Positions 1-38,628 of a stretch of DNA of 38,628 bases are shown here, piece by piece. Source of the stretch: an uncultured Bacilli bacterium (GTDB lineage Bacteria > Bacillota_I > Bacilli_A > RFN20 > CAG-449). The translations under genes and the position numbers were made by a program. Every line of letters starts with the position of its first letter. Positions within the stretch are counted from its first letter, which is position 1. The notes under the pieces were generated by a model, which searched no databases, was not told where the DNA came from, and was given only the letters and a program-made list of their open reading frames with translations. The stretch spans positions 1 to 38,628 of the forward strand of contig CANRPC010000012.1 of NCBI GenBank assembly GCA_947632435.1, written 5' to 3'.

Positions 1-1
1 T

Positions 2-217
2 CGAAGTTTCTGTGAAATTCTACTTACAGATAACGGAGTAGAATTTGACTCTTTACTAGACTTAGAAGAAAGCATAGATAACTATCATGTTTTCTATTGT
101 AGGCCATATGCTTCATATCAAAAAGGAGCCTGTGAAAGAAATCATGTATTAGTTAGATTCATTCATTATAAACATGGTATTGACAGACTAAAAGGCATTT
201 TGCCTTATATAAACTGA
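2..217 (+). pseudogene. IS30-like transposase, C-terminal fragment
   Basis: An open frame runs in from the left edge and ends at TGA 215-217, giving 71 residues. It contains LLTDNGVEF, the region around the second catalytic Asp of IS30-family DDE transposases, then FYCRPYASYQKGACERNH, which carries the catalytic Glu (ACERNH). After that, IS30 proteins normally continue with an FxPKGxxF-like stretch and a conserved tail. Here the frame reads FIHYKHGIDRLKG and stops early, so the C-terminus appears broken. The upstream part lies outside the window. No terminal inverted repeat was recognised. It marks the left end of a mobile-element-rich stretch. Family assignment is by motif recognition only. 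Confidence 0.75.
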
Positions 218-704
218 ATTTACCTTGTCATTTAACTATGCCTTTCTTCATTAGTTATTGTACATTATTTGAATGAAAAATAAAAACAAATTGATCTTTT
301 GTTTAATTTTTGCCTATTTTTCCTTTGTTTTTTTCAAAAAATTTTTTTCATTATTATTTATTGCACTTAGATTAATAATTAACTATTTGGGCATGAAGTT
401 ATCTTTTAATATCACTTATTTTTCTTTTAGGATAATTTAAAGTTACTTTAAAGTATACTTTTTAGTTACTTTTTTTGTATACTTTAAAATATAAATAACT
501 ATAAAATCTTATAGCGCATAGTTTGCTATTTTATTTTAAGTATTGTTAATTATCATTCTAATTTTTTAAATTAATTTCTTTAATTATAATTTTTAATGTT
601 ATTTTTCTTGTAAGATTTTAATACCTTTTTAGCCTTTTTCTAGTTCTTGATATAATTCAAGAGCAGAAGTTTCATGGATATTATTTAATTTAGCATTGTA
701 ACGA
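218..704. other. AT-rich non-coding stretch with an inverted repeat
   Basis: No convincing gene is seen here. Two copies of AGTTACTTT (441-449 and 464-472) and a perfect 12-bp inverted repeat (TTTAAAGTATAC at 447-458, GTATACTTTAAA at 477-488) form a compact repeat cluster. At 629-720 on the minus strand a frame overlapping the end of the next gene reads RYNAKLNNIHETSALELYQ, then a stop. This could be debris of a former gene or an out-of-frame extension of the neighbour. Function unknown. Confidence 0.5.
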
Positions 705-1955
705 CTACTTTTTTGTATAGTAAGTAGATTTAGCTTTTCCACCTTTTTCAATTAAACCTTTTTCTAAAAGAGAATTAAAAATTCTAATTAGTTTATCCTT
801 AGTAAAACCACTTATCTTTTCTATATCTCCTCTATTGTATGAATAATTTTGCTTCATAGATTCAAGTACCTTTTTTTCGCTTGATGAAAGGTCTATTTGA
901 TCAATTATAGGAAGAGTTATAGATATAGAACTTGGAGTAATATTAAATATTGGTTTAACTAATACATTACTATAAGTTGCCTTTATTCTTCTAATTCCTG
1001 TTGCAAAAGCTTCAATAATATTCATTCTTCTAAAGATATTGGCAATTATTGGATTTCTCAATCTAGAATAATTTCCTTCCATAAAATCTTCTTTTGTCAT
1101 ATCTTGCATTAATCCGCCTGGAGATGAAATTATTATTTTATTAGGATGCATTTCTATTTTTGCATTTGCATTAATATCCCATGCTCTATGAACTAGTGCA
1201 TTAGCCAAAGCTTCTCTATATGCATCAAAAGGAACGAGTTCATATTTATTTCTAAATCCATCTTCGATTTTTTCAACGATATATTCACTTTTATAAATTT
1301 CTAAAGCATCATAATATTGTTTCAAAATAGATTCTCCTGCAAAAGCAATTCTTCTTTTAAATATATTTATTGAATTGCCAAAAACGGCTATATCAAGTCC
1401 GGGCATATTATTTTTATCTGCGAATAGTTTTGCAGCATTATTATATCCATTTTTTGTATCATATAAATTTAGGATTTTTAAAGTATCTAAATTAAATTCT
1501 TTTAGTGCTAAAGTCTTTTTTATTTGTTCACCTAAATATTTAAATTGAAGATTATCATCAATTACATTTAATTCTTCATAATTGAGATTCATTCTTAATA
1601 AAACCAATCTATTCTCTTCAATTTCATCCACTTCAATTGTTGATGTATCATTTCTTTTATAAGCTTTACCATTATATCTATAAGGAGTAGAAATCCCTTT
1701 TTTTACAAATAAAGTAATTGTATTATTCTCATTTATATTTAATGTATAATTAGGTCTTGGATTAATAGAATCGTTAATTTGATTTTCGATATTTTGACAC
1801 ATTTCTATAGGATTACTAATTCCGACAATTTTATAATCATCAGTAATACCAAATATAATTTCACCATCATTATAATTTGCATAAGCATTAACAGTTTTTA
1901 AATATGATTTACTAATTTTTTCTTTATATTCTAAATTCTTGCTTTCTTTTTGCAT
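705..1955 (-). CDS. AlbA_2/Schlafen-type ATP-binding regulator
   Basis: A 416-residue protein. The N-terminus (about 1-115) has the AlbA_2/Schlafen-like pattern: NLEYKEK, then AYANYNDGEIIFGITDD and VGISNP. The middle (about 240-330) has the RecG-like/HATPase_c_4 pattern, with REALANALVHRAW and IIISSPGG, as in many bacterial putative ATP-dependent transcriptional regulators. The C-terminus is a winged-helix segment ending near GLIEKGGKAKSTYY. The ATG at 1955 was chosen because AAAGGTGAT lies six bases upstream; the longer frame start at 1994 has no such site and would overlap the transposase remnant. Proteins of this type are frequent in mobile or defence-rich regions, but specific functions are mostly unknown. 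It sits alone between two IS remnants. A short remnant of a similar gene lies at 6252-6322. Confidence 0.8.
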   Translation of the reverse strand: MQKESKNLEYKEKISKSYLKTVNAYANYNDGEIIFGITDDYKIVGISNPIEMCQNIENQINDSINPRPNYTLNINENNTITLFVKKGISTPYRYNGKAYKRNDTSTIEVDEIEENRLVLLRMNLNYEELNVIDDNLQFKYLGEQIKKTLALKEFNLDTLKILNLYDTKNGYNNAAKLFADKNNMPGLDIAVFGNSINIFKRRIAFAGESILKQYYDALEIYKSEYIVEKIEDGFRNKYELVPFDAYREALANALVHRAWDINANAKIEMHPNKIIISSPGGLMQDMTKEDFMEGNYSRLRNPIIANIFRRMNIIEAFATGIRRIKATYSNVLVKPIFNITPSSISITLPIIDQIDLSSSEKKVLESMKQNYSYNRGDIEKISGFTKDKLIRIFNSLLEKGLIEKGGKAKSTYYTKK

Positions 1956-1977
1956 ACGCTTATCACCTTTGCTTATA

Positions 1978-2463
1978 TTAAGCAATCTTCGCAATTAATT
2001 TGCAACAATTTATTAATCGTCGCATAAATTTTGCAACGATTCGCCAATCGTTGTATAATCTTTGCATTGTATTATCAAAAGGACAATCAACATCTAATAT
2101 ATTATCTATGTCTTTTTTTGATAAATATAAATTGCCTAATTTGCTTAATCCGTATACTTCTTTTACTTTTTTATAAATTGAACTTTCTGATGTATTATTG
2201 ATATATGAATTGTCTTTGTTTTTTGTTACTTTATAATCTCTTATAAATGTAATAATTTGCTCAGGTGTTAATTGATTTTTAAATGTATATAACTCTAATA
2301 ATCTTAAAAGTGTTAATGCATAATATACTATTAAAAAATGTCCATATATAGATTCCATTGTTTGTAAAAATATAAGTCTTGCTTCTAAATATGTTATTCT
2401 AAAACTATTTTCTATTTTCCAAAAATTCCAGCTAAAAAAATTATACGAAATATTTCTTTTAAT
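1978..2463 (-). pseudogene. IS1634-like transposase, C-terminal remnant
   Basis: The minus-strand frame is open from just after a stop at 2464-2466 down to TAA at 1978-1980. It reads FWKIENSFRITYLEARLIFL, then SIYGHFLIVYYALTLLRLLE. This matches the end of IS4/IS1634-type transposases: a W-x-IE-xx-FR motif carrying the catalytic Glu, followed by a GHF and hydrophobic helix. The first two thirds of a transposase are missing and the frame is closed upstream, so this is a decayed copy. The internal ATG at 2358 is probably not a genuine gene start. It adds to the evidence that the first 2.5 kb is mobile-element debris. Confidence 0.7.
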
Positions 2464-2571
2464 CTATTTGAAACAGAAAAATAATAAAATAAATTAGGGA
2501 AAAAAAGTAAAGTAATATTTGTAAAAAAAGTAAAATAAATTTATAATATTAATTGGAAAGGAAATAAAATT

Positions 2572-3864
2572 ATGAGCCTAAAATATTATCCTAGAATTGT
2601 AGATGATATATTAAAATTAAAGTTAGAAGTTTTTGGTGCTATACATATTGTTGGGCCTAAATGGTGTGGTAAAACAACTACTGCCGAACATAATGTAAAA
2701 AGCTCTTTAAAACTACAAACATTTACTAATAAAGAAGCTCTTGTTCAAACTGCCAAAATTACACCGCAAGTCTTACTTGAAGGGCCTAAACCTCGTTTAA
2801 TTGATGAATGGCAAGATGCTCCAGAACTTTGGGATGCTATTAGAGTTTATTGTGATGAAACAAATAAAAAAGGATTGTTTATATTAACAGGCTCTACTTC
2901 AAAAAAGGTCACCACATCTCATACTGGCACTGGCAGAATTTCTAAATTAAAAATGTTTCCTATGAGTTTATATGAATCAAAGGAATCAAATGGTCTTGTT
3001 TCGTTAAAAGATCTGTTTGATGGTAATTGTTTTTTAGATAAAGGTGTAGTAAGCAATTTATCAATGGATGATTTGATTTTTGCTGCTTGTCGAGGCGGTT
3101 GGCCAGGTTGTCTTTTTATAAAAAATAAAATGTCTCAACTAGAAGTGGCAAAAGATTATTTTAAACAAATATATGAAGTTGATATGTTTAGCATTGACAA
3201 TGTTAAAAGAAATCCAAATACCATGAGGACAGTATTACAATCTTATGCTCGTAATATCTCAACTTTAGCAAATAAAAAAAACTTATTGAAAGATATTATG
3301 TCTACTAATAATATTACCTTGCCGACTTTAGATGATTATATCGATATATTAGAACGCTTATATATTGTGGAAGATTTATATGGATGGTGTCCGAATATTC
3401 GTTCTGCTAGCGCTATAAGAAGTGGTAGAAAAAGAGAATTTGTTGATCCATCTTTAGCTGTAGCTGCTTTAGGTGTTTCACCTTCCTTATTACGTAAAGA
3501 TTTAAAGACTTTTGGCTTTATTTTTGAAAATTTAGTCATTAGGGATTTAAAAATATATTCAACTAAATTAAATGGTTATCTTTCATATTATCATGATAAA
3601 TATGATTTAGAATGCGATGCTGTTTTACATTTAGATGATGGCCGTTACGCTTTGATTGAAGCAAAACTTGGAGCGGATGGTGTTGATTTAGGTGCTAAAA
3701 ATTTAAACAAAATTGAAGAACTTATTATTAAAAAAAATCAAGACAATAAAACTAAAATAAAATTAAGACTTCCTGATTTAAAAATTATTATCACTGGTGA
3801 AAAATATGGTTATAAAAGAGATGATGGTATTTATGTCATTCCAATTGGTTGCTTAAAAGATTAA
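2572..3864 (+). CDS. AAA ATPase with DUF4143 C-terminal domain
   Basis: A 430-residue protein of the ATPase family that pairs an AAA_14 domain with DUF4143. The Walker A motif GPKWCGKTT is at residues 28-36 and a Walker B-like RLIDEWQDAPELW is near 75-87. A sensor-like LTGSTS follows. The C-terminal domain has the restriction-endonuclease-like signature seen in DUF4143 proteins: ECDAVL, then YALIEAKLG (D and ExK). GGAAAGG lies about 9 bases before the ATG. It is monocistronic, faces the convergent ABC operon, and follows the IS1634 remnant. These ATPases are common, spread horizontally, and have no settled function; links to toxin-antitoxin or DNA-related roles are only suggestions. Confidence 0.85.
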   Translation: MSLKYYPRIVDDILKLKLEVFGAIHIVGPKWCGKTTTAEHNVKSSLKLQTFTNKEALVQTAKITPQVLLEGPKPRLIDEWQDAPELWDAIRVYCDETNKKGLFILTGSTSKKVTTSHTGTGRISKLKMFPMSLYESKESNGLVSLKDLFDGNCFLDKGVVSNLSMDDLIFAACRGGWPGCLFIKNKMSQLEVAKDYFKQIYEVDMFSIDNVKRNPNTMRTVLQSYARNISTLANKKNLLKDIMSTNNITLPTLDDYIDILERLYIVEDLYGWCPNIRSASAIRSGRKREFVDPSLAVAALGVSPSLLRKDLKTFGFIFENLVIRDLKIYSTKLNGYLSYYHDKYDLECDAVLHLDDGRYALIEAKLGADGVDLGAKNLNKIEELIIKKNQDNKTKIKLRLPDLKIIITGEKYGYKRDDGIYVIPIGCLKD

Positions 3865-3899
3865 CTCATTATTTTAATCTAATATTATAAGTTAACCTA

Positions 3900-4811
3900 T
3901 TAATACTTTTTCTTGCTTTTTAAATTAGATAATAAAATATATATTCCTAATAAAATTATGCTCGTTCCTATTAAAACCAAAAAAAGAGTCCAAGTAGGTA
4001 TAGTGTTATTAAAAAGAACTAACTTTCCATCAAATGAAAATTTAATTTGTTCTGTTATTTCTGAAGGCACATGCTCTACGGTTTGTAGTTGATTTATAAC
4101 TCCATTCATATAATATTGTCTAAACAATACAGTTCCATAAGTGCTAGGCAAAAAACTTAAAAAATTTCGTATTCCACTTCCAAATTGGGATATTGGCATA
4201 TAAGCACCACTTATAAAACCATACATTGAAGATACAAGTGTAGATACAGCTGAATGTGCTCCTTGTGTGGATATAAACGTTCCAATAATTGATGCTAATA
4301 AACTACCAAATAAACACATACAAAATGTTGAAACAAAAAGCATTAATACATCTAAAAAAGTTAAATAAAAACTAACAAAACTAAGATAGATAAAACTAAT
4401 AATAAGCATAATTACACCAATCAAAAACGTTGTTAAAAAATTAGATATAAAATAGGATATTAACAACGTTGATCTTTTAACAGGTGTTATATTTAAATCA
4501 TCAATTGTCTTATTCAATTTATCAAGTACCATTATATTTGAACAAAATGATACCGTTACACAGGAAACAGAAATTATTGATGAAAATAACCATCCGCCAC
4601 AGAAAGCTTCAATTGTATTTTTATTAACTTCTATTCCTTCTGGTATAAGATTAGTTATGGTATTAGCATAGACATTTTTTAAAAACGTTAAGAATAAAAT
4701 AACTAAAATTAAAGGAGTTAATAAAGAAACAAAAAAGGTCATTTTATCTTTGAAATATAATTTTATATTTCTATTTATTAAGGCTAAAAGTTTTTTCATT
4801 TCACTTTTCAT
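3900..4811 (-). CDS. ABC-2 type exporter permease
   Basis: A 303-residue membrane protein with about six transmembrane helices: an N-terminal cytoplasmic stretch ending in NRNIKLYFKDK, a first helix near residues 25-46, a large external loop, a cluster of helices at about 100-215, and a last helix at about 275-296. This is the layout of ABC2_membrane permeases of the drug or antibiotic exporter type. Its ATG lies inside the ATGA overlap with the upstream ATPase gene, so the two are translationally coupled. The extracellular loop and C-terminal region give no substrate clue. Likely partner: the ATPase at 4808-5734. Substrate unknown; multidrug or lipid-type export is the family expectation. 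Confidence 0.85.
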   Translation of the reverse strand: MKSEMKKLLALINRNIKLYFKDKMTFFVSLLTPLILVILFLTFLKNVYANTITNLIPEGIEVNKNTIEAFCGGWLFSSIISVSCVTVSFCSNIMVLDKLNKTIDDLNITPVKRSTLLISYFISNFLTTFLIGVIMLIISFIYLSFVSFYLTFLDVLMLFVSTFCMCLFGSLLASIIGTFISTQGAHSAVSTLVSSMYGFISGAYMPISQFGSGIRNFLSFLPSTYGTVLFRQYYMNGVINQLQTVEHVPSEITEQIKFSFDGKLVLFNNTIPTWTLFLVLIGTSIILLGIYILLSNLKSKKKY

Positions 4812-5734
4812 ATCACAAGCTCCTTTAAGTCTTTACCAGTTATGTTTAAAAAGACATTGTCCATTTTTCCTTTAAATACTTCAAAATCGAAGATATATTT
4901 ACCAAAATTAATGATTACTTTTTTAGCTTCTTCGATATTAGTTAGTTCTATTTCTAAAGCTTTATCAGTCTTTATAAATTTTACATGATTTTGATTTAGT
5001 ATATCGGGAAATTGTTCAGCATATTTATATATTTTTAAAGTATCATTAGCATATTTATTTTTTAGATTATTTGGCGTATCATTTGCTACAATTTTTCCAT
5101 TATCGATAATTACAATAGTATCTGCTTCATCAGCTTCTTCCATATAATGAGTTGTTAAAATGATGGTAAGTTCTTTTGTTAATCTTAAATTAGATAAAAG
5201 TTTCCAAACTAAAATTCTTGTTTTGGGATCAAGTCCAGTAGTCGGTTCATCTAATATCAGAATTTCAGGATTATGAATGAGAGCGCGAGCTATATCCACT
5301 CTTCTTTTTTGTCCTCCACTTAATTTATAAAAAGAGCGATTTAAAATATCTTTAAATTCTAAAGTTTCGGCAAGATAATTTAAATTTTCTTTAAATTTTT
5401 CTTTTTTCATACCATATAAATCTGCCTTAAATTTTAAATTTTCAAAGACAGTAAGTTTTGAATCAAGAACAGAATTTTGAAAAACAGTACCAAGTTTTGG
5501 TTTAATTTTACTAATATCATTATCCAAGTTTAATCCATCAATAATAACATCCCCATCATCTTTTTTAAGTTGTCCACATAAAATATTTATCGTTGTCGAT
5601 TTACCTGCTCCATTTAAACCAAGGAAAGCAAAAAATTCCCCTTTTTTGATTGAAAAGGAAATATCATCAACTGCTTTGACATCTTTAAAATGTTTCTTTA
5701 AATGATTAATTTCAATAATATTATTAGTTGTCAT
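4808..5734 (-). CDS. ABC exporter ATP-binding subunit
   Basis: A 308-residue ABC ATPase. Walker A is GLNGAGKST (residues 39-47), the Q-loop is VFQNS, the signature is LSGGQ (138-142), Walker B is ILILDEP (about 157-164), followed by TTGLDP and the switch histidine in LTTHYMEEA. The roughly 75-residue extension after the core resembles DrrA-type drug exporter ATPases. It overlaps the AbrB gene upstream by 11 bases and the permease downstream by 4 bases (ATGA), so the three form one operon. It would energise export by the permease at 3900-4811. All catalytic motifs are intact. Confidence 0.93.
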   Translation of the reverse strand: MTTNNIIEINHLKKHFKDVKAVDDISFSIKKGEFFAFLGLNGAGKSTTINILCGQLKKDDGDVIIDGLNLDNDISKIKPKLGTVFQNSVLDSKLTVFENLKFKADLYGMKKEKFKENLNYLAETLEFKDILNRSFYKLSGGQKRRVDIARALIHNPEILILDEPTTGLDPKTRILVWKLLSNLRLTKELTIILTTHYMEEADEADTIVIIDNGKIVANDTPNNLKNKYANDTLKIYKYAEQFPDILNQNHVKFIKTDKALEIELTNIEEAKKVIINFGKYIFDFEVFKGKMDNVFLNITGKDLKELVI

Positions 5735-5945
5735 TTTTATTTTCCTTTAATTTAAAAATTTCTTCTGCAAATTTTAAATAATCATCGTATTTTGCAATTG
5801 CAATGCCTTTACTTTTATCACCAAGTAAAATTAATGTATCTCCATCTTTAAAACCAAATACATCTCGTGCTTGTTTGGGAATAACAATTTGTCCTTTACT
5901 TGTTATTTTAGTGGTCCAAATAAATTTATCTTGTTCGTTCTTCAT
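5724..5945 (-). CDS. AbrB/MazE-family transcription regulator
   Basis: A 73-residue swapped-hairpin DNA-binding protein. It has WTTKITSKGQIVIPKQARDVF, the AbrB/SpoVT core, then GFKDGDTLILLGD, and a short charged C-terminal helix. The ATG at 5945 is preferred over the in-frame GTG at 5951 because AAGGAG sits eight bases before the ATG but only two before the GTG. It is the first gene of the ABC exporter operon and is transcribed from the promoter at 5979-6006. By family and position it is likely a local autorepressor or regulator of the exporter; that role is inferred. Confidence 0.88.
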   Translation of the reverse strand: MKNEQDKFIWTTKITSKGQIVIPKQARDVFGFKDGDTLILLGDKSKGIAIAKYDDYLKFAEEIFKLKENKNDN

Positions 5946-5978
5946 AAACACTTCTCCTTATTTTCTTACTTTTCTTAC

Positions 5979-6006
5979 ATTATATTATAAATAAGAATTT
6001 AGTCAA
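5979..6006 (-). promoter_or_regulatory. Promoter of the abrB-ABC exporter operon
   Basis: On the minus strand TTGACT (6001-6006) and TATAAT (5979-5984) are separated by 16 bases, a good vegetative sigma-A promoter. The predicted start is near 5972, which leaves a 5' leader of about 27 bases before the ATG at 5945. Confidence 0.7.
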
Positions 6007-6038
6007 TTACAATGTCTTTTTAGTTTTTATTAAGTATC

Positions 6039-6104
6039 AAAAAAAGGTCTTAGAAACATTGCAATTTATGAACTTAGTTCATATTGTGCACTTCTTAAGA
6101 CCTT
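6039..6104 (-). terminator. Long imperfect hairpin followed by a T run
   Basis: Arms AAGGTCTTA (6044-6052) and TAAGACCTT (6096-6104) enclose a second perfect hairpin TATGAAC-TTA-GTTCATA (6067-6083). Read on the minus strand the structure ends in seven T residues (6039-6045). This fits a large intrinsic terminator for the minus-strand genes upstream, isolating the abrB operon promoter just below it. A small non-autonomous element is an alternative. Confidence 0.5.
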
Positions 6105-6251
6105 ATTTCTTTAAAAATACCTAGATGTTTGATGTCAAACTTTATAAAAATCAGACTAACATATTATATAAATATGTTTTTTTAGCATGGAAAAAGATTA
6201 ACATTTTGATACAGAAGCTATAAGCAAACAAAAAATCAAAATTATAAATTT

Positions 6252-6322
6252 TCATTTTAACCTATAATAACAAGTAGATTTACCACTTTCCTCTTTTTTC
6301 AGTTTGCCTAACTCTATAAGTT
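6252..6322 (-). pseudogene. C-terminal remnant of a second AlbA_2-type regulator
   Basis: The minus strand reads KLIELGKLKKEESGKSTCYY, then RLK and TGA at 6252-6254. This closely follows the end of the intact AlbA_2-type protein at 705-1955 (LIEKGGKAKSTYYTKK). A stop codon lies immediately upstream in the same frame, so only the last 20-odd codons survive. The rest of 5952-6345 has no gene; it holds the promoter, the hairpin and AT-rich sequence. Confidence 0.5.
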
Positions 6323-6345
6323 TCAGTTAAAATTTATCTTTTTTT

Positions 6346-7648
6346 TTATGAAAGTAACCAATCAATTAAATTAATTGATTTTATCCCATTATAAACATTA
6401 TTTAAGTCTCTATCCATTGATAATACTATTTTTTCATAATTATCAGGAATTTTTCTAAGTGGTGTAAGTTCTCTATTTCTTACTTCTTCACTATTCATAC
6501 TTTCAGTTACTTGTATATAGATTTTATCAGTTGTTTTTGTAGCAACAAAATCTACTTCATTATTATCTATTTTACCAATTGCTACATCATATCCTCTTCG
6601 CAAAAGTTCAAGATAAACAATGTTTTCTATAACGTGTCCTCTATCGCGATCTCTTAAGCCTAGTAAATAATTGCGTAATCCAATATCAACAATATAATAC
6701 TTGCTAAGAGTTCGCAAATATTCTTTTCCTTTAATATCAAAGCGTTTTATTTCATAGAAAAAATAACTTTTAAGCAAAGCTTCAATATATGCATAAATAG
6801 TATGACTACTTGGTATAGATTTATTAGCATCTTCAAAAAGGCCTTCATTATTGAGTACATTTCCTATATTAGAAATTGAAATATTGCTACCTATATTGTC
6901 GACTAAATAAATAATTATTTTTCTTAATAAGAAGGCATTAGTTATTCTTTTTTGTCCTCGACGCTTTTCACGCTCTATAATATCTCTTACAACAACAGTA
7001 GAATATATTCCATCAAGAATAGTAAATGCTTTATCCTGTTCTAAACAAGCATCAGCAATTCCTGGCATTCCACCAAATTGCATATAAATATTAAACAATT
7101 CATCAAGAGAGTGTGGTTCTCCATCTTTTGATTTTGCATATTTCATTTTCAAAGAATTTTCTTTTATTTCAAAATTATGGAAATCAAGAAACTCTTTAAA
7201 ATGATAAAGGTAACATTTTAATTTCAACGCATCTACCAGATAAATATGTTGAAAAATCAGAAGATAATAAATAGGCATTAGATCCAGTGACATAAATATC
7301 ACAATTAAAATCAACTCTAAAACTATTAACAACAATTTCCCATGAATTAATACATTGCAATTCATCGAAGAAAAGGTACATTTTTTTGCCATTAACAATT
7401 TTTTCTTTAACATAAGAATAAATATTATCAGTGTTCATTTTTTGAAATTCATATGACTCGAAATTCATTTCGATAATTTGATCATCTTCTATACCTGTTT
7501 TTTTTAAGTACTGTATCATAAGTTTCATAAGACTTGATTTTCCGCATCTTCTTATTCCAGTTATAACTTTAATTGGTTCGGTATCTTTAAAACATATCAA
7601 CTTATTTAAGTAGTAATCCCTTTTTTTTAGAGTGTGATTTTGATTCAT
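6346..7648 (-). pseudogene. AAA_14/DUF4143 ATPase, single-base frameshift
   Basis: Two overlapping minus-strand frames together make one ATPase. The first, from the ATG at 7648 (GGAGGTA eight bases before it), contains ITGIRRCGKSS (Walker A), YLFFDELQ (Walker B) and VTGSNAYLLSSD, and stops after MLPLSF. The second frame resumes with KEFLDFHNFEIKE and runs to TAA at 6346, carrying the DUF4143 domain and NEVDFVATK. In homologues LPLSF is followed directly by KEFL, so one extra T in a four-T run near 7202 explains the break. The total length is 3n+1, as expected. It may be a genuine pseudogene or a sequencing error; nothing suggests programmed shifting. Corrected, it would be 433 residues, a paralogue of the ATPase at 2572-3864. 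Confidence 0.8.
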
Positions 7649-7905
7649 ATTAAGTACCTCCATACTTATTTCATTATTTACTTTTAAAAAAAAATCAATA
7701 CTTTGTGCACCAAAGTGCAAAAACTTTTATTTTTTTCTTTTTTTTGCATTTTAGTGCATGAAATATTGTATTTGCCATACGCAAAAGCTAAACTTTGATT
7801 TTCGATGGTATTACTTCTACGACATATCTTATCTTCGATGATGCATCGACTAGAGTTATACCACATGTTTGACATATTTTCTCATATGGTTTTCTTTATT
7901 TAATA
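7649..7905. other. Non-coding leader of the frameshifted ATPase
   Basis: No supported gene. It contains GGAGGTA for the ATPase (7655-7661) and two related 14-bp motifs listed separately. A minus-strand open frame here has no ribosome binding site and an implausible sequence. Confidence 0.4.
7706..7758. repeat. Two TGCA-N4-AGTGCA motifs upstream of the ATPase
   Basis: TGCACCAAAGTGCA (7706-7719) and TGCATTTTAGTGCA (7745-7758) share TGCA-N4-AGTGCA, with starts 39 bases apart. Both are near-palindromic and lie 58-110 bases upstream of the ATPase start at 7648, where a promoter would be expected. They could be operator half-sites for a repressor. The protein that would bind them is not identified. 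Confidence 0.4.
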
Positions 7906-7910
7906 AACAT

Positions 7911-7943
7911 AAAAAGAGAACTAGCATAATTTCTACTAGTTCT
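7911..7943 (-). terminator. Terminator after abiF
   Basis: AGAACTAG (7917-7924) pairs with CTAGTTCT (7936-7943) around an 11-base loop. On the minus strand the stem runs into TCTTTTT (7911-7917). It lies 45 bases after the abiF stop and closes the abiF transcription unit. Confidence 0.75.
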
Positions 7944-7987
7944 TATAATTTTTATATGATATTTAATTTGATAACAAGCTCAATCTA

Positions 7988-8947
7988 TTACTTAGAAATA
8001 GTAGCAATCTCTGTCCAATTCTTTTGTCCTGTGACAAAATCATTTAATGGTAATCTATATTCTTGATAAATGTCTTCAATTGTAATAGTTTTCAATTTAA
8101 TTTTTAATTCTTGAAATAAACAACTAATTTTATTAATAAATGCTATGAAAGTATCTTCCCTCAACAAATATTTAAATGAAATAAATAATGCAAATAAATC
8201 TCTCTTTCCAACTATATATTCATTTTTAAAATCTGTATTTAGATTCATATTGCTATGTATTTTTGTATTACTAATGCTAAATTCTTTATTAAATATCATA
8301 TATCTCATTATTCTATTATCATGTGCACATACATTACGATACATATTTATAGTAGATAAAAAAGAAATCAATTCAGTTTTGTTTATAGAGTAATAATTAG
8401 CAATATCAAAAGCTAGCGAATCTTCTAGACATGAATAAAACATTCTCACTGTTCCAAAATCAAAAAAATTTGTTACAGCCCAAACAGGAATTTCTCTTTC
8501 TAATGAAATAAAGTGTGAATAAATTTCACTATTAGATTCTTTTTCAATTTTATCCATTATTCTAGCTAAAAGTTTAATCGTTTTATTCTTTTGTTGATGA
8601 GTTTTGAAAGTATAACTATTTGAATTTAAATATGCATATTCTCCATATTTTTTAGCAAATTCATATGCTATTTTTGTCTTCAAACTATTTTCAATTAATA
8701 ATATATAATCTAAAATTAAATTTCTAAGTTTTCTATCAAATTCATACAATGCAAAAATTTCTTCAAAAGTTGTTCCAGTTTTATAAAATTCAACAGATTG
8801 TGATTTGTCAAGGAAAGGTTCTTTAAATCCATTTATTACATTATAATAATTATGGTCTATCAATAAATTTCTTATTTTACTATTATTATCTATTTTTAAT
8901 CCCCTAGATTGAAGGATAGTTATTTGTTTATTAATATCTGAAAACAT
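7988..8947 (-). CDS. abiF: AbiF-like (Abi_2) HEPN toxin / abortive infection protein
   Basis: A 319-residue Abi_2-family (AbiD/AbiF) protein. The N-terminus has LLIDHNYYNVINGFKEPFLD, the family's YY-x-INGYK-PF-like signature, followed by TTFEEIFALYEFDRKLRNLI. The putative HEPN RNase motif R-x4-H is R204-N-V-C-A-H209 in YRNVCAHDNR, intact. Family knowledge: AbiF proteins cause abortive phage infection, are accompanied by a conserved upstream RNA, act as a toxin neutralised by that RNA, and have been proposed as relatives of the Cas13 ancestor. The ATG at 8947 has AGGAGAG seven bases before it. The leader carries the structured RNA at 8968-9032 and a terminator follows at 7911-7943, making a self-contained cassette. 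The second HEPN partner, if any, would come from dimerisation (inferred). Confidence 0.88.
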   Translation of the reverse strand: MFSDINKQITILQSRGLKIDNNSKIRNLLIDHNYYNVINGFKEPFLDKSQSVEFYKTGTTFEEIFALYEFDRKLRNLILDYILLIENSLKTKIAYEFAKKYGEYAYLNSNSYTFKTHQQKNKTIKLLARIMDKIEKESNSEIYSHFISLEREIPVWAVTNFFDFGTVRMFYSCLEDSLAFDIANYYSINKTELISFLSTINMYRNVCAHDNRIMRYMIFNKEFSISNTKIHSNMNLNTDFKNEYIVGKRDLFALFISFKYLLREDTFIAFINKISCLFQELKIKLKTITIEDIYQEYRLPLNDFVTGQKNWTEIATISK

Positions 8948-8967
8948 ACTTCAGCTCTCCTAAATAA

Positions 8968-9032
8968 TAAAAAGAGTTGGCTCCGATGAAGTCCAAAGAC
9001 CATCACCCACCGGTACACCAACCCAATGATCT
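8968..9032 (-). ncRNA. abiF RNA-like structured antitoxin RNA
   Basis: Just upstream of abiF on the same strand lies a short, relatively GC-rich segment in an AT-rich region. GGGTTGG (9018-9024) pairs with CCAACTC (8974-8980), with one G-U pair. Inside are GGTGTACCGG, GGGTGATGGTC and GACTTCATC; the last two can form an inner stem with a UUUG loop. The outer stem is followed by five T residues (8969-8973), so the RNA's own closing stem doubles as a terminator-like 3' end, 21 bases before the abiF start codon. Position, size and architecture agree with the abiF RNA motif. Assignment is from memory of the motif, without a covariance search. Confidence 0.75.
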
Positions 9033-9037
9033 ATACT

Positions 9038-9066
9038 ATTTTGTAGTATTTATCGCAAAAAGTCAA
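9038..9066 (-). promoter_or_regulatory. Promoter of the abiF RNA
   Basis: TTGACT (9061-9066) is followed 17 bases later by CAAAAT (9038-9043), a good -35 with a weak -10. It places the RNA start at about 9031-9032, at the beginning of the structured segment. Because the RNA ends in a terminator-like stem, abiF mRNA would come from read-through. Confidence 0.5.
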
Positions 9067-9206
9067 GACATATAATCTTTTCTTTTCAATTTATTATATG
9101 TAAAAAAATTATATTTATACATTTATTTTAATCTATCAGGAGCAAAAAACAAACTGATATCATTACAAATTTGTTTGCATTTGTATCAATATGGTTCTTT
9201 TTGTCA

Positions 9207-9294
9207 TGGCGGAAGAAGGGGGATTCGGACCCCCGCAGGTATTACCTCTGCTAGTTTTCGAAACTAGTCCCTTAAACCACTTGGGTATTCTTCC
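9207..9294 (-). tRNA. tRNA-Ser (anticodon CGA)
   Basis: An 88-base class II tRNA with encoded CCA. The acceptor stem is GGAAGAA with TTCTTCC; the D stem is CCC/GGG with AAGTGGTTTAA; the anticodon stem is CTAGT/ACTAG with loop TTCGAAA, so the anticodon is CGA, reading UCG serine codons. The long variable arm (AGGT-AAT-ACCT) is typical of Ser. The T stem is GGGGG/CCCCC, but the T loop reads TCCGAAT, with C where almost all tRNAs have U55. TATAAT on the minus strand (9305-9310) is the likely -10 box. The 3' side, 9067-9206, has no gene; an AAACAAA/TTTGTTT stem with T-rich sequence there may terminate the tRNA. The abiF cassette starts about 140 bases beyond the 3' end. Confidence 0.93.
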
Positions 9295-9388
9295 ACTATC
9301 GCAAATTATAGCAAAATTTCTTTTTTAACTCTATAAAATTCTTTTAAAATAAGGGATAAAAATATATAATTTTACTTAGGAGTTAACT

Positions 9389-11071
9389 ATGCTAAATATT
9401 CTTTTTAACATTTATGATTATTTCACTATTAATGAATTAAAAATTATTATTATTAGTTTTGTTTTAGCAATTTTAATTATTACTGTTTTTCTTGTTTTGT
9501 TATCTAAACAAAAAAAGGATATTAAATCAAAATTAGATAAGGTAAATTGCAGCTATATATTTATAGTTAATTTACAAACAAAAAGTGTGCAATATTTTAA
9601 AGTGTTCTCTCCATCAAAAAAATCTTCAATTGATTTAGATAGTTTTTATAATATATTTCATCGTAAATCAAAAGAAGAATTTATTAATTGGATAAAAAAT
9701 CTTTCATTGAAAAAGCCATTACAAAAAAATTATTTTATTGATCTTAATAAAAAAGGTAAAGAAAGTATTCTTTTTAAAGTTATAAATATTTCAAATGATG
9801 GTAATATGATATTTCTTCAAGAAGATAATTTTTCAAATTTGAATAAAACTATTATTAATCATAATAAAAGCAATACATTTCTCACAGAAAATGATATTGT
9901 TTCATATTATAATTCTTTAAAAGCTAGAAAAAAGAAAAATATATCTATTTATTTTTTATATCTTTTTAATCATTTTGAAAAAGCAAATAATAATTTTTCT
10001 TTTCGATTTTTAACTTTATTGAAAATACTTGATGAAATAGCTCCTTATTTTAAAGAATCTCATTATTTTTGTTTTTTAAATAATCATAAATTATGTATTA
10101 TAGATTTTAAAATAAAAAACAACAAAGAAATTTTAAAATTTGGACAAATCTTAGAATCTATTACCGAAAAGATAATTTCTTTGGAAATGCAAAATAAAAT
10201 GATTGATTATCGAATTTGTGTATTGGCTCAATTAAATTCAAAACCATTTGATTTAAAAGAAAAAATTTCTGCCGCGGAAGATTTCAGTGAATATGCAAAA
10301 AATTCTATTGATAATGAAAAACTTGTTTATTTTAATAAAAATGTCAATCTAAATACTTCATATCATTCTGTAATAGTTGATGAAGTTAATAGAATTTTAA
10401 ATTATAATGCTTTTAAAGTTAAAGCAGTATCATTTATAAATAACAAAAATGAAAAATTTTCTGGATATATTTTAAATTTTGATATTAATTCAGATATTAT
10501 AAACAATTTTGATGATTTTTCTTCAGAAATATATAATCAAGGAAAAAATAAAGAATGTTTGACTTTAGTTATTAAAGATGCTCTTTGTACTATGAAAAAC
10601 GCTTCATCAAGGATTAAAACAAAAGCTTTATTTGTACCAATTTATTTTCCATTTTTAGAATCATTAGATGAAAGTATGTTAAATTTTGATACACCAATGG
10701 TTTTTATAATTGATGGAAATATTTTAAATATTTGGTTTAATAATTTTGATAATACCAAAGCTTTACTAGATAAAGCAAAGAATTTAGGAATAAAATTAGC
10801 GCTTTTGATTAAAAGTGATAAAGCATATATTAAAGATGATTTATTAGATTATTTCTCTTATGTTCTTTTTACAAAAGATATTATTAATCAAATTGCTCCA
10901 GAATCTATTAATCGTATTTTGATTTATGAATATATTAAAAATCATCAAGAACAGGAATATATTGCTCTTGACATAGATTCTTGGTCAAAGTCAGAATTAT
11001 ATCGAATGATAGGAATTAATTATTTTTCAGGTCCAATTATTGAACAAGCAAAAGAAGTTATATTAGATTAA
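9389..11071 (+). CDS. Membrane-anchored degenerate GGDEF-EAL-like protein
   Basis: A 560-residue protein with one N-terminal transmembrane helix (about residues 16-39) and no recognisable catalytic motif. The rest follows the plan of a GGDEF-EAL protein whose active sites have been lost. A GGDEF-like region (about 170-320) ends in the typical AAEDFSEYAKNSIDNEKLVYF. It is followed by an EAL-like region: DEVNRILNYNAFKVKAV, a long middle part, KAKNLGIKLALLI, and a C-terminal MIGINYFSGPIIEQ like the G-x-x-x-x-QG-x-x end of EAL domains. No GGDEF, EAL or DDFG signatures are present. TTAGGAG precedes the ATG. The HIT hydrolase starts 11 bases after the stop, so the two are probably co-transcribed. 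The role may be as a nucleotide sensor or scaffold; the fold assignment is an inference. Confidence 0.6.
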   Translation: MLNILFNIYDYFTINELKIIIISFVLAILIITVFLVLLSKQKKDIKSKLDKVNCSYIFIVNLQTKSVQYFKVFSPSKKSSIDLDSFYNIFHRKSKEEFINWIKNLSLKKPLQKNYFIDLNKKGKESILFKVINISNDGNMIFLQEDNFSNLNKTIINHNKSNTFLTENDIVSYYNSLKARKKKNISIYFLYLFNHFEKANNNFSFRFLTLLKILDEIAPYFKESHYFCFLNNHKLCIIDFKIKNNKEILKFGQILESITEKIISLEMQNKMIDYRICVLAQLNSKPFDLKEKISAAEDFSEYAKNSIDNEKLVYFNKNVNLNTSYHSVIVDEVNRILNYNAFKVKAVSFINNKNEKFSGYILNFDINSDIINNFDDFSSEIYNQGKNKECLTLVIKDALCTMKNASSRIKTKALFVPIYFPFLESLDESMLNFDTPMVFIIDGNILNIWFNNFDNTKALLDKAKNLGIKLALLIKSDKAYIKDDLLDYFSYVLFTKDIINQIAPESINRILIYEYIKNHQEQEYIALDIDSWSKSELYRMIGINYFSGPIIEQAKEVILD

Positions 11072-11082
11072 GGAGGAAAAAA

Positions 11083-11514
11083 ATGGATATATCAAATTGT
11101 GCTTATTGTCAAAAAGGAGAATTAGTTGCTGCTTTTTCTTATTTTGCTTTAGAATTAAAAACTTCAAATGTTTATATTTTTAAAGAGCAAAGTCATTACG
11201 GAAGATTAATTATTGCTCATAAAAAACATGTTTCGGAAATTGTTGAATTAAGTGATGAAGAAAGAAATGATTTTTTTAAAGATATAAATTTAATTGCTAA
11301 AGCTATGCATCTTGCTTTTAATCCTCAAAAAATTAATTATGGTGCTTATGGGGATACAGGTCATCATTTACATTTTCATCTCGTACCTAAATATAAAGAT
11401 GAATATGAATGGGGTGGAGTATTTGAAATGAATCCAAAAAGGAAATTTGCAACTGATGAAGAATGCCAAGAAATTGCTAATAAATTAAAGGAAGCCTTAA
11501 AAAAACTAGCGTAA
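11083..11514 (+). CDS. HIT-family nucleotide hydrolase
   Basis: A 143-residue histidine triad protein. The triad HLHFHLV is in TGHHLHFHLVPKY at about residues 101-113, with a supporting N-terminal CAYC pair and AHKKHVSEIVEL. HIT enzymes cleave nucleoside phosphoramidates or AMP/dinucleotide conjugates; the sequence does not fix which. AAGGAGG precedes the ATG. It forms an operon with the degenerate GGDEF-EAL-like gene, which ends 11 bases upstream. The stop codon is embedded in the loop of the terminator at 11500-11527. Confidence 0.9.
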   Translation: MDISNCAYCQKGELVAAFSYFALELKTSNVYIFKEQSHYGRLIIAHKKHVSEIVELSDEERNDFFKDINLIAKAMHLAFNPQKINYGAYGDTGHHLHFHLVPKYKDEYEWGGVFEMNPKRKFATDEECQEIANKLKEALKKLA

Positions 11515-11527
11515 TGCTAGTTTTTTA
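11500..11527. terminator. Bidirectional terminator between convergent genes
   Basis: ACTAGC (11505-11510) and GCTAGT (11516-11521) form a stem with a GTAAT loop, flanked by an A run on the left and TTTTTT on the right. It serves the HIT operon on the plus strand and the activase operon on the minus strand, overlapping the ends of both coding regions. Confidence 0.8.
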
Positions 11528-12791
11528 TTTGCAATTTTTCTCTACCTATTGATAACATTAATTTAATTCGATTCTCTTGATTAACTTTAACTGCACCTGC
11601 ATCATAATCTACTGCGACAATATTAGCATTAGGCATAAGTTCATTTATACGGCGAATCATCCCTTTACCATTTATGTGATTTGGTAAGCATCCGAATGGT
11701 TGAGTACAAACAATATTACCATAACCAGATTCAGTAAGTTCCATCATTTCCGCGGTTAATAACCAACCTTCGCCCATTTTATCGCCATAACCTACAACAT
11801 CTTTAACTAGCGATTTTAAATGATAATATGGTGAATAGTTATAAAATACATCATATTTATTAGTTACATCAATTAATATTTTTTCAGCTTTTAAACAATA
11901 AGACATTAAAATTTTACAGAAAAGTTTTTTAATTTTACCTCCTCCATAAAGTTTATTATCTTCGATTCGATTATCAATTTTAAATAAAATAAAACCAAGA
12001 ATTCCAGGAACATTTATTTCACAATCTTGCTCTTTTAAAAATTTTTCCAATGAATTATTTCCAAGTGGAGAATATTTAACATATATTTCTCCGACAATTC
12101 CAACTTTTAATTTTGGCGTTCTTATACATTCAATATTAGCAAAATCTTGTGCTACATTTATAATGTTTTTACGTATTTTTTTCAGTGATTTATCTTTAGA
12201 GGCTTTTAATTTTTCAATAAAATAATTAGACCATTTTTCAACTAATTTATCCGTTGTCCCCTTTTCTTTTTCATATGGTTCACATTGATTTTTAAACATC
12301 ATTAAGGCATCACCATAGATTAATCCTGCAACTGCTAAACGGATAAACTTAATACTCAATTTAAAACCTGGATTTTTTTCAAGTCCAGAAAGATTTAAAG
12401 AAATAACAGGAATAAATTCTAAACCAGCTCTTTTTAAGGCTTTTCTTAATAAATGAATGTAATTAGAGGCTCTACATCCTCCACCAGTTTGAGTAATTAA
12501 TAAAGCTATTTTATGAATATCGTATTTTCCTGATTGAACAGCATTGATTAATTGGCCAATAGTTAAAATTGCAGGATAGCAAGTATCATTATGAACGTAT
12601 TTTAAGCCAGTTTGAGCAATTTCAGGGCCTGTTGATGTTAATAACTCAGCATGATAATTAAAGTTATTAAAAACCTCTTTTAAAATATTAAAATGAATTT
12701 CTGCCATCATAGGAAAAAGAATTGTATATTCTTTTCTCATTTCTTTTGTAAACAATAGGCGCCCATCTTTGTTATAAACAAGTTTTGCCAT
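11517..12791 (-). CDS. 2-hydroxyacyl-CoA dehydratase-like reductase component
   Basis: A 424-residue protein of the COG3580/COG3581-type family related to the D component of 2-hydroxyacyl-CoA dehydratases and to BadF-type reductases. Candidate FeS-ligand cysteines are in YVHNDTCYPA, TGGGCRASNY and CTQPFGCLPNH. It begins two bases after the stop of the 975-residue activase, and the two together have the length and order of a single protein of about 1,400 residues that is common in Firmicutes (activase-activase-DUF2229-reductase). It would accept electrons driven by ATP from the activase domains and perform a hard reduction or dehydration of an unknown substrate. The substrate is not known for this subfamily. 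Confidence 0.78.
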   Translation of the reverse strand: MAKLVYNKDGRLLFTKEMRKEYTILFPMMAEIHFNILKEVFNNFNYHAELLTSTGPEIAQTGLKYVHNDTCYPAILTIGQLINAVQSGKYDIHKIALLITQTGGGCRASNYIHLLRKALKRAGLEFIPVISLNLSGLEKNPGFKLSIKFIRLAVAGLIYGDALMMFKNQCEPYEKEKGTTDKLVEKWSNYFIEKLKASKDKSLKKIRKNIINVAQDFANIECIRTPKLKVGIVGEIYVKYSPLGNNSLEKFLKEQDCEINVPGILGFILFKIDNRIEDNKLYGGGKIKKLFCKILMSYCLKAEKILIDVTNKYDVFYNYSPYYHLKSLVKDVVGYGDKMGEGWLLTAEMMELTESGYGNIVCTQPFGCLPNHINGKGMIRRINELMPNANIVAVDYDAGAVKVNQENRIKLMLSIGREKLQIKN

Positions 12792-12792
12792 A

Positions 12793-15720
12793 CTAATTGC
12801 TCTTCCTTTCTTTTAATGCTGAAAGTAAAGATCTTATACGAATTTTTACTGCTCCTAAATTTGTGATTTCATCTATTTTTATCTGGGTGTAGATTTTTTT
12901 CTTTTTTTCTAATATATCTCTTATTTCATCACTTGTAATGGCATCGACTCCACATCCAAAACTTACTAGATGTATAAGATTCATATCTTCTTGATTACAT
13001 ACATAAGAAGCCGCTAAATATAATCTAGAATGATAGGTCCATTGATTTAAAGTATGAACTTTAATTTTTTTCTTTACTTTTTTAGCTATTACATCTTCAC
13101 TAACTATTGCCACATCAAAGGTTGAAATCATTTTATCAATACCATGATTAGTTTCAGGATCTAGATGATAAGGTCTACCTGCTAAAACAAAAATTTGTTT
13201 TTTCTCACTACGAGCTTTAGCAATAATTTCATCACCTTTTAATGATATTTTTTCTTTATAATCATCTAATGCTTTATAAGCTTTTTTAGTTGCTTTTTTA
13301 ACTTTATTTTCACTTATATTAGAAAAATATTTTTTAAGAACTAAAGTAAATTTTTTAGTAAAATTATTTTTACGATGTAAACCTACATAATCTTTAATAA
13401 AAATAACATTTTCTCTTTTTAAATTTTTAACATTAGCATTTATTACTTCAGGATAATATGCAACCACAGGACAATTATAATGATTATCAGATTTTTTTTC
13501 ATCAATATTATACGACATACATGGGTAAAAAATAATTTTTACACCTTGATTTATTAAATTAATTATATGACCATGTATTAGCTTTGCTGGAAAACAAACT
13601 GTATCTGATGGTATTGTTGCTTGTCCTTCTAAATATAATTTACGATTTGAAAAAGGACTTACGACAACTTCAAAATCTAATTCTTCAAATAAAGTTTTCC
13701 AAAATGGTAATAATTCATACATATTTAAACCAAGAGGAATACCTATTTTACCTCTTTTACCATGATGAACACTTTTTATCATTTTATCAAATAAATTTTG
13801 TTTATAACTATAAAGATTTAAATCTCCGTTTTGTTCTTTTTTAGTAATTGGTCTTTCGCAACGATTTCCACCAATATATTGTTTGCCGTTAGAAAATTTA
13901 TTAATTGTTAGATGGCAATTATTTTGACATAATTTACAATTTGCTACTTTAATTTCATGTTTAAAAGATTTTAATCCTTCAAGAGTAATTAAATTTGATT
14001 TTCCTTCTTGCATTGTTAATGCATATAAAGCCGCTCCATAAGCTCCCATTAAACCTGAAATATTTGGACGAACAACATCAATTTTTAATTCCATTTCAAA
14101 CGCTCTTAAAACAGCATTATTTAAAAATGTTCCACCTTGTACAACAATATTTTTACCTAAATCATCAACTGATGAAGCACGAATAACTTTGTATAAAGCA
14201 TTCTTGACAACCGCTCTTGATAATCCAGCTGATATATCTTCAATAGAGGCACCATCTTTTTGAGCTTGTTTAACCGCAGAATTCATAAACACTGTGCATC
14301 TTGAACCTAAGTCAACAGGCTTTTTAGAAAATAAACCAAGATTAGCAAAATCTTCAATATTATAGCCTAGACTAGAAGCAAAGGTTTGTAAAAATGATCC
14401 ACATCCTGAAGAACAAGCTTCATTTAAAAAGATATTATCGATAGCTTGATTATGAATTTTAAAACATTTAATATCTTGTCCACCAATGTCTATTACAAAA
14501 TCAACATTAGGCATAAATTTTTTCGCGGCAACAAAATGCGCTATTGTTTCAACTATTCCAAAATCAATTTGAAAAGCACTTTTAATTATTTCTTCACCAT
14601 ATCCTGTCGCAGCACTTGAAACAATTTTAATATCAGGTTTTAAATTATAAATTGTTTCCAATTCTTTTTTTATTAAGGGCACAGGATTGCCAGAATTTGA
14701 CATATATTTAGAGTAACGAATATTTTTATTTTCATCGATTAAAACAAGTTTGATTGTTGTAGAACCAGCATCAATACCTAAATAACAAGGACCTGAGTAT
14801 TCTTGTAAGCTTAATGTTTCAACTTTATGTTTTTCGTGTCTTAATAAAAATTTTTCATAATCTTCTTTGGTTTCAAAAAGTGGTTTTTGATAAGCAAAGT
14901 TACTTGTAGATGAATAATTTTTTACGTTAATTAATAAAGTACTTAAATCCATAACTTTATCCGCGGCATATGCTGCACCTAATGCTACATAATATAAAGA
15001 ATTTTCGGGACATTTTCCTTTAGTATTTAAAACATCGTCAAACGCCTTTCTTAATTCTTCTAAAAATGTTAAAGGTCCTCCTAAATATAAGACATTTCCT
15101 TTAATTTCTCTACCTTGAGCAAGACCAGCGATGGTTTGATTTACCACAGCGTATAAAATAGATGCTGCAATATCTTGTTTTCTAGCACCTTGATTTAACA
15201 AAGGCTGAATATCACTTTTAGCAAAAACACCACATCTAGAAGCTATAGTATAAATTTTTTCCTTTTCTTTAGCTAGATCGTTTATTTTGGAAATATCTAC
15301 ACCTAATAATGAAGCCATTTGATCAATAAATGCACCTGTACCTCCAGCACAAGTTCCATTCATTCTTACTTCTACTCCATTATTGAGGAAAAGAATTTTT
15401 GCATCTTCTCCACCAAGTTCAATTATAACATCTGTTTTTTCTTCTAAACGAAGCGTAGCAATTCTTGTCGCGTAAACTTCTTGGATAAAAGGAAATGAAC
15501 TTGCTTCAGCAATTCCCATGCCTGCAGAACCAGATAAAGCAATTTTAACATTTTCATTTTCTTTTAAAATATTAGTTTTTAAAAATGAAAGTAATTCTTC
15601 AATTTTTTTGGCTATTAAAGAAAAATGTCTTTCATATGATGAATAAATGATTTTTTCTTCTTCATTTAAAACTACACATTTAATCGTGGTTGAACCAATA
15701 TCTAAACCTATTTTTTTCAT
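12793..15720 (-). CDS. Double-domain acyl-CoA dehydratase activase (BadF/HgdC type) with DUF2229
   Basis: A 975-residue protein with two ASKHA-fold ATPase domains in tandem. The first (1-260) has LDIGSTTIKC, GGEDAKIL, GTCAGGTGAFID and SRCGVFAKSD. The second (about 310-570) has GIDAGSTTIKLV, DIGGQDIKCF, EACSSGCGSFL and GSRCTVFMNS. The cysteines in the GTC/EAC and SRC motifs are those that hold the inter-subunit [4Fe-4S] cluster in HgdC. A Cys cluster CKLCQNNC and the DUF2229 region (about 595-970; DTVCFPAKLIHGHI, FYPCMSYN) follow. It uses ATP to lower the potential of an electron passed to the reductase encoded immediately downstream. It may head an operon that the membrane protein at 15749-16732 also belongs to. 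Confidence 0.85.
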   Translation of the reverse strand: MKKIGLDIGSTTIKCVVLNEEEKIIYSSYERHFSLIAKKIEELLSFLKTNILKENENVKIALSGSAGMGIAEASSFPFIQEVYATRIATLRLEEKTDVIIELGGEDAKILFLNNGVEVRMNGTCAGGTGAFIDQMASLLGVDISKINDLAKEKEKIYTIASRCGVFAKSDIQPLLNQGARKQDIAASILYAVVNQTIAGLAQGREIKGNVLYLGGPLTFLEELRKAFDDVLNTKGKCPENSLYYVALGAAYAADKVMDLSTLLINVKNYSSTSNFAYQKPLFETKEDYEKFLLRHEKHKVETLSLQEYSGPCYLGIDAGSTTIKLVLIDENKNIRYSKYMSNSGNPVPLIKKELETIYNLKPDIKIVSSAATGYGEEIIKSAFQIDFGIVETIAHFVAAKKFMPNVDFVIDIGGQDIKCFKIHNQAIDNIFLNEACSSGCGSFLQTFASSLGYNIEDFANLGLFSKKPVDLGSRCTVFMNSAVKQAQKDGASIEDISAGLSRAVVKNALYKVIRASSVDDLGKNIVVQGGTFLNNAVLRAFEMELKIDVVRPNISGLMGAYGAALYALTMQEGKSNLITLEGLKSFKHEIKVANCKLCQNNCHLTINKFSNGKQYIGGNRCERPITKKEQNGDLNLYSYKQNLFDKMIKSVHHGKRGKIGIPLGLNMYELLPFWKTLFEELDFEVVVSPFSNRKLYLEGQATIPSDTVCFPAKLIHGHIINLINQGVKIIFYPCMSYNIDEKKSDNHYNCPVVAYYPEVINANVKNLKRENVIFIKDYVGLHRKNNFTKKFTLVLKKYFSNISENKVKKATKKAYKALDDYKEKISLKGDEIIAKARSEKKQIFVLAGRPYHLDPETNHGIDKMISTFDVAIVSEDVIAKKVKKKIKVHTLNQWTYHSRLYLAASYVCNQEDMNLIHLVSFGCGVDAITSDEIRDILEKKKKIYTQIKIDEITNLGAVKIRIRSLLSALKERKSN

Positions 15721-15748
15721 GATTTTTACTTCCTACTTCTTTTAAAAT

Positions 15749-16732
15749 TTATTTTTTATCATTTTCTTCATCTTTGTCAGAAGCATCATTAATTTTTTGT
15801 TTAAATGAATCTAATCCTTCTTTTATTTTTCTTTTTTGTTCTTCATTTAATCTTGCATCATTTAAAACTGTTTCTAAATCTTTTTCAAGCATTCCTTTAA
15901 TTTTTATTAATGATTTATCTTTGTAATTATAAAATAATTCATAGCAACCAGTTACATAAAATGGAATAAAGAATGCTGATAAAAATAAAGAAATAACAAA
16001 TCCAAAAATAATTGCTAAATCAATATTTTTTGTAATGAAAAAAAGTAAATAACTAGATGCAAAATATGAAATTAAATAAATGAATAACATAAAAATAACA
16101 TTAGTTCTACTTTGAATTTTAAATTTTAAATTTTTATCGATTTTTAAATTTTTAACAATTTTTCTAGATGCCATAGAAGGAATACCTAAAAAGAAATTAA
16201 AATAAGGAATCATCATTTTAGAAAGAATATTGTAAAGAAATACTAAAAAAGATATTCCTAAAGAAAAAATTAAAAAATAGCGATAACTTTCGGTTTCCAT
16301 AATTATATTCATTTGGTTATATATTTCTTGATAATCAACATAAGAAGTATCCAAATTAGCCACATCATAATTTAAAGTAAAGAAAATTGAATTTAATATT
16401 TCAAATGTTAGAAATGAAAAAAGAATCGCGATTAACACTTTATAGCAACCACGAAAAACAGGTGCAAAATAAGCTTTATAATTTTTATAAATTTCGTTGT
16501 AATTTACATCCATATTCATAAGTATTCGACTACAAACTAGTTCATAAGATAAAAATAAAGGTAAAACTCCAAAAAAGATTAAAATAATAAAAACTAATTC
16601 CAATGAATAATCAAGATATAAAAGTAAAAATGCAATACAAGCTAAAAGCATGACTCCTATTCCAAGAGTCATCATTTTTAAATAATGCTTTTTACAATGC
16701 AAAAAAATTTGTTTTAAAAATTTAAAGTCCAT
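15749..16732 (-). CDS. Six-helix membrane protein of unknown function
   Basis: A 327-residue integral membrane protein, family not recognised. About six hydrophobic helices are visible (roughly 20-40, 45-68, 98-120, 150-172, 210-232 and 238-262), followed by a highly charged cytoplasmic tail of about 55 residues with EEQKRKIKEGLD and a run of acidic and lysine residues. The layout recalls bacterial DUF975-like or YihY-like proteins, but no signature confirms either. The activase gene lies 28 bases downstream. The start codon and ribosome binding site (GAGG) fall within an inverted repeat at 16732-16761. Confidence 0.6.
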   Translation of the reverse strand: MDFKFLKQIFLHCKKHYLKMMTLGIGVMLLACIAFLLLYLDYSLELVFIILIFFGVLPLFLSYELVCSRILMNMDVNYNEIYKNYKAYFAPVFRGCYKVLIAILFSFLTFEILNSIFFTLNYDVANLDTSYVDYQEIYNQMNIIMETESYRYFLIFSLGISFLVFLYNILSKMMIPYFNFFLGIPSMASRKIVKNLKIDKNLKFKIQSRTNVIFMLFIYLISYFASSYLLFFITKNIDLAIIFGFVISLFLSAFFIPFYVTGCYELFYNYKDKSLIKIKGMLEKDLETVLNDARLNEEQKRKIKEGLDSFKQKINDASDKDEENDKK

Positions 16733-16761
16733 TTTTGTACCTCGAAAATATTGTACAAAAA
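16732..16761 (-). promoter_or_regulatory. Inverted repeat over a ribosome binding site and start codon
   Basis: TTTTTGTAC (16732-16740) and GTACAAAAA (16753-16761) are perfect inverted repeats around a 12-base loop. In the minus-strand mRNA, the GAGG ribosome binding site sits at the loop edge and the first base of the ATG is the last base of the stem. It could be a translational hairpin or an operator. Function is not established. Confidence 0.35.
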
Positions 16762-16790
16762 TAAAGTGTAGAAAAAAACAATTTTAAATA

Positions 16791-17417
16791 TTATTTAAAA
16801 TTTATTTCTTTTAAAGTGTCATATATATTATTTGTGATTGTTTTTAAAACACTTTTACTTTGATGTCCACGAGCAATTAAAATACATTGTATACCCATTT
16901 TATCGGCAACTTCTTTATCATGAATGGTGTCACCAATAAACAAACATTTATTTTTAGGAAGTTGTTTTTTGGTTATAAATTCAATACCTATTTCACTTTT
17001 TCCTTCGGCAAAAATATTATCTTTGCCAATGATATCATCAAAATAAGAGGCAATGTTTAAAGAATTTACTTGATTAATTAATAAATTTTGCTCTGAAGCA
17101 GAAAGAATATATAAATGTTTACCTTCATTTTTTAATGCTTGTAAAACTTCTTTTATATCATCATACAAAGAACAATTTTTGTTTAAAAGGGTGTAATTTT
17201 TTATAAAATAATTTGCTAATTCTTCAAAATTGTCTTCTGGAAAATTAAAGCCTGCTTTTTTATAATAATTAATAACAGGGAATGTAAAAATTTCTAAATA
17301 CTTTTTTTTGCTTATAGGATGGTGTTTTTTCATTTTTAACATGTCATTTAGCAAATTTAAACATAAATCCACATCATTTAATAAAGTTCCATTAAAATCA
17401 AAAAAGATATAATCCAT
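16791..17417 (-). CDS. HAD-family phosphatase (phosphoglycolate phosphatase-like)
   Basis: A 208-residue haloacid dehalogenase-superfamily hydrolase. Motif I is IFFDFNGTLLND (Asp nucleophile; Asn replaces the usual second Asp, as is common in this branch). Motif II is YILSASE, motif III lysine is near AEGKSEIG, and motif IV is CLFIGDTIHDKEVA. A helical cap lies at about residues 15-85. Family members remove phosphate from small metabolites; the substrate is not determined. It lies between the lipoprotein and the membrane protein genes on the same strand, with gaps of about 50-60 bases. Confidence 0.87.
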   Translation of the reverse strand: MDYIFFDFNGTLLNDVDLCLNLLNDMLKMKKHHPISKKKYLEIFTFPVINYYKKAGFNFPEDNFEELANYFIKNYTLLNKNCSLYDDIKEVLQALKNEGKHLYILSASEQNLLINQVNSLNIASYFDDIIGKDNIFAEGKSEIGIEFITKKQLPKNKCLFIGDTIHDKEVADKMGIQCILIARGHQSKSVLKTITNNIYDTLKEINFK

Positions 17418-17467
17418 ATAAGTTTCCTCATAAGAATTATATCTTTTTTTGTTAATTTACAAAAGAG

Positions 17468-18475
17468 TTATTTATTCATACTAACTTCTAAGGAAGTGGC
17501 AATATCAACCATTTCATTGACTTGTAAATCTAAAGAGTAAATTTCACAGCAGACATTTCCCATGATATAAGTTAAATAATTGTTATTAAAATAACTTATT
17601 CCATAAAGTGTTTCTACAAATTCTCCTTTAGGTGTTAATGTTAATAAGTCTAATGAAGGAGTAATTAATTTTTGTATTACGCGATAATTTTTATCTCCTT
17701 CATATGTTAAAATAAACATTGTTTCATTTGCACTTGTTTTAATTTCTGTCTGTTCTTTTAAAACAGAAGTTTCGATAATTGAAGTAGGAATTAAAGGTAA
17801 ATCTTCAATTGAAGATGATGAATCAGTAAGATTTTCTCTTGCTTTATCCATATTTGCTTTTACTGTAAAAAATTCAGCATCATATGTGGTATTAAAATCA
17901 ACTTTTGAGAAAATAATTGAAACCGCTAAAGAGGAATTTTCATCATAAATATTTACCCATAATGGTTTAAATTCATTTGACAATTTAACATCTTGTTTTA
18001 CCCAATTTTTTTGATGTTGATAATTAGGTTTATAAGATAGTAAATAACCATCTGACATATTTTTTAATTCATGTTCTCCATCTAAACCTTCAAGCATTGA
18101 ATGGTATAAATAAGGTTTTTGTGAATTTAAAGGATAATTTCCATTAAATTTATAAACTTGATTTAATAATGGAGTAAGAACAAAAACACCTTCATTATTT
18201 TTTAAGAATATTTGTTCTTGATTAATATCTGTATCTAGTAATGAGATACGGAAATTTTGTGCTTCATCTTTTTTTTCATAATCAACAACTACAAAATAAT
18301 TTTTACTTTCATCTGTATCATTAATTTGCATTGTCGCTTCCATATGATAACTATTTAAGTTCTCTCTTATATCATTAATTTTATTATCTTCTTTAGAAAA
18401 GGAAGAAAATAATTTAAAGCATGCTAGAAGTACAACTCCTAAAACTGTAACACCAACAATAATTTTTTTAACCAT
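17468..18475 (-). CDS. Putative lipoprotein with LolA-like fold
   Basis: A 335-residue exported protein. The N-terminus MVKKIIVGVTVLGVVLLAC has a positively charged start, a hydrophobic stretch and an LLAC sequence resembling a lipobox with Cys19, so a membrane-anchored lipoprotein is likely; a plain signal anchor is the alternative. The mature part is rich in beta-strand-like segments (SYHMEATMQIN, YFVVVDYEK, LSYKPNY, PLWVNIYD), similar to LolA/GerS-type lipoproteins. A Ser-rich linker near residue 225 divides it into two parts. The function is not recognised beyond cell-surface localisation. Confidence 0.55.
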   Translation of the reverse strand: MVKKIIVGVTVLGVVLLACFKLFSSFSKEDNKINDIRENLNSYHMEATMQINDTDESKNYFVVVDYEKKDEAQNFRISLLDTDINQEQIFLKNNEGVFVLTPLLNQVYKFNGNYPLNSQKPYLYHSMLEGLDGEHELKNMSDGYLLSYKPNYQHQKNWVKQDVKLSNEFKPLWVNIYDENSSLAVSIIFSKVDFNTTYDAEFFTVKANMDKARENLTDSSSSIEDLPLIPTSIIETSVLKEQTEIKTSANETMFILTYEGDKNYRVIQKLITPSLDLLTLTPKGEFVETLYGISYFNNNYLTYIMGNVCCEIYSLDLQVNEMVDIATSLEVSMNK

Positions 18476-18568
18476 AATAATCTACCCTCAAGAAAACTTA
18501 TTCACTACGTTTATAAAATATGAATGATTTTAAAAATTATTTCACATAATAGTTTTAGGAGGGCATAT

Positions 18569-18814
18569 ATGAACTACATTGAAAAACCATGTTTGGTTAT
18601 TACAATTCTTGGTGCAATTAACTGGGGATTAGTTGGTTTGTTTAATTTTGATTTATTGAAATTTATTACCATGAATGAAGTTAATGTTGTAACTCGTATT
18701 CTTTATTGTTTAGTTGCAATTGCAGGTATTGTAAATATCCTCTTATTATTTATGGATTTTAAACCAAAAGATGAAATTGAAATGGAACATAGATCAAGTG
18801 CATCACATCAATAA
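18569..18814 (+). CDS. DUF378 family small membrane protein
   Basis: An 81-residue protein beginning MNYIEKPCLVITILGAINWGLVGL, the DUF378 (YuzA-like) signature with its conserved INWGLVG, followed by a second helix TRILYCLVAIAGIVNILLLF and a polar tail. The start at 18569 is chosen over an upstream in-frame ATG at 18524 because AGGAGGG lies just before it. The function of DUF378 is unknown. It is monocistronic and diverges from the lipoprotein gene. Confidence 0.85.
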   Translation: MNYIEKPCLVITILGAINWGLVGLFNFDLLKFITMNEVNVVTRILYCLVAIAGIVNILLLFMDFKPKDEIEMEHRSSASHQ

Positions 18815-18841
18815 AAAAGATAATCTGCCGATTATCTTATT
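18813..18841. terminator. Bidirectional terminator
   Basis: GATAATC-TGCC-GATTATC (18821-18838) is flanked by AAAAAA on the left and TTATTT on the right. On the minus strand it ends in six T residues, a strong terminator for the deoD/NERD-like operon. On the plus strand it can end the DUF378 gene. Confidence 0.75.
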
Positions 18842-19457
18842 TCAAAGAGTCATTTTGTTGACATTGTTGATATAAAACTTTTACTGTGTTTTCTAATAAG
18901 TTCTGATTTATCGGACTTACTGATTTATCCTTTTCTTTGAGAAGGATAAATTTTTTTATATCTTTATGTTTTAAAACACATTCGATTTTACTGCTACCAA
19001 CTATATCGATTTCACAATTATCACTTATACATATGATAGAAAAGAAAAATTGTTCGTTTTCATCAACACCTAAATGTTTTTTTAAACTTAATACTTGATC
19101 AGTATTTTCGATTAAAGGATTATCAATAAATCCATCACGTGATTTACTATTATAAAATAACCATTTACTATCATGTATATTTCCTTGTAAACCAAATTTT
19201 TTACTTACATCTTTTATACAATATATATATTTATTTCCAAAATAAACATGATCAAATTTTATAATTTCATCATCTTTTTTAATCACAAAGTTATTAATTA
19301 ATAAATTATCATGCAATTTTGCAAGTTTATATAGACATTTTGCTGTACGTTTTTTATGACTTTTATAAATGTATTTTTGCTTAATTTCTGGGCCTAAAAT
19401 AAAAGTTAAACTTATTATTAAATAAATTATTCCTAAGATAATAAATGCGGTTTTCAT
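18837..19457 (-). CDS. Membrane-anchored NERD-like protein
   Basis: A 206-residue protein with an N-terminal membrane helix (about residues 3-22) and a cytoplasmic part that follows the NERD (nuclease-related domain) pattern: FDHVYFGNKYIYCIKDV, GNIHDSKWLFYN and FIDNPLIENTDQVLSLKKHL. In NERD domains the strand after the first block normally carries an E-V-K-type catalytic set; here it reads CIKDVSKK, so nuclease activity looks doubtful. Its ATG overlaps the deoD stop in ATGA, so it is co-translated with purine nucleoside phosphorylase. Family assignment is moderate. Confidence 0.6.
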   Translation of the reverse strand: MKTAFIILGIIYLIISLTFILGPEIKQKYIYKSHKKRTAKCLYKLAKLHDNLLINNFVIKKDDEIIKFDHVYFGNKYIYCIKDVSKKFGLQGNIHDSKWLFYNSKSRDGFIDNPLIENTDQVLSLKKHLGVDENEQFFFSIICISDNCEIDIVGSSKIECVLKHKDIKKFILLKEKDKSVSPINQNLLENTVKVLYQQCQQNDSLK

Positions 19458-20158
19458 TCTGCAAGTTCTAAGGCAATTTCCATCATTTTATTAAATGAAG
19501 TTTGTCTTTCTTCCGCGGTTGTTTCTTCTTTTTTTGTAAAGGAATCAGAAACAGTTAAAATACAAAGTGCTTTTTTATGTAAATAGTTTGCAGTTAAATA
19601 TAAGGCATAAGATTCCATTTCTACAGCAAGAATAGACATTTGTGCCCATTTTTTCCAATCATCTTTAGAGGCATTATAGAAGATGTCACTTGATAATATA
19701 TTACCAACATGGACAGGAATATCTAGTTTTTTGGCAACATTATAAGCTTTTAACAAAGTGGAAAAATCAGCAAGTGCCGATATTGTTCCAGGTAAATTAT
19801 ATTGATGAGCCCAATTTGAATCTGTTGAAGCTCCTTGCGCTAATATTACATCGTAAATATTTAAATCATCGCTATAAGCGCCGCATGAACCAATTCTTAT
19901 TATTGTTTCTACTCCATATTGAGTATAAAGTTCATAAGAATATATTCCAATACTAGGCATTCCCATACCTGAACCCATTACAGAAATTTTTTTGCCTTTG
20001 TAAGTACCAGTGTATCCATACATATTTCTTACTGTATTAACTAATTTTACGTTTTCTAAATAATGCTCGGCGATATATTTAGCTCTTAAAGGATCTCCAG
20101 GCATTAAAACTACTTTTGCGAAATCATTTTCTTTTGCTTGATTATGTGGTGTTGACAT
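19454..20158 (-). CDS. deoD: Purine nucleoside phosphorylase, DeoD type
   Basis: A 234-residue hexameric-type PNP that cleaves purine (deoxy)ribonucleosides with phosphate to base and (deoxy)ribose-1-phosphate in salvage. Visible motifs are LMPGDPLRAKYIAE (phosphate site), RIGSCGA, AVEMESYALY (ribose site) and LTVSDSF with ERQTSF, where the Asp and Arg of the base site fall. Length and order are typical. AAAGGAGAG precedes the ATG at 20158. Its stop is TGA, overlapping the start of the NERD-like gene. Confidence 0.95.
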   Translation of the reverse strand: MSTPHNQAKENDFAKVVLMPGDPLRAKYIAEHYLENVKLVNTVRNMYGYTGTYKGKKISVMGSGMGMPSIGIYSYELYTQYGVETIIRIGSCGAYSDDLNIYDVILAQGASTDSNWAHQYNLPGTISALADFSTLLKAYNVAKKLDIPVHVGNILSSDIFYNASKDDWKKWAQMSILAVEMESYALYLTANYLHKKALCILTVSDSFTKKEETTAEERQTSFNKMMEIALELAE

Positions 20159-20219
20159 TATTTTCTCTCCTTTTTCTTTATTTATTGTAACATAATTTTA
20201 AAGAAAAAAGATAATAAAA

Positions 20220-21278
20220 CTATTCTTTACTTAATAATTGTTTTTTATCACCTTCATGATAATTATTTAATAATCTTAGTTGTGTTTTTCTTCTCTTTTT
20301 GTAAAATTCAATAAATTTTAAAATTAACTGCTCACAATTTATATTTTTGTGTTCAAACAAATAATATGCAAGAGAACCTGGAATAGTATTAAGTTCATTT
20401 AAGTATAATTTATTTGTTTTTTGATCTAAAAGATAATCAAAACGAACAATACCAAAGCAATCAAAATATTTAAAAACTTTTTTACTTGTACTAATTATTT
20501 CTTCTTTTATTAATAAATCTATATCCGCGGGAATTATTCTTGTAGTTTTATCTTTACTTTGTAGATATTTATCAAAATATGTTAAAACATCATCTTTATT
20601 TGAAACAGTTTCTAATTCAGATTCAATTTGAAACATACGATTTCCTAGTAAAGCAATATTCACTTCTTTTAAATTTAAAATAGCTTCCTCGATTAAAACT
20701 TTTTCATCAAATTCAAATGCTTTATCAAGAGCAAAAATCAATTCTTCTAAATTTAATACTTTTTTTACACCAAGTGACGAACCTAAACTATTTGGTTTAA
20801 CAATTAAAGGAAAAGATAATTCTTTTATTTTTTCGCTAAGATTAAAATTTAAATCCATATATTCTTCATAACTAAAAAAAGTATATTTTGTTTGACGAAT
20901 ATTTAAAAAAGATAACAATTCTTTAAAAATAATTTTATCTTGTAATAACGCACTACTTAAAATAGATGAAGAAAGGCAAGGAATATTTAAAGTGTCAAAA
21001 TATGCTTTAATTGTACCATCTTCGCTTCCTTTTCCATGAACAAGAGGTAAAACATAATCAAAATATATTTTTTTAAATCCTATTTTAAAATAATTATTTT
21101 CTTGTTTATGATAAAAATACCCTTTTTTATTATTTAAGAAAAATTCACCTTCATGATTTAAATAAACACCATGTAAATTAAAACATGAATTTTTTAATAG
21201 TGAATTAATCTTTTTATAAGTAACTTCTGATATATCACTTTCTAATGAGTTTCCTCCATAGAGTAAAATTAAATCCAT
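20220..21278 (-). CDS. ddl: D-alanine--D-alanine ligase
   Basis: A 352-residue ATP-grasp ligase that joins two D-Ala for peptidoglycan precursors. The N-terminus LLYGGNSLESDIS matches the GGxSxExxxS start. LVHGKGSEDGTIKAYF, PLIVKPNSLGSSLGVKKV (ATP-binding) and RFDYLL, then LYLNELNTIPGSLAYYLF (Mg and substrate residues) all follow in order. GGAGGTAATAAG lies directly before the ATG. MurF, which uses the product, is encoded just upstream on the same strand. Confidence 0.93.
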   Translation of the reverse strand: MDLILLYGGNSLESDISEVTYKKINSLLKNSCFNLHGVYLNHEGEFFLNNKKGYFYHKQENNYFKIGFKKIYFDYVLPLVHGKGSEDGTIKAYFDTLNIPCLSSSILSSALLQDKIIFKELLSFLNIRQTKYTFFSYEEYMDLNFNLSEKIKELSFPLIVKPNSLGSSLGVKKVLNLEELIFALDKAFEFDEKVLIEEAILNLKEVNIALLGNRMFQIESELETVSNKDDVLTYFDKYLQSKDKTTRIIPADIDLLIKEEIISTSKKVFKYFDCFGIVRFDYLLDQKTNKLYLNELNTIPGSLAYYLFEHKNINCEQLILKFIEFYKKRRKTQLRLLNNYHEGDKKQLLSKE

Positions 21279-21326
21279 CTTATTACCTCCTTTGTAAAGA
21301 TATGACTTAATATAATAAAAAATGTC

Positions 21327-22718
21327 TTAATGTAAGAAATAATCGCATCCTTTAGCGCTTATAAGAATGATTTTATATCCTTTAATTTGATTAATTATTT
21401 TATAGCATTTTTTTAAACTTTTAACTTTAAACAATTTATTATGATGTGTTAAATATCCTTTTGATAAAGGGTGTTTTTTATCTTTAGTAATTAAGAATAG
21501 GTAATCAATATTTTTCATTGATAATCCTAAATTATAATTGGCTAAGAAATATTCTTTACCTAATTCTATTAATCCTCCAGTAATAACTATTTTTATTCCA
21601 TTTAAAGAACTTATATATTTGATTGATTCTTTAAAACCATTTTCATTAATATTATAAGAATCGTTAATAACAATTCCATCAGGAAAATTTTTTATTTCAA
21701 ATCGGCGTTTAACAGGAGGTAAATTATTCAAAAAATAAGTAAAATATTTTTCTTCAATATGAAAATAATCCGCGATTAATTTAACTCCATTAACTGTCAT
21801 CTTTTGAAAAATATTTAAGTTGTTTGATAAATTTAAATCGTTATTATAGGCAAAATTTTTATGTAAAAACTTATGATTTTTTAATTCTTGATATTCTCCA
21901 TTATAAAATAAAACTCCAGTTTCTTTTAATAGTAAATCTATTTCACATTTGGAGTTAATGATATTGTCAAAATTTTTAAATGTAGCTAAATGTACTTTTC
22001 CTACTCCCGTAATTATTGCTATATCTAAAGATGTTAAAAGCTGATATTTCAAAATGCCATGATTTTCATCTATTCCCATCTCTAAAATTAAAATTTCACA
22101 ATCATTATTTAATTCTTGATTGATGAATTTTGTTAGTCCCATAAGGGTATTATAATTACCTTTACTTTTATATGTTATGAACTTATTTTTTAATAATGAA
22201 TATAAATATTCTTTAAATGTTGTTTTACCAAAACTTCCAGTAATACCTATGATAATTGGATTAATTTTTCTTAATTTATCTTTTGCCATATTTAAATATT
22301 TTTTTTGAATTCTTTTTTCAAAAGGAAGCAATATTAAATTAGTTATTGGTATTATAAAATAGTTAATAATTACTATAAAAAAGCAAAGATATTTATTAAA
22401 AAATAATAAGCTAGATAAAAATAATGAAGTTAAATATAATAAATAACCGCGCCTATGATATTTTATTTTAAAATTATATAAAGAAAAATATAGATAAATA
22501 TTAAGGAAAATTAAAGCTAGTAGACTATATTTGTATTTATAAAAAGAAAAGCAAAAAATGATAAAAATAGAGAAATAATAAATCAAAAAACGTGGTTTAA
22601 AAAATAATGATAAACCGCTTTTAAAGTAACGTTTTGTTGAATAATATCCTTGCATAAAATACTTAACAAAAATGTGAGATAAAAAGCATAATTGAATAAA
22701 TAATAATATATTAATCAT
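21327..22718 (-). CDS. murF: MurF-like Mur ligase with membrane N-terminus
   Basis: A 463-residue Mur ligase. The last 310 residues show the MurF plan: P-loop IGITGSFGKTT, KGNYNTLMGLTKFIN, LILEMGID, and PPVKRRFEI followed by INDSYNINENGF. It adds D-Ala-D-Ala to the UDP-MurNAc tripeptide. The usual MurF N-terminal substrate domain is replaced by about 135 residues with several transmembrane helices, tethering the ligase to the membrane. It overlaps the upstream alpha/beta hydrolase gene by 8 bases, and ddl follows 48 bases later. Other Mur ligases such as MurE or MurT are less likely because ddl is the neighbour. Confidence 0.82.
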   Translation of the reverse strand: MINILLFIQLCFLSHIFVKYFMQGYYSTKRYFKSGLSLFFKPRFLIYYFSIFIIFCFSFYKYKYSLLALIFLNIYLYFSLYNFKIKYHRRGYLLYLTSLFLSSLLFFNKYLCFFIVIINYFIIPITNLILLPFEKRIQKKYLNMAKDKLRKINPIIIGITGSFGKTTFKEYLYSLLKNKFITYKSKGNYNTLMGLTKFINQELNNDCEILILEMGIDENHGILKYQLLTSLDIAIITGVGKVHLATFKNFDNIINSKCEIDLLLKETGVLFYNGEYQELKNHKFLHKNFAYNNDLNLSNNLNIFQKMTVNGVKLIADYFHIEEKYFTYFLNNLPPVKRRFEIKNFPDGIVINDSYNINENGFKESIKYISSLNGIKIVITGGLIELGKEYFLANYNLGLSMKNIDYLFLITKDKKHPLSKGYLTHHNKLFKVKSLKKCYKIINQIKGYKIILISAKGCDYFLH

Positions 22719-23361
22719 AAATAAATTCTAAAATTTGAAGACTAATCTCTTCTAAATAATTAAAATAGGCAAAGTGATCACCATTATATAAGGTTAATGT
22801 TGAACCATTTATAAGTTTTTTTAAATATTTTAAATTTTTGTAATTAACTTGTTTATCATCTTTAAAGCCAATAATTAAAGTTTTTGAAATGATATTTTTT
22901 AATTCTGTTTTTTTTATATTTTTAACAATATTATTAAATGTTTCTTTTTCTTTTCCATTTAAAATTTTATAATCGTTACTTTGAAATGAATTAAAATATT
23001 TATTTATTTTTAAACATTTAAAAATTTTATAAAAATATATTTTTAAACGTACTTTTAATGATTTTTTTATATAAGTTGATGGTGCAATTAATATTAATTT
23101 TTCTACTTCATATTTACTAGCGTATAAGGATGCTAATTTTCCTCCAAAAGAATGACCAATTAAAATTAAATTCTTTTTATCTTTTATTTGTTCATGTAAG
23201 TCATTTATATAATCAGCAAAATCATATGTATTTTTTTTACTTAATTTCAATAAATTGATATTTAAAACTTCATAATATTTTGTAAATATCTTTTCAAAAC
23301 AAGACATTGATTCTTTTGTTTGATTCCAACCATGTAAAAGGATGATAGTATAGTTTTTCAT
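22711..23361 (-). CDS. Alpha/beta hydrolase
   Basis: A 216-residue alpha/beta-fold hydrolase. HGWNQT forms the oxyanion-side loop, the nucleophile elbow is GHSFGG (about residues 69-74), the Asp is probably in IIGFKDDKQVNY, and the catalytic His is in NGDHFAYF near residue 198. There is no signal peptide. It is the first gene of the hydrolase-murF-ddl cluster, overlapping murF by 8 bases, which hints at a link to envelope metabolism. The substrate is unknown. Confidence 0.85.
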   Translation of the reverse strand: MKNYTIILLHGWNQTKESMSCFEKIFTKYYEVLNINLLKLSKKNTYDFADYINDLHEQIKDKKNLILIGHSFGGKLASLYASKYEVEKLILIAPSTYIKKSLKVRLKIYFYKIFKCLKINKYFNSFQSNDYKILNGKEKETFNNIVKNIKKTELKNIISKTLIIGFKDDKQVNYKNLKYLKKLINGSTLTLYNGDHFAYFNYLEEISLQILEFIYD

Positions 23362-23424
23362 AATATAATATATTCCTAAGTTTTAAAATAATGAATTAAA
23401 TGTTATACTTGATTTTGGTGTTAA

Positions 23425-23829
23425 ATGATGAATTATTTTATACTTGCTGTGGTTATTAGTTTAATTTTAGGCTTAATCATATTTATTCTTTCAGGTGTAT
23501 TCGTTGTTAAAGAAAACATGGTAGCGGTTTTTGAAAAACTTTATAAATTTCATTCTATAAAAGAAAAAGGAGTATATTTTTTAACACCTTTTTTAGTTCG
23601 AAGAGTTGGTTATTATTCCAAAGAAATAAAATATATTAAAATGAAATTTGCTGATAAAACTATTTATTTAAAATATAAAATTGATGATTTTATAAAATTT
23701 CATTATGCTGGTCACTGTTTTCAAGAAACGATTTTAGAAGAATTAAAAAATACAACATTTTATGAAGAAACGATTTTATTATATGCCGATAAATTTGGTG
23801 TAAAGATTTTGGAAATTAATATAAAATAA
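23425..23829 (+). CDS. Minimal SPFH/Band 7-like membrane protein
   Basis: A 134-residue protein with one N-terminal transmembrane helix (about residues 4-25), followed by VFVVKENMVAVFEKLYKFHSI and GVYFLTPFLVRRVGYYSKE. This resembles the start of SPFH/Band 7 proteins (V-x-E-x-x-VAV-x-E, G-x-x-F-x-x-PF). The rest of a Band 7 domain would need about 150 more residues, and no long coiled coil follows, so it is either a reduced form or a different small family. It starts about 60 bases from the divergent alpha/beta hydrolase gene and ends just before the convergent glmS stop. Confidence 0.5.
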   Translation: MMNYFILAVVISLILGLIIFILSGVFVVKENMVAVFEKLYKFHSIKEKGVYFLTPFLVRRVGYYSKEIKYIKMKFADKTIYLKYKIDDFIKFHYAGHCFQETILEELKNTTFYEETILLYADKFGVKILEINIK

Positions 23830-23830
23830 A

Positions 23831-25519
23831 TTATTCTACAGTTACTGATTTTGCTAAATTTCTTGGCTTATCAATTTCTCTTTTTTTAAATAACGCTGTA
23901 TAAAAAGCTAAGTAAAAAAATTCTTCCATTATTTTAATAAAAGATAAACTATTTTTATGATCATAATTAAATTGATAAACTAATCCTCCTCGAGATTTAA
24001 TTTCCTCTATCGCGGAATTTAAATATTCATTTTCTTTAATATCACCTATTACAAAAACGGGGAAATTTTTTTCAATAAGGGCTATAGGACCATGTTTTAA
24101 TTCACCAGCATACATAGCTTCAGAATGAATGTAGCTTACTTCTTTTAACTTTAAAGAAGCTTCTAAAGCTAGAAAGTAATCACTACCTTTAGCAATAAAT
24201 ATAGCGTTATTTTTATTTTTTAAAGTTTTAGCTATATTTTTTATTTTTTCTTTTCTTTCATTTGATATTATTGATAAATCATCATAGTAAATAACATTTT
24301 GTTTTTTTAAATTACAGGCGACTATATATAAAAGCATTATTTCATTGATATAAGCTTTTGTTGAAGCAACAGCAATTTCTTTTTCGGCATAAATTAAAAG
24401 TTGACTTTTAGTATTTTTATATAAGGAGGAATTTTTCACATTGGTGATACCTAAAGTATTATTGCAAATGTCTTTAACATATTCTAATGATTTTAAAACA
24501 TCCATTGTTTCTCCTGATTGGGAAATAAAAATATAACAATTATTTTTGTCAATTTGATATTTTGTGGTATAAAATTCACTGGCAATTATTACTTCTTTTT
24601 CTTTATCGAAAAAACTTTGAGCTTTTAAAGCTGCATGATAAGAAGTTCCAGATGCGATAAAAATAAGTTTTTTGGCATTATCTATTTGTGAGATAATTTT
24701 TGTTAAATCTATATTTTTTATATTATTTAAAAGGTTATTTATCATTGATGGAATTTCTTCAATTTCTTTTTCCATATAATATACATGATTTAGTTTATTT
24801 TTATTTTCTTTTTCAACTTCTTTTTCTTCGATTATTTTTTTAACTTTTTTACCATTTTTATAAATTTGATAACTATCATCTGAAATATAGCCATATTCTA
24901 AATCATCTATATTGATATAAGCTTTTTCATCCTGTAAAGCGTTAACATCACTTAATAAAGTAAAGATATTTTGACCAATTCCCAATATAAGTGGAGAATG
25001 ATTTCTCACAAAATAAATTCTTTTTTCATAGCAAAATAAAATACATAAGGCAAATGTACCTTTTAAACGTGAAATAACATTTTCAATAGCCTTTTTAACA
25101 TCTAAAGTGATACCATATTCATACTCTAATAAATTTACTATTACTTCGCTATCGGTTTCACTATAAAAAGAAAAGCCTAAATCAATTAGTTCTTTTTTTA
25201 AATCTTTATAATTGTAAATTGTACCATTGTGAACTAAGGAAAATAATCCATGATTAGAAATATGTGGATGAGCATTTTCAACATTGTTTATTCCATGTGT
25301 TGCCCATCTTGTATGTCCTATTCCTATAGTAAATTCTTCATCTTTAATTTTATTTTTTAAAATTTCAATGGAACCTACAGTTTTAATAGTTTTTATTTTT
25401 TCATTTTCTATGAATCCAATACCACATGAATCATAGCCTCGATAATCTTCTTTTTTTAAGCCATTTAATAAATATGTGCATAAACCTTTAGTTTTTATGC
25501 AAGCAATAATGCCGCACAT
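23831..25519 (-). CDS. glmS: Glutamine--fructose-6-phosphate aminotransferase
   Basis: A 562-residue GlmS that makes glucosamine-6-phosphate for cell-wall precursors. The N-terminal glutaminase starts MCGIIACI with the nucleophile Cys2, then RGYDSCGIGF and GHTRWATHG. Two SIS isomerase domains follow (SGTSYHAALKA, SQSGETMD, and AGELKHGPIALIE). It ends in the conserved PRNLAKSVTVE, so it is complete, though somewhat shorter than the usual 600 residues. It follows cdaA by 61 bases. The ribosome binding site (GGGTG) lies inside the hairpin at 25520-25560. No glmS ribozyme is present in this short gap. Confidence 0.95.
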   Translation of the reverse strand: MCGIIACIKTKGLCTYLLNGLKKEDYRGYDSCGIGFIENEKIKTIKTVGSIEILKNKIKDEEFTIGIGHTRWATHGINNVENAHPHISNHGLFSLVHNGTIYNYKDLKKELIDLGFSFYSETDSEVIVNLLEYEYGITLDVKKAIENVISRLKGTFALCILFCYEKRIYFVRNHSPLILGIGQNIFTLLSDVNALQDEKAYINIDDLEYGYISDDSYQIYKNGKKVKKIIEEKEVEKENKNKLNHVYYMEKEIEEIPSMINNLLNNIKNIDLTKIISQIDNAKKLIFIASGTSYHAALKAQSFFDKEKEVIIASEFYTTKYQIDKNNCYIFISQSGETMDVLKSLEYVKDICNNTLGITNVKNSSLYKNTKSQLLIYAEKEIAVASTKAYINEIMLLYIVACNLKKQNVIYYDDLSIISNERKEKIKNIAKTLKNKNNAIFIAKGSDYFLALEASLKLKEVSYIHSEAMYAGELKHGPIALIEKNFPVFVIGDIKENEYLNSAIEEIKSRGGLVYQFNYDHKNSLSFIKIMEEFFYLAFYTALFKKREIDKPRNLAKSVTVE

Positions 25520-25560
25520 AAAAAATCACCCTATTTATTTTTATGATAAATAGAGTGATA
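25520..25560 (-). promoter_or_regulatory. SD-masking hairpin / terminator in front of glmS
   Basis: In the minus-strand RNA a 13-14-bp stem pairs TCACTCTATTTAT (25546-25558) with ATAAATAGGGTGA (25526-25538), with one G-U pair and a short loop. It is followed by six T residues that lead straight into the glmS ATG. The 3' arm contains the only ribosome-binding-like sequence, GGGTGA. The structure may end cdaA transcripts, lower glmS translation, or both. On the plus strand the wobble position becomes a mismatch, so minus-strand RNA is the functional orientation. Confidence 0.6.
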
Positions 25561-25579
25561 AAATAACTTAAAATTCGCT

Positions 25580-26335
25580 TTATTTTTGCATATAGTTTTT
25601 AAATATTTCAAGAAATTGATCTTGGGGAACAGGTTCTAATTTCCCTTTATATGCGATAGAAATTCTTCCAGTTTCTTCCGAAACTACAATTGTAACAGCG
25701 TCAGTTTCTTCTGAAAAACCTAATGCCGCGCGATGACGTGAACCATATTTTCCAGTTAAAGCACGTGTTGTAGGTGTGTAATAAACACTTGCTGCGACAA
25801 TTATATTTCCTCTTATTATAATTGCACCATCGTGAAGTCTAGTTCCAGGATAAAAAATTGTTTGAATGATTTCAATACTTAATGGTGAATTAATTATAGA
25901 ACCATTTTTCATATATTCTGTTAAATCATTATTTTTCTCAAATGTTAATAATGCACCTGTTTTAGTTTTTGATAATATTCTTATTGCTTCATCGATAATT
26001 TTATATTTTTCATCATCAGTTATTTCATCTGGTTTTTTATCAATATGATGTTTTTTATTGCGGGAAAAAATATTAGTGATATTTCTAAATGAAGAAATAT
26101 TTATAAAGAAACAAATAGTGCTAAAAATTATAAAAATTGCTAACAATATATTATTTGTGGCTTTTAATTTTGGAAAAAAACTTGAAACAACTAATGAAGT
26201 TATTAAAATTAAAAAAGTAAATACTGCAGTTTTATTATGTATTTTTTTAATACAAAGAAATGAAAAAGCAATAGCTATAAGACTAGCTAAAATAATATCG
26301 ACAATCTCAAATGTATCAAAATTTAAATAAAACAT
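25580..26335 (-). CDS. cdaA: Membrane diadenylate cyclase CdaA
   Basis: A 251-residue c-di-AMP synthase. Three transmembrane helices lie in the first 85 residues, followed by a DAC domain (about 105-240) with FYPGTRLHDGAIII (DGA at 169-171), GSRHRAALGFSEETDA (RHR at 200-202) and TIVVSEETGRISIAY. In most Firmicutes cdaA is followed by cdaR, glmM and glmS; here glmS is next and cdaR and glmM are not between them. c-di-AMP from this enzyme would serve osmotic and cell-wall homeostasis. It diverges from htpG. Confidence 0.94.
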   Translation of the reverse strand: MFYLNFDTFEIVDIILASLIAIAFSFLCIKKIHNKTAVFTFLILITSLVVSSFFPKLKATNNILLAIFIIFSTICFFINISSFRNITNIFSRNKKHHIDKKPDEITDDEKYKIIDEAIRILSKTKTGALLTFEKNNDLTEYMKNGSIINSPLSIEIIQTIFYPGTRLHDGAIIIRGNIIVAASVYYTPTTRALTGKYGSRHRAALGFSEETDAVTIVVSEETGRISIAYKGKLEPVPQDQFLEIFKNYMQK

Positions 26336-26485
26336 TGATAAAATCCTCTTTAATTAAGCATATATATATCTTAACAAATAAACTTAAAAAAATAAATATT
26401 ATTTTATTAATAGTATGCCTTTATTTATAATTTTATGAAAAATTTTTAATCAATAAATATTTTGCATTTAAAAAATAAAAAAAAA

Positions 26486-26512
26486 TTAGCACTCAAGTAT
26501 TGACAGTGCTAA
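26486..26512. promoter_or_regulatory. CIRCE operator for HrcA
   Basis: TTAGCACTC (26486-26494), nine bases, then CAGTGCTAA (26504-26512). The CIRCE consensus is TTAGCACTC-N9-GAGTGCTAA, so only one base differs. The right half-site overlaps the -35 box of the htpG promoter, so bound HrcA would block transcription. hrcA itself is not in the window. Confidence 0.9.
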
Positions 26513-26527
26513 AAAGAAAGCTATAAT
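26500..26527 (+). promoter_or_regulatory. htpG promoter
   Basis: TTGACA (26500-26505) and TATAAT (26522-26527) are separated by 16 bases: perfect consensus hexamers. Transcription would start near 26534, giving a leader of about 50 bases that ends in GGAGG before the ATG. Confidence 0.9.
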
Positions 26528-26582
26528 TGTAATTGTCAGTAAAAAATGACTATTTAAATAAAATATTTGGAGGAAATAATTT

Positions 26583-28547
26583 ATGTCTGAAATAAAAGAA
26601 TTTAAAACAGAATCTAAAAGATTATTAGATTTAATGATAAATTCAATTTACACAAATAAAGAAATTTTTTTAAGAGAATTGATTTCTAATGCATCTGATG
26701 CCATAGATAAATATCATTATTTATCTTTAACAGATGAAAAACTTACTAAAGAAGATAAATATCATATCTTTTTAGCCTATGATTCTAAAGAAAGAACATT
26801 TACTATTGAAGATAATGGTATAGGTATGACTTATGATGAATTAAATGAGCATTTAGGCACTATTGCTAAGTCTGGATCTTTAGAATTTTTAAATAAAATT
26901 CAAGAAGAAAAAGATAATAAAGATGAATCGGAAAATTTAGATATTATAGGGCAATTTGGTGTTGGATTTTATTCATCATTTATGGTTGCAAATAAAGTTG
27001 TCGTGGAAACCAAATCTCCATATTCAACTAAAGCATATCGTTTTTCATCTACAGGAACTGATACATACGAAGTAGAAGAATGCAACAAAGAAGATCATGG
27101 TACTAAAATTACTTTATTTTTTAGAGAAAATAAAGATGAAGAAAATTACGATGAATTTTTAAGTGATTGGAAAATAAAAGAATTAGTTAAAAAGTATTCG
27201 GATTATGTAAGATATCCAATTGAAATGTTTGTTAGTGAATCTGTACAAGATAAAGATGAAAATGGTAAAGAAATTGAAGGAAAATATCATGATGAAACTC
27301 ATTTAGAAGTTTTAAATTCTATGATTCCTTTATGGAAGAAAAATAAATCTGATGTTACTAAAGAGCAATTAAACGATTTTTATAAACAAAAATTTCAAGA
27401 ATATGAAGATCCATCAACTTCATTATTTGTAAATGTTGAAGGCTTAATTTCTTATAATTCTTTACTATTTATTCCAAAGAAAGCCCCTTATAATTTGTAT
27501 TCTGATAAATATGAAAGAGGTTTACAATTATATACTAAAGGTATCTTTATTATGGATAAATGTAAAGATTTAATACCTGATTATTTACGTTTTGTAAAAG
27601 GACTTGTTGATACTAGTGATATATCATTAAATATTTCACGTGAAATGTTACAACAAGATCGTCAAATTAAAAAAATTGCAACATCATTAGAGAAAAAATT
27701 ACTTCAAGAATTAGAAAGAATGAAAAATGAAGAATTTAAAGAATATGTTTCATTCTTTAAAGAATTTGGAGTTAATTTGAAATATGGTATATATGAATCA
27801 TATGGTGCAAGAAAAGATTCTTTAAAAGACTTACTTTTATATAAGAGTCTATTAAATGAAGAAATGATTACCTTAAAACAATATGTAGAAAACATGAAAG
27901 AGGGTCAAGAATTTATATATTATGCATCAAATAAATCTAAAGAAGCTGTCGAAGCAATGCCTCAACTTGATGCTTTAAAAGCTAAAGGTTATGATGTATT
28001 GATCTTGACTGATGAAATTGATGAATTTGCTATTGAAATGTTAGGTGATTATAATGAAAAGAAATTTAAATCAATTAACCAAGGCGATTTAGATTTATTA
28101 AATGAAGAAGAAAAGAAAAAAATTGATGCTTTAAAAGATGAGAAGAAACCTTTATTAGATGCTCTTAAAGAAGCACTTCATGGAAAAGTAAGTGATGTTA
28201 AAGTATCTACAAGACTTGTTTCTTCTCCAGTATGTTTAGTTTCAGGAGAAGGTATGAGTTTTGAAATGGAAAAAGTTTTAAAACAAATGCCAAATTCCTC
28301 TGATTTGAAAGCAGAACGTATTTTAGAAATCAACCCAAATCATAATTTATTTAAAGCATTAGAAAAAGTTTACGAAACAAGCAATGAAAAACTTAAAGAC
28401 TATGCTTCATTATTATTGGATCAAGCTTTATTGATGGAAGGTATAATGATTGAAAATCCACAAGAATTTTCGAAAAAAATGTGTGATTTAATGATTCTTG
28501 CTTCTTCCTCTAATGAAGAAAAAAAGGATGAAAGTGCAATTGATTAA
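26583..28547 (+). CDS. htpG: Molecular chaperone HtpG (Hsp90)
   Basis: A 654-residue Hsp90. N-terminal GHKL ATPase: RELISNASDAIDKYHYLS, DNGIGMTYDEL, and GQFGVGFYSSFMVA. Middle domain: LYTKGIFIMDKCKDLIPDYLRFVKG and the catalytic-loop SLNISREMLQQ. The C-terminal dimerisation region is complete. TTTGGAGGAAAT precedes the ATG. It helps refold or stabilise clients under heat stress. It is monocistronic, controlled by CIRCE and ended by the hairpin at 28620-28656. In Bacillus subtilis htpG is not in the HrcA regulon, so the operator here is a notable difference. Confidence 0.97.
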   Translation: MSEIKEFKTESKRLLDLMINSIYTNKEIFLRELISNASDAIDKYHYLSLTDEKLTKEDKYHIFLAYDSKERTFTIEDNGIGMTYDELNEHLGTIAKSGSLEFLNKIQEEKDNKDESENLDIIGQFGVGFYSSFMVANKVVVETKSPYSTKAYRFSSTGTDTYEVEECNKEDHGTKITLFFRENKDEENYDEFLSDWKIKELVKKYSDYVRYPIEMFVSESVQDKDENGKEIEGKYHDETHLEVLNSMIPLWKKNKSDVTKEQLNDFYKQKFQEYEDPSTSLFVNVEGLISYNSLLFIPKKAPYNLYSDKYERGLQLYTKGIFIMDKCKDLIPDYLRFVKGLVDTSDISLNISREMLQQDRQIKKIATSLEKKLLQELERMKNEEFKEYVSFFKEFGVNLKYGIYESYGARKDSLKDLLLYKSLLNEEMITLKQYVENMKEGQEFIYYASNKSKEAVEAMPQLDALKAKGYDVLILTDEIDEFAIEMLGDYNEKKFKSINQGDLDLLNEEEKKKIDALKDEKKPLLDALKEALHGKVSDVKVSTRLVSSPVCLVSGEGMSFEMEKVLKQMPNSSDLKAERILEINPNHNLFKALEKVYETSNEKLKDYASLLLDQALLMEGIMIENPQEFSKKMCDLMILASSSNEEKKDESAID

Positions 28548-28619
28548 TTAAAATAAATTATTGTTTTTGTTCTTTTAAGGATAATTTTGTAAATAACAAC
28601 TAAAATTAATTATTAAGAT

Positions 28620-28656
28620 TTAAGATGATTTGAAAAATAATCATCTTATTTTTTTG
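28620..28656 (+). terminator. htpG terminator
   Basis: TAAGATGATT (28621-28630) and AATCATCTTA (28639-28648) form a 10-bp stem followed by TTTTTTT (28649-28655), a strong intrinsic terminator. It lies 74 bases after the htpG stop. Confidence 0.85.
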
Positions 28657-28764
28657 CATTTATTATTTTATCGAGTATTTATTTTATTATAAATATAAAA
28701 TTTATGTTATTTAATTTAAGCGAAATTATTGAGTTAAATTCAACTTAGAAAATAATAAAAATTT

Positions 28765-28803
28765 AAAAAAGATATCACCTTAATCAAGTCCGCGATATCT
28801 TTT
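28765..28803. terminator. Second hairpin between htpG and HU
   Basis: AAAGATATC and GATATCTTTT are paired arms around a 17-base interior that itself holds a small CTT-GATT-AAG stem on the minus strand. There are T runs on either strand. It probably acts as a bidirectional back-up terminator between the convergent htpG and HU genes; 28657-28764 shows nothing else recognisable. Confidence 0.5.
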
Positions 28804-28827
28804 ATTTAAAATTTCTAATTTGTTTAA

Positions 28828-28852
28828 AAAAAGCTGAAATTAATCAGCTCTT
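28828..28852 (-). terminator. HU gene terminator
   Basis: On the minus strand, AGAGCTGA-TTAATT-TCAGCT is followed by TTTTTTT. It is the intrinsic terminator 5 bases after the HU stop codon. Confidence 0.8.
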
Positions 28853-28856
28853 TAAA

Positions 28857-29129
28857 TTATTTAATGCTATCTTTTAATGCTTTACCTGCTTTGAATACAG
28901 GGACATCAGTAGCAGCCACTACTAATTTAGCACCAGTTTGAGGATTACGAGTTTTTCTTTCACCTCTATGAGCAACTTTAAAAGTTCCAAAGCCTGTTAA
29001 GACAACATCATCACCATTTTTTAATGTTTCAGTAATTGTTTCTAAAAATGCATTTAATGCCTTTGTGCTTTCTGCAACCGTTAATTCACTTTTTTCGGCG
29101 ATTGCTTTTACTAATTCTGTTTTATTCAT
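28857..29129 (-). CDS. hup: DNA-binding protein HU
   Basis: A 90-residue histone-like protein. MNKTELVKAIAEKS begins the dimerisation helices, VLTGFGTFKVAHR is the core, and RKTRNPQTGAKLVVAA is the DNA-bending arm with the conserved RNPQTG. VPVFKAGKALKDSIK closes it. It compacts DNA as a dimer; IHF-type sequence differences are absent. AGAAAGGAAAAATA precedes the ATG. It is monocistronic with its own terminator. Confidence 0.96.
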   Translation of the reverse strand: MNKTELVKAIAEKSELTVAESTKALNAFLETITETLKNGDDVVLTGFGTFKVAHRGERKTRNPQTGAKLVVAATDVPVFKAGKALKDSIK

Positions 29130-29222
29130 TATTTTTCCTTTCTTTGGATTAGTAATCCTTATATCGTTATTATACCATAATCATTAAATAATGCAAATTT
29201 AATAAAAAATCGCGGTTTTTCC

Positions 29223-30047
29223 TTATAAAGTTTTAAATTTTAATGATATATCAAGAGCTTTAACAGAATGAGTTAAAGCACCAATAGAAATAAAATCAAC
29301 ACCGATAGATGATACTTTTTTAATTCTATCAAGAGTCATATTTCCACTTGCTTCTAAAAGTTTTTTATGATTGTTCAAATCGACACATTTTTTCATTGCT
29401 TCATCTGACATATTATCGAGCATAATTATATCGCAATTAGTGTTATAAGCTTCTAAAAATTGTTCAATAGTTTCTACTTCAACCTCGATTTTACAATTAA
29501 CTTTTCCTTCGACAAGATTTATCGCGTTAGTAATAGAGCCTGCTGCTTCAATATGATTATCTTTAATTAAAACCATATCAGATAAAGAATATCGATGATT
29601 TTGACCTCCTCCAATAACTACTGCTAGTTTGTCAAGATAGCGAAAATTAGGCATTGTTTTTCTAGTATCTAATATTTTTGTATTTCCAACGCATGCTTTT
29701 ACACATTTGTTTGTCATGGTAGCTATTCCTGACATTCTTTGCATAATGTTTAAAGCTGTTCTTTCTCCTTTAAGTAAAGTTCTTGTATTACCATTTAAAG
29801 TTGCTAAGATATCACCTTTTTTAACCTCATCACCATCTTTGACATTCCAAGAAATAAATACATTTCCTCCTGCTAAATTGAAAACTTCTTCAGCTATTTT
29901 AATACCAGCAATAATCCCATCTTCTTTAGCGATAAATTTACCTTGTGAAATATGATCTTTAGAAATGATATTATCTGTTGTAATATCACCATTTGGCATA
30001 TCTTCTTGTAAAGCATTTTTTATTATTTTAATTATTTCTTCATTCAT
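29223..30047 (-). CDS. nadC: Nicotinate-nucleotide pyrophosphorylase (carboxylating)
   Basis: A 274-residue quinolinate phosphoribosyltransferase. It converts quinolinate and PRPP to nicotinate mononucleotide, CO2 and PPi. Motifs in order are MPNGDITTDNI, LKGERTALNIMQRMSGIAT, KILDTRKTMPNFRYLDKLAV (substrate Arg/Lys), GGGQNHRYSLSDMVLIKDNHI, VEVETIEQ, DIIMLDNM, LEASGNM and ISIGALTHSVKALDISLK. It is the last gene of the nad operon, 8 bases after nadB. Confidence 0.96.
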   Translation of the reverse strand: MNEEIIKIIKNALQEDMPNGDITTDNIISKDHISQGKFIAKEDGIIAGIKIAEEVFNLAGGNVFISWNVKDGDEVKKGDILATLNGNTRTLLKGERTALNIMQRMSGIATMTNKCVKACVGNTKILDTRKTMPNFRYLDKLAVVIGGGQNHRYSLSDMVLIKDNHIEAAGSITNAINLVEGKVNCKIEVEVETIEQFLEAYNTNCDIIMLDNMSDEAMKKCVDLNNHKKLLEASGNMTLDRIKKVSSIGVDFISIGALTHSVKALDISLKFKTL

Positions 30048-30055
30048 ACTACTAT

Positions 30056-31558
30056 TTAATCAATACGGAAATGTGATCCAATTGATTCTTTCCTTTCTAA
30101 AGCTTGATTAATAACGATTAAGGCTACTGTAACCATATTTAAGGTTTCATAATAATATCTTGATAAAACATTTATTTTTAAAAGATTTTTATAATGTTTT
30201 GTTAATATCTTTTTAGCCATTTCCAATCCATCTTTTGTTCTTACAATAAATACATAGCGTGACATTAATTCACGAGTTTCTTGACGAATATCTTTGAAAT
30301 TGTATTTCTTTTTAGCTAATTTCATATCTGGTAAAATAATATTTATTTTTTCACATTGATCTTTTGTTTTATTAATATCTTCTGCGACTCTTTTACCAAA
30401 AACAACACATTCTAATAAGGAATTAGATGCTAATCTATTAGCACCATGTACTCCAGTGAAAGCACATTCACCTACGGCATAGAGATTTTTTAAAGCAGTG
30501 CGGCCATATAAATCAACTTCAATTCCTCCACATAAAAAATGTTCTACAGGGACAACAGGTATTAAATCTTTGGTTATATCAATACCATAGTCTAAACAAT
30601 GTTTATATATTGTAGGAAATCTATTCTTAACAAAATCACTATCTTTATAAGTAATATCTAAATAAACATGGTCAGAAAATGTATCATACATTTCTCGATA
30701 TATAGATTGTGAAACTATATCACGAGGCGCTAATTCTTTTAAAGGTGTATATTTTTCCATAAAACGTTCACCTTCAATATTTTTTAAATAAGCACCTTCA
30801 CCTCTTACAGCTTCCGAAATTAAAAATTTTTGCCCCATCTTATCATCGTAAAATGCTGTCGGATGAAATTGAACAAATTCCATATCTTTTATTTTTAAAC
30901 CTAAGCGATATGCCATTGCAATACCATCACCACAATTAAATTTTTCATTCGTGGTATTTTGATATATTGCTCCTATTCCACCTGTTGCAAGTACCACTTT
31001 ATTAGCTAAAATATATATTTCTTCATTTTGATGATTTATAACTATTGCCCCTTTTACTTCACCATCTTGATGTAATAATTCAATAGCCATTTCATTTTCA
31101 AAAACTTTAATATTTGTTCTTTGGTATAAAGTATTTCTTAAATCAGACATAATATGATTGCCTGTATCATCGCCACCAGCATGCAAAATTCGTCTCGATC
31201 TATGTCCACCTTCTAATGTTTTAATCAAATTTCCATCTTTATCAACATCAAATTTTACACCTAATGATATTAAATCTTTAAGAGCGTCATCAGCTTCATC
31301 AACAAGGATTCTTACAGCATTTTTATCATTAACATAGGAACCAGCTTTTAAAGTGTCTTCATAATGTTCATCTTTTTTTTCTTTTGAGGAATTTATTTCA
31401 CCTGCAATTCCACCTTGAGCAAGATTTGAAGAACCTTTATTTATTGCATCTTTTACGTAGATTCCAATTTTTAAATTTGAATCTAATTTTAAAGCAGTAT
31501 AAATTCCTGCTAAACCACCACCAAGAATTAATACATCATATTGTCTAATTTCTTTCAT
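30056..31558 (-). CDS. nadB: L-aspartate oxidase
   Basis: A 500-residue FAD enzyme that oxidises aspartate to iminoaspartate. The FAD site is LILGGGLAGIYTALKL, then SSNLAQGGIAG, RRILHAGGDDTGNHIM, VLATGGIGAIYQ, FVQFHPTAFYDD and SEAVRGEGAYLKN. The catalytic-like ELAPRDIVSQSIYREM, CGGIEVDLYGRT and GVHGANRLASNSLLECVVFG confirm NadB over other fumarate reductase relatives. It is slightly shorter than the usual 530 residues at the C-terminus. It is flanked by nadA upstream and nadC downstream. Confidence 0.95.
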   Translation of the reverse strand: MKEIRQYDVLILGGGLAGIYTALKLDSNLKIGIYVKDAINKGSSNLAQGGIAGEINSSKEKKDEHYEDTLKAGSYVNDKNAVRILVDEADDALKDLISLGVKFDVDKDGNLIKTLEGGHRSRRILHAGGDDTGNHIMSDLRNTLYQRTNIKVFENEMAIELLHQDGEVKGAIVINHQNEEIYILANKVVLATGGIGAIYQNTTNEKFNCGDGIAMAYRLGLKIKDMEFVQFHPTAFYDDKMGQKFLISEAVRGEGAYLKNIEGERFMEKYTPLKELAPRDIVSQSIYREMYDTFSDHVYLDITYKDSDFVKNRFPTIYKHCLDYGIDITKDLIPVVPVEHFLCGGIEVDLYGRTALKNLYAVGECAFTGVHGANRLASNSLLECVVFGKRVAEDINKTKDQCEKINIILPDMKLAKKKYNFKDIRQETRELMSRYVFIVRTKDGLEMAKKILTKHYKNLLKINVLSRYYYETLNMVTVALIVINQALERKESIGSHFRID

Positions 31559-31576
31559 ATTATAAAATCTCCAAAA

Positions 31577-32485
31577 CTATGATAACTCTAACATTCTATC
31601 TAAAGAAGTTTTAGCTTTTTTTATGATATCCTCAGATAAAATAACTTCGTTTTTTTCATTTTTTAAGGAATCATAAGCGTCTTCTAAAGTAATGCTTTTC
31701 ATATTGATACATCGGAAATTGGAAACTAAAGGATAAAATTTTTTGTTAGGAGAAGCTTTTTCCATCGCATAAATAACTCCTGATTCTGTTCCTACGATAA
31801 ATTCGCTAGCATTATCTTGAATAGTATAGTCAAGCATTTGTTTTGTTGAACCAACAAAATCAGCTTCTTTTATAATTTCGTAAGGGCATTCTGGATGTAC
31901 GATAAATTTTGCATTAGGATGTTCTTTTTTGGCTTTTGCTACTTGATTTAAACTAACGTAATTATGAATCGGACAAAAACCATTCCAAAGTTCCATATTA
32001 TATCCATAAGTTTTATTGGCATAATTACCTAAATTTTTATCTGGTATATAAAGTATTTTTTTATTTAAATCAGCATAATGTTTAATAATTTTTAAAGCAT
32101 TTGTAGAAGTAACACATACATCTGAAAGTGCTTTAACAGAGGCGTAAGTATTAACATAAGAAATAATTATAGTGTCGGGATTAAGTTTTTTATAATTAAT
32201 TAAATCTCTTTCACTAATATATTTAGCCATAAAACAACTCGCAATATTGTTTGCCATTAAAACTTTTTTATTTGGTGATAAAATTTTTGCTGTTTCACCC
32301 ATAAAATCAACACCACAAAAAAGAATTATATCGGCATTAGTTTTGCAAGCAATTTTACTTAAGCCTAAAGAATCACCGACAAAATCAGCAATTTCTTGAA
32401 TTTCTTTATTTGTATAATAATGAGCGAGTATAATTGCATTCTTTTCTTTAGCTAATTTCTTAATTTTTTCTTGTAATATATTCAT
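31577..32485 (-). CDS. nadA: Quinolinate synthase A
   Basis: A 302-residue [4Fe-4S] enzyme that condenses iminoaspartate with dihydroxyacetone phosphate to quinolinate. Motifs are AIILAHYYTNKEIQEIADFVGDS, LFCGVDFMGETAKIL, VCVTSTNA, IPDKNLG, GFCPIHNYVS, VHPECPYEI and VGTESGVIYAM; the conserved cysteines are in CGVDFMGE, GFCPIH and, by the family pattern, a C-terminal one in NFRCINM. The ATG at 32485 was chosen because GAAGGT lies just before it, rather than the earlier frame start at 32518. It is the first gene of nadA-nadB-nadC. Confidence 0.95.
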   Translation of the reverse strand: MNILQEKIKKLAKEKNAIILAHYYTNKEIQEIADFVGDSLGLSKIACKTNADIILFCGVDFMGETAKILSPNKKVLMANNIASCFMAKYISERDLINYKKLNPDTIIISYVNTYASVKALSDVCVTSTNALKIIKHYADLNKKILYIPDKNLGNYANKTYGYNMELWNGFCPIHNYVSLNQVAKAKKEHPNAKFIVHPECPYEIIKEADFVGSTKQMLDYTIQDNASEFIVGTESGVIYAMEKASPNKKFYPLVSNFRCINMKSITLEDAYDSLKNEKNEVILSEDIIKKAKTSLDRMLELS

Positions 32486-32508
32486 GATATTACCTTCTTT
32501 TCTTAATG

Positions 32509-32537
32509 ATTTTAGCATAATTATAATGTTAATTCAA
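32509..32537 (-). promoter_or_regulatory. nadABC promoter
   Basis: TTGAAT (32532-32537) and TAAAAT (32509-32514) are spaced 17 bases on the minus strand. This leaves a short leader before the nadA ATG at 32485. No clear NiaR-type operator was recognised. Confidence 0.6.
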
Positions 32538-32628
32538 TTAATTGATTAATAATAATATAGTAAAAGAAAAGCTTATTGTTTTTAGACACTTTTAATTGAA
32601 TTCTCATAAAATTCTAGTTGTTTTATAA

Positions 32629-32657
32629 TCTCTAATTTCTAGAGAAATGAATTTCTC
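32629..32657. repeat. Overlapping inverted repeats upstream of the acyltransferase operon
   Basis: TCTCTA-ATTTC-TAGAGA and GAGAAAT-GA-ATTTCTC (32642-32657) overlap, so ATTTCTC-like half-sites alternate in orientation three times. The cluster lies about 80 bases before the plus-strand operon start and 95 bases before the nadA promoter. It is operator-like; no regulator is identified. Confidence 0.4.
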
Positions 32658-32737
32658 AAAACGTTCGACGATTTTTTTTAAAATTAGAGTGTATATATTA
32701 AATTTCATTGTTATGATAATAATGGAAAGGCTGATTT

Positions 32738-33514
32738 ATGGAAAAAATTATTTACTATCAAGATGAATTAAATGATGAATTTTCTAAAGCTAAAATTCAA
32801 GCAAAAAAGATTGATAAAAATTATAAGTATATCCATGAATCTTTTTTTAAAAAATTTACCCATTTTTTCTGGTATCGTATTGTTGCCTTCCCACTTGCAA
32901 AAATATATCTTTTTATTAAGTTTAATCACAAAATAGTTAATCGTAAAATTTTAAAAAAATTTAAAAATACTGGTTATTTTCTTTATGCAAATCACACTCA
33001 GCCAACCGCGGATGCTTTGATACCATCATTCGTGGCATTTCCAAAAGATACGTATGTCATTGTACATCCAAATAATGTATCAATGCCTTTTCTTGGAAAA
33101 ATAACTCCTTCTTTAGGTGCTTTACCATTACCAGATGATTTTATAGCTACTAAAAATTTTGTAAAAGCAATTGAAAGACGAATTGATGAAAAAAAATGCA
33201 TAATGATTTACCCTGAAGCTCATATTTGGCCTTATTATACGGGGATTAGAAATTTTCTTGATACATCTTTTCGATACCCAATTAAATATAATTGTCCAAC
33301 ATTTTGCTTTACTAATACTTATCAAAAAAGTAAAATTTTGCATCGATTAAAATTAATTACATATGTTGATGGGCCATTTTTTCCAAATAAAGATTTGTCG
33401 ATAGAAAAACAAAGAATAGATTTAAGAAATCAAGTTTATGAAACAATGTGTTCTAGAAGCAAATTAAGTTACGTAAATAAAATTATTTATAAGAAAGGGG
33501 AAATAGATGATTAA
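32738..33514 (+). CDS. Acyltransferase-like protein of the membrane-lipid operon
   Basis: A 258-residue PlsC-like (LPLAT) protein with one or two hydrophobic segments at about residues 44-70. The catalytic box is YANHTQPTADALIP: His and Asp are separated by five residues instead of the four of the usual NH-x4-D. MIYPEAHIWPYYTGIRNF replaces the FPEGTRS motif. YVIVHPNNVSMPFLGKITPSLGALPLPDD resembles acceptor-binding parts of the family. Acyl transfer to a lipid or lysophospholipid is expected, but the altered spacing makes the substrate uncertain. AATGGAAAGG precedes the ATG. It overlaps the next gene by 8 bases. Confidence 0.75.
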   Translation: MEKIIYYQDELNDEFSKAKIQAKKIDKNYKYIHESFFKKFTHFFWYRIVAFPLAKIYLFIKFNHKIVNRKILKKFKNTGYFLYANHTQPTADALIPSFVAFPKDTYVIVHPNNVSMPFLGKITPSLGALPLPDDFIATKNFVKAIERRIDEKKCIMIYPEAHIWPYYTGIRNFLDTSFRYPIKYNCPTFCFTNTYQKSKILHRLKLITYVDGPFFPNKDLSIEKQRIDLRNQVYETMCSRSKLSYVNKIIYKKGEIDD

Positions 33515-34355
33515 TATTCTTTTTTCAGGAAATGAAAAGGTTATTGATGGAGTTATTACAACATTATTATCAATTTTGAAACGTTCTTCATTAAAAGAAC
33601 CATTGAATGTGTATTTACTTACAATGGACGTATCTCATCTAAAAGATACTTATAAACCAATATCTGATGAACAAGTAAAATTTGTTGAAAAAATGTTAAA
33701 AGAATACAATCCTCAACACCAAATAACAAAAATTGATGTAACAAATTTATATATGCAAGAATTTTCTTCCTGCCCTAATGAACAATGTTATTGTTCGCCT
33801 TATACTTTATTAAGATTATTTGCTGATTTATTGAATTTGCCTGATAAAATTTTGTACTTGGATATTGACATTTTATTTAATCGTGATATCAGACTTTTAT
33901 ATGAAATCGATGTTTCTAAAGTCGAATATGCCGCGGCTAATGATCATTATGGGAAATACTTAATTAACCCTTTCTATATAAATGCAGGTGTATTGCTATT
34001 TAATATGAAAATGTGCAAGGAAACTAATATATTTAAAAAAGCAAGAGAATTAATTAAAACAAAAAAACTTATTTTCGCGGATCAAAGTGCATTAATAAGA
34101 TCTACGACAAAAAAGAAATTAATTTCTCAAAAATTTAATGATCAAAAATTTCTTCATAAACACACTGTGGTAAGACATTTTTCAAAAAGATTATTTTATT
34201 TACCATTTCCCCATTTAGACAATATAAAACAATGGGAGGTAAGTAAAGTTCATAAAGTATTTAAATATTATGTTTTTGATGACATTTTATATGAATATAT
34301 TTATTTGAGAAAAAAATTAGATAATTTATTAAAAGGAGATTTAAAAGATGAATAA
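33507..34355 (+). CDS. Family 8 glycosyltransferase
   Basis: A 282-residue GT8-type enzyme that uses a nucleotide sugar. Motifs are MINILFSGNEKVIDGV, the metal-binding DxD in ILYLDIDILFNRDI, FYINAGVLLFNM, and ADQSALIR. It keeps a retaining GT-A fold and ends with a basic tail. GGGG-rich AAGAAAGGGG lies before the ATG. It overlaps the preceding acyltransferase gene and the following fusion gene by 8 bases each, so all three are tightly coupled. The acceptor is probably a membrane lipid, judged from the context. Confidence 0.88.
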   Translation: MINILFSGNEKVIDGVITTLLSILKRSSLKEPLNVYLLTMDVSHLKDTYKPISDEQVKFVEKMLKEYNPQHQITKIDVTNLYMQEFSSCPNEQCYCSPYTLLRLFADLLNLPDKILYLDIDILFNRDIRLLYEIDVSKVEYAAANDHYGKYLINPFYINAGVLLFNMKMCKETNIFKKARELIKTKKLIFADQSALIRSTTKKKLISQKFNDQKFLHKHTVVRHFSKRLFYLPFPHLDNIKQWEVSKVHKVFKYYVFDDILYEYIYLRKKLDNLLKGDLKDE

Positions 34356-36120
34356 TGAAATAATACCAATTTTTTATGCTTGTGATGATAATTTTGTAAA
34401 ATATACAATTGTATCATTAAAATCAATGATAGAGAATGCTTCGAAAAATCATAATTATCATGTATATATATTAAATACAGGTATATCTGAAAAAATGCAA
34501 AAAGTTGTTTTAGATATGCAAAATGATGATTTTACAATTGAATTTGTCGATGTTAAAAATTATTTAATTTCTATCAATGATAAATTACCAATTCGTGATT
34601 ATTATTCTAAAACAACTTATTATCGTCTTTTTATCGCAGAAATGTTTCAAGAATATAATAAAGCAATTTATATTGATAGTGACACAATAGTTTTAGGTGA
34701 CATTTATGAATTATATTCTAATGATTTAAAAGATAATTATGTAGGTGGATGTCATGAACAAGCAATGGTTCAAGTGGATACTTATGGTGAATATGTTGAA
34801 AAAGTAATTGGTATTGATCGTAATAAATTTTTCAATGCTGGTTTAATATTAATAAATTGTGATCAATTTCGTAAAAATAAAGTATTAGATCAATTTATTG
34901 ATTTATTGCATGTTTACACTTTTGTTGTTACCCAAGATGAAGATTATTTAAATTTAATTTGTAAAGATAAAGTATTATTTATTGATCAAGGTTGGAATGT
35001 TGAAGTTTTTGGTAAAATTCCTGTTAGTGATTCTGAGATTAAAATGCTTCATTATATCATGGTTTCAAAACCATGGCATTATAAAGATTGCCGTTATGCT
35101 GACAAATTTTGGAAATATGCTAAAATGACACCAGTTTATGATGAAATTATACAAGTTTTAAATGCTTATACTGATGAAGAAAGAGAAAATGATATAGCTT
35201 CTTGTGATAGACTATTAGAAACAGCATTAAGAGAAACTAATCGTGAAGATAATTATTTAAATTCTATAAAAAAAAATATTGGAAAATCAAAAGAACGTTT
35301 AGCCATTATTAAAAAAATTGCTAAATTTGAAGAAGAAGGGCGTTTTGAAGAAGATGTTGAAGAAGATCCTCCAGCAAAAATGTTGATGCCTGAAGAAATA
35401 GATTATTTAAGAAAAAAATTTTTTTCTAAATTAAAAACAAAATTTGCTTTTAAAGTTGCACGAAAATTTTTAAATCATATTACAGAAACAAAAAAAATGA
35501 TTGTCAAAGATATAATTGGACTTGAAAATATTAATAGTCTTGAAAGTGGAGCGATAATTACTTGTAATCATTTTAATGCTTTTGATAGTTTTGCCATACA
35601 ATTAGTATATGAAAAATCAAAACAAAAAAAGCGTAAATTTTATCGTGTCATAAGAGAAGGTAATTATACTAATTTTCCAGGATTTTATGGCTTTTTAATG
35701 AAAAATTGCAATACTTTGCCTTTATCAAGTAATTATAAAACATTGCAAAAATTTATTAAAGCAACAGATAAATTATTACAAGATGGAAATTTTGTTTTAG
35801 TTTATCCCGAACAAAGTATGTGGTGGAATTATCGTAAACCTAAACCATTACAAGATGGTGCATTTAAATTTGCTAGTAGAAATAACGTTCCAGTTTTACC
35901 ATGTTTTATAACAATGCAAGATAGTGATATTTTAGGAGATGATGGATTTTATATACAAGAATATACAATACATGTAAGTAAACCTATTTATCCTGATCCT
36001 TCTTTATCAAGAAATGAAAATATTGATTTACTTAAAGAAAAAAATTACGAAGAATGGAAGAGAATTTATGAAGAAACATATGGACTTCCATTACGTTATA
36101 CAACTAAAACACAAAATTAA
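34348..36120 (+). CDS. GT8 glycosyltransferase fused to a PlsC-type acyltransferase
   Basis: A 590-residue two-domain protein. The first 290 residues form a GT8 glycosyltransferase with IPIFYACDDNFVKY, the DxD in IYIDSDTIVLGDIY, FNAGLILINCDQF, TQDEDYLN and HYIMVSKPWHY. A charged linker (about 290-350) follows. The last 240 residues form a PlsC domain with TCNHFNAFDSF (canonical H-x4-D) and VYPEQSMWWNYRKPKPL, then PVLPCFITM. It would add a sugar and an acyl chain to a common intermediate, so a glycolipid is the likely product. AAAGGAG precedes the ATG, inside the preceding gene's end. Confidence 0.85.
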   Translation: MNNEIIPIFYACDDNFVKYTIVSLKSMIENASKNHNYHVYILNTGISEKMQKVVLDMQNDDFTIEFVDVKNYLISINDKLPIRDYYSKTTYYRLFIAEMFQEYNKAIYIDSDTIVLGDIYELYSNDLKDNYVGGCHEQAMVQVDTYGEYVEKVIGIDRNKFFNAGLILINCDQFRKNKVLDQFIDLLHVYTFVVTQDEDYLNLICKDKVLFIDQGWNVEVFGKIPVSDSEIKMLHYIMVSKPWHYKDCRYADKFWKYAKMTPVYDEIIQVLNAYTDEERENDIASCDRLLETALRETNREDNYLNSIKKNIGKSKERLAIIKKIAKFEEEGRFEEDVEEDPPAKMLMPEEIDYLRKKFFSKLKTKFAFKVARKFLNHITETKKMIVKDIIGLENINSLESGAIITCNHFNAFDSFAIQLVYEKSKQKKRKFYRVIREGNYTNFPGFYGFLMKNCNTLPLSSNYKTLQKFIKATDKLLQDGNFVLVYPEQSMWWNYRKPKPLQDGAFKFASRNNVPVLPCFITMQDSDILGDDGFYIQEYTIHVSKPIYPDPSLSRNENIDLLKEKNYEEWKRIYEETYGLPLRYTTKTQN

Positions 36121-36167
36121 TTTACATTTACAAATATTAGTTTTATGATTCTATGTAGGTAAGTTAT

Positions 36168-36983
36168 ATGATTTTAAGCATTATCTTTTTATTAATAAGT
36201 TTAATTTTAAGCGTTTTATTTTCGCTTATTACCTATACATATAGTATATGGTTTGTAGTTTTATTTGTTTGTTTGATACCTTTTTATTATTTAATTATTT
36301 TTGGAATATATATTGTTTTTTTGTTCTTTGCAACTTTATTTATTTCTAAAAAAAAGGCAATCAAAAAACCATCAAAGTTTGCCTATAATGTCATAAAAGA
36401 AAGCCTTGTTCAAGTTTTTTTGGTCTTAAATGTTCAAATTCATTTTATTGATAATGGTTTATTAAAAAACAATCAATTATATTTATTTGTTTCTAATCAT
36501 ATTTCAAATTACGACCCTTTAGTAATGATTTACGCTTTGAAAAAAAGGCGTTTAATATGTGTTACTAAACCTGAAAATTATAATATTCCTATTGCAGGTG
36601 GTTTGATGCATAAAGCAGGTTTTATTAGCATTAATAGAACTAATGCTTTTAAAGCTTTAGAATCTATAAATAAAGCAGCAGAAACATTAGATAAACATTA
36701 TGGCGACATTTTAATTTTTCCAGAAGGTACAAGAAACAAAAATAAAACTAATTTGCCGTTTCATGCTGGATCATTTAAAATTTGCTACAAAGCAAATGTT
36801 CCTATTGCAATTTGCTCTATAAAAAACACTGAATTAATAAAGAAAAATTTGCCATTTAAAAGAACACATGTATATTTTGAAATTTTAAAAGTTATTGAAC
36901 CAGAGGACTTTAATAATCAAAATACAGTTCAATTAGCTGAATTTTGTCAAAAATTAATATATAATCATTTAGATGAAAAATAA
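36168..36983 (+). CDS. PlsC-like 1-acylglycerol-3-phosphate acyltransferase
   Basis: A 271-residue LPLAT-family enzyme. Two hydrophobic helices occupy residues 1-57. The catalytic box VSNHISNYDP (H-x4-D) and the glycerol-phosphate motif IFPEGTRNKNKT are standard, with GGLMHKAGFISINR between them. It probably acylates lysophosphatidate or a related lipid. It lies 47 bases after the fusion gene and 25 bases before the lipid kinase, which fits one operon. A plsC-type name would be reasonable, but an additional paralogue elsewhere could be the main enzyme. Confidence 0.88.
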   Translation: MILSIIFLLISLILSVLFSLITYTYSIWFVVLFVCLIPFYYLIIFGIYIVFLFFATLFISKKKAIKKPSKFAYNVIKESLVQVFLVLNVQIHFIDNGLLKNNQLYLFVSNHISNYDPLVMIYALKKRRLICVTKPENYNIPIAGGLMHKAGFISINRTNAFKALESINKAAETLDKHYGDILIFPEGTRNKNKTNLPFHAGSFKICYKANVPIAICSIKNTELIKKNLPFKRTHVYFEILKVIEPEDFNNQNTVQLAEFCQKLIYNHLDEK

Positions 36984-37008
36984 AAAATTTAGTAAAGGAA
37001 AATAAAAT

Positions 37009-37854
37009 ATGACGTACTTATTATTTAATCCAATATCTAATAATAATACTGGAACTAGTATTAAAAAAAAGGCCAAAATAGATATAGCCAAAACATTTTC
37101 AAACATTGAAGAAATTAATGTTTTAGACTTAAATGTAAATGATTTTTTAGCAAAATTAAAAGAAGAAGATGATATCATTTTAGTTGGTGGAGATGGCACA
37201 TTAAATCATTTTGTAAATGTGGTATATCCATTAAAATTGAAAAACAAAATGTATCTATATAAAGCTGGAATAGGTAATGATTTTTTAAATGATGTAAATA
37301 AAGAAAATGCTCAAATAATACTTTTAAATCCATATTTACAAAAATTACCTAAAGTCACAATAAATGGAAAAACTAGCTATTATATTAATGGAATTGGCTA
37401 TGGTATAGATGGTGAAGTTTGTGTAATAGCGGATAAATTAAAAGATAAAGGAAAAAAGAAAATTAATTATACAACAATAGCTATTAAATTATTATTATTT
37501 AAATTTCATTGTCCTGATGCCATAGTTATTGTCGATGGCAAAGAATATGCTTATAAAAAAGTATGGCTTGCATCTGCAATGTTTGGAAGATTTTATGGAG
37601 GCGGTATGATGATGGCTCCTAATCAAGATCGTTTAGGTGATAGTATTTCTTTAGCGATAGCTCACGATGCATCTAGATTAAGATTATTAACAATTTTTCC
37701 AAAAATTTTTAAAGGAGAACATGTAAAATATAAAAAGATTATTGAAATAAAAAAATGTAAAAAATTAGAAGTTCGTTTTTCTTCACCATGTGCTTTGCAA
37801 ATTGATGGAGAAGTGGTTAAAAATGTTACTTCTTATGTTGCAGAAATTGAATAG
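37009..37854 (+). CDS. Diacylglycerol kinase-family lipid kinase
   Basis: A 281-residue DagK_cat protein. LLFNPISNNNTG begins the domain; VGGDGTLNHFVN is the nucleotide-binding GGDGT motif, AGIGNDFLNDV and GIGYGIDGEV follow, and SAMFGRFYGGGMMMAP and LQIDGE complete the C-terminal half. Family members phosphorylate diacylglycerol or related lipids such as undecaprenol or ceramide; the specificity is not visible. AAAGGAAA precedes the ATG. It ends the lipid operon at the terminator 37865-37912. Confidence 0.9.
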   Translation: MTYLLFNPISNNNTGTSIKKKAKIDIAKTFSNIEEINVLDLNVNDFLAKLKEEDDIILVGGDGTLNHFVNVVYPLKLKNKMYLYKAGIGNDFLNDVNKENAQIILLNPYLQKLPKVTINGKTSYYINGIGYGIDGEVCVIADKLKDKGKKKINYTTIAIKLLLFKFHCPDAIVIVDGKEYAYKKVWLASAMFGRFYGGGMMMAPNQDRLGDSISLAIAHDASRLRLLTIFPKIFKGEHVKYKKIIEIKKCKKLEVRFSSPCALQIDGEVVKNVTSYVAEIE

Positions 37855-37864
37855 TTAAAAATAT

Positions 37865-37912
37865 AAAAAAAGATGTTTAGTTTCATAAGTAATTTTTCTA
37901 AACATCTTTTTA
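37865..37912. terminator. Bidirectional terminator at the end of the lipid operon
   Basis: AAAGATGTTTAG (37869-37880) pairs with CTAAACATCTTT (37898-37909) around a 17-base loop, flanked by A and T runs. It separates the plus-strand lipid kinase from the convergent minus-strand YhcH-family gene. Confidence 0.8.
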
Positions 37913-37920
37913 AATTAAAG

Positions 37921-38379
37921 TTATTTAATTTTTATTTTAAATACTGCCTTTTCAATCATTTCATCATTTGCTTTTATTAAAGGCATATGCAAATCATTTG
38001 GCCAAACTAAAGCAAATTGATGGTCGTGTAAATATATTATTCCATCTAATTCACCTTTATAATTTGCTTTATCTTTTTTTTCATCATAAGGAAGAGTTAC
38101 TTCAATACCATAACGAGCTTTATCGACATAGCCCATTCCTTCTTTTCCTTTAATAACTAATTGTAAATCTAAATATTTTTCATGACTTTCAAGTTTACAA
38201 TCCTCAATATTTTTTCCTACATAACTTGAACGATTAACCCAAAGATTATCTCCATCAATAATAGTTTTTCCTTCTGGTAAGTTTAATAAATCATGAGTTT
38301 TAATAAATTCAAAAGCTTTATTAATATTTTCGTTTTCAAATTTTACAGCAAAAAAATCTTCTACTTTGCCGATTATCAT
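37921..38379 (-). CDS. YhcH/YjgK/YiaL family protein (DUF386)
   Basis: A 152-residue cupin-like protein. ESHEKYLDLQLVIKGKEGMGY carries the family's conserved H and E residues, and FALVWPNDLHMPLI its C-terminal metal-binding His. Family members accompany sialic acid and other sugar catabolism, where they are thought to act as sugar-anomer or small hydrolytic enzymes. It is alone here, 42 bases from the lipid operon terminator, with GAAGGAGGCTATC before the ATG. No sialic acid genes are visible within the window. Confidence 0.87.
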   Translation of the reverse strand: MIIGKVEDFFAVKFENENINKAFEFIKTHDLLNLPEGKTIIDGDNLWVNRSSYVGKNIEDCKLESHEKYLDLQLVIKGKEGMGYVDKARYGIEVTLPYDEKKDKANYKGELDGIIYLHDHQFALVWPNDLHMPLIKANDEMIEKAVFKIKIK

Positions 38380-38628
38380 AAATGATAGCCTCCTTCTTCT
38401 TAAAGTATAAAATTAATTTTTTTTCTCTGCAATAGTTTTAATAATGTACTTTAACAATAGTAAATATTGATCACGTAATTAGAAAGTAACATAAATATGG
38501 ATGATGAAAAAATAAACACACTTTAATTTATTTTATGTATATGTTATAATCAAACCTGACTTTTGGAGATGGAATACAAAATTAAGAAGTTATATCTAAA
38601 GATATAAAAGTATAAAATAGTCTAGAGT
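38380..38628. other. AT-rich region with a promoter-like sequence, right edge
   Basis: No gene is supported. On the plus strand, TTTAAT and TATAAT near 38523-38551 are spaced 17 bases, so a transcript may start near 38558 and continue beyond the window. A 12-codon frame beginning at 38570 has a poorly spaced ribosome binding site and is not called. Confidence 0.35.

Follow-up and report, generated by a model that had tools for sequence, protein, structure and literature searches.

A recurrent gene cassette with a GT8-acyltransferase fusion and its possible part in glycolipid acylation

We identified a three-gene cassette, g1-g2-g3, that is a conserved unit inherited together and whose third gene joins a GT8 glycosyltransferase and an LPLAT-type acyltransferase in one chain. 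The cassette is accessory and patchily distributed, and we give a little less than an even chance to the reading that it elaborates and O-acylates a glycolipid. The window, the whole stretch of DNA that was analysed (positions 1-38,628 of contig CANRPC010000012.1, assembly GCA_947632435.1), derives from an uncultured Bacilli bacterium (GTDB CAG-449). Its features, which bear out a preliminary description of five genes on one strand with two overlaps of 8 bases, are as follows:

32519..32737, no strand, A+T-rich intergenic region between a divergent upstream gene (- strand) and g1 (+ strand)
32738..33514, + strand, g1, LPLAT-fold acyltransferase of the PE-x3-W type
33507..33514, + strand, overlap of the end of g1 and the start of g2, 8 bases
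33507..34355, + strand, g2, GT8 glycosyltransferase with DXD and without a C-terminal KPW
34348..34355, + strand, overlap of the end of g2 and the start of g3, 8 bases
34348..36120, + strand, g3, GT8-acyltransferase fusion, 590 amino acids
34366..35085, + strand, g3 GT8 domain, residues 7-246 (Pfam 144.9 bits, cut-off 24.3)
35515..35910, + strand, g3 acyltransferase core, residues 390-521 (Pfam 46.8 bits, cut-off 23)
36168..36983, + strand, g4, classical PlsC-type acyltransferase
37009..37854, + strand, g5, YegS/BmrU-type lipid (diacylglycerol) kinase

A purine-rich stretch precedes the downstream ATG at both overlaps (g2 and g3), gaps of 47 and 25 bases separate g3 from g4 and g4 from g5, and all five genes may be co-transcribed in the source genome. 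The A+T-rich intergenic region is presumed to contain the putative start of the cassette transcript; a promoter scan returned promoter-like matches no commoner than in shuffled sequence (55 vs a mean of 52.9). The GC content of the cassette (24-26 %, against 25 % for the window) gives no compositional sign of recent transfer.

To place the cassette among relatives we confirmed 289 candidates and used the 80 (L004-L083) with the highest identity to the fusion, a choice that favours full-length copies. The genes g1-g2-g3 occur in the same order, without g4-g5, in 75 of these 80 related clostridial loci, and this recurrence argues against a chance arrangement; locus L022 comes from the cultured Roseburia faecis M72. 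With script-assigned starts, g1 and g2 overlap in 62 of the 75 loci (by exactly 8 bases in 34) and g2 and g3 in 47 (by 8 bases in 12 and by 4 bases in 23). In four of the 80 loci g3 stands without g1-g2, and none of the four host genomes carries a g2 orthologue; conversely g2 orthologues (≥ 50 % identity) were found only alongside g3, in nine of nine genomes. The set of neighbouring genes was built by a longest-ORF rule, which may pick antisense frames; by far the largest gene cluster recurring beside the cassette in at least three loci is OpgB-like. DegV (FakB-like) genes adjoin the cassette in five of the 80 loci, an observation that was given no weight.

The proposal of a five-gene operon did not survive as a statement about a conserved unit, since relatives show two units, with g4-g5 a separate pair. 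A g5 homologue (45-51 % identity) adjoins the g4 homologue in eight of 14 loci fetched with g4, and neither gene was seen beside the cassette elsewhere within the available flanks, which extend at least 2 kb downstream in 67 of the 75 loci. The sole g4/g5-type matches near a cassette are 25-26 % identical and lie about 3 and 5 kb away (L023 and L062). g4 matches PF01553 (Acyltransferase) at 86 bits with the motifs NHISNYD and FPEGTRN, and despite its PEGTRN scores below the TIGR00530 cut-off (89.5 vs 102.95 bits); used as a query against the source genome at E 0.001 it retrieved itself and the fusion g3 only. g5 matches YegS_C at 59.7 bits and DAGK_cat at 32.4 bits. The pair probably serves ordinary phospholipid supply and merely lies downstream of the cassette.

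The union of both domains in g3 is real: every one of the 80 loci has the fusion at full length, and we rejected an assembly or annotation error as its origin. The preliminary description had allowed that the fusion might resolve to separate genes in all relatives, and this is not so, with both forms present in less selected samples. Among 98 genomes we found six with the fusion and nine with separate halves; among 392, eight fused (one with an internal stop) and three separate; among 299, seven fused, three separate and three more matching the GT8 half only. Where the halves are split they are often neighbours, either in the order GT8-g1-g2-acyltransferase (G069, G058, G070) or adjacent (G086, G008, G088, and G533, G547, G675). 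A tree of 37 chosen rows forces at least two changes between fused and split forms; L012 entered the tree untrimmed, and the branches of five rows are long. In open-licence literature screened by title and the start of the abstract we found no description of a GT8-PlsC fusion or of a g1-g2-g3 cassette.

The GT8 half of g3 combines PF01501 with a DXD metal site (DSD at 110-112) and a C-terminal H235-x5-KPW (241-243), and D110, D112, H235, K241, P242 and W243 are invariant in 86 of 86 homologues. Profile matches to WbbM (E 8.6e-36) and LgtC (E 4.7e-31) agree with the predicted structure, which aligns with WbbM 6u4b at Z 31.9 (rmsd 2.1, 267 aligned) and with LgtC 1g9r at Z 27.3 (rmsd 3.1, 258 aligned). 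These LPS or O-antigen enzymes share with g3 the GT8 fold, the DXD and the H-x5-KPW spacing but lack an acyltransferase, and g3 has E198 at the position of LgtC Q189. Structure prediction, which had been suggested for both domains of the fusion, was informative for the GT8 half: the fold search was filled by GT8 entries, so that the comparison covers this half, and at a pTM of 0.57 the relative placement of the domains is unsure. The acyltransferase half belongs to the LPLAT/PlsC superfamily by its PF01553 score and carries N-H-x4-D (H408, D413) and YPEQSMWWNYRKPKP (E488, W492, R496), these five residues being invariant in 86 of 86 homologues.

g2 groups with GT8 enzymes by PF01501 (53.7 bits, cut-off 24.3) and its DXD, with D119, D121 and H224 invariant in 93 of 93 aligned homologues. 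The C-terminal KPW is absent after the conserved His, a VRHFSKRLFYLPF-type stretch standing in its place; we counted this against the glycolipid reading.

g1 falls in the LPLAT/PlsC superfamily by its PF01553 score (25 bits, cut-off 23) and its predicted LPLAT fold (AF2 model, pLDDT 92.9, pTM 0.90). Its motif I is N-H-x5-D (H86, D92) and its motif III is YPEAHIWPYYTGIR, of the PE-x3-W type; N85, H86, P159, E160, W164 and R171 are invariant in 96 of 96 aligned homologues. The unusual H-x5-D spacing remarked on earlier is real and inherited, with Asp at the D92 column in 89 of the 96, and departs from the H-x4-D of classical PlsC. A single-sequence search of solved structures gave no match to g1, while a profile search found PlsC 5kym at E 3.9e-5; two further profile matches (E 0.3 and 0.93) were taken as chance. 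g1 and PlsC share the LPLAT fold and the NH...D and PE motifs. In both g1 and g3, however, PE-x3-W replaces the PEGTR of classical AGPAT/PlsC enzymes; g3 scores 32.7 bits against TIGR00530 (cut-off 102.95) and g1 has no match to it among those listed. A lysophospholipid acceptor is still conceivable, because the conserved Arg retained in the motifs of g1 and g3 (in g3 also a Lys) might bind phosphate.

Structural comparison places the g1 model nearest to PlsC 5kym (Z 16.3, rmsd 4.3, 193 aligned) and GPAT1 (Z 14.8), ahead of the sugar acylators PatA (Z 11.2) and LpxM (Z 10.1), and we counted this too against the glycolipid reading. It speaks for a glycosylglycerol route, in which a GT8 enzyme would make glycosyl-glycerol or its phosphate and g1 and the C-terminus of g3 would add two fatty acids, building a glycosyl-diacylglycerol from the headgroup inward. 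Two glycosyltransferases and two acyltransferases would fit such a scheme, and glycerol hydroxyls are common LPLAT targets. We nevertheless hold it to be improbable: the four g3-only loci have just one of the two acyltransferases nearby, and diacylglycerol glucosyltransferases are probably already present in the cell.

g1 belongs to the same LPLAT superfamily as PatA, LpxL/LpxM and VexE, the likeness to VexE coming from its description in the literature, and shares 6-11 % identity with sugar-acylating members over the aligned part. For PatA and VexE a catalytic His and a separate acidic residue have been proposed, and VexE acylates UDP-GlcNAc at C-6; it carries TPRs and no GT domain (PMC9597891). 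By analogy the acyltransferase half of g3 might acylate a UDP-sugar before the fused GT8 moves the acylated sugar to lipid, in which case an acyl-sugar nucleotide would be channelled between the two halves of the fusion and the shared UDP-sugar substrate would be accounted for. We consider this order unlikely, as an LgtC-type GT8 pocket would need to accept an acylated donor, the halves work apart in the split forms, and the fusion partner of a PE-x3-W acyltransferase can also be a GT4 or a GT2.

The description of such a fusion as uncommon thus held only in part, GT4-acyltransferase and GT2 fusions occurring in the same bacterial order. Of 16 further PE-x3-W acyltransferases, ten have a GT2, GT4 or GT28 enzyme as upstream neighbour or fused domain, against none of ten classical control acyltransferases, both counts being taken within one bacterial order with relatedness ignored. 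The other six have as partners FakA (L098), LacI regulators (L103, L104, L112), a NERD protein (L105) and enolase (L003, in the source genome itself). Four frames of about 660 amino acids were fetched, and each joins a GT4 to an acyltransferase, in one case with the domain order reversed; the best score of the L173 GT4 half is to alpha-monoglucosyl-diacylglycerol synthase (49.5 bits, cut-off 400). We regard as possible, though rather doubtful, a broader reading in which PE-x3-W marks a separate class of GT-coupled LPLATs and two GT8-LPLAT modules each add an acyl-hexose and so yield an undescribed tetra-acylated oligoglycosyl lipid, to which an OpgB-like enzyme would attach a glycerol-phosphate cap in some lineages.

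The GT2 partners score, under cut-offs, to PgaC/EpsU-like polysaccharide synthases, and there is a fusion of a g2-like GT8 with an ABC exporter ATPase, next to which lies an ABC-2 permease gene. Both findings would suit a different target for the acyltransferases, a surface polysaccharide capped with a capsule-type lipid terminus, in place of a diacylglycerol glycolipid. No polysaccharide polymerase or flippase was seen in clusters recurring at three or more loci (families checked in part), and the likelihood of such a role appears small.

The source genome probably carries GT4 glucosyl-diacylglycerol synthases, judging by nearly full-length alMGS-like (254.9 bits, cut-off 400) and IagA/BgsA-DGS-like (439.8 bits, cut-off 460) matches. 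The alMGS/alDGS (IagA/BgsA) pathway likewise yields glycosyl-diacylglycerols, but with GT4 rather than GT8 enzymes and no acylation step. An MGDG-synthase-type enzyme was discarded as a candidate, the source genome having no MGDG_synth match. Together with the GT-linked PE-x3-W enzymes, these probable synthases are why we infer that the cassette acts on a glycolipid. The cell's GT4 enzymes would make alpha-glucosyl-diacylglycerols, to which the GT8 half of g3 would add an alpha-linked hexose from a UDP-sugar; the acyltransferase half, whose catalytic residues would be H408 and motif-III E488 in line with the proposal for PatA, would attach a fatty acid in ester linkage to one of the hydroxyls of the sugar headgroup. 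g2 and g1 may repeat both steps on the g3 product, giving an oligoglycosyl-diacylglycerol that sits in the membrane and bears one or two additional acyl chains. In its favour we counted the conserved order and overlaps, the intact catalytic columns, the LgtC/WbbM-like GT8, the g1 fold, the split halves kept together, the changes on the tree, the GT partners, the nesting of g2 within g3 occurrence and the OpgB-like neighbours. The earlier suggestion of an acylated glycolipid stands as the best reading of the conserved GT/acyltransferase partnership and not as a product of five genes acting as a unit. Nakano and Fischer reportedly described, in 1978, acyl-trihexosyl-diacylglycerol anchors in Lactobacillus casei, a product class like the one proposed here in different bacteria; we know of no acyltransferase assigned to them.

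An OpgB/LtaS-superfamily gene is adjacent in 15 of the 80 loci, ten of these genes lying immediately downstream in the same orientation; another stands divergently next to the cassette in G064. In some lineages this enzyme may add glycerol phosphate to the cassette's product outside the cell. Such neighbours would also fit genes that make a lipoteichoic-acid-type glycolipid anchor, which we think very unlikely. OpgB-like matches at E 1e-15 occur in only four of 50 carrier genomes, including the adjacent copy of L077, and g4-g5 lie outside the conserved unit. For the source organism the suggested lipoteichoic-like anchor finds no support: its best match to PF00884 (Sulfatase) is 19.4 bits against a cut-off of 25, with no OpgB-like match, in an assembly 98.13 % complete in which either could be missed.

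If the glycolipid reading is true, genes for acylated glycolipids could be named in Clostridia of gut and rumen, a cultured Roseburia among them, and the sequence signature would tell "PlsC-like" proteins that act on sugars apart from those that use lysophosphatidic acid. The broader reading of PE-x3-W, if true, would apply to common gut Firmicutes. Host lectin and CD1 receptors have acylated glycolipids among their candidate ligands. Some carriers, Roseburia faecis M72 for one, are available as isolates, which makes the prediction directly testable.

We confirmed in the window all five ORFs proposed in the preliminary description, together with their two 8-base overlaps and domain assignments: an H-x5-D acyltransferase (g1), a GT8 glycosyltransferase (g2), a GT8-acyltransferase fusion (g3), a classical PlsC-type acyltransferase (g4) and a YegS/BmrU-type lipid kinase (g5). 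The fusion is one unbroken 590-codon frame in which a helical stretch links the GT8 domain (residues 7-246) to the acyltransferase domain (residues 390-521); the relative placement of the two domains is not fixed in the predicted model (pTM 0.57). The genes are flanked by:

29223-32518, minus strand, upstream side: a block reading like nadA-nadB-nadC (named from translations)
37921-38379, minus strand, other flank: a YhcH/YjgK (DUF386) gene

With g3 as query, genome contigs yielded 345 pattern matches; confirmed relatives numbered 289, and the best 80 of these were kept (L004-L083). Most come from MAGs whose titles name Lachnospiraceae, Oscillospiraceae, Ruminococcus or Clostridia, and two strains, Roseburia faecis M72 and Lachnospiraceae AC2029, are also present. 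The order g1, g2, g3 (the cassette) is kept in 75 of these best 80 loci; g3 occurs without g1 and g2 in L010, L021, L028 and L080, and a contig end cuts the cassette in L078. With starts assigned by script, g1 overlaps g2 in 62 of the 75 loci and g2 overlaps g3 in 47, counting L018, where a single uninterrupted 875-aa frame (L018:7161-9788) holds both g2 and g3 as GT8-GT8-acyltransferase and an internal GGAGGAGAAGATG may still serve as a g3 start. DegV genes lie on both sides of the cassette in L017 and L071.

The grouping of all five genes into one glycolipid operon did not hold in related loci, where g4 and g5 are absent beside the cassette in the available flanks (at least 2 kb downstream in 67 of the 75 loci) and form their own pair elsewhere. 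Of 14 loci retrieved using g4 as query, eight (L157, L158, L160, L161, L163-L166) have a g5 homologue (45-51% identity) next to that of g4. Two genomes of the window's genus (G001, G002) have the g4-g5 pair and lack the cassette, G024 carries pair and cassette on different contigs, and in G013 and G014 the pair is present with the g3 halves separate and elsewhere in the genome. g4 itself has the classical FPEGTRN motif and, used as a query, matched only itself and the fusion in the window's genome.

Across 98 genomes of the window's order, its own counted in, both fused and separate forms occur, and the fusion does not resolve to separate genes in all relatives. It is whole in six (G000, G039, G024, G064, G093, G063), and both halves are separate genes in nine (G069, G058, G070, G072, G008, G086, G088, G013, G014). 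The split order is GT8, g1, g2, acyltransferase in G069, G058 and G070 and g1, g2, GT8, acyltransferase in G088; the halves are adjacent in G008 and G086 and on different contigs in G013 and G014, and contig ends cut the GT8 half in G072. A tree of 37 chosen acyltransferase domains gives at least two fused/split changes by starred branches and four by parsimony. Of 299 genomes in the family to which the Roseburia genome belongs, 13 contain a g3-like match reaching E 1e-60 or better (seven full fusions, three with both halves adjacent, three with a GT8-half match only); sampling of the window's phylum gave 11 of 392. The trait is patchy and accessory. A stand-alone 350-aa copy of the g3 GT8 half lies between g2 and the fusion in G024 (L085:3288-4340), and a GT8-half match (35%) within a 646-aa frame (G684:C26:82596-83459) is perhaps another fusion.

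Alignment sets, from which matches with low coverage, odd length or internal stops were excluded, revealed invariant residues in each protein. These are DXD, H235, KPW, H408, D413, E488, W492 and R496 in 86 g3 proteins; DXD and H224 in 93 g2 proteins, in which KPW is not present; and N85, H86, P159, E160, W164 and R171 in 96 g1 proteins (cassette copies plus some remoter relatives that carry PE-x3-W), 89 of which have D six residues past H. Motif III of both g1 and g3 is PE-x3-W instead of PEGTR. The g1 model is good (pLDDT 92.9, pTM 0.90), and its structural matches include PlsC (Z 16.3, rmsd 4.3, 193 aligned), GPAT1 (Z 14.8), PatA (11.2) and LpxM (10.1). Simulations related in PMC9597891 point to a His together with Glu200 as the catalytic pair of PatA; the paper also describes VexE, an LPLAT able to acylate a sugar nucleotide. 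Structural matches of the g3 GT8 half include WbbM and LgtC; at residues 197-199 (window 34936-34944) g3 reads DED, like the LgtC Q189E mutant in structure 1ss9, in place of the DQD of LgtC. DQD is also what the homologue in G064 carries.

PE-x3-W was present in all 15 weaker acyltransferase matches of the window's order (L098-L112) and in L003, a second copy in the window's genome. In ten of these 16 a glycosyltransferase either lies upstream or is fused to the acyltransferase; the counts come from a single order, include some same-genus pairs and are uncorrected for relatedness.

Partners of PE-x3-W acyltransferases
GT2: L099, L106, L108, L109, L111; fused in L100
GT4: L107, L110
GT28: L101, L102
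FakA: L098 (fatty acid kinase-type gene upstream, L098:2634-3782)
LacI regulators: L103, L104, L112
NERD protein: L105
Enolase, divergent: L003

PEG[TS]R was found in 13 of 14 classical g4-type homologues, and none of the 10 tested for neighbours had a glycosyltransferase (the next larger ORF was used for L167 and L168 and an opposite-strand ORF for L163). The 98-genome survey contained five frames measuring about 660 aa; each of the four that were fetched is, by Pfam, a GT4-acyltransferase fusion, with GT4 N-terminal in L172, L173 and L175 and the acyltransferase N-terminal in L174 (L174:1074-3056, with FPEATLWPYYTKIR). The L173 GT4 half scored highest with alpha-monoglucosyl-DAG synthase, far under the cut-off and near polysaccharide GT4s, and that of L172 with TuaC, then IagA/BgsA. 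Related genomes hold a g2-like GT8 that forms one protein with an ABC exporter ATPase and has an ABC-2 permease gene as its neighbour (L176:3005-4792 and 4789-5856; L177:3524-5308); the scan of this fusion used L125, which covers the same place as L176.

Next to the cassette, 15 of the best 80 loci of 289 have an OpgB-like gene, which in ten cases is the immediate downstream neighbour on the same strand; for three of the 15, comparison with NCBIfam gave phosphoglycerol transferase I as the highest-scoring family, far below cut-off. Sulfatase-family proteins make up 12 of 70 scanned downstream neighbours. A strong OpgB-like match was found in only three of the 98 genomes, including G064, where the gene is divergent beside the cassette, with one further match at E 6e-4. 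Four of 50 carrier genomes have the gene, counting the adjacent copy of L077, the other 49 having been picked as lacking an adjacent one. The OpgB-like gene is an optional companion of the cassette.

Searches of an open-licence library gave no account of the fusion or cassette, which is not proof of absence; acyl-trihexosyl-DAG anchors are chemically known, judging from a reference title in PMC11052126. The cassette is real, conserved and biochemically coherent, and we infer its function. The window's genome encodes one GT4 resembling alpha-monoglucosyl-DAG synthase (254.9 bits, cut-off 400) and another resembling IagA/BgsA or DGS (439.8 bits, cut-off 460), with no match to an MGDG-synthase-type enzyme and no LtaS/OpgB-type enzyme found there; the cassette therefore most likely works on glucosyl-diacylglycerols that the cell already makes, or alongside them. 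All nine genomes with a g2 orthologue of at least 50% identity also have g3, while the four loci with g3 alone lie in genomes, of unstated completeness, where no g2 orthologue was found (two no match; two weak, E 4e-5 and 9e-4, frames of 608 and 601 aa). This nesting of g2 orthologues within g3 carriers suggests that g3 acts first and that g2 and g1 then extend its product.
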